From: an uncultured Flavobacteriaceae bacterium
GTDB taxonomy: Bacteria > Bacteroidota > Bacteroidia > Flavobacteriales > Flavobacteriaceae
Assembly (NCBI GenBank): GCA_947493535.1
Contig: CANLRK010000006.1
Span: forward strand, 1 to 64,000
Direction of reading: 5' to 3'
DNA length: 64,000 bases
In this document: positions 1-64,000 of the stretch, piece after piece
Position numbering within the stretch: the first letter of the stretch is position 1
How the letters are laid out: every line of letters starts with the position of its first letter
Program-made: the position numbers and the translations under genes
Notes under the pieces: generated by a model
The model's database searches: none
Seen by the model: only the letters and a program-made list of their open reading frames with translations
Told to the model about the DNA's origin: nothing

Positions 1-3000
1 CAAATCATTACGATTGACGATACTATTGCGCCAGTAATTGAAGCGGCACCTGCCAACATTACCGTAGAATGTATTGAAGATGTTCCTCCTATGATTAGCT
101 TGAACTATTCTGATAACTGTGATGCCAGTGGTACTGTACTTGGTGTGGATAGTGCTCTTGTAGGAGATACTTGTGGTGGAACAATTACACGTACTTGGAA
201 TGTAGCTGATATCTGTGGAAACAATGCCATTGAAGTAGCACAAATCATTACGATTGATGATACTATTGCGCCTAATATTTCCGCTTGTAATATTCAAGAT
301 TCAAATGAAGAATGTAGTGGGAACAACGAAACAGTTGCAGACAATTGGAATGCTGCAAACATAGCTGCTATTCAAGCTTGTGCTACTGATAACTGCGACA
401 CCAATTTAACAGTTACCTCCAACTATGACTTTAATAATTTAGATACAACCTGTGGACCATGTGGTTCAATTACAGCGACATATACGGTTACTGACGATTG
501 TGGTAACAGTAGTTCATTAGATGTTGTATTATCTTTTGATGATGTAACTGTACCCGACATTTCTGATTGTAATGTAACAAGCCTAACTTTAGAATGTGAT
601 GGTATGAATAACGAGACCATTGCTGATCAATGGAACCTTGACAATATTGCAGAGCTAGAAACCTGTGCTGAAGATCTTAATGTTACAGTTACCTCTAATT
701 ATTCATACAATAACTTAAGTACAACTTGTGGACAAGGTGGTACAATTCCAGTAACTTATATTATTGCTGATGATTGTAATAACAGAGCATTTTTAAATGT
801 AACATTAACATTTGAAGATACTACTCCACCAGATTTAACTAATTGTTCTGTAACTGACCAAACGTTAGAATGTGACGGTGAAAACAATGAAACATTAGCT
901 AACAACTGGAATGCCGCTAATATTGCTGCGCTTGAAGCTTGTGTTGGCGATAGTTGTGACCCTGACTTTTCAGGACAAATAAGTTCTAATTATAGCTATG
1001 ATAACTTAATTTCTACTTGTGGGCAAGGTGGTACAATTCCTGTAACCTATACCATTACTGATGACTGTGATAACAATGTAACTCTTGATGTAGTATTAAC
1101 TATTGAAGACTCTACCCCACCAGAATTAACTAACTGTTCTGTAACAGATCAGACATTAGAGTGTGATGGAGAAAATAACGAAGAGATGGCTAATAACTGG
1201 AACTTAGCAAATATTGCTGCGCTTGAAGCCTGTATAGGTGATAGCTGTGACCCTGATTTCTCAGGGCAAGTAAGTTCTAATTATTCATATAACAATTTAA
1301 ATTCATCTTGTGGACAAGGAGGAACTATTCCTGTAACCTATACCATTACTGATGATTGTGGTAACAGTATAACTCTTGATGTAGTTTTAACTATTGAAGA
1401 TTCTACTCCACCAGAATTATCTAACTGTTCTGTAACAGACCAGACTTTGGAGTGTGATGGAGAAAACAATGAAGAAATAGCTAGTAACTGGAATTTTGCA
1501 AATATTGCTGCGCTGGAAGCTTGTATAGGTGATAGCTGTGACCCTGATTTCTCAGGACAAGTAAGTTCCGATTATGACTTTAGTAACTTAAATACAACCT
1601 GTGGACAAGGCGGGACAATCCCTGTAACCTATACTATTACTGATGATTGTGGTAACAGTGTGACTCTTGACGTAGTATTAACTATTGAAGATTCTACTCC
1701 ACCAGATTTAGCTAATTGCTCTGTAACGAATGAAAATTTAGAATGTTCTGAAGATAACGAAACCGCAGCAGATAATTGGAATGCCGCTAATATCGCAGCT
1801 CTTGAAGCTTGTGTTGGTGATAGCTGCGACCCTGATTTCTCAGGGCAAGTAAGTTCTGATTATGACTTTGATAACTTAAACACAACATGTGGACCGTGTG
1901 GTAACATTAGTGTTACTTACACTATCACTGACGATTGTGGTAATAGCACAACGCTTGTAGCCGTACTATCATTTGATGACAACACTGTGCCTGATTTATC
2001 AGAATGTAATGTAGTAGATACTTCATTAGAGTGTGATGGAGAAAATAATGAAGCCATGGCCGATCAATGGAATGCAGCTAATTTAGCTGCGCTTGAAACA
2101 TGTGCTGAAGACTTAAATGTTACTATAGCATCTAACTATAGTTATGAAAACTTAGCTACTACATGTGGCCAAGGAGGAACAATCCCTGTAACATATACCG
2201 TTACTGATGATTGTGGTAACAGCGTAGCACTTGATGTTGTGTTAACTATTGAAGATTCTACTCCACCAGAATTAGCTAACTGTTCTGTAACAGATCAAAC
2301 ATTAGAATGTGATGGAGAAAACAATGAAACAATGGCTAACAATTGGAATGCTGCTAACATTGCTGCTCTTGAAACTTGTATAGGTGATAGTTGCGACCCT
2401 GATTTTTCAGGACAAGTAAGTTCTAACTTTAACTTTGAAAACCTAAGCACTACTTGTGGAGGTGGTGGTACTATTCCTGTAACCTATACCATTACTGACG
2501 ATTGTGGAAACAGTGTAACTCTTAATGTAGTATTAACTATTGAAGACTCTACTCCACCAGAATTAACGGAAGGAAACGATGGGTTTGCAGAATGTACAGG
2601 TACAGACCCTGCTCTTAACAATGAATATATAGCTTGGAGAGAAAGCTTTGCAGGAATTGAAATAATTGAAGACTGTAGTAAAGCTAACTTAAGCGCCATA
2701 GAAGGCGAATGGATCTCAGACGGTTGTTCTAACTCAATAACCATCGAAGTTATTGCTACTGATGAATGTGGATTACAATCGCTACCACAATTAAGAACAT
2801 TTACAATTTCTGATACTACCGCACCAGAACTTGTAGAAGATTTAGATGATGTTGTATTCTATTGCAACGAAGTGCCGCCAGTACCTGAAATAGAAATTGA
2901 AGAGGCCTGTTCAATAGAAGCTAATGTTGTGTTTACTGAAACTACTGAAGGTACTCAAGGTCAAAGTAATTATCAAATTATAAGAACATGGGTATTAACA

Positions 3001-3369
3001 GATGATTGTGGTAATGAAACCATTAAAGAACAAGTATTGCTTGTTGAACCAGGATGTAATTGTTTAGATGATAAATTTATTTCAAAAGTAATTACTCCTA
3101 ATGGAGATATTTATAACGATTACTTTAAAGTTGAAAATATTGATGACTGTGGTGTTCCTACACTAAAAATATTCAATCGTTGGGGGAACTTAGTTTACCA
3201 AAGTGATGATTATGATTCTAAAAAAGGAAGATGGCGAGGAACAAATCATGAAGGACTTAAAATTGGTACAAATAACGAATTACCAACAGGTACCTATTAC
3301 TATATCATCGAAATTAAAAATACTGATATAAGACCAATAACCGGACATGTTTACTTAAGCACTAAATAA
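1..3369 (+). CDS. Giant Cys-rich repeat adhesin with type B T9SS sorting domain (5' end outside window)
   Basis: The reading frame is open from base 1, so the N-terminus lies upstream. The first part is HYR-like with a period near 80 residues: bases 1-32 recur at 241-272 with one change. Eight Cys-rich units of 91-98 residues follow (bases 271-2553), carrying motifs such as LECDGENNE, CGQGGTIPVTYTITDDCGNS and TIEDSTPP. After a short divergent stretch, the last 100 residues (ITPNGDIYND, FNRWGNLVYQ, PTGTYYYIIE) form a CHU_C / gliding-motility-associated C-terminal domain, the type B T9SS export signal. By family it is a surface-exposed adhesin; the many Cys in each unit suggest disulfide-stabilised modules. 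The genes directly downstream encode a SprF-like barrel (21-base gap) and a PorE-like protein, which supports secretion as a dedicated cargo. The ligand is unknown. Confidence 0.9.
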   Translation, partial: QIITIDDTIAPVIEAAPANITVECIEDVPPMISLNYSDNCDASGTVLGVDSALVGDTCGGTITRTWNVADICGNNAIEVAQIITIDDTIAPNISACNIQDSNEECSGNNETVADNWNAANIAAIQACATDNCDTNLTVTSNYDFNNLDTTCGPCGSITATYTVTDDCGNSSSLDVVLSFDDVTVPDISDCNVTSLTLECDGMNNETIADQWNLDNIAELETCAEDLNVTVTSNYSYNNLSTTCGQGGTIPVTYIIADDCNNRAFLNVTLTFEDTTPPDLTNCSVTDQTLECDGENNETLANNWNAANIAALEACVGDSCDPDFSGQISSNYSYDNLISTCGQGGTIPVTYTITDDCDNNVTLDVVLTIEDSTPPELTNCSVTDQTLECDGENNEEMANNWNLANIAALEACIGDSCDPDFSGQVSSNYSYNNLNSSCGQGGTIPVTYTITDDCGNSITLDVVLTIEDSTPPELSNCSVTDQTLECDGENNEEIASNWNFANIAALEACIGDSCDPDFSGQVSSDYDFSNLNTTCGQGGTIPVTYTITDDCGNSVTLDVVLTIEDSTPPDLANCSVTNENLECSEDNETAADNWNAANIAALEACVGDSCDPDFSGQVSSDYDFDNLNTTCGPCGNISVTYTITDDCGNSTTLVAVLSFDDNTVPDLSECNVVDTSLECDGENNEAMADQWNAANLAALETCAEDLNVTIASNYSYENLATTCGQGGTIPVTYTVTDDCGNSVALDVVLTIEDSTPPELANCSVTDQTLECDGENNETMANNWNAANIAALETCIGDSCDPDFSGQVSSNFNFENLSTTCGGGGTIPVTYTITDDCGNSVTLNVVLTIEDSTPPELTEGNDGFAECTGTDPALNNEYIAWRESFAGIEIIEDCSKANLSAIEGEWISDGCSNSITIEVIATDECGLQSLPQLRTFTISDTTAPELVEDLDDVVFYCNEVPPVPEIEIEEACSIEANVVFTETTEGTQGQSNYQIIRTWVLTDDCGNETIKEQVLLVEPGCNCLDDKFISKVITPNGDIYNDYFKVENIDDCGVPTLKIFNRWGNLVYQSDDYDSKKGRWRGTNHEGLKIGTNNELPTGTYYYIIEIKNTDIRPITGHVYLSTK
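271..2553 (+). repeat. Eight in-frame coding repeats of about 95 codons
   Basis: Eight tandem units lie inside the adhesin gene. Units 1 and 6 carry GPCG and end in a FDD-TVPD type junction. Units 2 and 7 are shorter and have AEDLNVT where the others have GDSCDPDFSGQ. Units 3, 4, 5 and 8 carry CGQGG or CGGGG and end in EDSTPP. The order is therefore A-B-C-C-C-A-B-C. Units 3, 4, 5 and 8 are nearly identical in protein sequence, which suggests recent duplication or gene conversion. Confidence 0.9.
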
Positions 3370-3390
3370 TAACCTTAATACACAATCAAT

Positions 3391-4305
3391 ATGAAAAAGT
3401 TAATTATAATCATGATTAGCCTACTTAGTGCCCCAAATTTAGTAAACGCACAACAACAGCCACAGTTTACACACTATATGTACAATACTGTAGCAGTAAA
3501 CCCAGCCTATGCTGGTAGTAGAGGTGCATTGTATGCCGTAGCTGTAAACAGAAATCAATGGGTAGGAGTTGATGATGCTCCTAGAACATCAACCATATCT
3601 GCAAACACTCCATTAAGAAACAATAAAATGGGATTAGGATTATCAATAATGAACGATCAAGCAGGTTATGAGAACTTTACATCTTTTTATATAGACTACT
3701 CTTACACCATTAAATTAAAAGAAGAACAATTTCTATCTTTTGGTATGAAGGGTGGTTTTAGCCAATATAAAATTGATGAAGAATTATTTGGATTCCCTTC
3801 TGTATATGAAGATCCGGCATTCCAAAATAAATTAAATAGATGGACACCTAATATCGGTGCAGGAGCTTATTATCATTCTAACAAATGGTATTTAGGGCTA
3901 TCTTCTCCTCGATTGCTTTCAAATGATTACAACAAAAATGATGATTATGTTGCCTTAGAAAGAAATCACTATTATATGATTGGTGGGTATGTATTTGACT
4001 TGAGTCCAAACACAAAACTAAAGCCATCTTTTTCTACAAAGTATACAAAAGGTTCGCCTTTATCGGTTGAAGTAAGTGCATTATTTCTGCTTTATGAAAA
4101 ATTTTGGATTGGTGGCTCTTTCAGGCATGATGATGCTATAGGAGCGCTATTCGACTTTAAAATAACCAAGCAGTTTAGAGCAGGTTATGCTTATGAATAC
4201 TCCTTTTCAGATATACGACCATACACCTCAGGGTCACACGAAATTATATTAATTTATGAGTTCGTATTCCCTACTACTAAATACAAATCACCTAGATACT
4301 TTTAA
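3391..4305 (+). CDS. PorP/SprF family type IX secretion outer-membrane protein
   Basis: A 304-residue protein with a signal peptide ending near residue 20 (VNAQQQ), followed by the family's opening signature (QFTHYMYNTVAVNPAYAGSR) and alternating beta strands, ending in a long basic tail. SprF/PorP proteins are outer-membrane barrels that help bring type B CTD cargo, such as SprB, to the surface. The gene starts 21 bases after the adhesin stop and is followed after 2 bases by the PorE-like gene, so the three are almost certainly cotranscribed. It probably serves the adhesin just upstream; this is inferred from position. A full paralogue lies at 49537-50454. SprF itself is one of many paralogues in gliding Flavobacteriaceae, so no symbol is given. 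Confidence 0.92.
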   Translation: MKKLIIIMISLLSAPNLVNAQQQPQFTHYMYNTVAVNPAYAGSRGALYAVAVNRNQWVGVDDAPRTSTISANTPLRNNKMGLGLSIMNDQAGYENFTSFYIDYSYTIKLKEEQFLSFGMKGGFSQYKIDEELFGFPSVYEDPAFQNKLNRWTPNIGAGAYYHSNKWYLGLSSPRLLSNDYNKNDDYVALERNHYYMIGGYVFDLSPNTKLKPSFSTKYTKGSPLSVEVSALFLLYEKFWIGGSFRHDDAIGALFDFKITKQFRAGYAYEYSFSDIRPYTSGSHEIILIYEFVFPTTKYKSPRYF

Positions 4306-4307
4306 TC

Positions 4308-6218
4308 ATGAAAACATATATCACATACATTTGCTTTTTCCTATCAAGTATCATACTATATGCTCAAGGTGGGAAAATAAATCACGGAGACAAGCTTTTT
4401 AATAAATTCTCTTATGTAAAAGCTATCGAATTTTATAAAGATGCTTATCAAAAAGCACCTAACGATTTTCATTTAAACAAACAATTAGGAGACTGTTATA
4501 TGCTGTTACGTCAACCTCAAAATGCAGTCCCATACTATAAAAAAGTAGTACGTAACTCAGATGCAGATGCCAAATATTATTACGCATATGCACAAGCACT
4601 ACGAGCTTCAGGAGAATATAAAAAATCCGAAAAATGGATGCGTAAATTTAAAGCCACTGGAGTTATAGATTCGCGTGTAGAGCAATTTTTTAACAATTTA
4701 GATTTTGTTGACGTACTCTTGCAACGTAAGAAAAGATACGAAGTAACTATTAGCCCTTTAAACACTGTTAATAGTGATTATGGCGCAATCAAATACAAAG
4801 GAAACACCTATTTCGTATCTGCTCGAGAAGATGAAGATGCAAGTGTAAAGCGAGTTTACAATTGGAACAACCAACCTTTTTTAGATATTTTTAAAGTAAG
4901 TGACACTTCTGATGTTGTTATTAGAATGCCTGAAGGAGTAAATAGTAAATACCACGAAGGAGCCACTTGCTTTACACCAGACGGTAAATACATGTTTTTT
5001 ACCAGAAATAACGTATTTAACAAAAAAGAGATTAAAGATGATAAAGGAGTTAACAACCTGAAGATTTTTAAAGCCGAATGGATTGATGGAGAATGGAAAA
5101 ATAGCAAACCACTATTTTTTAGTAGTGATGACTATTCTGTGGGACATCCTTCTGTTAGTGCCGATGGTAAAAAATTGTTTTTTACCTCAGATATGCCTGG
5201 CGGTTATGGAGGTACAGATATATATGTTTCTGAAATTCATGAACGTGGTGGAGTTAGAAAACCAATTAATTTGGGTCCAGAAATAAACACTGAAGGAAAT
5301 GAAATGTTCCCATTTTATCACTCACCTGAAAAAAAATTATACTTTTCTTCGGAAGGACATTTAGGTTTAGGGCAGTTAGATGTGTTTGTAGCAGAATTTA
5401 ATGAAAAAGATGGAAACTACACCAATATTAATAACCTTGGAGAACCTATTAATAGTGCGAATGATGATTTTGCTTTTAATCTTAATGAACTAGGATCAGA
5501 AGGGTATCTTGCCTCAAACCGAGAAGGAGGAGTTGGAGATGATGACATTTACACCTTTACAAGAGTTAGAGATTTTACTCTAAAAGGAATTGTTACAGAT
5601 AAAATAACTCATGAACCACTTGAAAATGCAACAATCATATTATCTGACAGTAAAGGAGAAATTGTATTCGAAATTAAAACTGGTATGGATGGATATTATG
5701 AAAAACTAATTAAACGTGACGAAAACTATCAAATAAATGCCGACAAACCTAAGTTTGAAAACACTATAAAACCATTCAATTCATACAATCAAGAATCGTT
5801 TACTGAAATGATTGTAAACCTAGAGCTTGACCCGTTAAAAGATATGAATGTATTAGCCGGTTTAAGCGCAGATATTATCTATTTTGACTTTGATAAAAGT
5901 ATTATAAGAGAAGATGCAAAACCAGAGTTGAATAAAATAATCAATGTAATGAATAAGTATAAAGACATGATTATTTTCATTGAGTCTCATACAGATTCAA
6001 GAGGTTCAGCTAAATATAACGAAAAACTGTCTTCTAGAAGAGCTGCCGCTACTTACAACTATCTTATTGAAAACGGAATAGCTCCTGAAAGAATCAGCTC
6101 ATACAAAGGTTATGGTGAATATAAATTAACAAATGATTGTGGTGATGGTAAAAAATGTGACGAAGATCAACATCAAGCCAATAGACGTACTGAGTTTGTT
6201 ATTGAAAAAATGATGTAA
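4308..6218 (+). CDS. PorE-like OmpA protein: TPR, PD40 propeller, carboxypeptidase-D regulatory-like domain, OmpA
   Basis: A 636-residue protein with a signal peptide (cleavage near LYAQ, residue 20). Domains in order are TPR-like helices (about 25-130), a PD40/WD40-like beta-propeller (about 150-415, with repeats such as YFSSEGHLGLG and ASNREGGVGDDDIY), a carboxypeptidase-regulatory-like sandwich (about 420-500), and a C-terminal OmpA domain (about 515-636) with the peptidoglycan-binding pattern SHTDSRG and LSSRRA. This is the architecture of PorE, a T9SS component thought to anchor the machinery to the cell wall. It is the last gene of the adhesin-SprF-PorE set. A second copy of the same length and order lies at 47609-49519. 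The hairpin array begins at the base after its stop codon. Confidence 0.88.
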   Translation: MKTYITYICFFLSSIILYAQGGKINHGDKLFNKFSYVKAIEFYKDAYQKAPNDFHLNKQLGDCYMLLRQPQNAVPYYKKVVRNSDADAKYYYAYAQALRASGEYKKSEKWMRKFKATGVIDSRVEQFFNNLDFVDVLLQRKKRYEVTISPLNTVNSDYGAIKYKGNTYFVSAREDEDASVKRVYNWNNQPFLDIFKVSDTSDVVIRMPEGVNSKYHEGATCFTPDGKYMFFTRNNVFNKKEIKDDKGVNNLKIFKAEWIDGEWKNSKPLFFSSDDYSVGHPSVSADGKKLFFTSDMPGGYGGTDIYVSEIHERGGVRKPINLGPEINTEGNEMFPFYHSPEKKLYFSSEGHLGLGQLDVFVAEFNEKDGNYTNINNLGEPINSANDDFAFNLNELGSEGYLASNREGGVGDDDIYTFTRVRDFTLKGIVTDKITHEPLENATIILSDSKGEIVFEIKTGMDGYYEKLIKRDENYQINADKPKFENTIKPFNSYNQESFTEMIVNLELDPLKDMNVLAGLSADIIYFDFDKSIIREDAKPELNKIINVMNKYKDMIIFIESHTDSRGSAKYNEKLSSRRAAATYNYLIENGIAPERISSYKGYGEYKLTNDCGDGKKCDEDQHQANRRTEFVIEKMM

Positions 6219-6455
6219 AAAAACTGCTTTGGTCTAAATATCGAAGATTGTGTAATTATTAGGGTTTAAGTTGATATCAACCCAAAGCAGTTTTTCCATT
6301 AATAATAAAATTACTTCGCAAAATATTAATATGTGTATTACTTGGGTTTATATTTATTTTGTGGAGTAATTTTAACAAGATAAAACTACTTTATGTTACA
6401 TTTAAAATTGTGTAATTATTAGGGTTTAAGTTAAATAATAGCATAAAGTAGTTTT
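6219..6455. other. Array of three hairpins with a shared conserved loop and covarying stems
   Basis: Three hairpins fill the gap between the PorE-like gene and pdxH. Hairpin 1 (6219-6295) has a perfect 14-bp outer stem (6219-6232 with 6282-6295) and an inner stem 6238-6242/6273-6277. Hairpin 2 (6307-6373) has an 18-bp stem (6307-6324 with 6356-6373, two G-U pairs) and inner pairing 6328-6332/6350-6354. Hairpin 3 (6382-6455) has a perfect 14-bp stem (6382-6395 with 6442-6455) and inner stem 6400-6405/6431-6436. The loops of 1 and 3 share an identical 26-base sequence (6247-6272 and 6407-6432, containing GTAATTATTAGGGTTTAAG); hairpin 2 has a version with about 20 of 24 matches from 6332. Stem bases differ between copies but stay paired. 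The A-run/T-run flanks mean each could also terminate transcription in either direction. No known RNA or DNA element was recognised. Confidence 0.85.
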
Positions 6456-6463
6456 TTATATTT

Positions 6464-7108
6464 TCATGGTGCCAAGCGCTCTATTTTCCAGGAATAATCT
6501 TTTTGTAATTGATAACGAATTCTATCATGTAATCTGTTTGGTCTACCCTGCCAAAATTCAATCTCAACAGGTTTAACTATATACCCTCCCCAATGTTTTG
6601 GGCGAGTAACTGGCTTGCTTTTATATTCTTTCTCTAAAGCTTTTAATTTTTCTTCCAATTCAGTTCTGCTAATTACCTCACTTTGATTAGAAACTAAAGC
6701 TCCAAGCTGACTACCTTTAGGACGAGATTCAAAATAACCATCTGATAAATTTTCGGCTATTTTTTCTGCAGTTCCTTTAATAATTATTTGTCTTTCAGCA
6801 GCATGCCAGAAAAAAGATAAGCATACATGGTTATTATTTGCTATTGCTTTTCCTTTTTCACTATTATAATTGGTATAAAATATAAATCCTTCATGGGTGT
6901 ATTTTTTTAATAGCACTACCCTACTTTTTGGAAAACCATCTAAACCCATAGTAGAAACCGTCATTGCATTAGCCTCATCAACCGTACCAGAATTATCCAC
7001 CTCATAAAACCATGTCTGAAACAATTGTAGAGGGTTATCAGGAACTTCTGCAAGTAACAATTTTTGTTTTTCGTAGGATTTCCTATAATTACTTAAATCT
7101 TTATTCAT
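6464..7108 (-). CDS. pdxH: Pyridoxamine 5'-phosphate oxidase
   Basis: A 214-residue protein of normal family length. It oxidises pyridoxine or pyridoxamine 5'-phosphate to pyridoxal 5'-phosphate with FMN in the cytoplasm. Family signatures are SRVVLLKKY (FMN-binding segment near residue 63), FYTNYNSEKGKA, and the C-terminal signature HWGGYIVKP followed by EFWQGRPNRLHDR. The gene converges on the PorE-like gene; only the triple-hairpin array separates them, so hairpin 3 may serve as its terminator. It is transcribed away from the SRPBCC gene at 7177. Confidence 0.96.
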   Translation of the reverse strand: MNKDLSNYRKSYEKQKLLLAEVPDNPLQLFQTWFYEVDNSGTVDEANAMTVSTMGLDGFPKSRVVLLKKYTHEGFIFYTNYNSEKGKAIANNNHVCLSFFWHAAERQIIIKGTAEKIAENLSDGYFESRPKGSQLGALVSNQSEVISRTELEEKLKALEKEYKSKPVTRPKHWGGYIVKPVEIEFWQGRPNRLHDRIRYQLQKDYSWKIERLAP

Positions 7109-7176
7109 AGTTGCAATTTACAAGTTTTAATTATCTTTAAAAGATACAATTGTTCATTTACATAAATATAATTCTT

Positions 7177-7602
7177 ATGAAATTTAATTTTTCCATAACC
7201 ATCAATAGAAATATAACCGATGTTTCTAATGCCTTTCAAAATCCGGAAGTATTAAAAGCATGTCAAGATGGATTTAAAGAAATCATACCTCTAACTGGAG
7301 AAAAAGGGAAGACTGGAGCTACTGCAACATTGGTTTATGATAAATTTGAGCTTACAGAAACCATACTTGAAAACAACTTGCCAGATTTATTTTATGCACA
7401 ATATGATCATAAACATTGTAGCAACACTATGAAAGTTAAATTTACTGCTTTAAATCCTTCATTAACCGAATATATTACTGAAGTAGAGTATACACAAATA
7501 AATGGTTTGTTTATGAAGATAATGGCTTTTATTGCTCCTAACCAATTTAAAAAACAAATTGAAAAATGGTTGCTTAGGTTTAAAGAGCATCTTGAAAATT
7601 AA
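7177..7602 (+). CDS. SRPBCC (START-like) family protein
   Basis: I start the gene at the ATG at 7177 (MKFNFSITINRN) instead of the in-frame TTG at 7150, because the extra nine residues are a low-complexity lead and the SRPBCC fold normally begins at this first strand. The 141-residue product has the helix-grip pattern: strand, two helices (NAFQNPEVLKACQDGF), a long antiparallel sheet and a C-terminal helix (IEKWLLRFKEHLEN). The family binds hydrophobic ligands, but the ligand here cannot be read from sequence. Its stop codon overlaps that of convergent rnz through the shared tetramer TTAA at 7599-7602, with no terminator between them. Confidence 0.8.
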   Translation: MKFNFSITINRNITDVSNAFQNPEVLKACQDGFKEIIPLTGEKGKTGATATLVYDKFELTETILENNLPDLFYAQYDHKHCSNTMKVKFTALNPSLTEYITEVEYTQINGLFMKIMAFIAPNQFKKQIEKWLLRFKEHLEN

Positions 7603-8504
7603 AACGTAAACTCCTTTCCATCGTCTGCTAACAGAACATTGCTAAAAACGGTTGAAGCTTCAGTTATAAAATCTTCTAAATTTGTATATCGTGTAGAATA
7701 ATGCCCTAAAATAAGCTGCTTGGCATTTGCCTTTAAGGCTATTGTTGCAGCTTGTTTAGCTGTAGAGTGTTTGGTTTTTTCACACAAACTAAGGTGTGCT
7801 TCTAAAAAAGTACTTTCATGATATAAAGTTGTAACTTCTTTTATAATAGGCACAATATCCTCTTTATATTTTGTGTCACTACAAAAAGCATAACTTTTTG
7901 GTTGCTCTGGATCAAAAGTAAGCTTTTTATTAGAGATCAACTCCCCTTTTTTATTTTCTACATCTTTACCCAACTTAATGTTTCTGTAATCACACAGTTC
8001 AATATCATGATTTAAAACAGCATCAATATTTAATTTTCGTTCGCCTAACTTTTCTTTAAATAAATAACCGTTTGTATATACCCTATGATCTAATGGAATA
8101 GTATGTACCTCTACCTTTTCATCTTCGTAAATTAATTCCGAAGTCGTAGCTGTAAGTTCATGAAAAATAAGCTCAAAACCACCGTATGATTTTGCTAAAC
8201 GTAACTGTAAAGTAATAACTTCCTTTATTCCTTTTGGTCCATAAATGTGTAAATCAGCTTCTCTTCCTAGCAGCCTAAATGTTGAAATTAAACCAATTAA
8301 TCCATAAAAATGATCACCATGCAAATGTGAAATAAACACATGCTTTACTCTTGAAAACTTAATTTTAAATTTTCTTAATTGTACCTGAGTCCCTTCCCCA
8401 CAATCTATCAAGAAAAGATTTCCTTTTATATCTAATACTTGAGCTGTAGGATTAGTAAAAGCGCGTGGTGTGGCACTATAACAACCTAGAATGGTTAATT
8501 TCAT
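7599..8504 (-). CDS. rnz: Ribonuclease Z
   Basis: A 301-residue metallo-beta-lactamase-fold nuclease that removes the 3' trailer of tRNA precursors lacking encoded CCA. The zinc motif HLHGDH lies at about residues 60-65; further ligands are in LDHR (about 139-142), FCSDT and the C-terminal LGHYSTRY. It is the last gene of the pyrR-pyrB-STAS-rnz set, 5 bases after the STAS-like gene. The tRNA-His in this window encodes no complete CCA, which fits a need for this enzyme. Confidence 0.95.
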   Translation of the reverse strand: MKLTILGCYSATPRAFTNPTAQVLDIKGNLFLIDCGEGTQVQLRKFKIKFSRVKHVFISHLHGDHFYGLIGLISTFRLLGREADLHIYGPKGIKEVITLQLRLAKSYGGFELIFHELTATTSELIYEDEKVEVHTIPLDHRVYTNGYLFKEKLGERKLNIDAVLNHDIELCDYRNIKLGKDVENKKGELISNKKLTFDPEQPKSYAFCSDTKYKEDIVPIIKEVTTLYHESTFLEAHLSLCEKTKHSTAKQAATIALKANAKQLILGHYSTRYTNLEDFITEASTVFSNVLLADDGKEFTF

Positions 8505-8509
8505 AAAGG

Positions 8510-8842
8510 TTAAAAATCTAAGTCGCGTTCAATTTCTTCCATTTCGATAATATCATGCGCTTCCTGAACAGTTGGCACAACTGATAGTTCCTCAGGAACT
8601 TCATCAAACGAAACTTTATCAGTAACTATTACAAATGACCTTTTGGTTAATTTATGTTTTTTTGACAGCAATAAAAAATCGTTAATTGCTTCAACCTTAA
8701 CATCCTTAACTGAAAAAAGATTCACAATTACATGATCATTCTTAATGGTATCGTATTTTTTATCAATATTGGCCACTAACTCAACAATAGTAGCTCTCTC
8801 TTGAGTAATAATGGTAATGTTACCTGTTTTATCAAAAATCAT
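8510..8842 (-). CDS. Small STAS-like protein between pyrB and rnz
   Basis: A 110-residue protein without signal peptide or membrane segment. Its alternating strands and helices (ITIITQERATIVELVANI, DHVIVNLFSV, RSFVIVTD) and acidic tail (EMEEIERDLDF) resemble a STAS / anti-sigma-antagonist fold. No obvious phosphorylatable Ser in the usual DCSG-type context is visible, so a regulatory phosphoswitch is not supported. It overlaps the pyrB stop by 4 bases (ATGA) and precedes rnz by 5 bases, so it is translated as part of this operon. The function is unknown, and some databases may name it after the neighbouring rnz. Confidence 0.75.
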   Translation of the reverse strand: MIFDKTGNITIITQERATIVELVANIDKKYDTIKNDHVIVNLFSVKDVKVEAINDFLLLSKKHKLTKRSFVIVTDKVSFDEVPEELSVVPTVQEAHDIIEMEEIERDLDF

Positions 8843-9771
8843 AACTGTTTTATTTTTGAAGCTAATAAATATATTACTGCCATCCTAATTGCAACACCAT
8901 TTTCTACTTGATTTAAGATAATGGCTTGATCGGAATCAGCCACATCACTGGTTATTTCCACCCCCCTATTAATCGGACCTGGATGCATAATAACTAGTTC
9001 CTTATCTAAAGAGTTTAACAACTCTTTAGTTACTCCAAACTGCTGGGTATATTCTCGTGTTGAAGGAAAATAACTTATATCTAATCGCTCATTTTGTATA
9101 CGTAACATATTTGCAACGTCTGCCCATTCTAAAGCTTTACGTAAATTGGTTTCTACAGTAACTCCCAATTTTTCAATATGCTTAGGAATTAATGTTTTTG
9201 GACCACATAACTTTACATTTGCTCCTTGCTTTTTTAATGCAAATATATTTGATAATGCAACTCTAGAATGTAAAATATCTCCTACAATTACTATATTTTT
9301 TCCAGCAACTTCTCCTAAACGCTCTCTAATAGAATAAGAATCTAATAAGGCTTGAGTTGGGTGTTCATGTGCACCATCGCCGGCATTAATAATACTAGCA
9401 TTAATATGTTTAGATAAAAATACCCCTGCTCCTGGATTAGGATGACGCATTACTACCATATCAACTTTCATAGACAAGATGTTATTTACTGTGTCTACTA
9501 ATGTTTCTCCTTTTTTTACGGAAGATTGGGCTGCAGAAAAGTTTACGACATCTGCAGATAAACGCTTTTCTGCTAATTCAAATGATAACTTAGTACGAGT
9601 TGAGTTTTCAAAAAATAAATTAGCTATGGTAATATCACGCAAAGAGGGTACTTTTTTAATGGGCCTATTAATTACCTCTTTAAAATGATCGGCTGTTTTA
9701 AAAATTAACTCAATATCTTCAGATTGAAGGTACTTTATTCCTAATAAATGGTTTACACTTAATTCGCTCAT
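8839..9771 (-). CDS. pyrB: Aspartate carbamoyltransferase catalytic subunit
   Basis: A 310-residue catalytic chain that joins carbamoyl phosphate and aspartate in the second step of pyrimidine synthesis. The carbamoyl-phosphate motif is FFENSTRTKLSFELA (STRT near residue 56). Further signatures are MRHPNPGAG, GDGAHEHPTQALLD and MHPGPINRGVEI. There is no pyrI regulatory subunit nearby, which fits an unregulated trimer controlled through pyrR just upstream (4-base gap). Confidence 0.97.
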   Translation of the reverse strand: MSELSVNHLLGIKYLQSEDIELIFKTADHFKEVINRPIKKVPSLRDITIANLFFENSTRTKLSFELAEKRLSADVVNFSAAQSSVKKGETLVDTVNNILSMKVDMVVMRHPNPGAGVFLSKHINASIINAGDGAHEHPTQALLDSYSIRERLGEVAGKNIVIVGDILHSRVALSNIFALKKQGANVKLCGPKTLIPKHIEKLGVTVETNLRKALEWADVANMLRIQNERLDISYFPSTREYTQQFGVTKELLNSLDKELVIMHPGPINRGVEITSDVADSDQAIILNQVENGVAIRMAVIYLLASKIKQL

Positions 9772-9775
9772 TTTA

Positions 9776-10318
9776 CTATTTTGATATTAAATAAACGGTA
9801 TCTTCAACACCATTTTCTGCCCATTGCACGGCTACTTTTTCTTCATTTATAACGTCTACTTGTCTCCCCCGATATGTAGGCTGTATTGGCAGATGTCTAC
9901 TAAAACGACGGTCTATTAAAGTTAATAGCTCAACATCTTTAGGGCGTCCAAAAGATTGCAAGGCTGTTAATGCTGCACTTATACTCCTTCCGGTATACAA
10001 CACATCATCTATAAATATCACGTTTTTATCTTCTACTATAAAGTTAATTGTTGTAGAGTTAGCTTTTAATGGTTTATCACTCCTTCTAAAATCATCTCTA
10101 TAAAAAGTAATATCTAATAAGCCTAACTGTATTTGTGGGATTTTATAAAAATCTTCTAACAATGCTTTTATTCTACGGGCTAAAAAAGCTCCTCTAGGCT
10201 GAATACCTATCAATACAGTATTAGAAAAATCTTCATGCTTTTCAATTAACTGGCTAGTTAATCTGTGAAGTATAATGTTAACTTCCTTTGAATTAAGTAA
10301 CACTTTTTGCTTTGTCAT
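9776..10318 (-). CDS. pyrR: PyrR: pyrimidine operon regulator / uracil phosphoribosyltransferase
   Basis: I start at the ATG at 10318 (MTKQKVLLNSKEV) because the in-frame TTG at 10327 falls inside a palindrome close to the predicted transcription start. The 180-residue product has the PRPP-binding loop VIFIDDVLYTGRSISAA, the core IGIQPRGAFLARRI, and VELLTLIDRRFSRHLPIQ. In Gram-positive bacteria PyrR binds pyr mRNA and attenuates it in response to UMP; here no attenuator was found, only a short leader. It heads the pyrR-pyrB-STAS-rnz operon. Confidence 0.93.
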   Translation of the reverse strand: MTKQKVLLNSKEVNIILHRLTSQLIEKHEDFSNTVLIGIQPRGAFLARRIKALLEDFYKIPQIQLGLLDITFYRDDFRRSDKPLKANSTTINFIVEDKNVIFIDDVLYTGRSISAALTALQSFGRPKDVELLTLIDRRFSRHLPIQPTYRGRQVDVINEEKVAVQWAENGVEDTVYLISK

Positions 10319-10320
10319 GA

Positions 10321-10351
10321 ATTCCAAACTATTATTTGGAATACAAATTTA
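10321..10351 (-). promoter_or_regulatory. pyrR promoter -7 box and 8-bp palindrome before the start codon
   Basis: CAAATTTA at 10344-10351 reads TAAATTTG on the minus strand, matching the Bacteroidota -7 box TAnnTTTG. Just downstream, ATTCCAAA (10321-10328) and TTTGGAAT (10335-10342) form a perfect 8-bp inverted repeat with a 6-base centre, ending two bases before the ATG. The expected start of transcription (near 10337) falls inside it, so it suits a DNA operator better than an RNA hairpin. Confidence 0.55.
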
Positions 10352-10386
10352 CATAAAAACTTAAGGATTACTCTATCTATACATAT

Positions 10387-10416
10387 AAAAAACCTCTCAA
10401 TTTCTTGAGAGGTTTT
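10387..10416 (-). terminator. rpsA terminator
   Basis: A 12-bp perfect stem (10389-10400 with 10405-10416), loop TTTC, with a T-run on the minus strand, 24 bases after the rpsA stop. Confidence 0.85.
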
Positions 10417-10439
10417 AAAAACTAATAATCTAAATAAGA

Positions 10440-12194
10440 TTATTTTCCTTCCATTTTATCTTTAAGTGCTTGTAACGCATCGTTAGCATCACCTAAAGTT
10501 GGTTTGTCAGCTACAGCAGCTTTCTTAGCAGCAGCTTTTACGTTTTTCTCTTCTTCTTCTTTGAAAAGTGCAGTGTGAGATGCTACAACTCTTTTAAAAT
10601 CTTTGTTAAATTCAATGATTTTAAACTCAGCATTATCACCCTTTTTCAATTTAGAACCATCTTCTTTTTCTAAGTGACGAGAAGGAATAAACGCAACAAT
10701 ATCTTCGTTCATAGTTACAGTTGCTCCTTTATCTACCATTTCATCAATAGTTCCTGAATGCACAGTTCCTACTCCAAAATCAGCCTCATACTTATCCCAA
10801 GGGTTAGCTTGAGTTTGTTTGTGACCTAAAGAGATTTTTCTTCCTTCAACATCTAATTCTAACACAACTACATCTAATTTGTCTCCTACAGAAACAAAAT
10901 CTGATGGGTGCTTGATTTTCTTAGTCCAAGATAAATCAGAAATATAGATTAATCCATCAATTCCTTCTTCTAATTCTAAGAACACACCGAAGTTAGTAAA
11001 GTTACGTACTGTACCTGTGTGCTTAGAACCTACAGGGAATTTAGCAGTAATATCTGTCCATGGATCTGGCGTTAATTGCTTGATACCTAAAGACATTTTT
11101 CTGTCTTCTCTGTCTAATGTTAATACAACTGCTTCTACTTCATCTCCGATTTTAACAAAATCTTGAGCAGAACGCAAGTGTGTAGACCATGACATTTCTG
11201 ATACGTGAATTAATCCTTCTACTCCTTGAGATACTTCAATAAACGCACCGTAATCAGCGATTACAACTACTTTACCTTTTACTTTATCACCAACTTTTAA
11301 ATCAGCATCTAAAGCTTCCCATGGGTGAGCACTTAATTGCTTTAATCCTAATTGGATTCTTGATTTTTTATCATCAAAGTCTAAGATTACAACATTTAAT
11401 TTTTGATCTAATTCAACAACTTCATTAGGATGGTTGATTCTTGACCAAGATAAATCTGTAATATGAACTAATCCGTCAACTCCACCAAGATCGATAAATA
11501 CACCGTAAGAAGTAATGTTTTTAACTACACCTTCTAATACTTGACCTTTTTCTAATTGACCAATAATTTCTTTCTTTTGTACTTCAATATCAGCTTCAAT
11601 AAGTGCTTTATGTGAAACAACAACGTTTTTAAACTCGTGGTTAATTTTTACAACCTTGAATTCCATTGTTTTGTTTACATACTGATCGTAATCTCTAATA
11701 GGCTTCACATCAATTTGAGAACCTGGTAAGAATGCTTCTATACCAAATACGTCAACGATCATACCTCCTTTAGTTCTACACTTAACAAAACCGTTTACAA
11801 TTTCACCAGTTTCATGCGCATTATTTACTCTGTCCCACGCTTTAATTACACGTGCTTTTCTGTGAGATAATACTAACTGACCTGTTTTGTCTTCTCTAAT
11901 ATCTACAAGAACTTCAACTTTATCTCCTACTGCTAAGTTAGGGTTGTAACGGAACTCATTAAGAGAAATTACACCTTCAGATTTAGCATTAATATCAATA
12001 ATAGCTTCTCTTTCTGTAATATGAACAATAGTACCTTCTACTACTGTATCATCTTCAGTTTCAACAAAATTTTCTGCAACTAATTTTTCAAACTCCTCTA
12101 ATACTGCGTCTTCCACAGGATCGATTCCTTCTTCGTAATTGTGCCAGTTAAAATCTGCTAAAAATTGTTCTTGTGTTTTTGTTTCTTCAGCCAT
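10440..12194 (-). CDS. rpsA: 30S ribosomal protein S1
   Basis: A 584-residue protein with about six S1 RNA-binding domains, recognisable from repeated segments such as GVVKNITSYGVFIDLGGVDG, GKVVVIADYGAFIEVSQGVE and GTVRNFTNFGVFLELEEGID, each followed by a VHI/IYISDLSW-type strand. S1 binds mRNA at the small subunit and helps it load, which matters in Bacteroidota because Shine-Dalgarno sequences are rare. The C-terminus is a charged Lys/Ala-rich tail. Codon use is that of a highly expressed gene. It stands alone, with its own promoter and terminator. Confidence 0.97.
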   Translation of the reverse strand: MAEETKTQEQFLADFNWHNYEEGIDPVEDAVLEEFEKLVAENFVETEDDTVVEGTIVHITEREAIIDINAKSEGVISLNEFRYNPNLAVGDKVEVLVDIREDKTGQLVLSHRKARVIKAWDRVNNAHETGEIVNGFVKCRTKGGMIVDVFGIEAFLPGSQIDVKPIRDYDQYVNKTMEFKVVKINHEFKNVVVSHKALIEADIEVQKKEIIGQLEKGQVLEGVVKNITSYGVFIDLGGVDGLVHITDLSWSRINHPNEVVELDQKLNVVILDFDDKKSRIQLGLKQLSAHPWEALDADLKVGDKVKGKVVVIADYGAFIEVSQGVEGLIHVSEMSWSTHLRSAQDFVKIGDEVEAVVLTLDREDRKMSLGIKQLTPDPWTDITAKFPVGSKHTGTVRNFTNFGVFLELEEGIDGLIYISDLSWTKKIKHPSDFVSVGDKLDVVVLELDVEGRKISLGHKQTQANPWDKYEADFGVGTVHSGTIDEMVDKGATVTMNEDIVAFIPSRHLEKEDGSKLKKGDNAEFKIIEFNKDFKRVVASHTALFKEEEEKNVKAAAKKAAVADKPTLGDANDALQALKDKMEGK

Positions 12195-12313
12195 GGCTGT
12201 AGTAATAATTTGTATTCTGAGCTGCTATGAGTAATAAAGCATACAACTACAGAAGTTGTTATTTTTATGTTATTTTTTAATTCCCTTTCTACTCAACTCT
12301 GCTAAAAGGACTG

Positions 12314-12344
12314 CAAAATTACAACTATATTTACTGAAATACAA
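12314..12344 (-). promoter_or_regulatory. rpsA promoter with a leader of about 110 bases
   Basis: On the minus strand, TTG (12342-12344) and TAATTTTG (12314-12321) are separated by 20 bases, matching the Bacteroidota pattern TTG-N(17-23)-TAnnTTTG. The leader to the ATG at 12194 is about 110 bases, unusually long for this window, and holds a small hairpin (ACAAC/GTTGT, around 12240-12260) that could be used for autogenous control. Confidence 0.55.
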
Positions 12345-12432
12345 TATTTTATAACTATAATTATTTTGGCACAACCTTTGAAAAGCAAAATACTAATCGT
12401 AATAAGTGATTTTTATTCTGAAATAAAAACAC

Positions 12433-12440
12433 TATATTTG
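12433..12440 (+). promoter_or_regulatory. -7 box of the LysM gene
   Basis: TATATTTG matches TAnnTTTG and lies 34 bases before the ATG at 12475. No clear -33 TTG was found at the usual distance. Confidence 0.45.
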
Positions 12441-12474
12441 AGTAAATCAATATTAAATTTAATTTAGAACAATT

Positions 12475-12855
12475 ATGCCAGTTAAAGCAAAGTATCAAGA
12501 TGTATTAGACCTAGGAGAAAAACTAGGTGTTGAAAACGGAAACGTTAGAGTTGAAGATGGAATTTTAAAAATTAAAGGAACCACTAAAACTCAATATGAA
12601 AAAAACCTTTTATGGGATGAGATTAAAAGAATTGGTGGTGAACAACCTAACGATTTAATGGCTAACATTATAGTGGCTGACGACTCTGTTTACCATAGAC
12701 ATACCGTTGTTAAAGGAGAAACGTTAGGAGGTATTGCAAAACACTACTATAAAAACGCTATGAAATATAAAGAGATTTTTGAAGCGAATAGAGGTATTCT
12801 TGACAACCCAGATTTAATTAAGGTTGGGCAGGTTTTAGATATCCCTAATCTATAG
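12475..12855 (+). CDS. BON-like and LysM domain protein without signal peptide
   Basis: A 126-residue protein. Residues 1-70 look BON-like, and residues 75-125 form a LysM domain (HRHTVVKGETLGGIAKHYY and a closing VGQVLDIPNL). LysM binds N-acetylglucosamine in peptidoglycan, but no signal peptide is visible, so the protein is probably cytoplasmic or leaves by an unknown route. The layout matches the E. coli Kbp/YgaU type, which is known as a potassium-binding protein; whether this copy binds potassium is unproven. It is monocistronic, with its own terminator. Confidence 0.85.
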   Translation: MPVKAKYQDVLDLGEKLGVENGNVRVEDGILKIKGTTKTQYEKNLLWDEIKRIGGEQPNDLMANIIVADDSVYHRHTVVKGETLGGIAKHYYKNAMKYKEIFEANRGILDNPDLIKVGQVLDIPNL

Positions 12856-12871
12856 TTTATTACATCTAAAT

Positions 12872-12899
12872 AAAAAAGGAAGCCATGGCTTCCTTTTTT
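12872..12899. terminator. Bidirectional terminator between LysM gene and cmk
   Basis: A 28-bp perfect palindrome with an A-run on one side and a T-run on the other, between convergent genes ending at 12855 and 12919. Confidence 0.88.
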
Positions 12900-12918
12900 A
12901 TTATATCCTAATTATCTT

Positions 12919-13608
12919 TTATATTGCTTTAGTTACTAATTGTAAAACTTTTTCAAATTGTTCTTCTAAACTTAAATTTGAATTATCTATTGCTATAGCA
13001 TCAGTCGCTTTTATTAATGGTGAATTTTCACGGTGAGTATCAATATAATCGCGCTCTCTTACATTATGCAATACTTCCTCATAAGTAACATTGTCTTTTT
13101 TTGCTAACAACTCTTCATAACGTCTCGTAGCCCTAACTTCATCTGATGCAGTCATAAACAACTTGAGTTCAGCATTAGGAAAAACAACAGTACCAATATC
13201 TCTACCATCCATAACCACCCCTTTATCTTTTCCTATTTGTTGTTGTTGTTTTACTAAACGATAACGCACTTCAGGAACTGCAGCTATTTTACTCACAAAT
13301 CCAGATACATGCATGGTACGGATTTCCTTTTCTACATTTTCTCCATTTAAATAAACTTCTGCAAAACCTAAATCAGAATTAAATTTGAATGATATAATAA
13401 TGTTATGTAACTCTAACACAAAATCATTAACATTAAAATGGTTTTCAGAAATAAATCCATTTTTTAATGCAAATAAGGTTGCTGCACGATACATTGCACC
13501 AGTATCCACATAAATATACCCTAAATGTTTTGCTAGCTGTTTTGCCAATGTGCTTTTTCCTGTTGAGGAGTAGCCATCTATAGCTATTATAATGTGTTTA
13601 TTTTTCAA
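12919..13608 (-). CDS. cmk: (d)CMP kinase
   Basis: A 229-residue kinase that phosphorylates CMP and dCMP with ATP. Walker A is IDGYSSTGKSTLAKQLA (near residues 10-26). DTGAMYRAAT and VMDGRDIGTVVFPNA are the nucleotide-monophosphate signatures, and RRYEELL belongs to the lid. It lies one base downstream of porQ; the cmk-porQ pairing recurs in Bacteroidota, although the two functions have no evident link. Confidence 0.96.
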   Translation of the reverse strand: MKNKHIIIAIDGYSSTGKSTLAKQLAKHLGYIYVDTGAMYRAATLFALKNGFISENHFNVNDFVLELHNIIISFKFNSDLGFAEVYLNGENVEKEIRTMHVSGFVSKIAAVPEVRYRLVKQQQQIGKDKGVVMDGRDIGTVVFPNAELKLFMTASDEVRATRRYEELLAKKDNVTYEEVLHNVRERDYIDTHRENSPLIKATDAIAIDNSNLSLEEQFEKVLQLVTKAI

Positions 13609-13609
13609 A

Positions 13610-14629
13610 TTACAGTAAGTTTATGTTTAATCCAAAACTATGCACGTTAGCAGATGCGCTATACTTTTGAAAAGCATAATTTACTCTAAATCGATTTAGC
13701 TTTAATCCGAAACCTGCAGTTATACCAGAAAAGACTCTATTTCCTTCAATTTTCAATTCATACCCTCTCCTAAAGTTATAACCCAATCTCAAATTAAGAG
13801 CTTTACCATGAAACAATTCCCCGCCAATAACAATATGTTGCATAAATTTGGTAAGGAATGAAATATCCTCTGTGGTTTGTGTTCCATCTAAATTTTCTTC
13901 AGTTCTATTTGGGTTTTCAAAAGCTAAATCAAATTGTTGTAAATTTTCAAAAACTATATGCCATTTTAAAGGTAGCTTTTCTAGCTTTTTAGCAAAAGCT
14001 AAATCAACATGAAATGGTATTTGTTCTTTCACCGCATCATATGTAGTAAATTGTGTTCCTATATTAGAGGCTACTATGGTTAACATTGAATTTGACTTTT
14101 CAAAATTATACAAAGCAGCAATATCTAAAGCTCCTCCTACTGACGAATAATTTTCTAGTTTTGATGAAATAAATTTTCCGTTAGCTCCTATTTTTAAATT
14201 TGTATTAGGCACATTATACTTGTAACCTACCGTTAGCGCAAATTCATTTCCAGAAAACTCTCCTGTGCTTACACCATTATTGTCGTATCCATCAAAATTA
14301 CCATAATCTACATAAGTAATACCAGCAGCAAAAATGTGTTTATCATCTTTAAATCCTTTTGCATAAGCAAGGCTTCCGTAATTGATATCTGCAAAATAAT
14401 TCACAAAATTTAAAGCTAATTGCCCATTCATCTCAGACGTAATGGCAGCAGGATTATATAGTGCTTGTGAAGTATCCCAATCGGTATTAGTAAGTACTTT
14501 TCCTCCTAACGCTGCTTGACGCGGAGAACTTACCAAATTTAAAAACTCATAGGTATACTTTCCTCCTAACTGTGCGTGAGAATTAATTGCAAAAGCAAGC
14601 ACTAAAAAAAAACTGATTTTTTTAATCAT
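13610..14629 (-). CDS. porQ: Type IX secretion system protein PorQ
   Basis: A 339-residue outer-membrane barrel protein with a signal peptide (cleaved near NSHAQ, residue 19). It carries the PorQ opening signature YEFLNLVSSPRQAALGGKV and NPAAITSEMNGQLALNFVNY, then alternating strands to the end. PorQ belongs to the T9SS attachment group, described in Porphyromonas as working with PorU, PorV and PorZ. It lies directly upstream of cmk on the same strand. Confidence 0.92.
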   Translation of the reverse strand: MIKKISFFLVLAFAINSHAQLGGKYTYEFLNLVSSPRQAALGGKVLTNTDWDTSQALYNPAAITSEMNGQLALNFVNYFADINYGSLAYAKGFKDDKHIFAAGITYVDYGNFDGYDNNGVSTGEFSGNEFALTVGYKYNVPNTNLKIGANGKFISSKLENYSSVGGALDIAALYNFEKSNSMLTIVASNIGTQFTTYDAVKEQIPFHVDLAFAKKLEKLPLKWHIVFENLQQFDLAFENPNRTEENLDGTQTTEDISFLTKFMQHIVIGGELFHGKALNLRLGYNFRRGYELKIEGNRVFSGITAGFGLKLNRFRVNYAFQKYSASANVHSFGLNINLL

Positions 14630-14695
14630 AACTGCAAAATAACTAAATATAAGCTTGAAAACGAATTCAAATTTAATTTATTTTACTTAAAAAGA

Positions 14696-14719
14696 AAGGT
14701 CTAAAATAACTTAGACCTT
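14696..14719 (-). terminator. lon terminator
   Basis: A 9-bp stem (14696-14704 with 14711-14719), loop AATAAC, 10 bases after the lon stop, with a T-rich minus-strand tail. Confidence 0.7.
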
Positions 14720-14728
14720 AATTATTGA

Positions 14729-17179
14729 TTACAACTTTTTAGGTTTTTTAACCTTTTGTTCAGTAACAGCAATGTTTATTACCTCTTCCATTGTAGTTAC
14801 ATAATGAAAAGTTAAGCCTTTTAAATATTCTTCTTTTATTTCAAGGATATCTTTTTCATTTTCTTTACACAAAATAAGTTCTTTTATTTTAGCTCTTTTT
14901 GCAGCCAAAACCTTTTCTTTAATGCCACCAACAGGTAGTACTTTACCTCTTAATGTTATTTCTCCAGTCATAGCTATACTCTTCTTCACTTTTCTTTGTG
15001 TGAATAACGACACTAATGACGTTAGCATAGTTATACCTGCGCTAGGGCCATCTTTGGGAGTAGCACCTTCAGGTACGTGAATATGCACATTATAGTTATC
15101 AAAAATAGTAGGGTTTATCCCATACAATTCTGCATTTGCTTTAATATATTCAAGCGCAATTGTAGCAGACTCCTTCATTACCTTTCCTAAATTACCAGTT
15201 ATAGAAAGAACTCCTTTCCCTTTAGATAAAATAGATTCAATAAATAAAATATCTCCTCCTACACTAGTCCATGCCAATCCGGTAACCACTCCAGCAACAT
15301 CGTTATTTTCATATTTATCACGTTCTAAACGTGCAGGACCTAATATTGCTACAATATCTTCTCTAGTAAGCTTAACATTGTAACTTTCTTCCATAGCAAT
15401 AGATTTTGCGACATAACGTACTACTTTTGCTATTTTTTTATCCAAACCTCTTACTCCAGATTCACGAGTATAACCTTCTACTATTAATTCTAATTCCTTT
15501 TTTCCTAGCTTAACATCTTTAGTCTTTAAACCATGCTCATTCAACTGCTTAGGTAACAAATGATTTTTTGCAATCTCTATTTTCTCTTCAATAGTATATC
15601 CACTAACATCAATAATTTCCATACGATCACGTAACGCTGGCTGTATAGTAGATAAATCATTAGCTGTTGCGATAAACATTACTTTGGAAAGATCGTAACC
15701 TAACTCTAGAAAGTTATCATAAAATTCAGCATTTTGCTCAGGATCTAACACTTCTAACATTGCTGAAGAAGGATCTCCTTGATGAGAATTCGAAAGCTTA
15801 TCTATTTCGTCTAACACAAAAACAGGATTAGACGTACCTACTTTTTTAAGATTTTGAATTAATCGTCCAGGCATTGCTCCTATATAGGTTTTTCGATGCC
15901 CTCTGATTTCTGCTTCATCTCGTAATCCACCTAAGGAAATGCGCGCATATTCGCGCCCTAAAGCTTCAGCTATCGATTTCCCTAATGATGTTTTACCAAC
16001 CCCGGGAGGGCCATATAAACACAGTATAGGAGATTTCATGTCATTGCGTAATTTCAACACTGCTAAGTATTCTATTATACGACGCTTAACATCTTCTAAT
16101 CCATAATGATCTCTGTCTAAAATTTTCTGTGCGCGTTTTAAGTCAAATTTATCCTTAGAAAATTCATCCCATGGTAAATCTAAAAACAACTCCAAATAAT
16201 TACGTTGTATAGAATACTCTGCTACTTGAGGATTCATACGCGACATTTTAGCCAGCTCTTTATCAAAATGAGTCGCAATTTTTGTATTCCATTTTTTAGA
16301 TTTTGCTTTTGAGCGCATTTCTTCAACTTCTGCCTCATAGGAAACTCCCCCTAACTCTTCTTGGATTGTTTTCATTTGCTGCTGCAAGAAATACTCCCGT
16401 TGCTGCTGATCTAAATCATTTCTAACTTTTGATTGAATATCGTTTTTTAATGAAAGCTTTTGCATTTCCAAATCCATATGCTTTAACGTAGCCATAGCAC
16501 GTTCAGACAGATTTTTTATTTCTAAAAGCTCTTGTTTTTCTTCAACGGTTAAATTCATATTAGATGAAATGAAGTTGATTAAAAATGAGCTGCTCTCAAT
16601 ATTTTTAATCGCAAATGTAGCTTCAGTAGGTATATTCGGACTTTCCTTTATAATACGAAGTGATAAATCTTTAATCGAATCGATTATCGCTTTATATTCT
16701 TCATTTTCAACTAAAGATTTATCTTCTGGCATTTCATATACCGAAGCAACCATGTACGGTTCCTCTCTTAATATTTCATTTATTGAAAATTTCTTTTTTC
16801 CTTGGATAATAACCGTTGTATTTCCATCTGGCATTTTCAATACTCGAAGTATTCTAGCTACTGTACCTGTTGTATTAATATCATTTACTCCTGGATTTTC
16901 TACAGATGAATCTTTTTGAGCTACTACACCTATTTCTTGCTTATTAGTATAAGCATCATTCAATAACGTAATTGATTTATCTCTACCAGCTGTAATTGGT
17001 ATTACTACTCCTGGAAATAACACTGTATTACGCAATGGTAAGATTGGTAATTCCTGGGGTAAGACTTCTTTTTCAATTTCCTCTTCATCCTCAGTAGTCA
17101 TTAAAGGAATAAATTCTGTTCCTTCTTCTATACCTTGTAATGACAAACTGTCAATATTTAAAAAATCTGATTTACTCAT
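14729..17179 (-). CDS. lon: ATP-dependent protease Lon
   Basis: An 816-residue protein of normal Lon length. It has an N-terminal substrate domain (about 40-240), a coiled coil (about 240-330), an AAA+ module (Walker [13 protein letters not shown], Walker [10 protein letters not shown]) and a C-terminal serine protease domain. Its Ser-Lys dyad is Ser713 in DGPSAGITM and Lys756 in [10 protein letters not shown]. Lon degrades damaged and regulatory proteins in the cytoplasm. It has its own terminator; no heat-shock promoter was identified in the 160 bases upstream. Confidence 0.98.
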
Positions 17180-17343
17180 ATATAATATTTGTCATTTTGT
17201 CACAAACAAAATGCGTTCTTTTTTAAAAAAATTCATTTAAACCACTTAAAAACAAGTTGTTTTCAAACAATCGATATAACTGCTTAACTCTTTAGTTATT
17301 GTAAGTCAATTAATATGCCACAGCCAAATATTATACATAAAAA

Positions 17344-17367
17344 AAGCAACCAATTACTTGGTTGCTT
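17344..17367 (-). terminator. Terminator of the DUF6252 lipoprotein pair
   Basis: A 10-bp stem (17344-17353 with 17358-17367), loop TTAC, with a T-run on the minus strand, 27 bases after the stop at 17394. Confidence 0.85.
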
Positions 17368-17393
17368 AAAATCAATTTTATTAAAAACTCCAT

Positions 17394-18785
17394 TTAAGGA
17401 GTTGTATAAGTAACATCAAATGCTCCATCAGTAATTAAATACCAACGTGTAGGATCTTCTCCAATTGAAGCAGAAATAAAACTAAACGTACCTATAATTT
17501 TTTTGTTAGCCACATTGTGTGTAGAAATATTCAATCCTCTACGCACTGGAGTTCCTCCATCTGTATAAGGAACATAAGTAAACTCTCCTTGTGAGAATGA
17601 TTTTGTAAGGAAATCCATAAAATAAGGATCCGTACCATTAGTTACCTCATCACCATTACTTATAGTATCTCCGTCGCAGTCACCTGCTTGCCAAACTGTT
17701 TCTGAAGCATTATAACCCATATATTGCTCTGATTGAGCAGGGTCACATGGATCGGTACTATCGGTACCATATACATCTTCTTGAGCATCACTTACCCCAT
17801 CACCGTCTGTATCAGCATTTCCTTCATAAGGATCAGTACCCGCAAGAAGTTCATCATTATTTGTAGTACCATCACCATCACAATCACCTGCTTGCCAAAC
17901 CGCATTTGCTGCAATATAACCAGTATAACCTGCTGGTTGTATAGGATCACATGGGTCATTAGCATCAGTACCTAAATCATTTTCAACACCATCAAACACT
18001 CCATCACCATCAGTATCTGTTCCTGTAAGAGGGGTATATGTTGATGTATAAGTTTCAGTACCATCAAAATTAAAACTTCCTGAAATAAGTTTATTTTCTG
18101 TATCAATATCTAATGTTACGTTTCCGTTATCCACAGTAACATCTGTTTCAAAAATATCTCCTCCAGCTACCCCTGTATTGTAATATGCAACATTTACTGG
18201 TCCAAATACATGGGATCCAGATTGATCGGTTTGTAATTCCATTTTTACCTCTTGTGTTACATCTGCAAAAATTGGATTACCGTTTGTATCAGTATTTCCT
18301 GTATTAATATGAGCTGTTTTAACTCCTTTAATGGTAGTAACACCATTTAAAATTGTAGCTACAGAGTTTTCAGCAGTCCATTCAGCATCATCAAAAGTCA
18401 TATGCAAATCACTTTGCGTTGTTGCTTCTGATAATGTAGTTGTATTTGTATTATAAGCACCAAAATAAGTTGATCCTGCTCCATCTAAGGTATAAGGATT
18501 TGTAACACTATTAGGTGTAATATTAGAAGGTATACGAAGTATAACTACATCGGCACCTCGTTTACCCATTATTGTAATCACTCCATTTGACATCGTTGCC
18601 GTAGTGATATCTACTGTATAATCAGCTCCGTCAATTTTAGCTGTAAATGTTCCAGCAGAAGTTGGTGTAGTTACCTCTTCACCTGGCTCAAGGTTTGGGT
18701 CAATTGCCGCAGGCTCTTCTTCATTACAGGCTACAAAAATAGTAGCTAATAAAAAAAGTTTGAAAATTGTGTTTATTGTTTTCAT
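17394..18785 (-). CDS. DUF6252-type lipoprotein with inserted calcium-binding type 3 repeats
   Basis: A 463-residue protein with a lipoprotein signal (FVAC, Cys20) followed by NEEEPAA. Acidic residues straight after the Cys match the surface-export signal described for Flavobacteriia, so it is probably on the cell surface. Residues 45-240 are DUF6252-like beta-rich sequence (GTFTAKIDGADYTVD, NKLISGSFNFDG). Residues about 256-393 are two thrombospondin type 3-like units with DTDGDGVFDGVE, CDGDGTTNNDE and DTDGDGVSDAQE calcium loops and the duplicated phrase VWQAGDCDGD. The closing strand (KKIIGTFSFISA, FDVTYTTP) returns to the DUF6252 pattern, so the repeats look inserted within the fold. The gene follows its paralogue by 18 bases. 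Function unknown. Confidence 0.8.
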   Translation of the reverse strand: MKTINTIFKLFLLATIFVACNEEEPAAIDPNLEPGEEVTTPTSAGTFTAKIDGADYTVDITTATMSNGVITIMGKRGADVVILRIPSNITPNSVTNPYTLDGAGSTYFGAYNTNTTTLSEATTQSDLHMTFDDAEWTAENSVATILNGVTTIKGVKTAHINTGNTDTNGNPIFADVTQEVKMELQTDQSGSHVFGPVNVAYYNTGVAGGDIFETDVTVDNGNVTLDIDTENKLISGSFNFDGTETYTSTYTPLTGTDTDGDGVFDGVENDLGTDANDPCDPIQPAGYTGYIAANAVWQAGDCDGDGTTNNDELLAGTDPYEGNADTDGDGVSDAQEDVYGTDSTDPCDPAQSEQYMGYNASETVWQAGDCDGDTISNGDEVTNGTDPYFMDFLTKSFSQGEFTYVPYTDGGTPVRRGLNISTHNVANKKIIGTFSFISASIGEDPTRWYLITDGAFDVTYTTP

Positions 18786-18803
18786 AATTTACTTTATATT
18801 ATT

Positions 18804-19769
18804 TTAAAGGTAAGTAACATCAAATGATCCTTGGGTAACTGTAAAAGTAAGCGGTGCTCCTGGAGTATCTACAAGTTGGTCTCCCACAAAACTAAATGTC
18901 CCTACAATTCGCTTATTGGCTATATCGTGAGTTGTTATTGTAATTGATCCATCTCCAATATAACCAGTTGTTGATTGATTTAAATTATATTGTGCCGTGG
19001 TTGCACCAACACTAGGAACCGAATCGAAAGCATAAGTACCCGCTACTATATCTGTTGGAAAATTTAATCCAATAGTTTCAAACGTGTTTCTTGTCGCTGT
19101 TATTGAAATACTTTCAAATCCGGCTAAACTCATCTGAGAGCCTACTACTAAATCCTCTACAAACTCTACTCCATCTACTTTAGCATAAAAAGAATTATTT
19201 CCTGAATCTGAATCACCTAAATCATCAGAAAATGAAATATTTGTAAAAACACCTTCTGTTAACACCTTAGTTTCTCCTGCCATAAAATCTGTCGCATTAA
19301 AACTAAAACTACCTGATATTAATTTATTAGCTGTATCAATAGCAGATATGGTAACTGAACCGTTTAATGTGTTTACATCGGAAACTGAAGCATTACCTCC
19401 AGAACCTGGATTATAAGCCCCACCATTAACACTTCCGTTTACTGGACCAAACTGATATGAACCTACTTGATCCGTTTGTAATGTTATTATTACTGCTTCA
19501 CCTGAATTACCTCTAAATCCCGTTATGTTAGTAACTCCATTTACTATACTTGCCGTGGCATTATCTGCTACCCACAATTCACCATCAATTTTCACTTGAA
19601 AACTTCCTGTAAAAACACCAGAACCTGCTCCGTTACCAGAACCTGAACCATTGCCTGAATCTATTCCAGTTTCGTCAGAAAAATTTCCTGTTAAAGGTTC
19701 ATTCTCGCAAGAAATTAGCCCAAGGCCAACAAATATTGCTAATATAAAAGTAAATTTAATGGATTTCAT
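18804..19769 (-). CDS. DUF6252-type surface lipoprotein
   Basis: A 321-residue lipoprotein (lipobox LISC, Cys21, followed by ENEP). After a Gly/Ser/Asn-rich linker (residues 35-52) come two related beta-sandwich modules (about 53-180 and 190-321), each closing with a NKLISGSFSF or NKRIVGTFSF strand. It lacks the calcium repeats of the gene downstream but shares its signature strands. The CAAACATA at 19797-19804 gives a minus-strand -7 box (TATGTTTG) about 28 bases before the ATG, so this gene leads a two-gene transcript. Function unknown. Confidence 0.8.
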   Translation of the reverse strand: MKSIKFTFILAIFVGLGLISCENEPLTGNFSDETGIDSGNGSGSGNGAGSGVFTGSFQVKIDGELWVADNATASIVNGVTNITGFRGNSGEAVIITLQTDQVGSYQFGPVNGSVNGGAYNPGSGGNASVSDVNTLNGSVTISAIDTANKLISGSFSFNATDFMAGETKVLTEGVFTNISFSDDLGDSDSGNNSFYAKVDGVEFVEDLVVGSQMSLAGFESISITATRNTFETIGLNFPTDIVAGTYAFDSVPSVGATTAQYNLNQSTTGYIGDGSITITTHDIANKRIVGTFSFVGDQLVDTPGAPLTFTVTQGSFDVTYL

Positions 19770-19810
19770 TTAACTATTTTTTTAATCTATATCTCACAAA
19801 CATAACAAAT

Positions 19811-21106
19811 TTATTTGATATTCTTAGGTACCTTAAAAAGAATTACTAAACCTATAAGAAAGAAGGCTACTAAAAATAAAATTGCATTACGCATAGAGCC
19901 TGTTATCACTTCTATAGAAGCAAAAATACCCATCCCAATTACAATTCCTATTTTTTCTGCTACGTCATAAAAACTAAAATATGATGTGGTGTCGTTAGTT
20001 TCTGGTAAAAACTTAGCGTAAGTAGAACGCGATAAAGATTGTATACCTCCCATAACAATTCCTACTACTCCTGCGGTAATAAAAAAATCATTTGGTGTAA
20101 TTACAAAATAAGCAAACACACATATAAATACCCATATTATATTGATTGCTATTAATGTTGGTATATTTCCTATTTTATTTGACACAAATGATGTTAAATA
20201 AGCCCCAAAAACTGCTATTACTTGAATAATTAAAATACTAATTATAAGTCCTAGTGTTTTATCAATTCCGTTTTCCTCCCAAGCAATTTCATTTTCACCA
20301 AAAAAAGAAGCTACCAACATAACTGTTTGTACCGCCATACTATACACAAAAAAAGCCGCCAAATAAGTTTTAAGACGTAATTGTGTTTGCAGCTCTTTCC
20401 ATACCGATTTTAATTCTTTAATTCCGTTAAATAATATTGAACTTGTTACTTTATTGGAATTCCTAAAACTTGGTAAATAAGCATAGGTATAATGACTAAA
20501 AGCAAACCACCATACACCTACTAACACAAAAGAATAACGCATCATAAGTAGTGCTTTATCTTCTGGCGCAAGCATTATCATAGCTAAATTAACAACCAAT
20601 AATATTACACTACCTATATAACCTAAAGCATACCCCTTAGCACTAATTTTATCATGTTGCTCTTTAAAAGCAATATCTGGAAGGTATGAGTTATAAAACA
20701 CCAAACTCCCCCAAAAACCTATTAATGCCAAAACATAACAAATTAAACTAAAATAAATATGAGATAATGAAAAGAAAAACAATCCTATGCATGATAGTGA
20801 ACCTAGGTAACAAAAAAAGCGCAAGAAAAACTTCTTATTCCCCTTATAATCTGCTACACCAGATAATATTGGAGAAAATATCGCAACAATTAAAAAACCA
20901 AATGCAGTAACATAAGTCATTAAAGCAGTATGGGATATTTCACCTCCAAACACCTCAATCTTATCAATTGATAAACTTTTTAAATACGCACCTAAAAACA
21001 AAGGAAATACAGCCGAAACTATAGTTAAACTATATACTGAATTTGCCCAATCATAAAATGCCCATGCGTTTAATACTTTATTACTTCCTTTTTGAAATGG
21101 CTTCAT
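19811..21106 (-). CDS. MFS transporter, UMF1 (Atg22-like) type
   Basis: A 431-residue inner-membrane protein with about 12 hydrophobic segments. The start (NAWAFYDWANSVYSLTIVSA) is the family's FYDWANS signature, and GIVMGGIQSLSRSTYAKFLP is a further hallmark. UMF1 members are related to the eukaryotic vacuolar effluxer Atg22; bacterial substrates are mostly unassigned. It is monocistronic, between the DUF6252 pair and the M48 protease. Confidence 0.88.
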   Translation of the reverse strand: MKPFQKGSNKVLNAWAFYDWANSVYSLTIVSAVFPLFLGAYLKSLSIDKIEVFGGEISHTALMTYVTAFGFLIVAIFSPILSGVADYKGNKKFFLRFFCYLGSLSCIGLFFFSLSHIYFSLICYVLALIGFWGSLVFYNSYLPDIAFKEQHDKISAKGYALGYIGSVILLVVNLAMIMLAPEDKALLMMRYSFVLVGVWWFAFSHYTYAYLPSFRNSNKVTSSILFNGIKELKSVWKELQTQLRLKTYLAAFFVYSMAVQTVMLVASFFGENEIAWEENGIDKTLGLIISILIIQVIAVFGAYLTSFVSNKIGNIPTLIAINIIWVFICVFAYFVITPNDFFITAGVVGIVMGGIQSLSRSTYAKFLPETNDTTSYFSFYDVAEKIGIVIGMGIFASIEVITGSMRNAILFLVAFFLIGLVILFKVPKNIK

Positions 21107-21130
21107 ACTTTTATATTATAAATTAAAAAA

Positions 21131-21154
21131 GCAGCCCAACAATTGTTGAGCTGC
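21131..21154 (-). terminator. M48 protease terminator
   Basis: GCAGC/GCTGC arms around CAACAATTGTTG, pairing through the inner bases with one U-G on the minus strand, followed there by a T6 run. Confidence 0.8.
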
Positions 21155-21183
21155 TCCGAAAATACAATTTTCTATAAACTTTT

Positions 21184-22026
21184 TTAATTTAATTTCATTC
21201 CTAATGGTCTAAAAGAAGATATCCCAAATTTTTTAGCTTCTTCTTTTGCTGTTGGTGCTAGTTCCTTTAAATTACTAATTCTAGAATCGTTCGATGGGTG
21301 TGTACTTAAAATTTCAGGCGGTGCTTGCCCTCCACTTTTAGCTTTCATACGTTCCCATAATTTAGAAGCTTCATCTGGGTTATAACCCGCTATAGCCATT
21401 AGTACTAAACCTATTTTATCGGCCTCTGTTTCATGACTTCTACTAAAAGGTAACATTCCGCCCACTTGACTTCCCATACCATAAGCCTGCATCCATAAAG
21501 CTTGTTTTTCTTGTGTTTGTCCGCTTGTTGCAACAGCTACAGCCGCACCACCTACTTGTTGTAATGTTCCTGCTGTCATTCGTTGTCCACCATGATCAGC
21601 TAAAGCATGAGCAACCTCATGCCCCATAATTGCAGCAATTGCTGTTTCATTTTTAGCAACTGGTAATATTCCTGTATAAAAAACAATTTTTCCTCCAGGC
21701 ATACACCAAGCGTTAACTGTTTCGTCATCAACTAAATTATATTCCCATTTATAATCTTTTAAATACCCTTCATAACCATTAGCGTTTAACCACCTTTCTG
21801 CTGCTATTGCAATTCGTTCCCCTACTCTTACAATCATATCAGCCTCTTTGGTATTTTTTATTACTTTATTTTCCGTTAAAAACTGGTCGTATTGCTGAAA
21901 AGCCATAGGAAACAATTGATCATTTGAATATGCATTCATGATTTTTTTTCCTGTAAACGGATTGGTTTTACATGCTACTACGACTAACACTATGGAAACC
22001 CCAAAAAATATACGTTTTAAATTCAT
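21184..22026 (-). CDS. M48 family metalloprotease lipoprotein
   Basis: A 280-residue lipoprotein (lipobox VVAC, Cys19). The zinc motif HEVAHALADH lies near residue 140, and the third ligand is the Glu in RSHETEADKIGL. Related proteins (BepA, LoiP) act in the periplasm on misfolded outer-membrane proteins. The C-terminal part (PPEILSTHPSNDSRI) is typical of the LoiP/Ste24-like subgroup. It is divergent from msrB, 63 bases away. Confidence 0.92.
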   Translation of the reverse strand: MNLKRIFFGVSIVLVVVACKTNPFTGKKIMNAYSNDQLFPMAFQQYDQFLTENKVIKNTKEADMIVRVGERIAIAAERWLNANGYEGYLKDYKWEYNLVDDETVNAWCMPGGKIVFYTGILPVAKNETAIAAIMGHEVAHALADHGGQRMTAGTLQQVGGAAVAVATSGQTQEKQALWMQAYGMGSQVGGMLPFSRSHETEADKIGLVLMAIAGYNPDEASKLWERMKAKSGGQAPPEILSTHPSNDSRISNLKELAPTAKEEAKKFGISSFRPLGMKLN

Positions 22027-22089
22027 TTATCTATAGTTTAATTTTAATTAGTATAAAGTTACTTATAATTTTTATAAAATCAGAAAAAG

Positions 22090-22566
22090 ATGAAAACATA
22101 TCAACTGCTATTATTACTATTTTTCACATCCCTTTCTTGTGTACACAGTCAACAAACAAACATTCCAAAAGTATACCAAACTGAAAATGAATGGAAAAAA
22201 TCACTCACAGCTACTGAATACTATGTATTACGACAGGCTGGTACAGAAAGAGCTTTTTCGGGGAAATATGATAAATTTTATAAAAAAGGAACCTATCATT
22301 GTAAAGGGTGTAACTCCCCTTTATTTCAATCTGAACACAAATACGACTCTGGCTCAGGTTGGCCATCGTTCGACACCGCTATTAAAGGAAATGTAGGTTA
22401 TCGTACCGATAAAGAGTTAGGCTATACAAGAACAGAAATTTACTGCACTACTTGTAACGGACACCTAGGTCATGTGTTTAACGACGGACCTAAAAACACA
22501 ACAGGAAAACGGTATTGTGTTAATTCTGTTTCACTAAAGTTTAAAGAAAAAAAGGATTCGAATTAA
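22090..22566 (+). CDS. msrB: Peptide-methionine (R)-S-oxide reductase, lipoprotein form
   Basis: A 158-residue protein with a lipoprotein-type signal (LSC, Cys17), so it should act in the envelope. It reduces methionine-R-sulfoxide. The zinc Cys pairs are CKGC and CTTC, the substrate motif is SGSGWPSFD, and the catalytic Cys is in RYCVNSVSL. It is divergent from a protease for damaged envelope proteins, so the two may share a quality-control role; this is inferred from position only. Confidence 0.95.
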   Translation: MKTYQLLLLLFFTSLSCVHSQQTNIPKVYQTENEWKKSLTATEYYVLRQAGTERAFSGKYDKFYKKGTYHCKGCNSPLFQSEHKYDSGSGWPSFDTAIKGNVGYRTDKELGYTRTEIYCTTCNGHLGHVFNDGPKNTTGKRYCVNSVSLKFKEKKDSN

Positions 22567-22621
22567 ACCTAAGTATTTTTTATTAGTCTTAAGACTAGTA
22601 ACCTTCAAAATATTTAGTATT

Positions 22622-22834
22622 ATGAAAATCTTTATCTACACACTTGTCTTTTCTTTGTTTTTAGGATTAACCTCTTGTGCTACAAGAGTAAAAACCAGGC
22701 CTGCAAAAATCACTTACGTAAAAGTAGCCCCTAGAAATCACAAAGTTGTTTATGTAAAAGGGAATAGATACTATCATTGGAATGGTCAACATTATAGAAA
22801 AACCAAAAGAGGGTATGTAGTAGTTAGAATGTAA
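22622..22834 (+). CDS. Small lipoprotein, YYHWNGQHYRK type
   Basis: A 70-residue lipoprotein (lipobox LTSC, Cys19) rich in Lys, Arg, Tyr and Val. The C-terminal segment (RYYHWNGQHYRKTKRGYVVV) is an aromatic-basic hairpin pattern shared by small Bacteroidota envelope proteins. It lies 55 bases after msrB and ends in its own terminator. Function unknown; its high basic charge would suit binding to a polyanion. Confidence 0.75.
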   Translation: MKIFIYTLVFSLFLGLTSCATRVKTRPAKITYVKVAPRNHKVVYVKGNRYYHWNGQHYRKTKRGYVVVRM

Positions 22835-22860
22835 CTGCTAGTGAATTCATTATATGTAAG

Positions 22861-22887
22861 AGCTCAAAAACTTGTCATTTTTGAGCT
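22861..22887 (+). terminator. Terminator of the small lipoprotein gene
   Basis: A 10-bp stem (22861-22870 with 22878-22887), 7-base loop, followed by T8. Confidence 0.9.
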
Positions 22888-22976
22888 TTTTTTTGTTTCA
22901 AAAAATAATATACCATTTTTCCATTTCATTTTCGTAAATTCGCTCCTTTAAAATTCGATATAAAAAATCATCCGAA

Positions 22977-24368
22977 ATGAGTAAATATGATATTATAGTT
23001 CTTGGTTCTGGGCCAGGAGGATACGTAACTGCTATTAGAGCATCGCAATTAGGATTCAAAACTGCGGTAATTGAAAAAGAAAGTTTAGGAGGTATATGCT
23101 TAAACTGGGGATGTATTCCTACCAAAGCATTACTAAAATCTGCTCAAGTTTTTGAATATTTGAAGCATGCCGAAGACTACGGATTATCTGTTGAAAATCC
23201 TGATAAAGATTTTACTAAAGTAGTAAAACGCAGTAGAAATGTAGCCGAAGGAATGAGTAACGGTATCAAATTTTTAATGAAAAAGAATAAGATAGATGTT
23301 ATTAATGGTTTTGGTAAAGTAAAACCTGGTAAAAAAGTAGATGTTACTGCTGAAGATGGTAGTGTAACCGAATACAGTGCCGATCATATTGTAATAGCTA
23401 CAGGAGCTCGTTCAAGAGAATTACCTGCGTTAAAACAAGATGGTAAAAAAGTTATTGGGTACCGAGAGGCTTTAACTTTACCTGAGCAACCTAAGAAAAT
23501 TGTTATTGTAGGTTCTGGAGCTATTGGTGTTGAATTTGCTTACTTCTATAACTCAATGGGTACGGAAGTAACTGTAGTAGAATACTTACCTAGAATTGTA
23601 CCTGTTGAAGATGCAGCAGTTTCAAAACAATTAGAAAAATCATTTAAAAAATCTGGAATTAAAATAATGACTTCTTCAGAAGTTACCTCAGTAGACACTT
23701 CTGGAAACGGAATTAAAGCTACCGTTAAAACTAAAAAAGGAGAAGAAATTTTAGAAGCAGACATTTTATTATCTGCAGTAGGAATAAAAACTAACATCGA
23801 AAATATTGGTTTAGAAGATGTTGGTATTGTTACTGACAAAGACAAGGTATTAGTTAACGACTATTACCAAACAAATATACCAGGATACTATGCTATTGGA
23901 GATATTACTCCTGGTCCGGCCTTAGCACACGTTGCTTCTGCAGAAGGAATTTTATGTGTAGAGAAAATCGCAGGACAACATGTAGAACCTATCGATTACG
24001 GAAATATTCCAGGCTGTACGTATTGTTCTCCGGAAATTGCAAGTGTAGGTATGACTGAACAACAAGCTAAAGATGCAGGTTATGATATTAAAGTAGGTAA
24101 TTTTCCTTTTTCTGCATCTGGAAAAGCAAGTGCTGCTGGTACCAAAGATGGTTTTGTAAAAGTAATTTTTGACGCTAAATACGGCGAATGGTTAGGTTGC
24201 CATATGATTGGTGCTGGTGTAACGGATATGATAGCCGAAGCTGTGTTAGGTAGAAAATTAGAAACTACAGGGCATGAAGTTTTAAAAGCTATCCACCCAC
24301 ACCCTACCATGAGTGAAGCTGTTATGGAAGCAGTAGCAGATGCTTATGATGAAGTGATTCATTTATAA
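22977..24368 (+). CDS. lpdA: Dihydrolipoyl dehydrogenase
   Basis: A 463-residue flavoprotein (E3) that reoxidises lipoamide in 2-oxoacid dehydrogenase complexes. It has the FAD motif LGSGPGGYVTAIRA, redox pair Cys41/Cys46 in GGICLNWGCIPTK, NAD motif VGSGAIGVEFAYF, second FAD motif YAIGDITPGPALAHVA, and the catalytic His-Glu in HPHPTMSEAVMEA. No E1 or E2 genes are adjacent, so it probably serves several complexes. Confidence 0.97.
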   Translation: MSKYDIIVLGSGPGGYVTAIRASQLGFKTAVIEKESLGGICLNWGCIPTKALLKSAQVFEYLKHAEDYGLSVENPDKDFTKVVKRSRNVAEGMSNGIKFLMKKNKIDVINGFGKVKPGKKVDVTAEDGSVTEYSADHIVIATGARSRELPALKQDGKKVIGYREALTLPEQPKKIVIVGSGAIGVEFAYFYNSMGTEVTVVEYLPRIVPVEDAAVSKQLEKSFKKSGIKIMTSSEVTSVDTSGNGIKATVKTKKGEEILEADILLSAVGIKTNIENIGLEDVGIVTDKDKVLVNDYYQTNIPGYYAIGDITPGPALAHVASAEGILCVEKIAGQHVEPIDYGNIPGCTYCSPEIASVGMTEQQAKDAGYDIKVGNFPFSASGKASAAGTKDGFVKVIFDAKYGEWLGCHMIGAGVTDMIAEAVLGRKLETTGHEVLKAIHPHPTMSEAVMEAVADAYDEVIHL

Positions 24369-24389
24369 TTAACAACTCATATATAAATA

Positions 24390-24421
24390 AAAAAGGTTTT
24401 GAATACATTCAAAACCTTTTT
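24390..24421. terminator. Bidirectional terminator between lpdA and aroQ
   Basis: Near-perfect palindrome of AAAAAGGTTTTGA and its complement around ATACAT, between convergent genes. Confidence 0.85.
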
Positions 24422-24436
24422 TATTTTACTTATAAA

Positions 24437-24853
24437 TTACTTTTTAAAACTCTGCAAAGCCAATTCATAGCTCTGCAAGCCAAAACCAGCTATCACTCCT
24501 CTTGCATTAGGAGCTATGTATGACACGTGCCTAAATGATTCTCTTGAATAGGTATTAGAAATATGCACCTCGATAACTGGTGTAGTAATTGCCGCTACAG
24601 CATCAGCAATTCCAACAGAGGTATGCGTATAAGCTGCAGCGTTTAATATAATACCATCGTAACTATACCCTACTTCTTGTAATTTATCAATTAACTCACC
24701 TTCAATATTAGTTTGATAATATGATAAGGCTATTGATTTATTTTTTAGTTGCAAATTCTCAAAAAACTCCTGAAATGATAAATCGCCATATATATTAGTT
24801 TCTCGCTTACCTAATAAATTCAAGTTAGGCCCATTAATTATTATTACCTTCAT
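24437..24853 (-). CDS. aroQ: Type II 3-dehydroquinate dehydratase
   Basis: A 138-residue enzyme for the third step of the shikimate pathway. Signatures are IINGPNLNLLGKRE with the catalytic Tyr in NIYGD, NAAAYTHTSVGIADA, VIEVHISNTYSRESFR with the catalytic His, and GVIAGFGLQSYELAL. aroC lies about 3 kb away on the same strand, but other genes intervene. Confidence 0.96.
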   Translation of the reverse strand: MKVIIINGPNLNLLGKRETNIYGDLSFQEFFENLQLKNKSIALSYYQTNIEGELIDKLQEVGYSYDGIILNAAAYTHTSVGIADAVAAITTPVIEVHISNTYSRESFRHVSYIAPNARGVIAGFGLQSYELALQSFKK

Positions 24854-25066
24854 AAATTAACATCTATTTTTTTGCTTTTCAAAGGTAATTAATTTAATTC
24901 TTAAAGCACTCAACTTACCTAAAAACGATGTTTTAATACACTTTATCGATGTTTTTATTATTTAGAACTAATACATATAAGCATGTTATTAGTATGTAAA
25001 CGTCTAGTTATCAATAAACTACATATTTAACCGTAATTTTAACTAATAAATAACAGTATTTTTTTT

Positions 25067-25095
25067 TTGCACAATAACAAATAGGCTTATTTTTG
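25067..25095 (+). promoter_or_regulatory. Strong promoter of the outer-membrane barrel gene at 25126
   Basis: TTG (25067-25069, after a T-run), an 18-base spacer and TATTTTTG (25088-25095) match the Bacteroidota consensus well; the leader is about 24 bases. The 170 bases farther upstream hold only an AT-rich inverted repeat (ACTAATA/TATTAGT, 24967-24993) of unknown meaning. Confidence 0.65.
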
Positions 25096-25125
25096 CCTCC
25101 GATTAACTATTAAAATTAAACTTAA

Positions 25126-25725
25126 ATGAAAAAATTATTATTATCTGCATTAGCTGTATGTGCTTTCACATTCTCTAACGCTCAAGAAACTGAAACTACT
25201 GAGTCTAACGGTGGATTCGCTCAAGGAGACATGTTTATTTCTGGATCTTTCGGATTTGGTGCTACTTCAACTGGTGACGCTAAAGACAGTTCTTTCGAGA
25301 TCGCTCCAAGATTTGCATACTTCGTATCTGACAACATCGCTGTTGGTGCTAAAGTAGGTTTTATGACTGAAAAAGGAGAAGATGCTGCTGGAAACGATAC
25401 TGTTGATGCTCAAACTTTTAAAGTTGGTGCTTTTGGACGTTACTACTTTACTCCTGCTTCTAAATTTTCTTTATTTGGTGAGTTAGGTGTTGACTATTCA
25501 AACAGAGATAATAAATTAGCTGACTGGAAAACTTCTATGGTAGATGTTGCTGTTGGTCCTGGTATCTCTTACTTCGTATCTGATTCTTTCGCTATCGAAG
25601 CTGGATGGGGAATGTTAGGTTTCCAAACTAACGATAACGGTGGAGACGGAGCTGACGCTACTAACTCTTTCGGATTAAACGTAAACATGGAAGACATTAA
25701 CTTTGGTTTAGTGTACAAGTTCTAA
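25126..25725 (+). CDS. Outer-membrane beta-barrel protein, highly expressed type
   Basis: A 199-residue protein with a signal peptide (cleaved near SNAQE, residue 19), then GGFAQGDMFISGSFGFGAT and eight or so amphipathic strands, ending in the outer-membrane terminal strand FGLVYKF. This is the OmpX/OmpW-sized outer membrane beta-barrel family. The promoter is strong and codon choice (GGT, GCT, TCT, AAC) is narrower than in neighbouring genes and like rpsA, so it is probably a major outer-membrane protein. Its channel or adhesion role is unknown. Confidence 0.88.
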   Translation: MKKLLLSALAVCAFTFSNAQETETTESNGGFAQGDMFISGSFGFGATSTGDAKDSSFEIAPRFAYFVSDNIAVGAKVGFMTEKGEDAAGNDTVDAQTFKVGAFGRYYFTPASKFSLFGELGVDYSNRDNKLADWKTSMVDVAVGPGISYFVSDSFAIEAGWGMLGFQTNDNGGDGADATNSFGLNVNMEDINFGLVYKF

Positions 25726-25742
25726 TAAGAACCCAATTATAT

Positions 25743-25776
25743 AAAAAAAGGTCAACACTTGTGTTGGCCTTTTTTT
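25743..25776 (+). terminator. Terminator of the barrel gene
   Basis: Stem GGTCAACAC/GTGTTGGCC (one G-T pair) flanked by A and T runs. Confidence 0.9.
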
Positions 25777-25833
25777 ATGCATAAAATCAATAAAAGATCT
25801 AATAAATATTTTAACGTTATTATTGAAACATAG

Positions 25834-25841
25834 TATCTTTG
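25834..25841 (+). promoter_or_regulatory. -7 box for the gene at 25861
   Basis: TATCTTTG matches TAnnTTTG, 19 bases before the ATG. No -33 TTG at the usual distance. Confidence 0.45.
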
Positions 25842-25860
25842 CGAAAACTTAAAACGTAAC

Positions 25861-26481
25861 ATGAAGAAATTAATTATTCTACCACTACTTTTATTGTGTA
25901 CTACTTTAAGCTATGCACAAAACACAGACTCTAAAATATTAAAAAATGGTTTTGGAGTAGAATCGTTTATTGGTTTTGCCTCATCTGATTATTCAGACAA
26001 TAATTTTGGTTTAGGACTAAAAATTGCTAACACTTGGTATTTTGGAAATAACGAAGTTTGGAAACCTGGTTTAAAAGCCAACTGGTTTAGATTTGCTACT
26101 TATTTTGGCGATAATGATTTATACTTCCACATAGCTTTGCCACACATTGGTTTTGCAAATGCTTTTGAATTTTCTAATGATATAGGGATGGAAGTAAATC
26201 TTAATGTAGGCTATAACTTAGTAGGATATAACGACAATAGAGAGTATTATGACAGCTCTGGAATGTTTATTCATGACGGAGAAGACTTTTTTGGAGGAGG
26301 AATATTATTTAATCCAGAAATTAAATTCAGGTACAATGTTTTAGCTGTTGGATTAGATGTTGTTTTCTCAAAAGTAAATGAGTATAGCTCTGAAGAACGT
26401 TACAACGGTTCTTACTATGAAACTTACAGACGAGATACACCATTTACTGCGATTAACTTAAGTATTGGGGCTAAGTTTTAA
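25861..26481 (+). CDS. Predicted outer-membrane beta-barrel protein
   Basis: A 206-residue protein with a signal peptide (cleaved near LSYAQ, residue 20). The rest alternates hydrophobic and polar residues and is rich in Tyr, Phe, Asn and Gly, ending in INLSIGAKF, a typical outer-membrane terminal strand. No named family was recognised. It has its own -7 box and terminator, so it is separate from the barrel gene upstream. Confidence 0.75.
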   Translation: MKKLIILPLLLLCTTLSYAQNTDSKILKNGFGVESFIGFASSDYSDNNFGLGLKIANTWYFGNNEVWKPGLKANWFRFATYFGDNDLYFHIALPHIGFANAFEFSNDIGMEVNLNVGYNLVGYNDNREYYDSSGMFIHDGEDFFGGGILFNPEIKFRYNVLAVGLDVVFSKVNEYSSEERYNGSYYETYRRDTPFTAINLSIGAKF

Positions 26482-26498
26482 AACTATTCATCTCAATA

Positions 26499-26530
26499 AA
26501 AAATCCAACAAGAGTTCTTGTTGGATTTTT
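26499..26530. terminator. Bidirectional terminator
   Basis: A nearly perfect 15-bp inverted repeat (26499-26513 with 26516-26530) with A and T runs, between convergent genes. Confidence 0.85.
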
Positions 26531-26552
26531 TATTTCTACTATAAATTAACTT

Positions 26553-27878
26553 TTATATTTTTCCTGTATAAGTATCATCCCAGTTTTTAACCTTAGGCTC
26601 ATGCAACTTATCCAAGGACTTTGCTACTAGCATAGACACTGTTGCATCTCCTGTAACATTAACTGTTGTTCTACACATATCTAAAGGTCTGTCTACCGCA
26701 AAAATTAACGCTAAACCAATAGGCATTAATTCTGCAGGAAAGCCTATAGACTCTAATACAATAACTAGCATTACCATACCTGCACTAGGTACAGCAGCAC
26801 TCCCTATTGAAGCTAATAAAGCTGTAAATACAATTACCAATTGATTAGTAAAAGTTAATCCTTCAGGCCAAATTACTTGCATAATAAAAACAGCGGCAAC
26901 CCCTTGATATAAACTAGTACCATCCATATTAATGGTAGCGCCAACAGGCAACACAAAGCCAGAAACTTCTTTATCAACTCCAATATGTTCCTCTACCCTT
27001 TCCATAGTTACTGGTAAGGTAGCCGCACTAGAACTAGTTGAAAAGGCTAATAATTGCGCCGGGCTAATTTGTTGTAAAAACCATAATGGCGATTTTTTAG
27101 TATATACAGCTACAATGACCAAGTAAAACACTATCATTAAAAATAACCCTAGTACTACGCATAAAGAATACCATAGGAGTTTTACTAAAATTTCAGTATC
27201 GTCAAAAGCAATAATCACATTAGCCAATAAAGCAAAAACAGCATAAGGAGCAAACAACATAATTAAATCGACCATTTTCATGACCACTTCATTTAGTGAA
27301 TCAAAAAAATCAACCATAGGTTTTGCTTTTTTTTCTGGTATTAATAACAAACAAATTCCTACAAATAATGAAAAGAATATAATTTGAAGCATTTTAGCAT
27401 CACCTAAAGCAGTAAAAATGTTTTTAGGAAAGATATCTACCAAAGCTTGTAAAGGTCCTGCCTCGTTTTGATTACTTGCTTTGTTTAGCTTATCTACTAC
27501 TCCATCTGAAGACACATACTTTTCTTTAATTTTCTCAATAGTATCTACCGACATTCCCTCACCTGGTTTAACTGTGTTAACTATGGTTAACCCAATAACA
27601 ATGGCCACTAATGTTGTAACTATGTAAATGGCTATAGTACGTAAACCCATTTTTTTAATTTTAGAAATATCTTTTAAATCAGATACTCCTTTTATTAATG
27701 AGGCTAAAATTAGCGGTACGGCAATTAATTTTAAGAGATTTATAAAAATAGTTCCGAAAGGCTTTACCCAATCACCTACAAAAGTTTTACCGCCATCAAC
27801 GGTATTCATTATAAATCCAAAAATGATACCTAATATCATTCCTATTAATATTTTCCAGTGTAAAGCTAATTTCTTCAT
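26553..27878 (-). CDS. Dicarboxylate/amino acid:cation symporter (DAACS family)
   Basis: A 441-residue inner-membrane protein with the glutamate-transporter fold. The Ser-rich reentrant loop FSTSSSAATLPVT, the motif NMDGTSLYQGVAAVF (sodium and substrate site) and the closing DRPLDMCRTTVNVTGD are all present. The Arg in MCRTT favours an acidic substrate such as glutamate, aspartate or a C4-dicarboxylate. It lies 5 bases after aroC and is probably cotranscribed with it, although the functions are not obviously linked. Confidence 0.93.
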   Translation of the reverse strand: MKKLALHWKILIGMILGIIFGFIMNTVDGGKTFVGDWVKPFGTIFINLLKLIAVPLILASLIKGVSDLKDISKIKKMGLRTIAIYIVTTLVAIVIGLTIVNTVKPGEGMSVDTIEKIKEKYVSSDGVVDKLNKASNQNEAGPLQALVDIFPKNIFTALGDAKMLQIIFFSLFVGICLLLIPEKKAKPMVDFFDSLNEVVMKMVDLIMLFAPYAVFALLANVIIAFDDTEILVKLLWYSLCVVLGLFLMIVFYLVIVAVYTKKSPLWFLQQISPAQLLAFSTSSSAATLPVTMERVEEHIGVDKEVSGFVLPVGATINMDGTSLYQGVAAVFIMQVIWPEGLTFTNQLVIVFTALLASIGSAAVPSAGMVMLVIVLESIGFPAELMPIGLALIFAVDRPLDMCRTTVNVTGDATVSMLVAKSLDKLHEPKVKNWDDTYTGKI

Positions 27879-27883
27879 GTATC

Positions 27884-28948
27884 TTATAATCTGTTTGTTC
27901 GGTTAATTAAATAATTATCTGCTAAAACTAATGCTGCCATGGCTTCAACAATTGGTACTGCCCTTGTTACTACACAAGGGTCGTGACGCCCTTTACCTGT
28001 CATTTCCACTATATTCCCTTGAGCATTTATTGTGGTTTGCTGTTGCATTATAGTAGCTACAGGTTTAAATGCTACTCTAAAATAAATATCCATTCCATTA
28101 CTTATACCCCCTTGAATTCCTCCTGACAAATTAGTTTTTGTAGTTCCATCAGCATTAAACAAATCGTTATGTTCGCTTCCTTTCATTTTAGCTCCGCAAA
28201 ACCCACTTCCATACTCAAACCCCTTTACTGCGTTTATAGATAACATTGCCTTCCCTAAATCAGCATGTAATTTATCGAAAACTGGCTCTCCTAAACCTAT
28301 TGGTACATTTTGAATAACGCAAGTAATAGTCCCTCCTACTGTATCTCCTTCCTTACGGATTTGTTTAATATATGCCTCCATTTTTTCAGCAGTGTCTTGA
28401 TCTGGACATCGAACAGGATTTGCTTCCGTTTTAGAAAAATCTAATGCTTGATAAGGTTTATTAATAAAAATATCTCCGACAGAAGATACAAAAGCATTTA
28501 TTTTAATTTCTGGAAGTAATTGTTTTGCCAAAGCTCCTGCTACTACTCTACTTGCAGTTTCACGAGCAGAACTCCTTCCGCCTCCTCTATAATCACGAAA
28601 GCCATATTTTTTATCAAACACAAAATCGGCATGTGAAGGTCGATAACTATCTTTTATATGAGCATAATCTTGTGACTTTTGATTTGTATTGTGTATTGCA
28701 AAACCTATAGGGGTTCCTGTTGTTTTTCCTTCAAAAACTCCTGAATAAAACTCAACAGTATCAGGTTCTTTTCGCTGTGTAACAATAGCTGATTGCCCAG
28801 GTTTTCTTCTATTCAATTCATTTTGAATAGCATCAAAATTCACCGATATTCCTGAAGGGCACCCATCAATAACTCCACCTATAGCCTTTCCATGCGATTC
28901 ACCAAAAGTAGTTAGCTTAAATAGTTTTCCGAAAGTATTACCAGACAT
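27884..28948 (-). CDS. aroC: Chorismate synthase
   Basis: A 354-residue FMN-dependent enzyme for the last shikimate step. It has the start [52 protein letters not shown]-like segment ([19 protein letters not shown]) and the C-terminal [20 protein letters not shown]. The minus-strand -7 box TACATTTG (28965-28972) is placed about 17 bases before the ATG. Confidence 0.97.
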
Positions 28949-29053
28949 TATTTTTTGTTTTGAACAAATGTAATGAAATTATACACAAAGCCCATCTATA
29001 AATAAATACCACTAAAAACTTTATATTAGCTAAATTGATAATCAAAACACATT

Positions 29054-29878
29054 ATGACAATTACTTTTAAAAAGATAAGCTTTACTTTAGCACTAACTAT
29101 AGTTGTATTATTATTTTTTTCATGTTCTGATGACGATACTACCGCAACCGAATCAGAAAACCCCACAAACTACACCTTACTACCTCTAAGCATTGGAAGC
29201 ACTTGGACTTATGATGTAAATACTGATGATGGTACAAATCCACCAACTACTAGCGAAGATGAAATTACAGCAAATGGAAGTATAACCATCAACTCTATGG
29301 AATACACCGATTTTACTGCTACCCCAGGATTTACAGGAACTATGTCCACCTTGCTTGACCAAAACAATTTCAGAACGGCAAATGGAATATATTACATGTA
29401 TGGAGATTTTACTTTTCCGTTAAGTCAACTTGGAGGCACAGACATTGTAATACAGCTAAACGATGCTAAACTTATTGACCAAAATCAAACTAACGGAACC
29501 ACTTTAACAACCGAAACAGGAAGTACTACTCAAAATATTAGCGGGTATGATATTATTATTGATTACACGTTAAGCACAGTACAAAAAGAAACTTTAAATA
29601 ATTATAGTGTCAACAACCAAGACTACACTAATGTAGTTGCTTCTGATATTGTAGTAACTGCTACTGTTCGTATTGATTTAGGCTTTATAACGCAAACTAT
29701 ATTACCTACTCAAAATGTATATGTAATAACTAATTATTATGCAGACGATGTTGGTTTAATAGACTCTGACGCTATTTTCACCTATGAAATAACGGATATA
29801 CCTGGAGTCAGCTTACCAATTCCTAGCACAGCAACAATAGTCACCACACAAAAGCTAGCTACTTATACGATCAACTAG
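29054..29878 (+). CDS. Surface lipoprotein of unknown function
   Basis: A 274-residue lipoprotein (lipobox FFSC, Cys24) followed by SDDDTTATE; the SDDD motif directly after the Cys matches the export signal for surface lipoproteins in Flavobacteriia. The body is Thr- and Asn-rich beta sequence with the opening YTLLPLSIGSTWTYDVNTDD, a common start in secreted Bacteroidota proteins. No enzyme motif was recognised. It overlaps the convergent dehydrogenase gene by the tetramer CTAG, so the two stop codons share bases. Confidence 0.75.
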   Translation: MTITFKKISFTLALTIVVLLFFSCSDDDTTATESENPTNYTLLPLSIGSTWTYDVNTDDGTNPPTTSEDEITANGSITINSMEYTDFTATPGFTGTMSTLLDQNNFRTANGIYYMYGDFTFPLSQLGGTDIVIQLNDAKLIDQNQTNGTTLTTETGSTTQNISGYDIIIDYTLSTVQKETLNNYSVNNQDYTNVVASDIVVTATVRIDLGFITQTILPTQNVYVITNYYADDVGLIDSDAIFTYEITDIPGVSLPIPSTATIVTTQKLATYTIN

Positions 29879-32784
29879 TTTTTTAACGCTTGTAATAAAA
29901 TACTTATCGGATGGAATGCGGTTTGCTGTGTTCCATCTTTTATTTGATGCCTACAACTTGTACCGTTTGCTGCAATGATTACTGATGCATCGGCTTTTCT
30001 AATTGCAGGAAACAAGGTTTGTTCTCCTACAGCCATACTCACTTTATAATGCTCCTCCTCGTAACCAAAACTACCAGCCATACCACAACAACCTGAAGTA
30101 ATAATTGTTGGCTTGTAGTTAACAGGAAGGTTTAATATATCAAACGTTACTTTTTGATTACTCAAAGCTTTTTGATGGCAGTGATTGTGTATTTTAATCG
30201 TTTTTGATTCATTAGTGAACTGAGAAGCAGTAATATTGCCTAATTCAATTTCTTTGGCAATAAATTCTTCTATCAAATAAGTATGCTTAGCAATAGCTAC
30301 AGCAGCAGGTTTATTAGTTACTAAACGTTTATACTCATCTCTGAAACTAAGTATTGCTGATGGTTCAATTCCTAATAAAGGGCTCTGCTCTGTAATAAGA
30401 TCTTTAAATACAGCTATGTTTTTATTGGCTACTTTTTGTGCCTGCTCTAAAAAACCTTTTGAAATAAACGTACGTCCACTTTCTTGATGTTTTACAAACT
30501 TTACCTTATAGTTTAACTTAGTCAGTAAATTATATGCATCATAAGCTATGGGAGCATCTAAATAATTAGAAAACTCATCAACAAAAAGATAAACGGTCTT
30601 TACGGGATTTTCTATTTGTTGCTCTTTTTTTAAAAGTTGTGATAACGCAGATTTAGATACTAAAGGTAAGTCTCGCTCTGCAGCAATTCCATTAGCCTTT
30701 TTAATTATTTTTGAAGTTAAACTATTAGAAAAAATAAAGTTACTTATAGCAGGTACTTTAGAAGCCAAAGCGTTTAACTTTGTATTATAGGCAAACAATT
30801 TAGAGCGCAAACTAAATCCATTTTCTTTTTGATATTGATATAAAAACTCTGATTTTAGTACTGCTACATCTACATTACTTGGACACTCACTTGCACAGGC
30901 TTTACAACTCAAACACAAATCTAAAGACTCTTTAATTTCAGAATGATTAAACTTATTTGCCTTATTCGAGTTTGTTAAAAACTCTCGCAAAACGTTAGCC
31001 CTAGATCGTGTTACATCTTTTTCATTCTTGGTAGCGCGATAACTAGGACACATTACTCCTCCCGCAAACACATCTTTTCTACAGTCGCCAGAGCCGTTAC
31101 ATTTTTCAGTTGCTCGAAGTATTCCTTCCGAATCAGAAAAATCTAATAAAGTGGTTATTTCAGGCTCCACTCTATCTACTTCGTAACGTAGCGATTCATC
31201 CATTTTAGGAGCTTCAACAATTTTACCAGGGTTAAATATATTATGCGGATCAAAAAGTGTTTTTATCCGTTTACATAACTCATAATTATTTTCACCAATC
31301 ATAATAGGTAAAAATTCAGCCCGTACAATACCATCTCCATGCTCTCCACTAAATGATCCACCATATTTTTTAGTAAGATGTGCTACTTCTGTAGTTATGG
31401 TTCTAAACAAACTTACATCCTCTTTTTTCTTTAAATTTAATATTGGTCGTAAATGAATTTCTCCAGCACCTGCATGTGCATAATACACTGCTTTCTGTTT
31501 ATGCTTATCCATCAATACTGAAAATTCAGCTATGAAATTTGCTAAATCAGGTAATGCCACCGCTGTGTCTTCAATACAAGCCACCGCTTTTCTATCACCA
31601 ATCATATTACCCAATAAACCCAATCCGGCTTTTCGTAACTCTAAAGCTTGATTAATTTGAGTTCCTTCTAAAACAGGGTTAGCATAACTCAACCCAGACT
31701 TTTCTAAATCAGCAATTAATATTTGTGCCATTTTCTTAGCTTCATCAATACTAGCTGCTTTAAGCTCAAGCATTAAAATAGCCGCAGGATCTCCTTCTAT
31801 AAAAAATCTGTTTTTTACCTGAGTAGCATTATTTTTTGTACAATCAAGAATAATTTTATCCATCATTTCACAGGTGTACAAACTGTGTTTCATGGTATTA
31901 GCTACATCATTTAAACAATCATCAATAGTTTTATAGTGTGATGCAACCATTACAGCATGTGCCGGTGGTAAATCGTCTAACTGTAGGGTGATTTCTGTAG
32001 TAAATGCTAATGTTCCTTCACTACCCGATAATAAATTACAGAAATTAAAATCGCGTGTTCTTTTTCCAAATATATTTGACCATAATAATTCATCTACTGC
32101 ATAACCCGTATTTCTACGATGAATTTCTGGTTTAGGAAATTCTTTTTCAATTTCTTGTTGTGTTGTTTCATTTGAAAGCTCCTTATATATTTGCTGATAT
32201 AGCTTACCTTCTAGTGTATTTAGTTGTAATTTTTGATGAAATTCAGCTTTACTTAAAGCAGAAAAATTAACGCAACTTCCGTCAGATAAAATTGTTTTCA
32301 TAGTTACAATTTTATCACGAGTTACTCCGTATTTTATAGAAGTAGTACCAGATGAATTATTCCCAACCATGCCACCAATCATACATCTATTTGATGTTGA
32401 TGTATTTGGACCAAAAAACAATCCATAAGGTTTTAAGTACACATTTAAAGCATCACGAACAACTCCAGGCTGCACGGTTACTTGCTTTTTTTCTTTATCA
32501 AAAGACAATATTTTAGTAAAATGCTTTGATACGTCCACTATTAACCCTTCTCCTACACATTGTCCTGCCAAAGATGTTCCTGCGGTACGTGGGATTAATG
32601 ATGTTTTATTTGTTTTTGCAAAATGGGTAAGTTTTTTTAAATCTGTTTTATTTTTAGGGTAAACTACTCCTAAAGGTGTTTTTCTGTATACGGAAGCATC
32701 CGTTGCATACATGGCTCTATGTAAATTATCAAACTTTACTTCACCTTCGATAATTTCTTGAAGCTTTTGAAATTTATTATTCAT
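29875..32784 (-). CDS. FAD-binding and (Fe-S)-binding oxidoreductase, probable D-2-hydroxyglutarate dehydrogenase
   Basis: A 969-residue protein. The PCMH-type FAD domain (about 30-260) has PRTAGTSLAGQCVGEGLIVD and GGMVGNNSSGTTSIKYG. The FAD-oxidase C-terminal domain (about 260-530) contains HAGAGEIHLRPILNL and GEHGDG. A ferredoxin-like part (about 560-660) has CNGSGDCR, MCPSYRAT and CLSCKACASECPSNVDV. The end (about 870-969) has the Cys-Cys-Gly motif HNHCHQKAL and SGCCGMAGSFGYE. This architecture is YdiJ-like; YdiJ oxidises D-2-hydroxyglutarate, and related proteins act on D-lactate or glycolate. The adjacent Lrp gene (2-base gap) and the divergent DUF1338 gene, whose family makes D-2-hydroxyglutarate, favour the first substrate. 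That assignment is inference. Confidence 0.85.
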   Translation of the reverse strand: MNNKFQKLQEIIEGEVKFDNLHRAMYATDASVYRKTPLGVVYPKNKTDLKKLTHFAKTNKTSLIPRTAGTSLAGQCVGEGLIVDVSKHFTKILSFDKEKKQVTVQPGVVRDALNVYLKPYGLFFGPNTSTSNRCMIGGMVGNNSSGTTSIKYGVTRDKIVTMKTILSDGSCVNFSALSKAEFHQKLQLNTLEGKLYQQIYKELSNETTQQEIEKEFPKPEIHRRNTGYAVDELLWSNIFGKRTRDFNFCNLLSGSEGTLAFTTEITLQLDDLPPAHAVMVASHYKTIDDCLNDVANTMKHSLYTCEMMDKIILDCTKNNATQVKNRFFIEGDPAAILMLELKAASIDEAKKMAQILIADLEKSGLSYANPVLEGTQINQALELRKAGLGLLGNMIGDRKAVACIEDTAVALPDLANFIAEFSVLMDKHKQKAVYYAHAGAGEIHLRPILNLKKKEDVSLFRTITTEVAHLTKKYGGSFSGEHGDGIVRAEFLPIMIGENNYELCKRIKTLFDPHNIFNPGKIVEAPKMDESLRYEVDRVEPEITTLLDFSDSEGILRATEKCNGSGDCRKDVFAGGVMCPSYRATKNEKDVTRSRANVLREFLTNSNKANKFNHSEIKESLDLCLSCKACASECPSNVDVAVLKSEFLYQYQKENGFSLRSKLFAYNTKLNALASKVPAISNFIFSNSLTSKIIKKANGIAAERDLPLVSKSALSQLLKKEQQIENPVKTVYLFVDEFSNYLDAPIAYDAYNLLTKLNYKVKFVKHQESGRTFISKGFLEQAQKVANKNIAVFKDLITEQSPLLGIEPSAILSFRDEYKRLVTNKPAAVAIAKHTYLIEEFIAKEIELGNITASQFTNESKTIKIHNHCHQKALSNQKVTFDILNLPVNYKPTIITSGCCGMAGSFGYEEEHYKVSMAVGEQTLFPAIRKADASVIIAANGTSCRHQIKDGTQQTAFHPISILLQALKN

Positions 32785-32786
32785 AA

Positions 32787-33251
32787 TTATTCTGCCGCTA
32801 TTACAGGTACCGACCTATTAAAATTAGTAGTAAAACAAATAAACGATTCTGTTCCGCCCACACCATCTATATCATGAATTTTATTATATAAAATAGTGCG
32901 TAAATGATCGTTATTTTTAGCATATACAAGTGCAAAAATAGCGTATTTACCCGACACATAATTACATTCCGTAACCTCAGGAATACTCTCTAAAGCCTTT
33001 ACTACTCTATTAGCAAAACGGGCTTCTTTTAAACGAATACCAACATAAGATTTAGTATGATAACCAACTTTCTTTTCATCTAAAATTAAATCAGCTTTTA
33101 AAATAACCCCTTCCTCTTTCATTTTCTTAATTCGTTGATGAACCAAGGAGTTAGAAATATTTAAATCTTCTGCAATTTTAGAAAATGCTTTACGCGCATC
33201 TGCCTTAAGGGCTAATAATATTTGCTGGTCTATATAATCAAGTTGACACAT
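32787..33251 (-). CDS. Lrp/AsnC family transcriptional regulator
   Basis: A 154-residue regulator with an N-terminal winged helix (LDYIDQQILLALKADARKAF, ISNSLVHQRIKKMKEEGVI) and a C-terminal RAM ligand-binding domain (KSYVGIRLKEA, SGKYAIFALVYAKNNDHL). Lrp/AsnC proteins sense amino acids or related acids. It lies immediately upstream of the dehydrogenase on the same strand and divergent from the DUF1338 gene, so it probably controls both. An AACAG-N5-CTGTT palindrome lies in the shared gap. Confidence 0.92.
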   Translation of the reverse strand: MCQLDYIDQQILLALKADARKAFSKIAEDLNISNSLVHQRIKKMKEEGVILKADLILDEKKVGYHTKSYVGIRLKEARFANRVVKALESIPEVTECNYVSGKYAIFALVYAKNNDHLRTILYNKIHDIDGVGGTESFICFTTNFNRSVPVIAAE

Positions 33252-33256
33252 ATTTT

Positions 33257-33300
33257 AACAGATAAATGATTAAAAAAATCAATATAACAGTAAATCTGTT
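33257..33300. promoter_or_regulatory. Candidate Lrp operator
   Basis: AACAG at 33286-33290 and CTGTT at 33296-33300 form a 15-bp palindrome with a 5-base AT centre; a further half-site AACAG lies at 33257-33261. They sit 6-50 bases upstream of the Lrp ATG, a typical place for autoregulation. AT-rich context makes chance palindromes common. Confidence 0.4.
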
Positions 33301-33382
33301 TAAAAAAAGTTTGTTTTAAAAAAATACACTTTATAAAAACCAAAAATAACGCTTTACAACTAATTTAAAAACAAAAATGATT

Positions 33383-33390
33383 TATTTTTG
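33383..33390 (+). promoter_or_regulatory. -7 box of the DUF1338 gene
   Basis: TATTTTTG matches TAnnTTTG, 24 bases before the ATG at 33414. Confidence 0.5.
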
Positions 33391-33413
33391 CATTTTTTAA
33401 AATCAAATTTATA

Positions 33414-34223
33414 ATGACAACAGAAGAATTGTTTGATAATTTATGGAATGAGTACACTTACCGCACTCCTTCAGCTAAGAAAGTAAAGAGTTTATTTGAA
33501 AAAGAAGGGAACTCCGTTTTTAATGACCATGTTGCCTTTAGAACTTTCGACGACCCTAGAGTTAATATTGATGTATTAGCAGAAACATTTATTAATAGCG
33601 GTTACGAATTTAAAGGAGATTACCATTTTCCGAAAAAGAAGCTATACGCTAAACATTTTGAACATAAAACAAATAAAAATGCTCCACTAGTATTTATTAG
33701 TCAGCTATTAACCTCAGAGTTTTCTGTTGAACTTCAATCAATAATTAAAAACACGTTAGATACGGTTGATTTTTCCGGTGTAAATAATAACGACTTAGTA
33801 TTTAAGGGACGTTTATGGAATACACCAAGCTACGAAACATACCAACGTTTATTAGAAGAATCAGAATACGCTGCTTGGTTATATGTAAACGGATTTTGTT
33901 CTAACCATTTTACTGTGGATATTAACAAACTCAATACTTTTAAAAGCATTGAAGATGTAAACACTTTCTTAAAAGAAAATGATTTTGAAATGAATACATC
34001 TGGCGGAGAGATAAAAGGAACACCTGAAGACTTTTTAGAGCAATCTAGTATTTTAGCCGATAAAATAGCTGTACAATTTCAAGAAGGCACTTACCAAATT
34101 ACTTCTTGCTATTACGAATTTGCATATAGACATATGATGAAAAATGGTGAGCTATTTAAAGGATTTATTGCTAATTCTGCAGATAAGATTTTTGAAAGCA
34201 CAGATATGATTTTAAATAAATAG
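33414..34223 (+). CDS. DUF1338 protein, HglS-like 2-oxoadipate dioxygenase/decarboxylase
   Basis: A 269-residue cytoplasmic protein. Candidate iron ligands of the HglS family are visible: His39 in NDHVAFRT, His165 in SNHFTVD and Glu235 in YYEFAYR, with Arg43 following the first His. HglS converts 2-oxoadipate to D-2-hydroxyglutarate and CO2 in lysine breakdown. The protein is shorter than the roughly 460-residue proteobacterial enzyme, as is usual for the short bacterial DUF1338 branch. The divergent genes encode an Lrp regulator and a D-2-hydroxyglutarate dehydrogenase-like protein, which would use this product directly. Confidence 0.85.
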   Translation: MTTEELFDNLWNEYTYRTPSAKKVKSLFEKEGNSVFNDHVAFRTFDDPRVNIDVLAETFINSGYEFKGDYHFPKKKLYAKHFEHKTNKNAPLVFISQLLTSEFSVELQSIIKNTLDTVDFSGVNNNDLVFKGRLWNTPSYETYQRLLEESEYAAWLYVNGFCSNHFTVDINKLNTFKSIEDVNTFLKENDFEMNTSGGEIKGTPEDFLEQSSILADKIAVQFQEGTYQITSCYYEFAYRHMMKNGELFKGFIANSADKIFESTDMILNK

Positions 34224-34263
34224 CTATCTTTAATGTAATTATTAACACTAAAATTTCGATTTT

Positions 34264-34755
34264 ATGAGAAAGCTAACAGTATTAATTTTTACACTTTTTA
34301 CCGCATCCTTTTGCTATGCACAAGAAATTGCTGACCATGCTATTGGTTTGCGTTTAGGTGATAGCGACGGTATGGGAGCTGAGGTTTCTTATCAGCTTCG
34401 TTTAGGAGATAACAATAGGTTAGAAGCAGACTTAGGCTGGAGAAACTCCAATAAAGTAGATGCTTTTAAATTAACTGGACTATACCAATGGGTATGGAAT
34501 ATACAGGACAACTTTAATTGGTATGTAGGAGCTGGTGGAGGATTAGGAAGCTGGAGTTATAATGAAACAATTGCTGGATACAAATATAAAGATAGTGGTA
34601 CTTTTTTCTTTGCAGCAGGTGATATAGGTATTGAATATAATTTTGATTTCCCTTTACTACTTTCATTAGATATTAGACCAGAACTAGGGTTTACTGATGA
34701 GTATCGTGATGGTTTAGATTTAGATATTGCCTTAGGAGCTCGTTATCAATTTTAA
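34264..34755 (+). CDS. Small outer-membrane beta-barrel protein
   Basis: A 163-residue protein with a signal peptide (cleaved near FCYAQ, residue 20), then strands rich in Gly and aromatic residues (AIGLRLGDSDGMGAEVSYQL, WYVGAGGGLGSWSY) and a terminal strand LGARYQF ending in Phe. The size suits an eight-stranded OmpX-like barrel. It lies 40 bases after the DUF1338 gene and has its own terminator; no functional link is claimed. Confidence 0.78.
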   Translation: MRKLTVLIFTLFTASFCYAQEIADHAIGLRLGDSDGMGAEVSYQLRLGDNNRLEADLGWRNSNKVDAFKLTGLYQWVWNIQDNFNWYVGAGGGLGSWSYNETIAGYKYKDSGTFFFAAGDIGIEYNFDFPLLLSLDIRPELGFTDEYRDGLDLDIALGARYQF

Positions 34756-34775
34756 AAGTAACTTAACTTTAAAAT

Positions 34776-34805
34776 AAAAAAGCGCTGTTATTACAGCGCT
34801 TTTTT
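34776..34805. terminator. Bidirectional terminator
   Basis: A 13-bp perfect stem (34776-34788 with 34793-34805), loop TATT, GC core GCGCTGT, between convergent genes. Confidence 0.92.
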
Positions 34806-34822
34806 ATTCTTTATCAATCTTT

Positions 34823-36910
34823 TTATTTTTTAGGGTGCACTAGCTTCATCTCATCTATCAAATGGCTAGCTCCAGCAAACTTATCTACAATAAATAAAAT
34901 ATAACGTGCATCTACCATAATATTTCTACATATAGCAGGGTCATAATTCATATCACTCATTGTCCCTTCCCAAACGCGATCAAAATTTAAACCTATTAAA
35001 TTTCCTTCAGCATCAATAGCAGGGCTACCAGAATTTCCTCCAGTTGTATGATTTGTACCTAAAAAACAAACAGGTACTTTTCCGTTAGCATCAGCATATT
35101 GTCCATAATCTTTAGTTTTATACAGCTCCAATAATTTTGCTGGCACATCAAACTCATAATCACCAGGAATATATTTTTCAATAATCCCATCTATATAACT
35201 TACTGGCTTATAGTATACCGCATCTTTAGGAGAATACCCTTTTACCTGACCATAAGTAACACGAAGTGTACTATTAGCATCAGGATAATATTTATCACTT
35301 GGTAGTACTTCCATTAAAGCTTTCATATATTTCTTTTGAACTTTAGCTATTTCACCGTTTAAACGTTGATAGTTTGGCTCTAAATCTGTGTAAAACTCTT
35401 TTATATACGGCTTTGCAAAGCTATAAGCAGCATCATTATTAATTTTAGCAATTACTTCTTCAGGAGTTCCTTCTAAAGTTTTTAATGCCGATGATAAGTT
35501 TGTAAAAGCAGTTGTTACATAAAGTGTACTGTTAGTTGATGTAGCATCATATAATGGCATAATTGCTTCAAAAACCCCTCTATCTACATTGGCATTATAA
35601 TCTTTATGAACTCTTGATAATTGAGAAGTTACAAACTGCCTTGTTTTACTAAAAGCTTCCTCTCCTTTTGCAGCCGATTGCTCTAACTGATACAAACGAA
35701 ACATCATATTCATCAACTCATTATTTCTGTAAAACACTTCTATAAAGTTAGAACGCTTTATAGCATAAGGTTCAAAATCTGCGTATAATTTTTCAAAATC
35801 TGAAAGAATATGTTGATACTTCGCGTATTTCTTTTTTGAAATTGCTTTGGTAAATTTAGCTTCAAAATCACGCTTTTTAGCAATAGCATTACTCTTTTCT
35901 ATTCCTTGATTTTCACCAATCCATTTTTTCCAATAATTAGCAATACTTGCCTGTTTTGATGCATATTGAATACGTGTTTTATCATCGTTTTTCATAGCAG
36001 CATCAATAACTTTTAGTGCTTTTGCTCTAATATTGATATTCGATGGATTTACTTTTTGAGTTATTTGCTCAACAGCTACTGCTGGTAAATATTCATTAGT
36101 ACGGCCTGGAAAACCAAATACCATGGTAAAATCTCCCTCTTGAATACCGTCCAAAGAAACTGGCAAAAAGTGTTTCGGAGTAAACGGCACATTATCTTTT
36201 GAATATTTAGCTGGACGATTATTTTTGTCAGCATATATTCTGAAAATTGAAAAATCACCCGTATGTCTAGGAAACATCCAGTTATCCGTGTCAGACCCAA
36301 ACTTCCCTATAGATGAAGGTGGTGCACCAACCAATCTAACATCTTCATACGTTTCTGTTACAAACAAAAAGTACTGGTTACCTTTAAAAAACGGACGTAC
36401 TTTGGTGTTTTGCCATGTTTCTTTAGTATACTTTTTTTGTACTTCGTTAGTATTTGTTTGTATTAAACTTTGCGCTTCACTAGGCGACATATTTTCTGTA
36501 ACACCACTTAAAACAGCTTTGGTTACGTCTTCTATTTTTACAATAAAAGTTACCTCCAAGTTTTCATTTGGTAACTCTTGCTCATGAGACATCGCCCAAA
36601 AACCTTCTTTTAAATAATCATTTTCTACAGATGAGTGCGATTGAATTTGCCCAAATCCACAATGATGATTTGTTAACAACAACCCTTTAGGCGAAATAAT
36701 TTCTGCTGTACAACCACCGTTGAAATGTACAATGGCATCTTTTAAGCTTGACTTGTTTACACTGTAAATATCTTCAGCAGACAATTTACTCCCTAAACTC
36801 TGCATTTCCGACTCATTCATCCCTTTTAACAAGGAAGGAATCCACATACCTCCCTGCTGAGCAGATACATTAAGAGATATTAATACTACTAGTAATTTTA
36901 TTAATTTCAT
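34823..36910 (-). CDS. S46 dipeptidyl-peptidase, DPP11 (Asp/Glu) type
   Basis: A 695-residue periplasmic protease with a signal peptide (cleaved near NVSAQ, residue 17). Catalytic His is in LLTNHHCGF (His82/83), Asp in DTDNWMFPRHTGDFSI, and Ser627 in GGNSGSPAID. Residue 645, 18 after the Ser, is Arg (LNFDRVWEG); in Porphyromonas DPP11 an Arg at the same spacing gives Asp/Glu preference, while DPP7 has Gly. I therefore predict release of dipeptides with an acidic second residue. The -7 box TATATTTG (36930-36937 on the minus strand) leaves a short leader. It feeds peptide catabolism. Confidence 0.93.
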   Translation of the reverse strand: MKLIKLLVVLISLNVSAQQGGMWIPSLLKGMNESEMQSLGSKLSAEDIYSVNKSSLKDAIVHFNGGCTAEIISPKGLLLTNHHCGFGQIQSHSSVENDYLKEGFWAMSHEQELPNENLEVTFIVKIEDVTKAVLSGVTENMSPSEAQSLIQTNTNEVQKKYTKETWQNTKVRPFFKGNQYFLFVTETYEDVRLVGAPPSSIGKFGSDTDNWMFPRHTGDFSIFRIYADKNNRPAKYSKDNVPFTPKHFLPVSLDGIQEGDFTMVFGFPGRTNEYLPAVAVEQITQKVNPSNINIRAKALKVIDAAMKNDDKTRIQYASKQASIANYWKKWIGENQGIEKSNAIAKKRDFEAKFTKAISKKKYAKYQHILSDFEKLYADFEPYAIKRSNFIEVFYRNNELMNMMFRLYQLEQSAAKGEEAFSKTRQFVTSQLSRVHKDYNANVDRGVFEAIMPLYDATSTNSTLYVTTAFTNLSSALKTLEGTPEEVIAKINNDAAYSFAKPYIKEFYTDLEPNYQRLNGEIAKVQKKYMKALMEVLPSDKYYPDANSTLRVTYGQVKGYSPKDAVYYKPVSYIDGIIEKYIPGDYEFDVPAKLLELYKTKDYGQYADANGKVPVCFLGTNHTTGGNSGSPAIDAEGNLIGLNFDRVWEGTMSDMNYDPAICRNIMVDARYILFIVDKFAGASHLIDEMKLVHPKK

Positions 36911-36976
36911 GAATATTTATTTTGTGCTTCAAATATAAAAAAAGCTTATGTACTTCAGGGTAATTTTAGGAAATCC

Positions 36977-38032
36977 TTAAGAGTCTATATTTAACAATTG
37001 AAGTGTTTCTTTTCGCTGTATTTTTCCAGTTGATGTTTCAATAAATTTTGATAAAAAGAAAACTTCTTTAGGTTGTTCGTATTTTAATAACGGAACATCT
37101 AATGTGTTATAATTTAAGGTGAATAAAGTATCACTTTCAATAATTAAAATTAATTTTTCTCCCAATACTTCGTCAGGGATGCCTGCCACAAAAAAACGAG
37201 TTGCTATTTGAGAGGATAACTTTTGTTCAATTTGTTCAGGGAAAAGCTTTATTCCTCCACTATTTATAACACTATCATAGCGGCCTAACCATTTAAACTT
37301 ATTTGGTGCAATAATTTCAACAATATCATTAGTTATTATTGGTTCTGAAATAATTTTTGGAGCGTTAATTACTAAACACATTCTTTCATCTTGCCTAATA
37401 GTAACATCTGCTAGAGCTTTGTATGGAGCAGTATTATTAACTGTAATTTTCTTAATTGCAACATGTGTACATGTCTCCGTCATTCCATAGGTAACATAAC
37501 ACGCTGTTGTTTTTTGTAATAGTTGATTACGAATAGTTGTAGCAAGAGGAGCGCCACCAATAATTAGTGTTTTTATCTGGTTTAAATTGTTGAGTGATTG
37601 TTGGACTTGCATAGGCACCATTGCTGCAAAATCATACTTTTCATTAGTACCTATCGGATTTGTGCTTGGTGGTTTGATGTGTATATCCCATCCCAAAACC
37701 ATGGCACGAACTAACATCATTTTACCTGCTATATAACTTGCCGATAAACATAATAGCGCTTTGGTACCTTCCAAAGCATTAAAGTAGTTACCCGTAGCTA
37801 AAGCACTATTTATCATGTGCTTTTTATATAGTTTTATAGGTTTTGGAGCACCTGTTGAGCCAGAAGTTTGTACAACAATATAATCTTTAGCATTTAACCA
37901 TGTCCTAAAAAATATACCTATTTCTTTAACATAGGCTTCATTGGAAAGCTTTAACTCTTCAGCATAAGACAGTAAAGATTCTGAAGTATATGCTTTACCA
38001 TTTATTTTAAACTCAGGATGCACTACCAACAT
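36977..38032 (-). CDS. menE: o-Succinylbenzoate-CoA ligase (short form)
   Basis: A 351-residue AMP-forming ligase that activates o-succinylbenzoate for menaquinone synthesis. It has the AMP-binding P-loop VVQTSGSTGAPKPIKLY, TYGMTETCTH, and WLGRYDSVINSGGIKLFPEQ, and the C-terminal catalytic Lys in STGKIQRKE. It is shorter than the usual 450 or so residues, as is normal for Bacteroidota MenE. It overlaps the CPBP gene by 20 bases, and menC lies one gene upstream, which supports this substrate over other AMP-ligase choices. Confidence 0.9.
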   Translation of the reverse strand: MLVVHPEFKINGKAYTSESLLSYAEELKLSNEAYVKEIGIFFRTWLNAKDYIVVQTSGSTGAPKPIKLYKKHMINSALATGNYFNALEGTKALLCLSASYIAGKMMLVRAMVLGWDIHIKPPSTNPIGTNEKYDFAAMVPMQVQQSLNNLNQIKTLIIGGAPLATTIRNQLLQKTTACYVTYGMTETCTHVAIKKITVNNTAPYKALADVTIRQDERMCLVINAPKIISEPIITNDIVEIIAPNKFKWLGRYDSVINSGGIKLFPEQIEQKLSSQIATRFFVAGIPDEVLGEKLILIIESDTLFTLNYNTLDVPLLKYEQPKEVFFLSKFIETSTGKIQRKETLQLLNIDS

Positions 38033-38930
38033 TTTTATGGTTTTTAACTGTACCTGTCAATTTTTCTTTCCAGTTTGTCCATTTATACTTTTTAGCAAAA
38101 ACAAACAATAATATTGGAAAAACAACTAATACTGGTAACAGTACATCTACCCCAGCAGCAGGTTCAGACATATCTTTTAACACAGAATCCGTTTGAAATG
38201 CTGTCCAATTTGCTGTAACCAATAATGCCGTTATTAAGTTATTAGCAGCATGGAAACCTAAGGCTAACTCTAAACCTTCATCCATTAAAGTAAGTATTCC
38301 TAAAAATAAACCTGTGCCTATATAGTATACCATAATAATGTACCCGATTTTTTCTACCTCAGGATTAGCAATATGCATTAAACCAAATATTACTGATGTA
38401 ATTATTAATGGTACCCATCGGTTTTTAGCTAATATTCCCAAACCTTGCATTAAATAGCCTCTAAATAAATACTCTTCAAAACTAGTTTGTAAAGGAATTA
38501 ATAGTACACTTATTAATAATAAGATTACAAATTTATTAGCATCAAAATTCCATTGATAATTTTCTGGTGAAAATTGATAATCAACAACAATCATTATACT
38601 AGTTATTACTCCCCACAATGTAAATGCAAACAACACTCTTTTCCAATCTATTAAAGAACGTGATGTTGTTAATGAAGTAATACTTTGTTTATGTATAAAT
38701 TTTACCCAAAAGAAAAGTGCTATTAAACCAACTGCGAAAGGTAAAAGCATTTCTATTAAAAAACGGCTACTCCCTTTTCTTTTAATTTCTGACTGCATTA
38801 TTGCATCAACATCTAAATTTAGCAACTCAATTGCTAAAAAGTTTAAAATCATGAGTCCTATAAACGCTCCTGGAATTAATAAATACTTCCAAAAACTATA
38901 ATCACTTTTATATGCTTGTTCTATATACAT
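38013..38930 (-). CDS. CPBP family intramembrane glutamic endopeptidase
   Basis: A 305-residue membrane protein with about eight hydrophobic segments. The CPBP (Abi/Rce1-like) motifs are EEYLFRGYLMQGL (motif 1, Glu-Glu and Arg), FGLMHIANPE (motif 2, His) and GFHAANNLI (motif 3, His and Asn). The family cleaves near prenylated or membrane-bound substrates. It sits between menC (5-base gap) and menE (20-base overlap) in one transcript; a role in menaquinone synthesis is not established. Confidence 0.92.
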   Translation of the reverse strand: MYIEQAYKSDYSFWKYLLIPGAFIGLMILNFLAIELLNLDVDAIMQSEIKRKGSSRFLIEMLLPFAVGLIALFFWVKFIHKQSITSLTTSRSLIDWKRVLFAFTLWGVITSIMIVVDYQFSPENYQWNFDANKFVILLLISVLLIPLQTSFEEYLFRGYLMQGLGILAKNRWVPLIITSVIFGLMHIANPEVEKIGYIIMVYYIGTGLFLGILTLMDEGLELALGFHAANNLITALLVTANWTAFQTDSVLKDMSEPAAGVDVLLPVLVVFPILLFVFAKKYKWTNWKEKLTGTVKNHKNVGSAS

Positions 38931-38935
38931 TTTTT

Positions 38936-39967
38936 CTATTTAAAATTCCATTGTAATTGTGGTTTATAATGTAGCTTGCCACTTTCCACCTGTAACGGAC
39001 TAACTATATTGTTAGTATATAAACTTCCTGTACCTAAACCTTGAGGCATTTTTGATTGCAACGTATAGGTCCATTGGCTTATTGCGTTTAAACCAATATT
39101 ACTTTCTAAAGCACTCGTTATCCAATACTCAGTATTATTCTTTTCTGCTATTGCTATCCACTCATTACTACCTTTAAAACCACCTATTAAACTAGGTTTT
39201 AAAATAATGTATTGTGGTTTAATTGCTGCAATTAATTGCTCTTTTTCTTCATGAGTAAGTACTCCTATCAACTCTTCATCTAAAGCAATTGATAAAGGTG
39301 TTTTTTCACATAAACTCGCCATTATATCTGCTTGCTTTGGTTTAATAGGTTGCTCTATTGAATGAAGTTGTAATTCAGATAAAATTTTGAGTTTATCCAA
39401 AGCGTCTTCTACTGAAAAAGCACCGTTAGCATCTACTCGTAATTCAACATCTTCAACAGAATATTCTTTTCGTATTGATTTCAACAGGTTTAATTCCGTT
39501 TCAAAATCTATTGCTCCTATTTTCATTTTTATACAGGAAAACCCTTGCTTCAACTTCTCTTTTATTTGTTGTTTCATGAAAGCTTCATCTCCCATCCAAA
39601 CTAAACCGTTAATAGAAATTGCCGCTTTACCCTGTGTAAATTTCGATGGAAATAACTCAAACGGATTAGCACTTTTTAATGATAAGAAAGCTTGCTCTAA
39701 ACCAAACTGTATGGAAGGATAAGCTACTAACTGTTGTAATAATGCCGGTAAACCCAAACTAATATTTGCACACGCCCACTTTAATTTCTCTTCATAATCT
39801 GGAACATCATCAAAAGAAAGTGTACGTAGAATTCCACACTCGCCATATCCTTTCTTTCCATTATCTTCCAAAATAATAAACCAAGTTTCTTTAGTTTTTA
39901 ACACGCCACGAGAGGTTCCACTAGGGCGTTTAAATTCAAGTATATGTTTTTTGTAGGTAGCTTTCAT
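38936..39967 (-). CDS. menC: o-Succinylbenzoate synthase
   Basis: A 343-residue enolase-superfamily enzyme that dehydrates SHCHC to o-succinylbenzoate. Catalytic features are the Lys in CIKMKIGA, metal ligands Asp in ELRVDANGAF, Glu in HSIEQPI and Asp in SIALDEEL, and the second base Lys in YIILKPSLIGG. It overlaps the upstream UPF0173 stop codon by one base and leads into CPBP-menE. Confidence 0.93.
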   Translation of the reverse strand: MKATYKKHILEFKRPSGTSRGVLKTKETWFIILEDNGKKGYGECGILRTLSFDDVPDYEEKLKWACANISLGLPALLQQLVAYPSIQFGLEQAFLSLKSANPFELFPSKFTQGKAAISINGLVWMGDEAFMKQQIKEKLKQGFSCIKMKIGAIDFETELNLLKSIRKEYSVEDVELRVDANGAFSVEDALDKLKILSELQLHSIEQPIKPKQADIMASLCEKTPLSIALDEELIGVLTHEEKEQLIAAIKPQYIILKPSLIGGFKGSNEWIAIAEKNNTEYWITSALESNIGLNAISQWTYTLQSKMPQGLGTGSLYTNNIVSPLQVESGKLHYKPQLQWNFK

Positions 39968-40644
39968 TAAATTGTAACTGAACTTCCTATTTCTATTAAA
40001 TGTAGTTCTTTTTCAACTGCTTTAAATTTATTTACCGCAGCATTTTTGTCTATTTCTATAGGAGGAAAAGTATCATAATGACAGCCTAATATCTTTGCAC
40101 ACTGCACAAAATCAGCAGCTATAATTGCATCATCTACCCCCATTGTAAAATTATCACCAATTGGTAACACCGCTAAATCTAATTTTGCATGCATCGGTAT
40201 CAATTGCATATCATAAGTTACTGCTGTATCTCCTGCAACATAAATAGTTTTACCATTATGAGAAATTACAAATCCCCCAGGTTGTCCGCCATAAGTACCA
40301 TCAGGAAAAGAAGATGTATGTATTGCGTTAACATATTTTATTTTAATTGCATCAAACTCACACGTTCCTCCATGATTAATAGGATGTCCACTAAATCCCT
40401 TTCCTATATAATGCATAACTATTTCATAATTAGATATAATTTTTGCCCCTGTTCTTTTGGCAATAGTTTCTACATCTAAAATATGATCTTGATGTGCATG
40501 AGTGATTAAAATATAATCTGCAGCTAGTTTAGCTACATCAATATGCTTTGCTAAAGGGTTTGCCGTTATAAACGGATCTATCAATATTGTTTTATTGTTT
40601 ATTCTTATCGAAATACAGGCGTGGCCTAAATATGTAACTTGCAT
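39967..40644 (-). CDS. Metal-dependent hydrolase, UPF0173 (metallo-beta-lactamase fold)
   Basis: A 225-residue protein with the motifs MQVTYLGHACISI, THAHQDHILD (zinc ligands), VAGDTAVTYDM and a final LGCHYDTFPPIE. This is the UPF0173 group, usually named metal-dependent hydrolase; the substrate is unknown. Its stop codon overlaps the start of menC, so it is the first gene of the menC-CPBP-menE transcript. Confidence 0.9.
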   Translation of the reverse strand: MQVTYLGHACISIRINNKTILIDPFITANPLAKHIDVAKLAADYILITHAHQDHILDVETIAKRTGAKIISNYEIVMHYIGKGFSGHPINHGGTCEFDAIKIKYVNAIHTSSFPDGTYGGQPGGFVISHNGKTIYVAGDTAVTYDMQLIPMHAKLDLAVLPIGDNFTMGVDDAIIAADFVQCAKILGCHYDTFPPIEIDKNAAVNKFKAVEKELHLIEIGSSVTI

Positions 40645-40696
40645 TATTTATAATCTATGTATTATAAGAGCAAGATACACAAATAGCTTGGTATAC

Positions 40697-40732
40697 AAAA
40701 AAACTTGAATCGTACGATTCAAGTTTTTTTTT
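40697..40732 (-). terminator. Perfectly palindromic terminator
   Basis: Two 17-base arms (40697-40713 and 40714-40730) centred on CGTACG, followed by T on both strands. It lies 53 bases upstream of the UPF0173 ATG, so it ends something transcribed before that gene. Confidence 0.8.
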
Positions 40733-40834
40733 AAAATTAATTTGGGGCAAAAAAGAACTTTTTCTAGCTCTTTTATAATTGTATAGTTATTTGGGGTATT
40801 TTTTTGAGGTAAAAAATCTTACACTTCAAATATA
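40697..40834 (-). ncRNA. Candidate small RNA between the purM operon and the UPF0173 gene
   Basis: A minus-strand -7 box TATATTTG (CAAATATA at 40827-40834) is followed, about 120 bases later, by a perfect 34-bp palindromic terminator (40697-40730) with a T-run. No open reading frame was found between them, and the purM transcript upstream already has its own terminator. The stretch holds two direct repeats of CCCCAAAT. No -33 TTG at the right distance was seen. The 300-base gap holds nothing else that I recognise. Confidence 0.35.
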
Positions 40835-40895
40835 GATGGAATTCACTTTATCTAAAAAGTTATGTTGCAAAGCAAGTTGTTTTAGTGGTAAAAAT

Positions 40896-40922
40896 AAAGC
40901 CTTACCAAATAGGCAAGGCTTT
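40896..40922 (-). terminator. purM terminator
   Basis: An 11-bp stem (40896-40906 with 40912-40922), loop AAATA, with one position paired as G-U only on the minus-strand RNA; this asymmetry marks its direction. Confidence 0.85.
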
Positions 40923-40944
40923 TTTAATAAACGACCTTTAAATA

Positions 40945-42123
40945 TTAGTACTTAAACGTACCATACTCACTAGTTATAGTTAATTTTTTAGTTTCTGAAG
41001 CTTCAACTCTACCTATTACTTTGGCATTTACATTAAACGATTTTGATATAGCAATAATATCTTCTGCTATTTCTGGTGTTACATACAACTCCATTCTATG
41101 ACCACAATTAAACACTTGATACATTTCCTTCCAATCAGTTTTTGATTGCTCTTGTATTAATTTAAATAATGGTGGTATTGGAAACATATTATCTTTTACA
41201 ATATGTAAGTTTTCAACAAAATGTAAAATTTTTGTTTGTGCGCCTCCAGAACAATGAATCATTCCATGTACGGCATCACTAGAGTATTTAGATAAAATTG
41301 CCTTAATAATTGGTGCATATGTTCTTGTTGGCGATAATACTAATTTACCTGCATCTAAAGGAGAGTTCTCTACCGAGTCAGTCAACTTTGTAGTACCGGA
41401 ATAGACTAAATCATGCGGTACAGCAGCATCAAAACTTTCAGGATATTTTTCTGCTAAGTACTTATGAAAAACATCATGTCTTGCAGAGGTTAATCCATTA
41501 GAGCCCATCCCTCCATTATATTCTTTCTCATAAGTTGCTTGACCAAAAGATTCCAAACCAACAATTACATCACCAGGAGAAATATTAGCATTATCAATTA
41601 CTTCAGAACGTTTCATACGAGCCGTTACTGTAGAATCTACAATAATTGTTCTTACTAAATCACCAACATCTGCTGTTTCTCCTCCTGTAGAATGTATCGT
41701 TACACCAAATTCTTTCAATTCTTTAATCAACTCTTCAGTACCGTTAATTATTGCAGAAAGTACTTCTCCCGGAATATTATTTTTATTCCGTCCAATAGTA
41801 GAAGATAGCATAATATTGTCAGTGGCTCCTACACACAATAAATCATCAATATTCATGATTAAAGCATCTTGAGCTATTCCTTTCCATACGGAAAGATCTC
41901 CAGTTTCTTTCCAGTACATGTATGCTAAAGACGATTTTGTTCCTGCCCCATCAGCATGCATTATCAAGCAATATTCCTCATCACCTGTCAGGTAATCTGG
42001 TACTATTTTACAAAACGCTTTAGGGAATACCCCTTTATCTACATTTTTAATAGCATTGTGTACATCTTCTTTAGAAGCTGAAACTCCTCGTTGGCTATAT
42101 CTTTTTGAAATTTCTGAACTCAT
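40945..42123 (-). CDS. purM: Phosphoribosylformylglycinamidine cyclo-ligase (AIR synthase)
   Basis: A 392-residue protein of the long Bacteroidota PurM type. It closes FGAM to AIR with ATP in purine synthesis. Signatures are SKRYSQRGVSASKEDV, HADGAGTKSSLAYMY, MNIDDLLCVGA, HSTGGETADVGD and GMIHCSGGAQTKIL. It starts one base after guaB ends and shares its transcript, putting two purine enzymes together. Confidence 0.9.
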   Translation of the reverse strand: MSSEISKRYSQRGVSASKEDVHNAIKNVDKGVFPKAFCKIVPDYLTGDEEYCLIMHADGAGTKSSLAYMYWKETGDLSVWKGIAQDALIMNIDDLLCVGATDNIMLSSTIGRNKNNIPGEVLSAIINGTEELIKELKEFGVTIHSTGGETADVGDLVRTIIVDSTVTARMKRSEVIDNANISPGDVIVGLESFGQATYEKEYNGGMGSNGLTSARHDVFHKYLAEKYPESFDAAVPHDLVYSGTTKLTDSVENSPLDAGKLVLSPTRTYAPIIKAILSKYSSDAVHGMIHCSGGAQTKILHFVENLHIVKDNMFPIPPLFKLIQEQSKTDWKEMYQVFNCGHRMELYVTPEIAEDIIAISKSFNVNAKVIGRVEASETKKLTITSEYGTFKY

Positions 42124-42124
42124 A

Positions 42125-43597
42125 TTATCTAGAGTAATTAGGTGCTTCTTTAGTAATTGTTACATCATGTGGATGACTTTCATTGATTCCTGAGGCTGTA
42201 ATCTTCACAAATTGCCCTGTATTTTTTAAAGTTTCAATATCTTTAGCACCACAGTACCCCATACCAGCTCGTAAGCCTCCGACAAACTGATGTATACTTT
42301 CTTGTAACTCTCCTTTATAAGGTACACGTCCAACAATTCCTTCAGGAACTAATTTCTTAATATCATCTTCCACATCTTGAAAATACCTGTCTTTAGACCC
42401 TTTTTTCATAGCCTCAACAGATCCCATTCCTCTGTAAGATTTAAATTTTCTTCCTTGTAATAATATTGTTTCTCCTGGAGATTCTTTTGTTCCTGCTAAT
42501 AATGATCCTAACATTACACAATCAGCTCCTGCAGCAATTGCTTTAGGAATATCTCCCGTAAAACGAATACCGCCATCTGCAATTACAGGAACTCCAGAAT
42601 CTTTAATAGCTGCAGCCACCTCTAATACAGCAGAAAACTGAGGATATCCTACCCCAGCCACTACACGTGTTGTACAAATAGATCCTGGGCCTATTCCTAC
42701 TTTAATACCATCTGCACCAGCGTTAACTAAATACTTAGCTGCTTCGGCAGTAGCTATATTTCCAACGATAACATCTAAATTTGGAAACTTATTTTTAACA
42801 GTTTTCAAAACGCTTACTACTCCTTTGGTATGACCATGAGCAGTATCAATAATTACTGCATCAACACCAGCATTTACCAGAGCTTCTGTACGTTCAACTA
42901 CATCAGCAGTAACTCCTAAAGCAGCTGCTACTCGTAACCTTCCGTATTGATCTTTATTAGCGTTTGGTTTTAAAGTTACTTTAGTAATGTCTCTAAATGT
43001 TATTAAACCTACTAATTTATTATTACTATTTACTACGGGTAATTTTTCAATTTTGTTTTCTTGTAAAATCCCTTCCGCGTCTTTTAAAGAGGTCCCTTCA
43101 TGGGTTGTTACCAAGTTTTCAGAGGTCATCACTTCAGAAATTTTTCTTTCGTTATTTTTTTCAAAACGCAAATCTCTGTTAGTAACAATACCTATTAATA
43201 AGCCCTTTTCATCAACTACTGGTATTCCTCCAATACTATGCTCTCTCATGCTCAGTTTAGCATCAGCAACAGTAGCCTCCTTTGGTAGTGTTATTGGGTC
43301 TATAATCATACCTGATTCCGAACGCTTTACTTTACGAACTTCATTGGCTTGCGCCTGAATAGACATATTTTTATGTAAAACTCCAATACCTCCTTCACGT
43401 GCAATAGCTATAGCCATTTCTGATTCTGTAACAGTATCCATTGCTGCAGAAATAATCGGAATGTTAATTGAAATGTTTTTAGTAAATTTTGTTTGTATAC
43501 TTACTTCTCTTGGGAGTATTTCAGAGTAAGCAGGTACTAAAAGTACATCATCATAAGTTAAACCCTCACCTACGATCTTTGTGTTGTGTGTTGTCAT
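42125..43597 (-). CDS. guaB: IMP dehydrogenase
   Basis: I start at the ATG at 43597 ([20 protein letters not shown]) because the in-frame TTG at 43624 lies within a TATATTTG -7 box (43622-43629). The 490-residue enzyme makes XMP from IMP. It has the barrel (about 10-90 and 220-490), a CBS pair (about 95-210), the catalytic Cys loop [32 protein letters not shown], and the flap segment [10 protein letters not shown]. It leads the guaB-purM pair. Confidence 0.97.
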
Positions 43598-43621
43598 AGT
43601 GCAATTAGTAATAATTGCATG

Positions 43622-43629
43622 CAAATATA
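43622..43629 (-). promoter_or_regulatory. guaB -7 box
   Basis: CAAATATA reads TATATTTG on the minus strand, about 25 bases before the ATG at 43597. It rules out the longer TTG start. Confidence 0.5.
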
Positions 43630-43666
43630 GTCATTTTTTGCGTGACTACTCTAAATTAAAAAACTT

Positions 43667-43810
43667 TTATAGTTTCGGACATCTCTTACAGTTTGTCTTC
43701 CCTTTTTTTTTATATTTTTTGCAGCATTTACTCTTTTTACCTTCACATGCAGAGCAATCATTTACAACCACATTACAAGGACTAGAAATAATAATAGGTG
43801 TATGCATCAT
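43667..43810 (-). CDS. 47-residue Cys- and Lys-rich small protein
   Basis: A short frame on the minus strand with ATG at 43810 (a second ATG follows at once) and TAA at 43667-43669. The 47 residues hold seven Cys: Cys12, a C-x-x-C at 19/22 (CSAC), paired Cys29-Cys30, and a second C-x-x-C at 41/44 (CKRC). The second half is strongly basic (CCKKYKKKGKTNCKRCPK). A TATATTTG -7 box (CAAATATA, 43831-43838) lies 21 bases before the ATG. The paired C-x-x-C motifs suggest zinc or another metal. It lies between ferritin and guaB on the same strand. I cannot name a family; that it is translated is inferred from Cys pattern and promoter. Confidence 0.65.
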   Translation of the reverse strand: MMHTPIIISSPCNVVVNDCSACEGKKSKCCKKYKKKGKTNCKRCPKL

Positions 43811-43830
43811 GACACTTTGTTTATTTAAAC

Positions 43831-43838
43831 CAAATATA
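43831..43838 (-). promoter_or_regulatory. -7 box of the Cys-rich small gene
   Basis: CAAATATA reads TATATTTG on the minus strand, 21 bases before the ATG at 43810. Confidence 0.4.
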
Positions 43839-43911
43839 AATAAAGTGCAAATATATAAAAAAAGAGCTCACTATTTTATGTAGTAAACTCTTTTAAATCT
43901 GAAATATGTTT

Positions 43912-44430
43912 TCATTCTGGAGTTTGAGCCTCAGAAGTTGCTTTAAAACTCATAATATCTCTATCAAACATATAATGACCTGTTTTATCATTACCTATAA
44001 TATTTAATTTATCAAGCATCGTTCTAGCTTGAGCTTCTTCTTCAAGTTGTTCTGCAACATACCATTGCATGAAATTATGGGTGTTGTAATCTTTGTGACT
44101 CAAGCACTCAAAAATAATTTCATTAATTTTTTCAGTTACATAAATCTCACTTGATAAAAACTCTTCAAACAACTCATTTAAGGTTTCAAAATTTGCTTTA
44201 GGAGCCTCTAATGCAGGAACAATCGCTTTTCCTCCTCGTTCATTAATAAACTTAACAAGCTTAATCATATGTACGCGCTCTTCTTCTGAGTTAGCATAAA
44301 AAAAGTCTGACACTCCGTTAAACCCATGTACATCAGCCCATGAAGCCATTGCTAAATAATGCATTGATGCATTAGCTTCATATCTTACCTGATCATTTAA
44401 TAATTTTTCTATTTCCTTTTTCATTATCAT
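43912..44430 (-). CDS. ftnA: Ferritin
   Basis: A 172-residue four-helix iron-storage protein of the bacterial non-heme type. Ferroxidase ligands are visible in RYEANASMHYLAMA (Glu), NSEEERVHMIKL (Glu-Glu and His) and VAEQLEEEAQA (Glu and Gln). The start could be the ATG at 44430 or the third codon at 44424; the difference is two residues. It is divergent from the M28 peptidase gene and followed by the Cys-rich small gene. Confidence 0.94.
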   Translation of the reverse strand: MIMKKEIEKLLNDQVRYEANASMHYLAMASWADVHGFNGVSDFFYANSEEERVHMIKLVKFINERGGKAIVPALEAPKANFETLNELFEEFLSSEIYVTEKINEIIFECLSHKDYNTHNFMQWYVAEQLEEEAQARTMLDKLNIIGNDKTGHYMFDRDIMSFKATSEAQTPE

Positions 44431-44553
44431 TCTTTAGTTTAAAAAGTAAAGTTACATAAAATAATATCTTTTATTAAATCATTTTATATTAAGTTTATTT
44501 TAGCAAAAAGCTATAATTATTTTAGTATTTTCACAGTTCAAAAATATTAATTC

Positions 44554-45585
44554 ATGAAAAATTTACTGGTAACTATCCCTGCCCTTTGCATTTTAGCCTG
44601 TGGCACACAAAAAGAAACCTCTTCTACTCCTGTAGTTAATAAAACAAGTACATCTGTAGCAACTACTTATGCAAATACTATTACTGCTGCTGAAATGAAA
44701 ACGGATTTATACATTTATGCTTCTGATGAATTTGAAGGTAGAGATACCGGAGAACCAGGGCAAAAAAAGGCTGTGGAGTTTTTAAAGAAAGAGTATCAAA
44801 AAATGAATATTCCTTCAGCTTTTGAAGGTGATGATTATTTTCAAGAAATACCAGTAGCTTACTTTGAAGGAAAAGCAAAAAATGATTCTGAAAATGTGTT
44901 GGCCTATATCAAAGGAACTGAAAAACCTGAAGAAGTATTGGTCATTTCTGCACATTTAGATCATGTAGGACATCACGATGGAAAAATATACAATGGCGCT
45001 GATGATGATGGTTCCGGTACCGTTGCTCTACTAGAAATTGCCGAAGCCTTTAAAAAAGCTAAAGAGAATGGTGATGGCCCTAAACGTTCGGTACTAATTT
45101 TACATGTTACTGGTGAAGAAAAAGGATTGTTTGGTTCTAGATACTATGCAGAAAACCCTGTTTTCCCTTTAGAAAACACTATTGCTAACATTAATGTTGA
45201 TATGATTGGACGCGTAGACCCAGAACATAAAGACAACGAAAATTACATTTATGTTATTGGAGCAGATAGATTAAGCACACAATTAGATGAAACTGTTACA
45301 AATGCTAATAAAAACCTAAGTGAATTTACACTTGACTACAAATATAATGACAGAAACGATCCGCAGCGTATTTACTACCGCTCTGATCACTACAATTTTG
45401 CAAAAAAAGGAATTCCTTCGGTATTTTTCTTTAGTGGTATTCATGAAGATTATCACCAACCTACTGACACCCCTGATAAAATAAATTATCCGCTTATGAC
45501 GAAGCGAACAAAATTAATTTTTCACACTGCATGGGATTTGGTTAATAGAACTGACCGTATAAAAGTAGATAGAGACGGTAATTAA
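44554..45585 (+). CDS. M28 family metallopeptidase lipoprotein
   Basis: A 343-residue aminopeptidase-type protein with a lipobox (ILAC, Cys16). Two-zinc site motifs are visible: VISAHLDHVG (His, Asp), NGADDDGSGT (bridging Asp), TGEEKGLFGS (catalytic Glu-Glu), NVDMIGR (Asp) and HEDYHQPTDTPDKI (final His). It should release N-terminal amino acids from peptides in the envelope, complementing the S46 peptidase. The terminator at 45603-45649 closes the gene. Confidence 0.93.
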   Translation: MKNLLVTIPALCILACGTQKETSSTPVVNKTSTSVATTYANTITAAEMKTDLYIYASDEFEGRDTGEPGQKKAVEFLKKEYQKMNIPSAFEGDDYFQEIPVAYFEGKAKNDSENVLAYIKGTEKPEEVLVISAHLDHVGHHDGKIYNGADDDGSGTVALLEIAEAFKKAKENGDGPKRSVLILHVTGEEKGLFGSRYYAENPVFPLENTIANINVDMIGRVDPEHKDNENYIYVIGADRLSTQLDETVTNANKNLSEFTLDYKYNDRNDPQRIYYRSDHYNFAKKGIPSVFFFSGIHEDYHQPTDTPDKINYPLMTKRTKLIFHTAWDLVNRTDRIKVDRDGN

Positions 45586-45602
45586 AAATCTATCTCCTTA
45601 AT

Positions 45603-45649
45603 AAACTAACAAAGCTGTTTTGATTAGTATAACACAGCTTTGTTAGTTT
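45603..45649 (+). terminator. Terminator of the M28 gene
   Basis: A 16-bp perfect stem (45603-45618 with 45634-45649) with a 15-base loop, an unusually long arm for this window. Confidence 0.85.
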
Positions 45650-45676
45650 CTATTTTCACAAAACATGAAACACAAA

Positions 45677-45704
45677 AAAAACCTTTCATTTCTGAAAGGC
45701 TTTT
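45677..45704 (-). terminator. tRNA-His terminator
   Basis: Stem CCTTTCA/TGAAAGG extended by A/T pairs, just downstream of the tRNA on the minus strand and followed there by a T-run. Confidence 0.85.
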
Positions 45705-45711
45705 ACTTTTG

Positions 45712-45786
45712 GGTGGAAGACCGGATTCGAACCGGCGACCCTCGGTACCACAAACCGATGCTCTAACCAACTGAGCTACAACCACC
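45712..45786 (-). tRNA. tRNA-His (GTG)
   Basis: The cloverleaf is clear on the minus strand: D-arm AGCTCAGTTGGTTAGAGC, anticodon stem TCGGT/ACCGA with loop TTGTGGT (anticodon GTG), and T-arm CCGG-TTCGAAT-CCGG. An extra 5' G (45786) precedes G1, as expected for tRNA-His. The 3' CCA is not fully encoded. The acceptor stem has U-U at pairs 5-68 and 6-67 (GTGGTTG against CTTCCAC). Confidence 0.95.
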
Positions 45787-45885
45787 ATATTGCGGGGGCA
45801 AATTTAAGTAATATTTTAACTTCTAAAAAAGAAAAAAGCATTTTTTTTTCATCTTTTTCACAACATACTCACTCTGAAATATTTA

Positions 45886-46602
45886 CTATATTAAGTCCTG
45901 TAAACTTCTTACAGCTACATAACGCTCTACAGTATACCCTTCGGCTGCTTCTACCCCAATTAAACGTCCTAAATCTTGAGCTCTATATTGAATACTATCT
46001 ATAAAGTTTTTGCTTGTTATAGGTGTTTCCGCTTCTTTACTACTCGGATCATAAAATTGTGAAGTATAGGCTTTAACAGCTGCTATTTTGGTTTCCAAAA
46101 AACCGGTAACATCAACTACAAAGTCAGGTTCTATATTTTTCCATTGTATGTAATGATATACTTGTTTCGGGCGCCATTTATTTTGCTCAACCCCTTCTAT
46201 ACTCGTTACTATTTTTAATAAACCTGATAAAAAACAAGCATCAGAAACCAACTTACTACCTTTAGGGTGATCAATGTGTCTATCATCTATGGCATTACAT
46301 AATACAATTTCTGGTTGGTATTTTCTTATCGTTTTAATAATTTCAAGTTGGTGTTCCTTATCATTTATAAAAAAACCATCAGAAAAATTTAAATTTTCTC
46401 GTACATGAACTCCTAAAATATCTTTAGCAGCAATAGCTTCTTGGTCTCGTATAGCTGCACTACCACGTGTGCCTAACTCTCCCCTTGTTAAATCTATTAT
46501 CCCAACTTTTTTTCCAGCTTTAATTTCCTTTGCCAAAGTAGCTCCGCAGCTTAGCTCTACATCATCAGGGTGTGCTCCAAAAGCCAATATGTCTAATTTC
46601 AT
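45886..46602 (-). CDS. bshB1: Bacillithiol biosynthesis deacetylase BshB1
   Basis: A 238-residue zinc deacetylase of the PIG-L (LmbE) fold. Metal motifs are GAHPDDVELSCGA near the N-terminus and DRHIDHPKGSKL. RGELGTRGSAAIRDQEA is the BshB1 signature. It removes the acetyl group of GlcNAc-malate during bacillithiol synthesis, so this cell probably uses bacillithiol as its thiol buffer. It lies 9 bases after the membrane-protein gene upstream and may be cotranscribed with it. Confidence 0.94.
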   Translation of the reverse strand: MKLDILAFGAHPDDVELSCGATLAKEIKAGKKVGIIDLTRGELGTRGSAAIRDQEAIAAKDILGVHVRENLNFSDGFFINDKEHQLEIIKTIRKYQPEIVLCNAIDDRHIDHPKGSKLVSDACFLSGLLKIVTSIEGVEQNKWRPKQVYHYIQWKNIEPDFVVDVTGFLETKIAAVKAYTSQFYDPSSKEAETPITSKNFIDSIQYRAQDLGRLIGVEAAEGYTVERYVAVRSLQDLI

Positions 46603-46611
46603 TGTTTCTAT

Positions 46612-47511
46612 TTAAAAGGTAACGTAATATAGTATTGAGCCTAATATAGCTAATAAACTAATTAAAAATAAAATAGGGCTTATTAAAATATAGGGTTTTC
46701 TTAAAGTGTATAATACAGAACGTTTGGTTATCTGTATCATTTTTTGTTTTACTTCGTTTAAGTTTTCTGCATTTAGAGTACTTAACAACACACCAACATC
46801 ACTAGTTATTGCTTCTTTGTTTCTTTTAAACCTAATGTTATAATTGTTGTACGCTATTTTATAGTTATTCAAAAATTCTTTTTTACTACTTACAACCTCT
46901 AACGAATTGATTAAAATTATAATAGCATTTAACTGTTTATCCTTTGAAATTAAAAACAGAGCATCTATAAATGTTATAACACTAAATAGCAATAAGAAAA
47001 TCCAAAACTTTCCGATTCGATCGTAAAATTTTGGCTTTATTTGATAGTGATATGTAACAACTTCTTCAATATTTTTAATTCTTGAAGATACTGTGAAATT
47101 TTCTATAGGTTTTTTAGTTATAACTGAAAACTTAATATTTTCAGACTCATTTAACAAATCAAAATCTACTTTTAATTTACTTTTTGTTAGTTTACTAAAC
47201 CAAACTTTAATAGCCAATGGCTCTTTTTCTATCAAATCAAAATCAACAATAGCATTCTCTTTTTCTATATTGATTATTAGTGGTTGAATTAACTCATATT
47301 TTGATATCGGATTACCCTCGTTATATACTTCAAATTTAGATTGGTAATTTCCTGACACCTCTTCAGAATCATACAAGTAAATAGTTAAATCGTTACTTCC
47401 TAAGTGTTGCACCAACAAATTAAGCCCTACTAATATTGGTAAGATAACGATAAAGTTTTCGTATAAAAACTTTAATATTTTGTATATAATATTATTCGAT
47501 TTTGATGCCAT
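46612..47511 (-). CDS. Membrane protein of unknown function
   Basis: I start at the ATG at 47511 (MASKSNNIIYKILKFLYEN); the longer frame to 47562 would translate the terminator hairpin at 47549-47573 into its first residues, which is implausible. The 299-residue product has one membrane segment near the N-terminus (FIVILPILVGLNLLVQHLG), a beta-rich domain outside the membrane, a second segment (WIFLLLFSVITFIDALFLI), a cytoplasmic helical part (about 205-270), and a last segment (ILISPILFLISLLAILGSIL). No family was recognised. It precedes bshB1 by 9 bases. Confidence 0.7.
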   Translation of the reverse strand: MASKSNNIIYKILKFLYENFIVILPILVGLNLLVQHLGSNDLTIYLYDSEEVSGNYQSKFEVYNEGNPISKYELIQPLIINIEKENAIVDFDLIEKEPLAIKVWFSKLTKSKLKVDFDLLNESENIKFSVITKKPIENFTVSSRIKNIEEVVTYHYQIKPKFYDRIGKFWIFLLLFSVITFIDALFLISKDKQLNAIIILINSLEVVSSKKEFLNNYKIAYNNYNIRFKRNKEAITSDVGVLLSTLNAENLNEVKQKMIQITKRSVLYTLRKPYILISPILFLISLLAILGSILYYVTF

Positions 47512-47548
47512 ACTATTGATAACAAAAATACAAAAGTAACATAAAAAC

Positions 47549-47573
47549 AAAACCCCAGCCAAGCTGGGGTTTT
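47549..47573 (-). terminator. Terminator of the second PorE/SprF/CTD cluster
   Basis: An 11-bp stem AAAACCCCAGC/GCTGGGGTTTT with a 3-base loop CAA, 36 bases after the PorE-like stop. Confidence 0.92.
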
Positions 47574-47608
47574 AGATTGATTACACTTAAAAAATTATTA
47601 CCAGAATA

Positions 47609-49519
47609 TTAATCTTTCTTTACAATGATAAATTCTGATCTACGGTTGGCTTGGTGTGCAGCTTCACTACATTTCACCCCGTTTCCACACTCATTAATCA
47701 ACTGAGTTTCTCCCATTCCTACTCCAGTAATCCTATCAGCAGAAATTCCTTTTGATATTACATACTGTGCTGTTGATTTTGCTCTTCGTTGTGATAAGGC
47801 CATGTTATAATCATCATTAGCTCTAGAATCTGTATGAGATTCTGCTCTAATAACCATATCAGGATAGGTATTCATTACCTCTACTAACTTGTCTAACTCT
47901 GCTGCTCCTTGAGCAGTAATATTATGCTTGTCTAACTCGAAAAATATAGGGTTCAATACAACTCTATCTTCTACTATTATTTCTTCTAAAGCAATTTGTT
48001 TTGATACTTCTGGCTCATCCGTTTCAGCTACATCAATACTATTGCTTAAATACAACTCTTTATTAGCTTCCACCTTAAAGGCTTGATTACACTCATATTT
48101 AAATTGCACATATCCATTTTCATCTGATGTTTTTGTAGCAACTTTATTACTATTCTCATCAAAAATAGCTACTGATGTTAAGGCTAATGGAGCTTGTGTT
48201 TTGCTATCTATTACTTGTACTGTTAAAAGTACATCACATACAGGTATAATTTGCTCAAAGCGATAGATATCGTCACTTCCTGCTCCACCATCTCTGTTAG
48301 AAGCAAAGAAACCTTGCTGTGTTTCTTCATTTACCGTATAACTAAAGTCATCTTTACCGGAGTTAATTGGTGCGCCTAAGTTACGTACAGAACCAAAGTT
48401 GTCCCCTTCCATTTGTGAAGCATACACATCAAGCATTCCTAAACCTGGACGACCATTAGAAGCGAAGTATAATATGTTTTTACTACTGATATATGGAAAA
48501 CGCTCTGACCCTTCGGTATTAATAGCTTCTCCTAGGTTTACTGGCTCTCCATACGTTCCATCTTCATTAATAGTTACGTACCATAAGTCAGTAGCTCCTA
48601 TACTTCCTTCCCTATCTGAACTAAAGTATAAACGCTTTCCATCCAAACTTACCGCAGGATCTCCAGTATTATAGTTTTCTACGTTAAATGGTAATGTAGT
48701 TACATTAGTCCACTCGCCATTTTCTAAAGTAGCAGTATATAAGTTAATTGTACTTTTTCCAGTGTTATCTTTTTTAAACTTTTTACCAAATAAGCCAGCA
48801 TCTCTATCTAAGCTTTCTCCAGAAAAATACATAGTTTTTCCGTCTAAACTAAAGCTTACTGTTCCTTCATTATACTTGGTGTTTACTTTACTACCTAGTG
48901 TAGTTTCATTAGACAAGTCGCCTGAACCTGCATCATAATCGGAGCTATAAATATCTAAATATGGTTCTTCATTCCATCCATATTTTCTAGATTTTCCGCT
49001 ACGTGCAGAAGCATAATAAACTTTGCCTTCGTGTTCTATAGGTCCAAATTCGGCATATTTACTATTAAATGCTTCTAATGCTTTAACGGTAAACTTTGGA
49101 GTATCTTCTAGTAAACTAGCAACTCTATTCGGATTACTTTTATGAGCTATTGCACGAGCATCATTAGGTGCTACACTTGCAAATTTATTCATTGCTGCAT
49201 TGGCCTTTTCATATTTTCCGTTAGCCTTTAACATTTGTGCATAACGAAAATAATGCTCGGCATTTTGGCTAGTTTCTAACACTTTAGCATACCACTCTTC
49301 AGCTGCTGTTGTATTAAATACATTGTAATAAGTGTCGGCTAAACGGCCATAAACATAATCATCGCCATGACCATCTTCTATAACTTCTAAATATTCAGAA
49401 ATTGCATTAACATATTCTAAATTATCAAAATATTTATCGGCTTTTTCGGTTTGCTTACTTTGGGCATTTACACTAAACATTCCCAATAAGAATAACCCTG
49501 TATATATGTATTTTTTCAT
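47609..49519 (-). CDS. PorE-like OmpA protein, second copy
   Basis: A 636-residue protein with a signal peptide (cleaved near VNAQS, residue 19), TPR-like helices (about 22-130), a PD40 beta-propeller (about 150-410, with YFSGESLDRD, YFSSDREGSIGATD, YFASNGRPGLGMLD and ASNRDGGAGSDDIY), a carboxypeptidase-regulatory-like sandwich (about 425-500), and an OmpA domain (about 520-636; SHTDSRANDD, LSQRRAKS, HQANRRSEFI). Length and domain order equal those of the protein at 4308-6218, though sequence has diverged widely. It is the last gene of the minus-strand CTD-SprF-PorE set. Confidence 0.88.
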   Translation of the reverse strand: MKKYIYTGLFLLGMFSVNAQSKQTEKADKYFDNLEYVNAISEYLEVIEDGHGDDYVYGRLADTYYNVFNTTAAEEWYAKVLETSQNAEHYFRYAQMLKANGKYEKANAAMNKFASVAPNDARAIAHKSNPNRVASLLEDTPKFTVKALEAFNSKYAEFGPIEHEGKVYYASARSGKSRKYGWNEEPYLDIYSSDYDAGSGDLSNETTLGSKVNTKYNEGTVSFSLDGKTMYFSGESLDRDAGLFGKKFKKDNTGKSTINLYTATLENGEWTNVTTLPFNVENYNTGDPAVSLDGKRLYFSSDREGSIGATDLWYVTINEDGTYGEPVNLGEAINTEGSERFPYISSKNILYFASNGRPGLGMLDVYASQMEGDNFGSVRNLGAPINSGKDDFSYTVNEETQQGFFASNRDGGAGSDDIYRFEQIIPVCDVLLTVQVIDSKTQAPLALTSVAIFDENSNKVATKTSDENGYVQFKYECNQAFKVEANKELYLSNSIDVAETDEPEVSKQIALEEIIVEDRVVLNPIFFELDKHNITAQGAAELDKLVEVMNTYPDMVIRAESHTDSRANDDYNMALSQRRAKSTAQYVISKGISADRITGVGMGETQLINECGNGVKCSEAAHQANRRSEFIIVKKD

Positions 49520-49536
49520 TGTTTCGGTTTTTTATA

Positions 49537-50454
49537 TTAGAAAAATCTTGGTGAACGTGATACTTTCTTTTTAAAGTTTAAATCAAATTGTAAAAACACC
49601 TCATGTGAAGCTCTTGCTTCTTCATTGATGTCAGTTAAAATATGATCATATGCATAACCTAAACGTATACTTTTTGAAAAGGCAAAGCCTACTAATCCAC
49701 TAAATGAATCTTCATTTCGGTAAGACGCCCCTAACTCAAATCTGTCATAAAACAAAAAGTTAGCATTTACATCAAACGAAACTGGCGATTCAAAAGATGA
49801 TTTAACTAATACTGATGGCTTGAATTTAGTATTTTCACTTAACTGAAACACGTATCCAGCAGTAAGAAAATAATGCAATTCTTCAGTTCCATACTCTGTA
49901 CCATTAGCGTCTAAATGCACACTTTTTAACATGTTTGGCACAGATAATCCAACGTAGTATTTATCTGAATAGAAAAATGCACCAATACCAGCGTTTGGAG
50001 TTGCCTCACTTACATCTGCACTAAAAGCATCATCAGGATCTAAGGTTTCTACATCACTTAATAATCCGATATCATGAAGGGTTACCCCTCCTTTCACCCC
50101 TAAAGCTAACTTATGTTCTCCTCCTAACCCTATGGTATATGAGAAATCTGCATAAATATTATTTTCCTTTACTGGTCCATGCTGATCTGAAATTACTGAC
50201 AACCCTAATCCTACTTTTTCTCCAACTGGACTATGTGCTGAAAAGGTTAACGATCGTGGTGCTCCATCAAAACCTGTCCACTGATTACGATATAAGGCAG
50301 TAATTGATAAACTTTCAGTTGATCCTGCATAAGCGGGGTTAAATACAGCTTGATTATACATATACTGTGTATACTGCGGATCTTGTTGTGCTTGTAGTGT
50401 ATTAGTATACCCTAGTATACATAATACTACTACGGCTATTATTGTGTTTTTCAT
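49537..50454 (-). CDS. PorP/SprF family type IX secretion outer-membrane protein, second copy
   Basis: A 305-residue protein with a signal peptide (cleaved near LQAQQ, residue 22) and the family signature QYTQYMYNQAVFNPAYAGST, followed by RNQWTGFDGAPRS and beta strands to a basic end (KKKVSRSPRFF). The last residues resemble those of the copy at 3391 (KYKSPRYF). It lies between the type B CTD protein (33-base gap) and the PorE-like gene (17-base gap), so it probably supports export of that cargo. Confidence 0.92.
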   Translation of the reverse strand: MKNTIIAVVVLCILGYTNTLQAQQDPQYTQYMYNQAVFNPAYAGSTESLSITALYRNQWTGFDGAPRSLTFSAHSPVGEKVGLGLSVISDQHGPVKENNIYADFSYTIGLGGEHKLALGVKGGVTLHDIGLLSDVETLDPDDAFSADVSEATPNAGIGAFFYSDKYYVGLSVPNMLKSVHLDANGTEYGTEELHYFLTAGYVFQLSENTKFKPSVLVKSSFESPVSFDVNANFLFYDRFELGASYRNEDSFSGLVGFAFSKSIRLGYAYDHILTDINEEARASHEVFLQFDLNFKKKVSRSPRFF

Positions 50455-50487
50455 TTGTATTGTCTGAATCTAAAAATTAGTTAGTTT

Positions 50488-53394
50488 TTATTTTTCGTTG
50501 TTAATATACACCCACTTCTTCACAATATCTCCATATTTTGGATGTACAGTCCTTAACTTCATTACATAGTAATAAGTTCCTGTTGGTAACCCATCACCAT
50601 TCCACTCATTTCTATAATTTGCTTTTCTATATACAGAAACACCGTGGCGGTTAAAAATTTCAATACTAGCAATATTTGTTTCTCCATTTGGGTTTACAGG
50701 TCCTGCTAAGAATCCTGCGTCAAAAGTATCGTTCACTCCATCGTTATTAGGAGAGAAACCTGTTGGCAATAAACAGTTGATATCTTCAGAAACTGTAAAA
50801 CTATCTGTTTGCAAACATCCGTATGAATTTGTTGCAGTAACGGTATATATACCATATTCATCTACAACTACAGTATCCGTATTTTCTCCTGCTAAAACTT
50901 CTGTAGTAACACCATCATTATACTCCCATGAGTAGGTTAAATCTGTTGCTGCACTATCTACTACTAATGTTGTTTCATTACCAGGGCAAATTACATCATC
51001 GCCAGTAATACCGTTTAATGTAAAGTTAATTCCGTTAACCAATACTACAGCAGTATCACTTAACATTTCCCCAGAAACACTATCCTCTAGTTGGGCAAAA
51101 TATGTAGTATCTTCAGTAGGACATACTTCAATACTAGCTCCAGTTCCTACAACAGTAGCACCGTCATACCAAGTTATTGTTGTATTAGAAGATGCTGTGC
51201 CAGAAGGTTCAAATCGCCAAGCTTCATTAGTCGCACTCCAAGAACCTCCGTTTCTTCCAGGTGCAGATGCAAAAGAAGTAGCATCACCATTTTGAATACC
51301 TACTGTTCCATTAATGTTACATCTTGTTTCAATATATACTTCAATTACATTAGTAGTTTCATAAAGAACCATTTGAAAAGTAGAACCCGTAGAAGTACAT
51401 GACCATGAATGCAAATTATTAAAACTAACAACAAACATTCTGTTAGGAGCTGTTCCCATTACTTCCCAACTAATTTCTCCATCAGCAGGATGTGAGCTAT
51501 AAATATCTTGGTGCACTCCGAAAATAGCGTTTGTCATTCCTGATGCAGAAGGAACAGGATCAACCCATAACCAACTACTCGTATCATCATTAAAGTTTCC
51601 ATTCCTGTTAATATATTTATCTACATCAAAAGATAATGCTCCATTGTTACTAATAATCAACTCACTATAACAATTTTCAAAAAATGAAAATGTAAATGGT
51701 AAATCTATTTCTGGATCATAAAATTGATCATCATTATCTATAAAACCAGAAGGCAATACATTTGCTAAACCACTAAATGCTGCTGGTGGAGCATATGGTA
51801 TAGATGTTACATTATAGGTGCTTGTTGTTGAAGCATCGGTAAAGCTTGTATTTAAAGTCACACAAGCAGGAGTATCACAATCAATTATGTACTCTCCATT
51901 TGCTCCTGTTCCTGGTAATACTTCAAAACATCCACCTGTTGGTGTAATTACATATAAATTATATGAAGTAATTGCAGAACATCCTGTTGCAGGATCTTCA
52001 ACTACTACAAAAATTTCATCCGGATTTGTTGTATTTGTAAAAGGCGTAGTTACTGCTCCTGTACCAGCAGTAGCATCTGCCATTGTTTCATAATATGTAT
52101 AAGTATACCCCGTTGCTCCACCTGAAATAATAGCTTCATTAACAGTTAAATCAAAAGGAACCATACCATCTGTATCATCATCTTCTAAAGTTAAATCTGG
52201 AGGAGTAGTAATCACCAAACTTCCTGCAGAAATAGTAATATCGTCTGTAGCTACACAAGCAGAAGCTCCATAAGTAACATTTACTGTATATGTTCCTAAT
52301 ACATTTGTTGTTAAAGTATCAGTAGTTTCTCCTGCAATAGGGTTACCATCTAACAACCATTCATAAGTTGTTGGTGTTGCAAAAGCACCAGCGGCTGTTA
52401 AGGTGAAGTCTGTACCATTACAAACTGAAAAATCATCTCCTAACTCCACTAAAGCACCAGAACCTACCCCTATAGCAACATCAACAGTTGCTTCGTTTTC
52501 TACTATAGATCCATCACAATACGTATATTCAACATGCGCTGTATATGATGTAGTTGCTGTTGGACATACGTTTACTGAAGTATTGGTTGATAGTTGTGAC
52601 CCATCAGCATTTTGCCATTCAAAAAATGTAGGAACATCTGCTCCATCTGGTGAAAACCTCCATGCTTCATTAGTTGCTGTCCATGGTGAATCACTTGTAT
52701 TTCTTCCTGGTGCAGCATAACCTATTGTTCCGCCTATATTCTGAATTCCTATAACAGCATTACCATCATTCCAACCTGTACACACAGGTTTGTCAGTAAT
52801 ATAAACATCAATAAAATTTGATGTTTCATGTAATACAATTTGTTGTGTGGTTACTAATGATGTACAACTAAAATGATTTACTGTATAGTTGATAACAAAA
52901 GCTCTGAATGGAGCTGTTCCTGTTACTCCATAAGAAATACTTCCTCCAACGGAAATATCCATATCATGATACGCTCCGAAAATACCTCCGGAAGGTAAAT
53001 TAACATTAGGCACATCATCATCAAAACTCCAAGAATTGTATTGCCCCGCTAAAGAAGTATCAAAAGAAATATCTCCATTTCCTCCAATTACGATTTGATT
53101 AGAAGCATTCCCAAAGTAACAAAAGGTAAAACCTAAATCAATAACTTCTGAATACTGGTCATCACTTGACAATCCTCCATCAACAGAAACTGTAACAGGA
53201 TCAAAAGGAATAGAGTTTACCACATAAGTTGAGCTCGCATCTTTAGGAGTAAAGTATGATGCTGTTAAATCGTAGCAATCACCTGCTTCACACAAGTTTA
53301 TATTGCTACTTGTTTCCAACCCATTGGTTACTAAGTTTTGTGCATTCATACACAAGCCCCCTAATAGTAATAATACGGGTAATAATTTCTTCAT
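50488..53394 (-). CDS. Secreted surface protein with duplicated nidogen-like module and type B sorting domain
   Basis: A 968-residue protein with a signal peptide (cleaved near CMNAQN, residue 19). Two copies of a module of about 270 residues (about 25-310 and 505-775) share DQYSEVIDLGFTFCYFGN-like, GGIFGAYHDMD-like, QIVLHETSN-like, GIQN and PGRN...ATNEAWRFSP motifs; the pattern recalls nidogen/NIDO domains, which is a tentative assignment. Ig-like segments lie between (about 310-480) and after (about 775-870). The C-terminus (GFSPNNDGVNDTFDAGFL, IEIFNRHGVSVY, LPTGTYYYVM) is the type B T9SS sorting domain. SprF- and PorE-like genes follow on the same strand. Confidence 0.88.
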   Translation of the reverse strand: MKKLLPVLLLLGGLCMNAQNLVTNGLETSSNINLCEAGDCYDLTASYFTPKDASSTYVVNSIPFDPVTVSVDGGLSSDDQYSEVIDLGFTFCYFGNASNQIVIGGNGDISFDTSLAGQYNSWSFDDDVPNVNLPSGGIFGAYHDMDISVGGSISYGVTGTAPFRAFVINYTVNHFSCTSLVTTQQIVLHETSNFIDVYITDKPVCTGWNDGNAVIGIQNIGGTIGYAAPGRNTSDSPWTATNEAWRFSPDGADVPTFFEWQNADGSQLSTNTSVNVCPTATTSYTAHVEYTYCDGSIVENEATVDVAIGVGSGALVELGDDFSVCNGTDFTLTAAGAFATPTTYEWLLDGNPIAGETTDTLTTNVLGTYTVNVTYGASACVATDDITISAGSLVITTPPDLTLEDDDTDGMVPFDLTVNEAIISGGATGYTYTYYETMADATAGTGAVTTPFTNTTNPDEIFVVVEDPATGCSAITSYNLYVITPTGGCFEVLPGTGANGEYIIDCDTPACVTLNTSFTDASTTSTYNVTSIPYAPPAAFSGLANVLPSGFIDNDDQFYDPEIDLPFTFSFFENCYSELIISNNGALSFDVDKYINRNGNFNDDTSSWLWVDPVPSASGMTNAIFGVHQDIYSSHPADGEISWEVMGTAPNRMFVVSFNNLHSWSCTSTGSTFQMVLYETTNVIEVYIETRCNINGTVGIQNGDATSFASAPGRNGGSWSATNEAWRFEPSGTASSNTTITWYDGATVVGTGASIEVCPTEDTTYFAQLEDSVSGEMLSDTAVVLVNGINFTLNGITGDDVICPGNETTLVVDSAATDLTYSWEYNDGVTTEVLAGENTDTVVVDEYGIYTVTATNSYGCLQTDSFTVSEDINCLLPTGFSPNNDGVNDTFDAGFLAGPVNPNGETNIASIEIFNRHGVSVYRKANYRNEWNGDGLPTGTYYYVMKLRTVHPKYGDIVKKWVYINNEK

Positions 53395-53525
53395 TTTTAC
53401 ATTATTTTTTGGTTAAGAATGGCACTAAAATACTTAAAAAAAAAGTAAAAAAAACATTTAATTTCAATCATCGACTAAAAACCTAAATTCAAGACCAACT
53501 ACATATCATATGTTAATAACTACAA

Positions 53526-53560
53526 AAAAAGCCAATTTCAGTATATGAAATTGGCTTTTT
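53526..53560 (-). terminator. ccsBA terminator
   Basis: A 15-bp perfect stem (53526-53540 with 53546-53560), loop GTATA, T-run on both sides, 18 bases after the ccsBA stop. Confidence 0.92.
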
Positions 53561-53577
53561 CACATCAAACTAAAATA

Positions 53578-56500
53578 TTACTTTTTATAATGCTTTTTAT
53601 ATTTCCAATAAGAAACTGCTCCTAACAATAACCACAAAATAAATGCTATTATAATAGAGTTGTTTGATACCGATTTGTCTCCACTTGCGTAAGAATGCAA
53701 TCCTACTAAATAAAAATTAACCCCGAAGTATGTGAATAATATAGAACCAAAACCTAAAATAGTAATCCAATTATATAACCAGCGACCACGTAAACCAGGT
53801 ACTAAACGCATATGAATAATAAATGCATATACCATAATACTAATTAAAGCCCAAGTTTCCTTAGGATCCCAACCCCAATAGCGTCCCCACGATTCATTGG
53901 CCCACATACCTCCTAAAAAGTTTCCAATGGTTAACATTACTAGTCCTACTGTTAATGCCATTTCATTAATTATGGTTAGCTCTTTGATATTTAAATCTAA
54001 CTTAGCTTTATTATTTTTTGTTGTAAATAGCATTAGTAATAGCGTGACTATTCCTAAAATTGCTCCCAAGGTAAAAGGTCCATAACTTGCTACAATTATA
54101 GCTACATGAATCATTAACCAATAACTATCTAATACAGGTTGTAAATTTCCTATAGCAGGATCTATAAAACTTAAGTTTGACACCCATAACAGCATAGCGG
54201 TTACAAAAGCAGTTGCTGCTAAGGTTAGTTCTGATTTTTTTCCAAAAATCAATCCAAATAACATGGTAGCCCATGACACATATATAATTGACTCATATGC
54301 ATCACTCCACGGTGCATGTCCAGATATATACCATCGTGCTATTAAACCAAGTGTATGAGCTATAAATGCTACAATTATAGCTGCTTTTAATATTGTTGTT
54401 ATAACCTGAAGAAACTTATTAGTCTTGAAAATCTGTACTATTAACACAATAAATAAGATTACTCCTAACAAGAAGTAACTGTACTCCAAATTTTTAAATA
54501 CGTTATATTTATTATAAGCTATTTCTGCTTTAATTTTATTGTCAGATGGCAATATATCAGCACTATATTTTTTCTGCAAAATTTTAAATCCTTCCAATAA
54601 TTTATCTGCTGTGGTATAGTCTCCCGTTTCTTTTCCTTTTATTAGAGCACTAATATAAGCTGGTAATAAATTACGGACATTCGTATTCATTTCATTTGTA
54701 CCAAAATCAACCTCTCCTAATTCTGGGTAAGACACCCATTTGTTATTTTCATCATTAGGAACAGGGAACACCTTAAGCACACTACCCATTAATGCTTGTG
54801 AAAATAGCTGCTCTTGCTGATAAAGTTTTGTGATATCTTTTTGAAACTTGTTCGGGTTAAATGCTTTAGTAGCTTCCTCTAATTGTTTATCGGTAATTTT
54901 ATGCACTCCATTACCGTCAAAAAAATCCGATAAGGCTACATATTTAGTATCCAACGGCACTCCTAACACCTTACGAATACTATCATTACCTCTTTTTAGT
55001 TTAATTACCGGTACATCAAACCATAAGCGACTATTTTGTACCATTGATAAAAACACCTGATTGGCATCTAAACCCTCATAAGAATTTTTCTCTGATAATT
55101 TTCTAAGTAATTCTGAAGCATAAGTATTTAAAGGTTTCATTCTACCTCCAAAATCTTGAATAACTAAGGTTCCGAATTTAGCTGCAGCTTCTTTTGAAAA
55201 GGCACGTTTATGCAAAATTGAATCTACTTTATGCTTTTCTAGCTTAGTATGTTGTTGAGAAAAACCCAATACCGAAGTAAAAATAAAAGCTAATGCTAAC
55301 AGTTTAGTTTTTTTTATCTTTACCTTTTCTAATTGATTTCGTAAGTCAGAAAAACGTGTGTTTTTAAGAAAAATAATAGCTAACATTGCTATAAATAACA
55401 ATCCGTATCCAATATAAGAAATCCACGTACCCCAAAAATCATGGTTTACAGAAAGAATGGTTCCTTTTTCATCTGGATCAAACTGTGCTTGAAAAAAACG
55501 ATAACCTTTATAATCTAAAATATTATTCATAAAAATATCGTAGTCAAAAGACGTTTTACCATCATGAACTGTTACTTTAGATTTAAACGATTTGTATGCT
55601 TTCATATTTCCTGGAAACTTTTCAGCTATAAAATCGTTTAATTGAATAGAAAATGGTAATTGTATTTCTGTAGAGCCATAGCTCATATGAAAATCTAAAC
55701 CACCAACTTTTACAGATTTCATTGGAACTACAAATCCTTTCCCTCCTAACAAGGTAGTTCTTTTGGTTTCATTATTTGCAGTAATATCAAGTACTAAAGC
55801 ATTTTCTAAAGGTTTTCCTGTAGTGTTTTCTGTAGCTTTAACAATTTCATACTTACCTCGTACAACTGGATCTGGAATAACAAACTGAGTTTCACCCAAA
55901 TCATATAATGAACGAAATTTTAACGGTTGTATGCTATCTTTTACAACCGCAGATTTTTGCTGATCGGCCATACGCATTACCGTACCGTGAAAAGGAGAAT
56001 TAATAGTTGGGTTATCAGGATCAACATCAGAGATATTAATCGCCCCTGCAGTTGGCTTATTAAACGCAAATAAAATATTATGAATATTTTCTACCGTACC
56101 TTCTTCTATGTAATGATCATGACGACTACCTCCACTTGCTTCTACTAATTTTATATACCTATTCCCTTCTGGATTTTCTATTAAAGCATTAGTTGCCCCT
56201 TCAATAAAGTTTACATATTTAATTTGTATTGGTGCATCATTATAATCAGATTCAATTTCGAAATCATTATCTAATTTTTCTGATAACATTAAAGCTCTTG
56301 ATATAGTACGGCGTTGCAATACACCATCCTTTTCAAAATTACCATCTACATAAGCTTTCAAATATACTTTTTCTGACAGCATCTTATCTGTTGTTGCCCC
56401 TTCACGTATAGGCATTACTCCCTCATAACCTATATACCTAGTAACAAAAGCTCCTAGTATTATAAGTACGAATGCTAAATGTAGTGTTAGAGTTGCCCAT

Positions 56501-56736
56501 TTTTCTTTTCGAAGTAATTTATACCTAAAAATATTCCCAGCAAAATTCACCATAAAAAGCCCCATTATAGTTTCAAACCACCATGTGTTATACACTAATG
56601 TTCTGGAATAAGGTGTTGGCGAAGTTTCTGCCCCCATATCTAAAAAGGTACCTACTGCCATTGCTATTGCAAATGCAATAAAAAGGACAGCCATTAAACG
56701 TGTAGAAAATATAATTTGGGCTAGTTTAGATTTCAT
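53578..56736 (-). CDS. ccsA: Fused cytochrome c biogenesis protein ResB-CcsA
   Basis: I start at the ATG at 56736 (MKSKLAQIIFSTRLMAVLFI); the ATG at 56775 lies upstream of a TATTTTTG -7 box and would not be in the mRNA. The 1052-residue protein has ResB-like membrane segments and a large periplasmic domain in the first half (about 1-470), a periplasmic linker, and a CcsA half (about 720-1052) with the heme motif WGRYWGWDPKETWALI and flanking His in membrane segments. ResB-CcsA moves heme across the membrane and attaches it to CXXCH motifs (System II). The fused form is common in Bacteroidota and Epsilonproteobacteria. Confidence 0.94.
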   Translation of the reverse strand: MKSKLAQIIFSTRLMAVLFIAFAIAMAVGTFLDMGAETSPTPYSRTLVYNTWWFETIMGLFMVNFAGNIFRYKLLRKEKWATLTLHLAFVLIILGAFVTRYIGYEGVMPIREGATTDKMLSEKVYLKAYVDGNFEKDGVLQRRTISRALMLSEKLDNDFEIESDYNDAPIQIKYVNFIEGATNALIENPEGNRYIKLVEASGGSRHDHYIEEGTVENIHNILFAFNKPTAGAINISDVDPDNPTINSPFHGTVMRMADQQKSAVVKDSIQPLKFRSLYDLGETQFVIPDPVVRGKYEIVKATENTTGKPLENALVLDITANNETKRTTLLGGKGFVVPMKSVKVGGLDFHMSYGSTEIQLPFSIQLNDFIAEKFPGNMKAYKSFKSKVTVHDGKTSFDYDIFMNNILDYKGYRFFQAQFDPDEKGTILSVNHDFWGTWISYIGYGLLFIAMLAIIFLKNTRFSDLRNQLEKVKIKKTKLLALAFIFTSVLGFSQQHTKLEKHKVDSILHKRAFSKEAAAKFGTLVIQDFGGRMKPLNTYASELLRKLSEKNSYEGLDANQVFLSMVQNSRLWFDVPVIKLKRGNDSIRKVLGVPLDTKYVALSDFFDGNGVHKITDKQLEEATKAFNPNKFQKDITKLYQQEQLFSQALMGSVLKVFPVPNDENNKWVSYPELGEVDFGTNEMNTNVRNLLPAYISALIKGKETGDYTTADKLLEGFKILQKKYSADILPSDNKIKAEIAYNKYNVFKNLEYSYFLLGVILFIVLIVQIFKTNKFLQVITTILKAAIIVAFIAHTLGLIARWYISGHAPWSDAYESIIYVSWATMLFGLIFGKKSELTLAATAFVTAMLLWVSNLSFIDPAIGNLQPVLDSYWLMIHVAIIVASYGPFTLGAILGIVTLLLMLFTTKNNKAKLDLNIKELTIINEMALTVGLVMLTIGNFLGGMWANESWGRYWGWDPKETWALISIMVYAFIIHMRLVPGLRGRWLYNWITILGFGSILFTYFGVNFYLVGLHSYASGDKSVSNNSIIIAFILWLLLGAVSYWKYKKHYKK

Positions 56737-56764
56737 TTGTAGGGTAGTATTTAAATAATGCGTA

Positions 56765-56772
56765 CAAAAATA
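56765..56772 (-). promoter_or_regulatory. ccsBA -7 box
   Basis: CAAAAATA reads TATTTTTG on the minus strand, 29 bases before the ATG at 56736; it decides the start codon. Confidence 0.5.
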
Positions 56773-56828
56773 CATTATTTATTTAATGATACGATACTAT
56801 TAACATTTTATAAACCTAAGTAAAAACC

Positions 56829-57215
56829 TTATTTATTTTGTCGTGCTCTGAATATTTCCATAAACATAAAACTAGCTATATTTCTTGCTTTATTTTTTGC
56901 AAGATCTGCTAATTCTCCCTCAAACAATTCATCTAAAGTTCCTAACCACAATTGAAGCCATAATCCGAAAAGATCATTGGATAATTTATTATCATTTTTC
57001 TCATCTACCTCAACATGCTTTTTTAAGGGATTGCCTGAAAACACATTTTTTCTAAACAACTGACTTTCCCAAAAGTCCGTTAAATGTATTAAATGAGCAT
57101 CCCAATCATGGATTGCTTTGTTAAAAATTGGCGCAAGCTCAGCATCTTTTCTAACTTTAGTATAAAAAGTGTTTACCAATAGCGCTACATCCTCTCTATT
57201 CTGTATATCGTTCAT
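56829..57215 (-). CDS. Group III truncated hemoglobin
   Basis: A 128-residue 2-on-2 globin. The segment VNTFYTKVRKDAELAPIFN is the B/C-helix region, and DAHLIHLTDFWESQLFRKN holds the CD/E region. The later LKKHVEVDEKN supplies the proximal His and FGLWLQLWLGTLDELF the G/H helices. The lack of the Gly-Gly motifs of group I fits group III. Such globins often bind NO or oxygen at low oxygen levels. It follows a small membrane-protein gene by 14 bases, and the divergent Crp/Fnr gene probably controls both. Confidence 0.9.
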   Translation of the reverse strand: MNDIQNREDVALLVNTFYTKVRKDAELAPIFNKAIHDWDAHLIHLTDFWESQLFRKNVFSGNPLKKHVEVDEKNDNKLSNDLFGLWLQLWLGTLDELFEGELADLAKNKARNIASFMFMEIFRARQNK

Positions 57216-57229
57216 CTTCTTTAAAAAAC

Positions 57230-57508
57230 TTATAGCAAGTTAATAATTATTAAACTTATATTAATTGCTAATGCTACTAATAACATATTAAAAACCACTT
57301 TGGGTTTTGCTTGAGCCAAAACTGCTGCATTATAAGCCATAGATGATGAAATACATAACGCCAATTCAAAAATTGTTGTGTTAGAATTATCCATCAACAA
57401 ATACATTACTGCTGCAGATCCTATGGCTGTTTGAAAAATAATAGTAATGGGAATTAAAATTAAATACCCATCTTCAAATTCTTTTAACGTTTTTCTGTAT
57501 TTTTCCAT
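57230..57508 (-). CDS. Small membrane protein of unknown function
   Basis: I start at the ATG at 57508 (MEKYRKTLKEFEDGYLILIP) instead of the GTG at 57529. The 92-residue protein has about three hydrophobic segments (LILIPITIIFQTAIGSAAVM, ELALCISSSMAYNAAVLAQ, KVVFNMLLVALAINISLIII). No family was recognised. It lies between the divergent Crp/Fnr regulator and the truncated hemoglobin and is probably cotranscribed with the latter, so it may act in the same NO or low-oxygen response. Confidence 0.75.
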   Translation of the reverse strand: MEKYRKTLKEFEDGYLILIPITIIFQTAIGSAAVMYLLMDNSNTTIFELALCISSSMAYNAAVLAQAKPKVVFNMLLVALAINISLIIINLL

Positions 57509-57558
57509 TTTTCTAATTTTAATCGTCACAAATTTCCTTCATTAATCAACGGAATTTT

Positions 57559-58170
57559 ATGAGTCAAATCATAAACAGTATTATGATACCTGAACAACTA
57601 CTAATCAATTATGGAGCAATCGTAAAAACGTATGCAAAAGATGCACTAATACTTGAAAAAAATAACAGTGCAAAGTTCTTTTATCAAATAAAATCTGGGA
57701 GTATAAAAATGCATACTATCTCTGAAGATGGTAAAGAGTTTGTTTTAGGATATTTTACAAAAGATCAAAGTTTTGCTGAGCCTCCACTATTTGGCAATTT
57801 TCAATATCCTGCTAATGCATCTGCATTAGAAGAAACTAATGTCTATATTCTGAATAAAAATGCTTTTTTTAAGCTGCTAAAAGCAAATTTTGAAATACAT
57901 CTACAACTCAACAAAATTTTGTGTAATAGAATTCAATATAAATCAATGATGATGTCGGAAATTTCAGTACAAAGCCCTGAACATCAAATCATCAGTTTAT
58001 TAAGTTATTTAAAACGAAATTCTGGCGCCGAAAATAAATACCAAGTGCAATTAACTCGACAGCAAATAGCCGACCTTACAGGTTTAAGAGTAGAAACTGT
58101 TATTAGAACTATTAAAAACTTGGCTCAAAAGAAAAAATTAGAAATCATAAATAGAAAAGTTTTTATTTAA
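57559..58170 (+). CDS. Crp/Fnr family transcriptional regulator
   Basis: A 203-residue regulator with a cyclic-nucleotide-binding-like beta-roll (about 10-125: IKSGSIKMHTISEDGKEFVL, YFTKDQSFAEPPLF) and a C-terminal HTH_CRP winged helix (about 140-200: LTRQQIADLTGLRVETVIRT). No N-terminal Fe-S Cys cluster is seen, so it is not an FNR-type oxygen sensor. It may use heme or another ligand, as DNR-type regulators do; this is speculative. It is 50 bases from the divergent hemoglobin unit. The next gene starts 24 bases after it. Confidence 0.92.
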   Translation: MSQIINSIMIPEQLLINYGAIVKTYAKDALILEKNNSAKFFYQIKSGSIKMHTISEDGKEFVLGYFTKDQSFAEPPLFGNFQYPANASALEETNVYILNKNAFFKLLKANFEIHLQLNKILCNRIQYKSMMMSEISVQSPEHQIISLLSYLKRNSGAENKYQVQLTRQQIADLTGLRVETVIRTIKNLAQKKKLEIINRKVFI

Positions 58171-58194
58171 AGTTACAAACCTTACTTTAGCTAC

Positions 58195-58962
58195 ATGATA
58201 AAGATTGTGCTCTTAGGAACTGGTAATGTTGCAACGCATTTATATAATGCCTTCCATATTAATCATAAAACAAAAGTAGTACAGGTGTACAACCGTTCTA
58301 AAAAAAGATTACTATATTTTGAAAAACACTCAACAACAACTACAACATCTATTAGTAAAATTACAGAACATGCCGATGTATATATTGTTGCCATTTCTGA
58401 TGATAGTATTAATGAATTTACTAAGAAATTACGTTTTCATAATAAACTAGTAGTGCACACATCTGGTTCTGTTGGAATGATGAGTATTGCTAATCAAAAT
58501 AAACGTGGTGTTTTTTATCCGTTACAAACTTTTACTTTAGGAAAAAAGGTTGATTTTACTCAAATTCCTATATGTATTGAAACCGAATTTCCAGAAAACT
58601 TACCTGTATTAGAGCAGTTGGCTAATGCTATTTCCAACCATTGCTATCATATATCTTCCGAGCAACGAAAAGCGTTACATATTGCGGCCGTTTTTGTAAA
58701 TAACTTTGTAAATCACATGTATCAAAAAGGAGCTGAGATATGTAGAGAACATAAGCTACCTTTTGATATTTTAAAACCATTAATACAAGAAACTGCACGT
58801 AAAATTGAAACTCTTTCTCCGGAAAAAAGTCAAACAGGCCCAGCAATACGAAACGATAAAGAAACAATAAGTCAACATCTTACTGACTTAACAGATAAAA
58901 CACAACAAGAAATTTATAAAATATTAACTATATCAATACAAAAAACACATGGCAAAAGCTAG
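58195..58962 (+). CDS. Rossmann-like and DUF2520 domain protein
   Basis: A 255-residue protein with an NAD(P)-binding start (IKIVLLGTGNVATHLYNAF), a ProC-like fold, and a C-terminal DUF2520 helical domain (about 125-250: QRKALHIAAVFVNNFVNHMY, TGPAIRNDKETI). It resembles F420-dependent or pyrroline-5-carboxylate reductases, but its substrate is unknown. It overlaps the KdsC-like gene by 14 bases and begins a four-gene operon with that gene, a UbiA-like prenyltransferase and Maf. Confidence 0.9.
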   Translation: MIKIVLLGTGNVATHLYNAFHINHKTKVVQVYNRSKKRLLYFEKHSTTTTTSISKITEHADVYIVAISDDSINEFTKKLRFHNKLVVHTSGSVGMMSIANQNKRGVFYPLQTFTLGKKVDFTQIPICIETEFPENLPVLEQLANAISNHCYHISSEQRKALHIAAVFVNNFVNHMYQKGAEICREHKLPFDILKPLIQETARKIETLSPEKSQTGPAIRNDKETISQHLTDLTDKTQQEIYKILTISIQKTHGKS

Positions 58963-59479
58963 TTATAAAGAATTAATGAATAACATTACTACATTTATTT
59001 TTGATGTTGATGGCGTTTTAACTGATGGTACAATAATGGTTACCACTGCTGGAGAAATGTATAGAAACATGAATATTAAAGACGGTTATGCTTTAAAATC
59101 GGCTATTTTAGCTGGCTATAATATTTGTATAATTTCTGGAGGTAGTAATGAAGGTGTGCGTAAACGTTTAGAGGGCTTAGGGATTACCGATATTTATTTA
59201 GGAGCTCACCAAAAAATATTACCATTTGAAACATACTGCAAGAAAAAAAACATTAATCCAAATGAGGTGCTTTATATGGGGGATGACATACCTGATTTAC
59301 CTGTAATGGAATTAGCTGGAATTGCTGCTTGTCCGCAAGATGCTGCTCCAGAAGTCAAAGACCTTTCAGAATATATTTCTCCTATAAAAGGAGGAAAAGG
59401 ATGTGGAAGAGATGTTATTGAACAGGTAATGCGCGTTCAGGGGAAATGGATGACTCAATTTGAAGCAAAATACGATTAA
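58949..59479 (+). CDS. KdsC-like HAD phosphatase
   Basis: A 176-residue C0-type HAD phosphatase with no cap domain. Motifs are FIFDVDGVLTDGTI (nucleophile Asp), CIISGGSNEGVRKR, a Lys near HQKILPFE, and MGDDIPDLPVMELAG. KdsC removes phosphate from KDO 8-phosphate on the way to lipopolysaccharide core; close relatives act on other sugar-acid phosphates. It overlaps the gene before it and is 11 bases from the UbiA-like gene. Confidence 0.9.
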   Translation: MAKASYKELMNNITTFIFDVDGVLTDGTIMVTTAGEMYRNMNIKDGYALKSAILAGYNICIISGGSNEGVRKRLEGLGITDIYLGAHQKILPFETYCKKKNINPNEVLYMGDDIPDLPVMELAGIAACPQDAAPEVKDLSEYISPIKGGKGCGRDVIEQVMRVQGKWMTQFEAKYD

Positions 59480-59490
59480 CAATTATCTTT

Positions 59491-60411
59491 ATGCAGCTTC
59501 TTAATCTTATCCGGTATAAAAACTTACTAATGATAGCATTTATACAATGCCTTATTAAGTATGTTTTTTTTGAACTTCCTCAATTTAAAAATGCAAACCT
59601 TATAACAGCATTAAGCACTACAAGCTTTACCTGTTTAGTACTGGCTACAATTTGTATTGCAGCTGCAGGTTATATTATTAATGATATTTATGATGTTATT
59701 GCCGATACCGTTAACAAACCTAAAAAACTAATTGTAGGCAAACATATTTCAGAAACTATGGCTGTTAACTACTATGTTGCGTTTACAGTAATAGGAATTA
59801 TTTTTGGTATTTATGCTACATGGGAAATTGATAAAAATAGCTATGCCGCAATGTTTTTATTAGTAGCCGCTTTACTTTATTGGTATGCAACCAGCTTAAA
59901 ACAAACAGTTGTTATTGGTAATATTGTGGTTTCCATACTTGTAAGCTGTAGTATTTTAATTGTAGGCATTTTTGAAATTACTCCAATGCTTAGTCCAGAA
60001 AGTAGAGAGGCTTATATTTTTATGTTTAAATTCCTTGTTGATTATGCCGTTTTTGCATTCTTACTAAATTTAGTTCGAGAGTTAATAAAAGATATTGAAG
60101 ATATTGATGGTGACTATAAAGCTGGTTACACTACCCTTCCTATAGTTTTAGGCAGAAAAAGAGCAAACTATATAGCTTTTGCGATATGTACCTTAACCAT
60201 TTTTGTAATAACTTATTATGTTATTACTTATCTTTTTGAAAACCAATATTTATTACTATACTTTATCTTTCTAATTATAGGTCCACTAGCATACTGTGCC
60301 ATTAAAGTTTTAACTGCCACCACAAAATCACAATACACACAACTTAGTATTATTCTTAAAATTATTATGTTTATAGGTATGTGCTCTATAGTAATTTTAA
60401 AATTTGTATAG
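59491..60411 (+). CDS. UbiA family prenyltransferase, (S)-3-O-geranylgeranylglyceryl-phosphate-synthase-like
   Basis: A 306-residue inner-membrane protein with about nine hydrophobic segments and the two Asp-rich UbiA motifs: NDIYDVIADTVNKPKKLI and LIKDIEDIDGDYKAGYTTLP. It is in the subgroup usually annotated as geranylgeranylglycerol-phosphate geranylgeranyltransferase in Flavobacteriia. The substrate is uncertain; it is not obviously MenA, which would be expected with the men genes. It sits between KdsC-like and maf genes in one transcript. Confidence 0.88.
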   Translation: MQLLNLIRYKNLLMIAFIQCLIKYVFFELPQFKNANLITALSTTSFTCLVLATICIAAAGYIINDIYDVIADTVNKPKKLIVGKHISETMAVNYYVAFTVIGIIFGIYATWEIDKNSYAAMFLLVAALLYWYATSLKQTVVIGNIVVSILVSCSILIVGIFEITPMLSPESREAYIFMFKFLVDYAVFAFLLNLVRELIKDIEDIDGDYKAGYTTLPIVLGRKRANYIAFAICTLTIFVITYYVITYLFENQYLLLYFIFLIIGPLAYCAIKVLTATTKSQYTQLSIILKIIMFIGMCSIVILKFV

Positions 60412-60413
60412 CT

Positions 60414-61001
60414 ATGTTAAAGGAAAAACTAACAGGTAAACATATTATTCTAGCTTCAGGATCGCCTAGACGTCAAGCTTTTTTTAAAGATTTAGGTATC
60501 GAATTTGAAATAAGACTAAAGGAAGTAGATGAAATATACCCTCCCGCCTTAAAACATTTTGAAATAAGTGATTATTTAGCACAATTAAAATCACTTCCTT
60601 TTGAAAAAGAATTACAAGAAAACGATATACTTATAACCAGTGATACTATTGTGTGGCATAATGAAAAAGCTTTAGGAAAGCCTAAAACCCCTATTGAAGC
60701 CTTTGCCATGCTTAATGGTTTAAGTAATTCTACTCATGAAGTTATTACATCTATCTGCTTTAAAACAACTACTTTTCAGAAAACAGTTTCAACTGTTACT
60801 AAAGTAACCTTTAAAGAACTTTCTTCAAAAGAAATTGAGTATTATATAAATAACTACAAACCTTTTGATAAAGCTGGAGCTTACGGTATACAAGAATGGA
60901 TAGGAAACATTGCTATTACAAAAATTGAAGGCTCCTATACTAATGTGGTGGGTTTACCAGTACATGTTTTGTATAGAGAATTACTTAATTTATGCTCATA
61001 A
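60414..61001 (+). CDS. maf: Maf family nucleoside triphosphate pyrophosphatase
   Basis: I start at the ATG at 60414 (MLKEKLTGKHIILASGSPRR), two bases after the UbiA stop; the upstream ATG at 60381 is inside that gene. The 195-residue protein has ASGSPRRQAFF, ITSDTIVWHNEKALGKPK and the closing Gly-Ser loop (DKAGAYGIQEWIG). Maf enzymes hydrolyse dTTP, UTP or modified nucleotides. A terminator at 61003-61031 ends the operon. Confidence 0.94.
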   Translation: MLKEKLTGKHIILASGSPRRQAFFKDLGIEFEIRLKEVDEIYPPALKHFEISDYLAQLKSLPFEKELQENDILITSDTIVWHNEKALGKPKTPIEAFAMLNGLSNSTHEVITSICFKTTTFQKTVSTVTKVTFKELSSKEIEYYINNYKPFDKAGAYGIQEWIGNIAITKIEGSYTNVVGLPVHVLYRELLNLCS

Positions 61002-61002
61002 A

Positions 61003-61031
61003 AAAAGCCTCTTTGTTAAAAAGAGGCTTTT
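61003..61031. terminator. Terminator after maf, also for a minus-strand transcript
   Basis: A 12-bp perfect stem AAAAGCCTCTTT/AAAGAGGCTTTT, loop GTTAA; T-run on both strands, the longer one on the minus strand. Confidence 0.88.
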
Positions 61032-61103
61032 AAAACTAACCAATATTAAATCTTTCTTTGAAAAACAATGTTTTCCGAATCGAACAATTATAGAACAAAT
61101 ATA
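61003..61103 (-). ncRNA. Candidate small RNA 2
   Basis: On the minus strand a TATATTTG -7 box (61096-61103) is followed by about 57 non-coding bases including TTAATATTGGTTAGTTT (61033-61049), then a terminator (61003-61031). Expected length is about 88 bases. The 17-base motif just before the terminator is identical to that in candidate 1. A canonical -33 box is missing, so this copy is weaker. Confidence 0.35.
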
Positions 61104-61212
61104 TAACCTAATTGTTTATTCTATTTTCTTTAGTTGCAAACAACTCTATATCTGATGTTTACATAATATTTTTTGTTGTTTATAGACTTATAAAACAAGG
61201 CGGAACTATACA

Positions 61213-61336
61213 AAAAACAAAAACCCTTCTTTTGGGGACAGAAGGGTTTTTTGTAAACTAACCAATATTAATAATTAACTGAAAAAAATTAGTTAATTAC
61301 TTGTTCAAATATACGTACAACATAAGCTTTAGCAAA
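61213..61336 (-). ncRNA. Candidate small RNA 1, with promoter and terminator
   Basis: A complete Bacteroidota promoter lies on the minus strand: TTTG (61333-61336), a 19-base spacer and TATATTTG (61306-61313). It is followed by the motif TTAATATTGGTTAGTTT (61255-61271) and a 12-bp terminator (61219-61251). The expected RNA is about 85 bases, with no open reading frame. The promoter lies 61 bases after the glmM stop, so it may be its own unit, and the terminator may also end glmM mRNA. Confidence 0.5.
61219..61251 (-). terminator. Terminator of candidate small RNA 1 / glmM
   Basis: A 12-bp stem AAAAACCCTTCT/AGAAGGGTTTTT with a 9-base loop, T-run on both strands. Confidence 0.88.
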
Positions 61337-61396
61337 CATTATGTTGTGATACTATCTTTTTTTGTGGTTAACTATATAAATTAGCTTTTTTTCAGG

Positions 61397-62785
61397 TTAA
61401 ATATTAGCAATAACCTTAATTTCTTCTATTATTTTTTTTGCTAAACTATCTGCAAGTTCTTGTGATTTTGCTTCAGTATAAATTCTGATAATAGGTTCGG
61501 TGTTTGATTTACGCAAATGCACCCAGTTTTCAGCAAAATCTATTTTTACTCCATCTATTGTTGTTATTTTTTCATTACTATATTTAGCCTCCATGGCACT
61601 TAAAATAGCATCAACATCTAACTGTGGAGTTAACTGAATTTTATTTTTACTCATAAAATAACTTGGGTAACTGTTTCGTAAAGCACTAACAGATATTTTT
61701 TGCTCGGCCAAATGTGTTAAAAACAAGGCCACTCCAACTAAAGAGTCTCTTCCGTAATGCAAAGCTGGATAAATTATACCTCCGTTACCTTCTCCACCAA
61801 TAACGGCATTGCTCTTTTTCATGAGTTCTACTACATTTACTTCCCCTACTGCTGAAGCTTCGTAGCTACCACCGTGTTTTTCTGTAACATCTCTCAGAGC
61901 TCTTGATGATGACATATTAGATACTGTATTACCAGAAGTTTTACTCAACACATAATCTGCACAAGCTACTAAAGTATATTCTTCACCAAACATCGCTCCA
62001 TCTTCACAAACTAAAGCCAACCTATCAACATCTGGATCTACTACAATTCCCAAGTCGGCATTTTCTTTTACTACTAATTCTGATATTTCTGTAAGATGTT
62101 CTTTTAAAGGCTCTGGATTATGAGGGAACTCTCCATTTGGTTCACAATACAATTTTACAACATGTACACCTAAACGTTCTAATAATAAAGGTATTGCAAT
62201 ACCTCCAGTAGAGTTTACTGCATCTACTACTACCTTAAAATTAGCATTTTTAATTGCAGAAATATTTACTAAATCTAAGTTTAAAACCTCATCGATATGA
62301 ATATCAATATAGGCATCATTTATTGTTATTTTACCTAAATCATCAACTTGAGCAAAATCAAAATCATCTTGTTCGGCAATAGTTAATATTTTAGCTCCTT
62401 CTACTCCATTTAAAAACTCTCCTTTACTATTTAATAGTTTTAATGCATTCCATTGTTTTGGGTTGTGTGATGCTGTTAAAATTATTCCCCCATCAGCATG
62501 CTCTAAAGGCACAGCAACCTCTACAGTTGGTGTTGTAGATAAACCTAAATCAATTACATGTATTCCTAACCCTATTAATGTATTCATTACTAAATCTTGA
62601 ATCATATTTCCTGAAATACGAGCATCTCTACCTACCACAACACGATACGTCTCTTTTTTTCTATCATTTTTTAACCATGTTCCGTAAGCCGCAGCAAATT
62701 TTACGGCATCAATTGGCGTTAAATTTTCACCTACACCACCTCCTATTGTTCCTCTTATTCCAGATATCGATTTAATTAAGGTCAT
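61397..62785 (-). CDS. glmM: Phosphoglucosamine mutase (alpha-D-phosphohexomutase)
   Basis: A 462-residue four-domain phosphohexomutase. It has the start SGIRGTIGGGVGENLTP, the active-site Ser in ILTASHNPKQWNALK, the metal loop VDPDVDRLAL, the sugar loop GGEGNGGIIYPALHYGRDS, and the phosphate loop RKSNTEPIIRIY. GlmM converts GlcN-6-P to GlcN-1-P for cell-wall precursors; the EGNGG sugar loop favours this over PGM/PMM. The minus-strand -7 box TATATTTG (62807-62814) is 22 bases from the ATG. Confidence 0.9.
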   Translation of the reverse strand: MTLIKSISGIRGTIGGGVGENLTPIDAVKFAAAYGTWLKNDRKKETYRVVVGRDARISGNMIQDLVMNTLIGLGIHVIDLGLSTTPTVEVAVPLEHADGGIILTASHNPKQWNALKLLNSKGEFLNGVEGAKILTIAEQDDFDFAQVDDLGKITINDAYIDIHIDEVLNLDLVNISAIKNANFKVVVDAVNSTGGIAIPLLLERLGVHVVKLYCEPNGEFPHNPEPLKEHLTEISELVVKENADLGIVVDPDVDRLALVCEDGAMFGEEYTLVACADYVLSKTSGNTVSNMSSSRALRDVTEKHGGSYEASAVGEVNVVELMKKSNAVIGGEGNGGIIYPALHYGRDSLVGVALFLTHLAEQKISVSALRNSYPSYFMSKNKIQLTPQLDVDAILSAMEAKYSNEKITTIDGVKIDFAENWVHLRKSNTEPIIRIYTEAKSQELADSLAKKIIEEIKVIANI

Positions 62786-62806
62786 TCTTTATATTTTAAG
62801 TTTACA

Positions 62807-62814
62807 CAAATATA
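62807..62814 (-). promoter_or_regulatory. glmM -7 box
   Basis: CAAATATA reads TATATTTG on the minus strand, 22 bases before the ATG at 62785. Confidence 0.45.
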
Positions 62815-62860
62815 CAATTAGAAAACTTATTTATTAATTCTGATTTCATAAATTAGAAGC

Positions 62861-63457
62861 ATGAATTTTTTAGCCCATATTTACCTTTCTGGAAATAACG
62901 ACTTGTTAAAAATTGGTAATTTTATTGCTGATAGTATTAGAGGTAAACAGTACTTAAACTATCCTGAAGAAATACAAAAGGGAATTTTATTACACCGTAA
63001 AATAGATAGTTATACAGACAGCCATCCCACAGTGAAATTAAGTAAGCAAAAACTTTATGCAAAATACAGCCACTACGCTAGTGTAATTGTTGATATTTTA
63101 TACGATCATTTTTTAGCAAAAAATTGGAATAGTTATTCTGACATTCCTCTATCGCAATATGTTGATGATTTTTACACCATTTTAAAAATGCATTTTGAAT
63201 TACTTCCTAACCAAGTAAAAAAAATGTACCCGTATATGGTACATGATAATTGGTTGGTAAGTTATGCCAGCATTGAAGGTATAACTAAAGTACTTGATGG
63301 TATGAACCGTAGAACTAAAAATAAATCTAAAATGAATGATGCAGTAATTGAACTACAAGAATTTTACGATGATTTTGAAAATGAATTTACCTTATTTTTT
63401 AACCAACTGATACTTTTTACACAAGACGAACTTAAAAAACCCTATATACAAGTTTAA
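62861..63457 (+). CDS. acpH: Acyl carrier protein phosphodiesterase-like protein (DUF479)
   Basis: A 198-residue HD-like protein with the family start MNFLAHIYLSGNNDLLKIGN and the conserved segments FIADSIRGKQY, LHRKIDSYTDSHP and VIVDILYDHFLAKNW. AcpH removes the 4'-phosphopantetheine arm from acyl carrier protein; many homologues are untested. It is divergent from glmM by 75 bases and is followed after 45 bases by the DUF4197 gene. Confidence 0.88.
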   Translation: MNFLAHIYLSGNNDLLKIGNFIADSIRGKQYLNYPEEIQKGILLHRKIDSYTDSHPTVKLSKQKLYAKYSHYASVIVDILYDHFLAKNWNSYSDIPLSQYVDDFYTILKMHFELLPNQVKKMYPYMVHDNWLVSYASIEGITKVLDGMNRRTKNKSKMNDAVIELQEFYDDFENEFTLFFNQLILFTQDELKKPYIQV

Positions 63458-63502
63458 TGTTGTACCTTTGGTTTTAATACAAACACTCATAAATAATAGT
63501 AT

Positions 63503-64000
63503 ATGACACGTAATTTTTTAGCTGTAATTGCACTTTTTATTATTACAAGTTGTGCAGAATTACAACAAGTAGTAGATAGCTTACCAGAACAAACCGGAGG
63601 AGTATTAAGTAACGTAGATATTGCATCTGGATTAAGAGAAGCTTTAGATTTAGGAATAGATAAACAAGTATCTAAATTAACTCAAAAAGATGGTTTTTTA
63701 GCAAACGAATTAGTTAAGATTGTACTTCCTGAAGAACTAAAAAAAGTAGACAAAGGATTGCGTGATATCGGACTAAGTAGTTTAGCCGATGAAGGCATAA
63801 AAATGCTGAATAGAGCAGCCGAAGATGCTGTTGGAGAAGCTACACCTATTTTTATTAATGCTGTAAAAGGAATTACTTTCAACGATGCTAAAAATATATT
63901 ATTAGGCAATGATTCTGCTGCTACTAACTATTTACAAAGTGGAACACAACAAGCTTTATATAGCAAATTCAGTCCGGTTATTAAAAACTCTTTTGCAAAA
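63503..64000 (+). CDS. DUF4197 lipoprotein (3' end outside window)
   Basis: The frame begins with ATG at 63503 and stays open through the last base; 166 residues are visible. A lipoprotein signal (IITSC, Cys17) leads into DUF4197: ASGLREALDLGIDKQVSKLT, KIVLPEELKKVDKGLRDIGL, LNRAAEDAVGEATPIFINAV and GITFNDAKNILLGND. The family is about 200-230 residues, so only the end is missing. Function is unknown; it is a predicted envelope protein. Confidence 0.88.
   Translation, partial: MTRNFLAVIALFIITSCAELQQVVDSLPEQTGGVLSNVDIASGLREALDLGIDKQVSKLTQKDGFLANELVKIVLPEELKKVDKGLRDIGLSSLADEGIKMLNRAAEDAVGEATPIFINAVKGITFNDAKNILLGNDSAATNYLQSGTQQALYSKFSPVIKNSFAK

Follow-up and report, generated by a model that had tools for sequence, protein, structure and literature searches.

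Three tandem hairpins with conserved apical modules behind a porE-like gene: a candidate RNA element of a flavobacterial genus

In the genome of an uncultured marine member of the Flavobacteriaceae, the gap between the stop codon of a PorE-like gene (position 6218) and the pdxH gene is filled by three tandem hairpins (6219-6455; positions are those of the window, i.e., the whole stretch of 64,000 nucleotides that was analysed). Across three genomes of one genus, selection acts both on the pairing of the outer stems and on the loop carried by hairpins 1 and 3 (here called the class A loop), and the hairpin cluster looks like a real, unnamed RNA element. The best explanation, in which we place about even confidence, is a terminator-type hairpin cluster in the 3'UTR, the apical modules of which are candidate recognition sites for a factor.

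Three genes precede the hairpins on the same strand. The first (91-3369, +) is the 3' part of a large gene for an adhesin-like protein with a T9SS type B sorting domain (CHU_C). It lies at the start of contig C6 and is truncated there, probably at its repeats. It is followed by a gene for a PorP/SprF family protein (3391-4305, +) and by the gene for the PorE-like OmpA/PD40/TPR protein (4308-6218, +), which scores under the NCBIfam PorE cut-off and the stop codon of which abuts hairpin 1. On the other side, pdxH (6464-7108, -) is convergent to the cluster. The preliminary description of this DNA had the hairpins occupy the entire gap, which is fair, with spacers of ~7-11 nt between them.

Folding predicts a general layout in which an outer stem of ~14-20 bp leads through a variable internal loop to a short inner stem, which is followed by a 3-nt bulge on the 3' side and by an apical loop that varies somewhat among the predicted folds. 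Hairpin 1 (6219-6295, +) has perfect outer arms of 14 bp, an inner stem formed by 6238-6244 and 6271-6277, and a class A apical module (ATTGTGTAATTATTAGGGTTTAAGTT; 6247-6272, +). Hairpin 3 (6382-6455, +), with arms of 28 nt that are 79% complementary, carries the other class A module (6407-6432, +). The loops of these two hairpins, read in the same orientation, agree at 28 of 29 bases, among them the run of 26 that had been pointed out before. Hairpin 2 (6306-6374, +), with arms of 20 nt that are 90% complementary, is the most diverged copy; its loop, called class B, is related to that of hairpins 1 and 3 but shorter, and its apical core is TGTGTATTACTTGGGTTT (6332-6349, +). In the window, hairpins 1 and 3 have a predicted terminal loop of 7 nt (UAAUUAU), and that of hairpin 2 measures 15 nt. 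The preliminary description had located all three hairpins, the first and the third with the same boundaries as found here and the second one base narrower at each end; it correctly reported compensatory exchanges among the stems and two G-U pairs in hairpin 2. It was also right that the loop of hairpin 2 is related to the others, but the proposed ~20 of 24 matching bases is slightly generous, as an ungapped comparison gives 16 of 21.

The predicted folds are strong. The whole region reaches -65.2 kcal/mol vs. -38.4 ± 4.3 for shuffled sequences (z -6.2), with none of 200 shuffles as good, and the z values for the individual hairpins 1, 2 and 3 are -6.1, -6.6 and -4.2, respectively. A scan of the window for perfect 12-bp inverted repeats with a spacer of 20-60 nt produced 11 overlapping matches at five places, two of which are these hairpins, against a mean of 0.6 matches in 20 mononucleotide shuffles. 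The 20-mer core of the loop, with up to three mismatches allowed, occurs only twice in the window, vs. a mean of 0.10 in shuffles. As a separate observation, the class A loop, when reverse-complemented, is similar to the stretch at the junction of the adhesin-like and porP genes (3351-3390; ACTTAA...ACACAATC).

The genus was sampled with four genomes, i.e., the source genome (G000), Kordia sp. NORP58 (G001), G002, and an uncultured Kordia MAG (G003), two of which are 80-82% complete. A DNA search gave matches in all four at E up to 0.001. However, the match in G002 (E 8e-4) is a different stretch that sits before a different gene, and this genome (80% complete) yielded no pdxH match and porE-like matches of only ~38-39% identity. 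With model R1, three strong copies each were found in G000, G001 and G003, giving nine hairpins in total. The further copies that the preliminary description had asked for thus turned up in two other genomes, with their pairing kept. In G003 (CAJXHW010000116.1), the three hairpins are found at the same place and in the same order. In G001, contig C27 has hairpins 1 and 2 behind the porE-like gene; a gene for a 167-aa protein comes next, and then a large adhesin-like gene begins. Contig C30 (NVVR01000014.1) contains the end of an adhesin-like gene, then hairpin 3, and then pdxH. We infer that these contigs are adjacent and represent one locus split by assembly, in which hairpins 2 and 3 are separated by an extra gene pair. 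Over their final 175 bases, two adhesin-like genes of G001 are identical at 172 positions (L040 5876-6050, minus strand; L041 about 4704-4878), which would explain the contig break and suggests that the T9SS sorting domain was recently duplicated or converted. The 167-aa protein (L040 2052-2555) has a match in one of the four genus genomes, G001, and none in the other three, two of which are 80-82% complete, and it has no match in Pfam or NCBIfam at E 0.001. Between hairpin 2 and its gene, two copies of a small direct repeat, GTGAAGTTTTCGTTTGGGTAAACG, were seen by eye (L040 2595-2670).

The order of the loop classes, A-B-A, is kept in the three genomes, and in all nine hairpins the orientation of the loop is the direction of the preceding gene, which in G001 is the porE-like gene on one contig and an adhesin-like gene on the other. 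In the source genome, the 23-mer of the loop with up to three mismatches is found at two places, both at this locus. A looser pattern of 16 positions (14 fixed bases, one mismatch) finds these two and eight more places, ten in all, and two when reversed; four of the eight (L005-L008) were inspected by eye, and none is this hairpin. Beyond the locus, model R1 yielded only two weak matches in this genome (E 0.65 and 0.97). At the other porE-like genes of these genomes, one of which (at 47.5 kb of the window) was viewed directly, no copy of the hairpins was found, and therefore no regulon is seen.

Selection was assessed in an alignment of the nine hairpins from three genomes with a structure of 23 pairs. 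In these few sequences, the cells of which are not independent events, 95.5% of the paired cells can pair vs. 90.0 ± 0.9% after shuffling (0 of 500 shuffles reach this), a score that is biased toward the structure, which was drawn from folds of the same sequences; double changes therefore weigh more. Eight of the 23 pairs have changed on both sides, vs. 2.8 in shuffles, and the covariation score is 0.332 vs. 0.212, neither of which is reached by any of 500 shuffles; the count of further pair types is unremarkable (99 of 500 shuffles reach it). When the pairing partner is slid by one base, pairing falls to 50-60%. The double changes affect seven of 13 pairs in the outer helix, one of five in the inner helix and none of five in the apical helix, so that the covariation support sits mainly in the outer helix. 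Orthologous hairpins are also separated by double changes, in seven of nine comparisons.

The core of the class A loop is identical at all 26 positions between G000 and G003, both in hairpin 1 and in hairpin 3, and at 24-25 of 26 positions in comparison with G001. This identity is not due to recent descent, because fourfold sites in the neighboring porE-like and pdxH genes are only 38-52% identical among the three genomes (38% and 52% for the pair G000-G003). The chance of 26 identities out of 26 is ~1.5e-10 at the pooled fourfold identity and 7e-7 at the third-position identity of pdxH in the same pair. The loop of hairpin 2 is far less conserved, with 19 of 28 identical bases between G000 and G003 and 20 of 25 and 20 of 28 in the other comparisons; judged from these alignments, conservation of class B is limited to its core TGTGTATTACTTGGG, which hairpin 2 retains in each of the three genomes. 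The earlier suggestion of selection on structure plus a fixed loop therefore stands for the pairing, which is kept in two other genomes, and for the loops of hairpins 1 and 3, but has to be narrowed to the core in the case of hairpin 2.

The nine hairpins also reveal which strand is concerned. A G-U pair on one strand would appear as an A-C mismatch on the other strand. On the porE-sense strand, the G-U and A-C cells number nine and zero in the outer helix, eight and one in the inner helix, and 20 and zero in the apical helix. Moreover, the sense strand folds better than the antisense strand in all nine cases, narrowly so in hairpin 1 of the window (-24.1 vs. -23.4) and widely in most others. 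Pairing is thus maintained on the strand that runs in the porE direction. Because of this wobble polarity and the better folding of the sense strand, the selected molecule is most likely an RNA made in the direction of the adhesin operon, although these two features by themselves would also fit a folded strand of DNA with that polarity.

Outside the genus, no convincing copy was found in samples of the family and the order, in viral contigs, or in phages and plasmids, with some of these searches being strict. The strict loop pattern was present in two of 199 family genomes and model R1 matched two of 396 (237 genera sampled), each time both from this genus; samples of more than 40 genomes were searched with stricter filters, which can lose weak copies. 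Among 39 relatives, R1 gave some match (E up to 1) in ten, but a strong one (E below 1e-6) only in G000, G001 and G003, and the weak matches, judged by eye, are plain terminators or chance. Of 395 genomes of the order, three were matched by model R2 with an E of at most 0.01; of the two matches outside the genus, one falls on the end of a coding region (E 0.0017) and the other is a plain terminator (E 0.0075). In contigs of 84,980 species, the strict pattern retrieved three stretches, i.e., CAJXHW010000116.1 of G003, NVVR01000014.1 of G001, and a Ferruginibacter match in which no enclosing hairpin was seen by eye. Viral contigs had no match to the strict pattern, and phages and plasmids contained short chance pieces only, such as one in a Listeria phage that covers 17% of the query (E 0.07). 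In a Nostoc plasmid, a 25-nt identity (E 0.02) is not continued by the GGGTTTAAG part.

The element was compared with known RNA families and hairpin systems. With Rfam 15 at the gathering cut-off, only a tRNA was detected in the window and nothing at the hairpin locus, where the best score is for snoZ157 (17.5 of 55 bits, E 0.95). No prior description was recognised among titles and beginnings of abstracts, which cover the literature in part, and the available part of a paper on flavobacterial transcription and the gliding operon mentions no such 3' hairpin element (PMC9723704). The Flavo-1 motif named there is likewise a computationally inferred RNA motif of Flavobacteriaceae, but it is placed in 5' regions (PMC9723704), and the present search gave no Flavo-1 match, whether at the gathering score or with E allowed to reach 1. 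In the available part of another source, hairpin clusters acting as terminators are described (PMC8355165). The present cluster resembles these intrinsic terminator clusters in that adjacent hairpins are <15 nt apart and come soon past the stop codon of an operon, but differs from them in its apical module of ~26 nt kept across species, its long loops, and its three copies in two ordered loop classes. ANTAR regulators also target hairpins in tandem, the conserved loop bases of which are recognised by the RNA-binding protein; these hairpins are coupled to a terminator, so that binding controls termination (PMC3369931). The ANTAR motif has hexanucleotide loops, the first base being A and the fourth G, and lies in 5' leaders in the cases described there (PMC3369931); the element described here lies at a 3' end, and none of its predicted terminal loops, of 7 nt (UAAUUAU, hairpins 1 and 3) or 15 nt (hairpin 2), is such a hexaloop. 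By analogy, it may work in a manner comparable to ANTAR-bound tandem hairpins without belonging to their loop type.

Several other explanations can be weighed against a terminator cluster with recognition modules. The hairpins could be ordinary terminators that are alike only through recent duplication or gene conversion. Their outer arms are indeed like those of plain terminators, terminator hairpin clusters are described as common in the available part of PMC8355165, and both class A copies of G001 lack one base that is found in G000 and G003, which conversion would also produce. However, the loop identity is kept between species at near-saturated neutral divergence, and the class B core remains distinct at the same position in three genomes. 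Also, downstream of 18 other porE-like genes (17 from other genera and one from G002), a plain hairpin (perfect arms of 8 bp, loop of 3-12) is found within 200 nt in 13, but the exact loop motif in none, with a chance match with one substitution within 350 nt in two. Mere duplication is thus unlikely. A role at the DNA level, as a folded single-strand site for recombination or transposition or as an integron-like cassette site beside a changing adhesin gene, appears highly improbable to us, even though a single folded DNA strand would likewise give G-T polarity, the extra gene pair of G001 apparently sits between hairpins 2 and 3, and the 167-aa protein is without a match in the other three genomes. 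Unlike in attC exchange, the number and order of the hairpins are equal with and without the extra genes, and no integron integrase scores above the TIGR02249 cut-off in the four genus genomes, two of them 80-82% complete; scores below this cut-off occur in all four and likewise in 13 of 14 control genomes. Strong matches are confined to one place in G000, one in G003, and two G001 contigs read as one broken locus, i.e., the dispersed copies that characterise REP- or MITE-type mobile repeats were not found in these three genomes, and the strict-pattern search of viral contigs and the searches of phages and plasmids point the same way. The hairpin substrate for a recombinase or transposase that had been suggested earlier is therefore disfavored by wobble polarity, sense-strand folding, the lack of dispersed copies, and the constant hairpin number despite apparent gene gain or loss.

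Alternatively, the hairpins might be released from the 3'UTR as short sibling regulatory RNAs, the conserved loop of which pairs with target mRNAs. Tandem siblings, a fixed and partly single-stranded stretch, and terminator-like stems fit this possibility. In a duplex scan of the loop against 12,792 windows of 40 nt, with overlaps thinned before ranking, the adhesin-PorP junction, at a site immediately ahead of the start codon of porP, reached -21.7 kcal/mol, which is rank 5 and third among the non-self sites. It is the best of 18 start regions, the other 17 of which, including the porE-like start L098, range from -5.2 to -10.3; 19 of 20 PorP places were tried in this comparison, with the contig-end fragment L104 left out, and L092 gave no start. 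However, the orthologous junction in G001 pairs poorly with its class A loops (-10.2 and -8.9, ranks 843 and 1542 of 5194) and with its class B loop (-14.9, rank 207). This comparison is between G000 and G001, as the contig of G003 begins inside the porE-like gene. Furthermore, no antisense to the 23-mer of the loop was found with up to three mismatches in any of the four genus genomes. The duplex of the loop with this junction, which is strong in the window but not kept in G001, is thus a weak lead, and regulation by sibling RNAs is rather unlikely. Separately, the loop as an antisense to porP codons, considered when a fuzzy scan touched the conserved N-terminal region of PorP, was rejected, with ~489 better windows among the 12,792.

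The terminator-type cluster with apical recognition modules, proposed because the outer arms resemble those of plain terminators in other genomes (L027; L107), would work as follows. The three hairpins would form the structured 3' end of an adhesin-PorP-PorE transcript, in which the outer stems would terminate transcription or protect the 3' end. A factor acting in trans, most probably a protein, would bind the apical module (inner stem, 3-nt bulge and apical loop) at the RNA level, and this binding would set termination, read-through toward pdxH, or the stability of the adhesin mRNA. Three copies would permit cooperative or graded binding. By eye, T-runs follow the stems in most copies of G000 and G003 and are weak in those of G001; no hairpin of the cluster in the window was called by a simple terminator scan, which accepts only loops of 3-8. 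The preliminary description had argued that simple terminators need no such loop. The conserved module is unusual indeed, but the contrast was drawn too sharply, as the outer arms are like terminator arms elsewhere in the order; from the sequences compared, the module is the unusual part of hairpins whose outer arms look like those of ordinary terminators.

No partner of the apical module was found when loop pairing within the adhesin operon and palindromes in the terminal loops were considered. The palindrome TAATTA is present in all six class A loops and the near-palindrome GTATTAC in all three class B loops; they would permit loop-loop contact, though short AT-rich palindromes are frequent by chance. 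A more specific proposal, which we consider unlikely, is that of a genus-specific RNA module of three terminators with a shared receptor loop in the order A-B-A, through which expression of the T9SS adhesin genes would be coupled to an RNA-binding partner of their own or to contact between the loops of the hairpins.

If a factor reads the loop, the cluster would represent a new form of 3'-end control of T9SS-secreted surface adhesins, and the fixed loop offers a direct bait for finding this factor, if one exists. If the loop has no partner, the cluster would be an example of a terminator loop that is held constant for other reasons.
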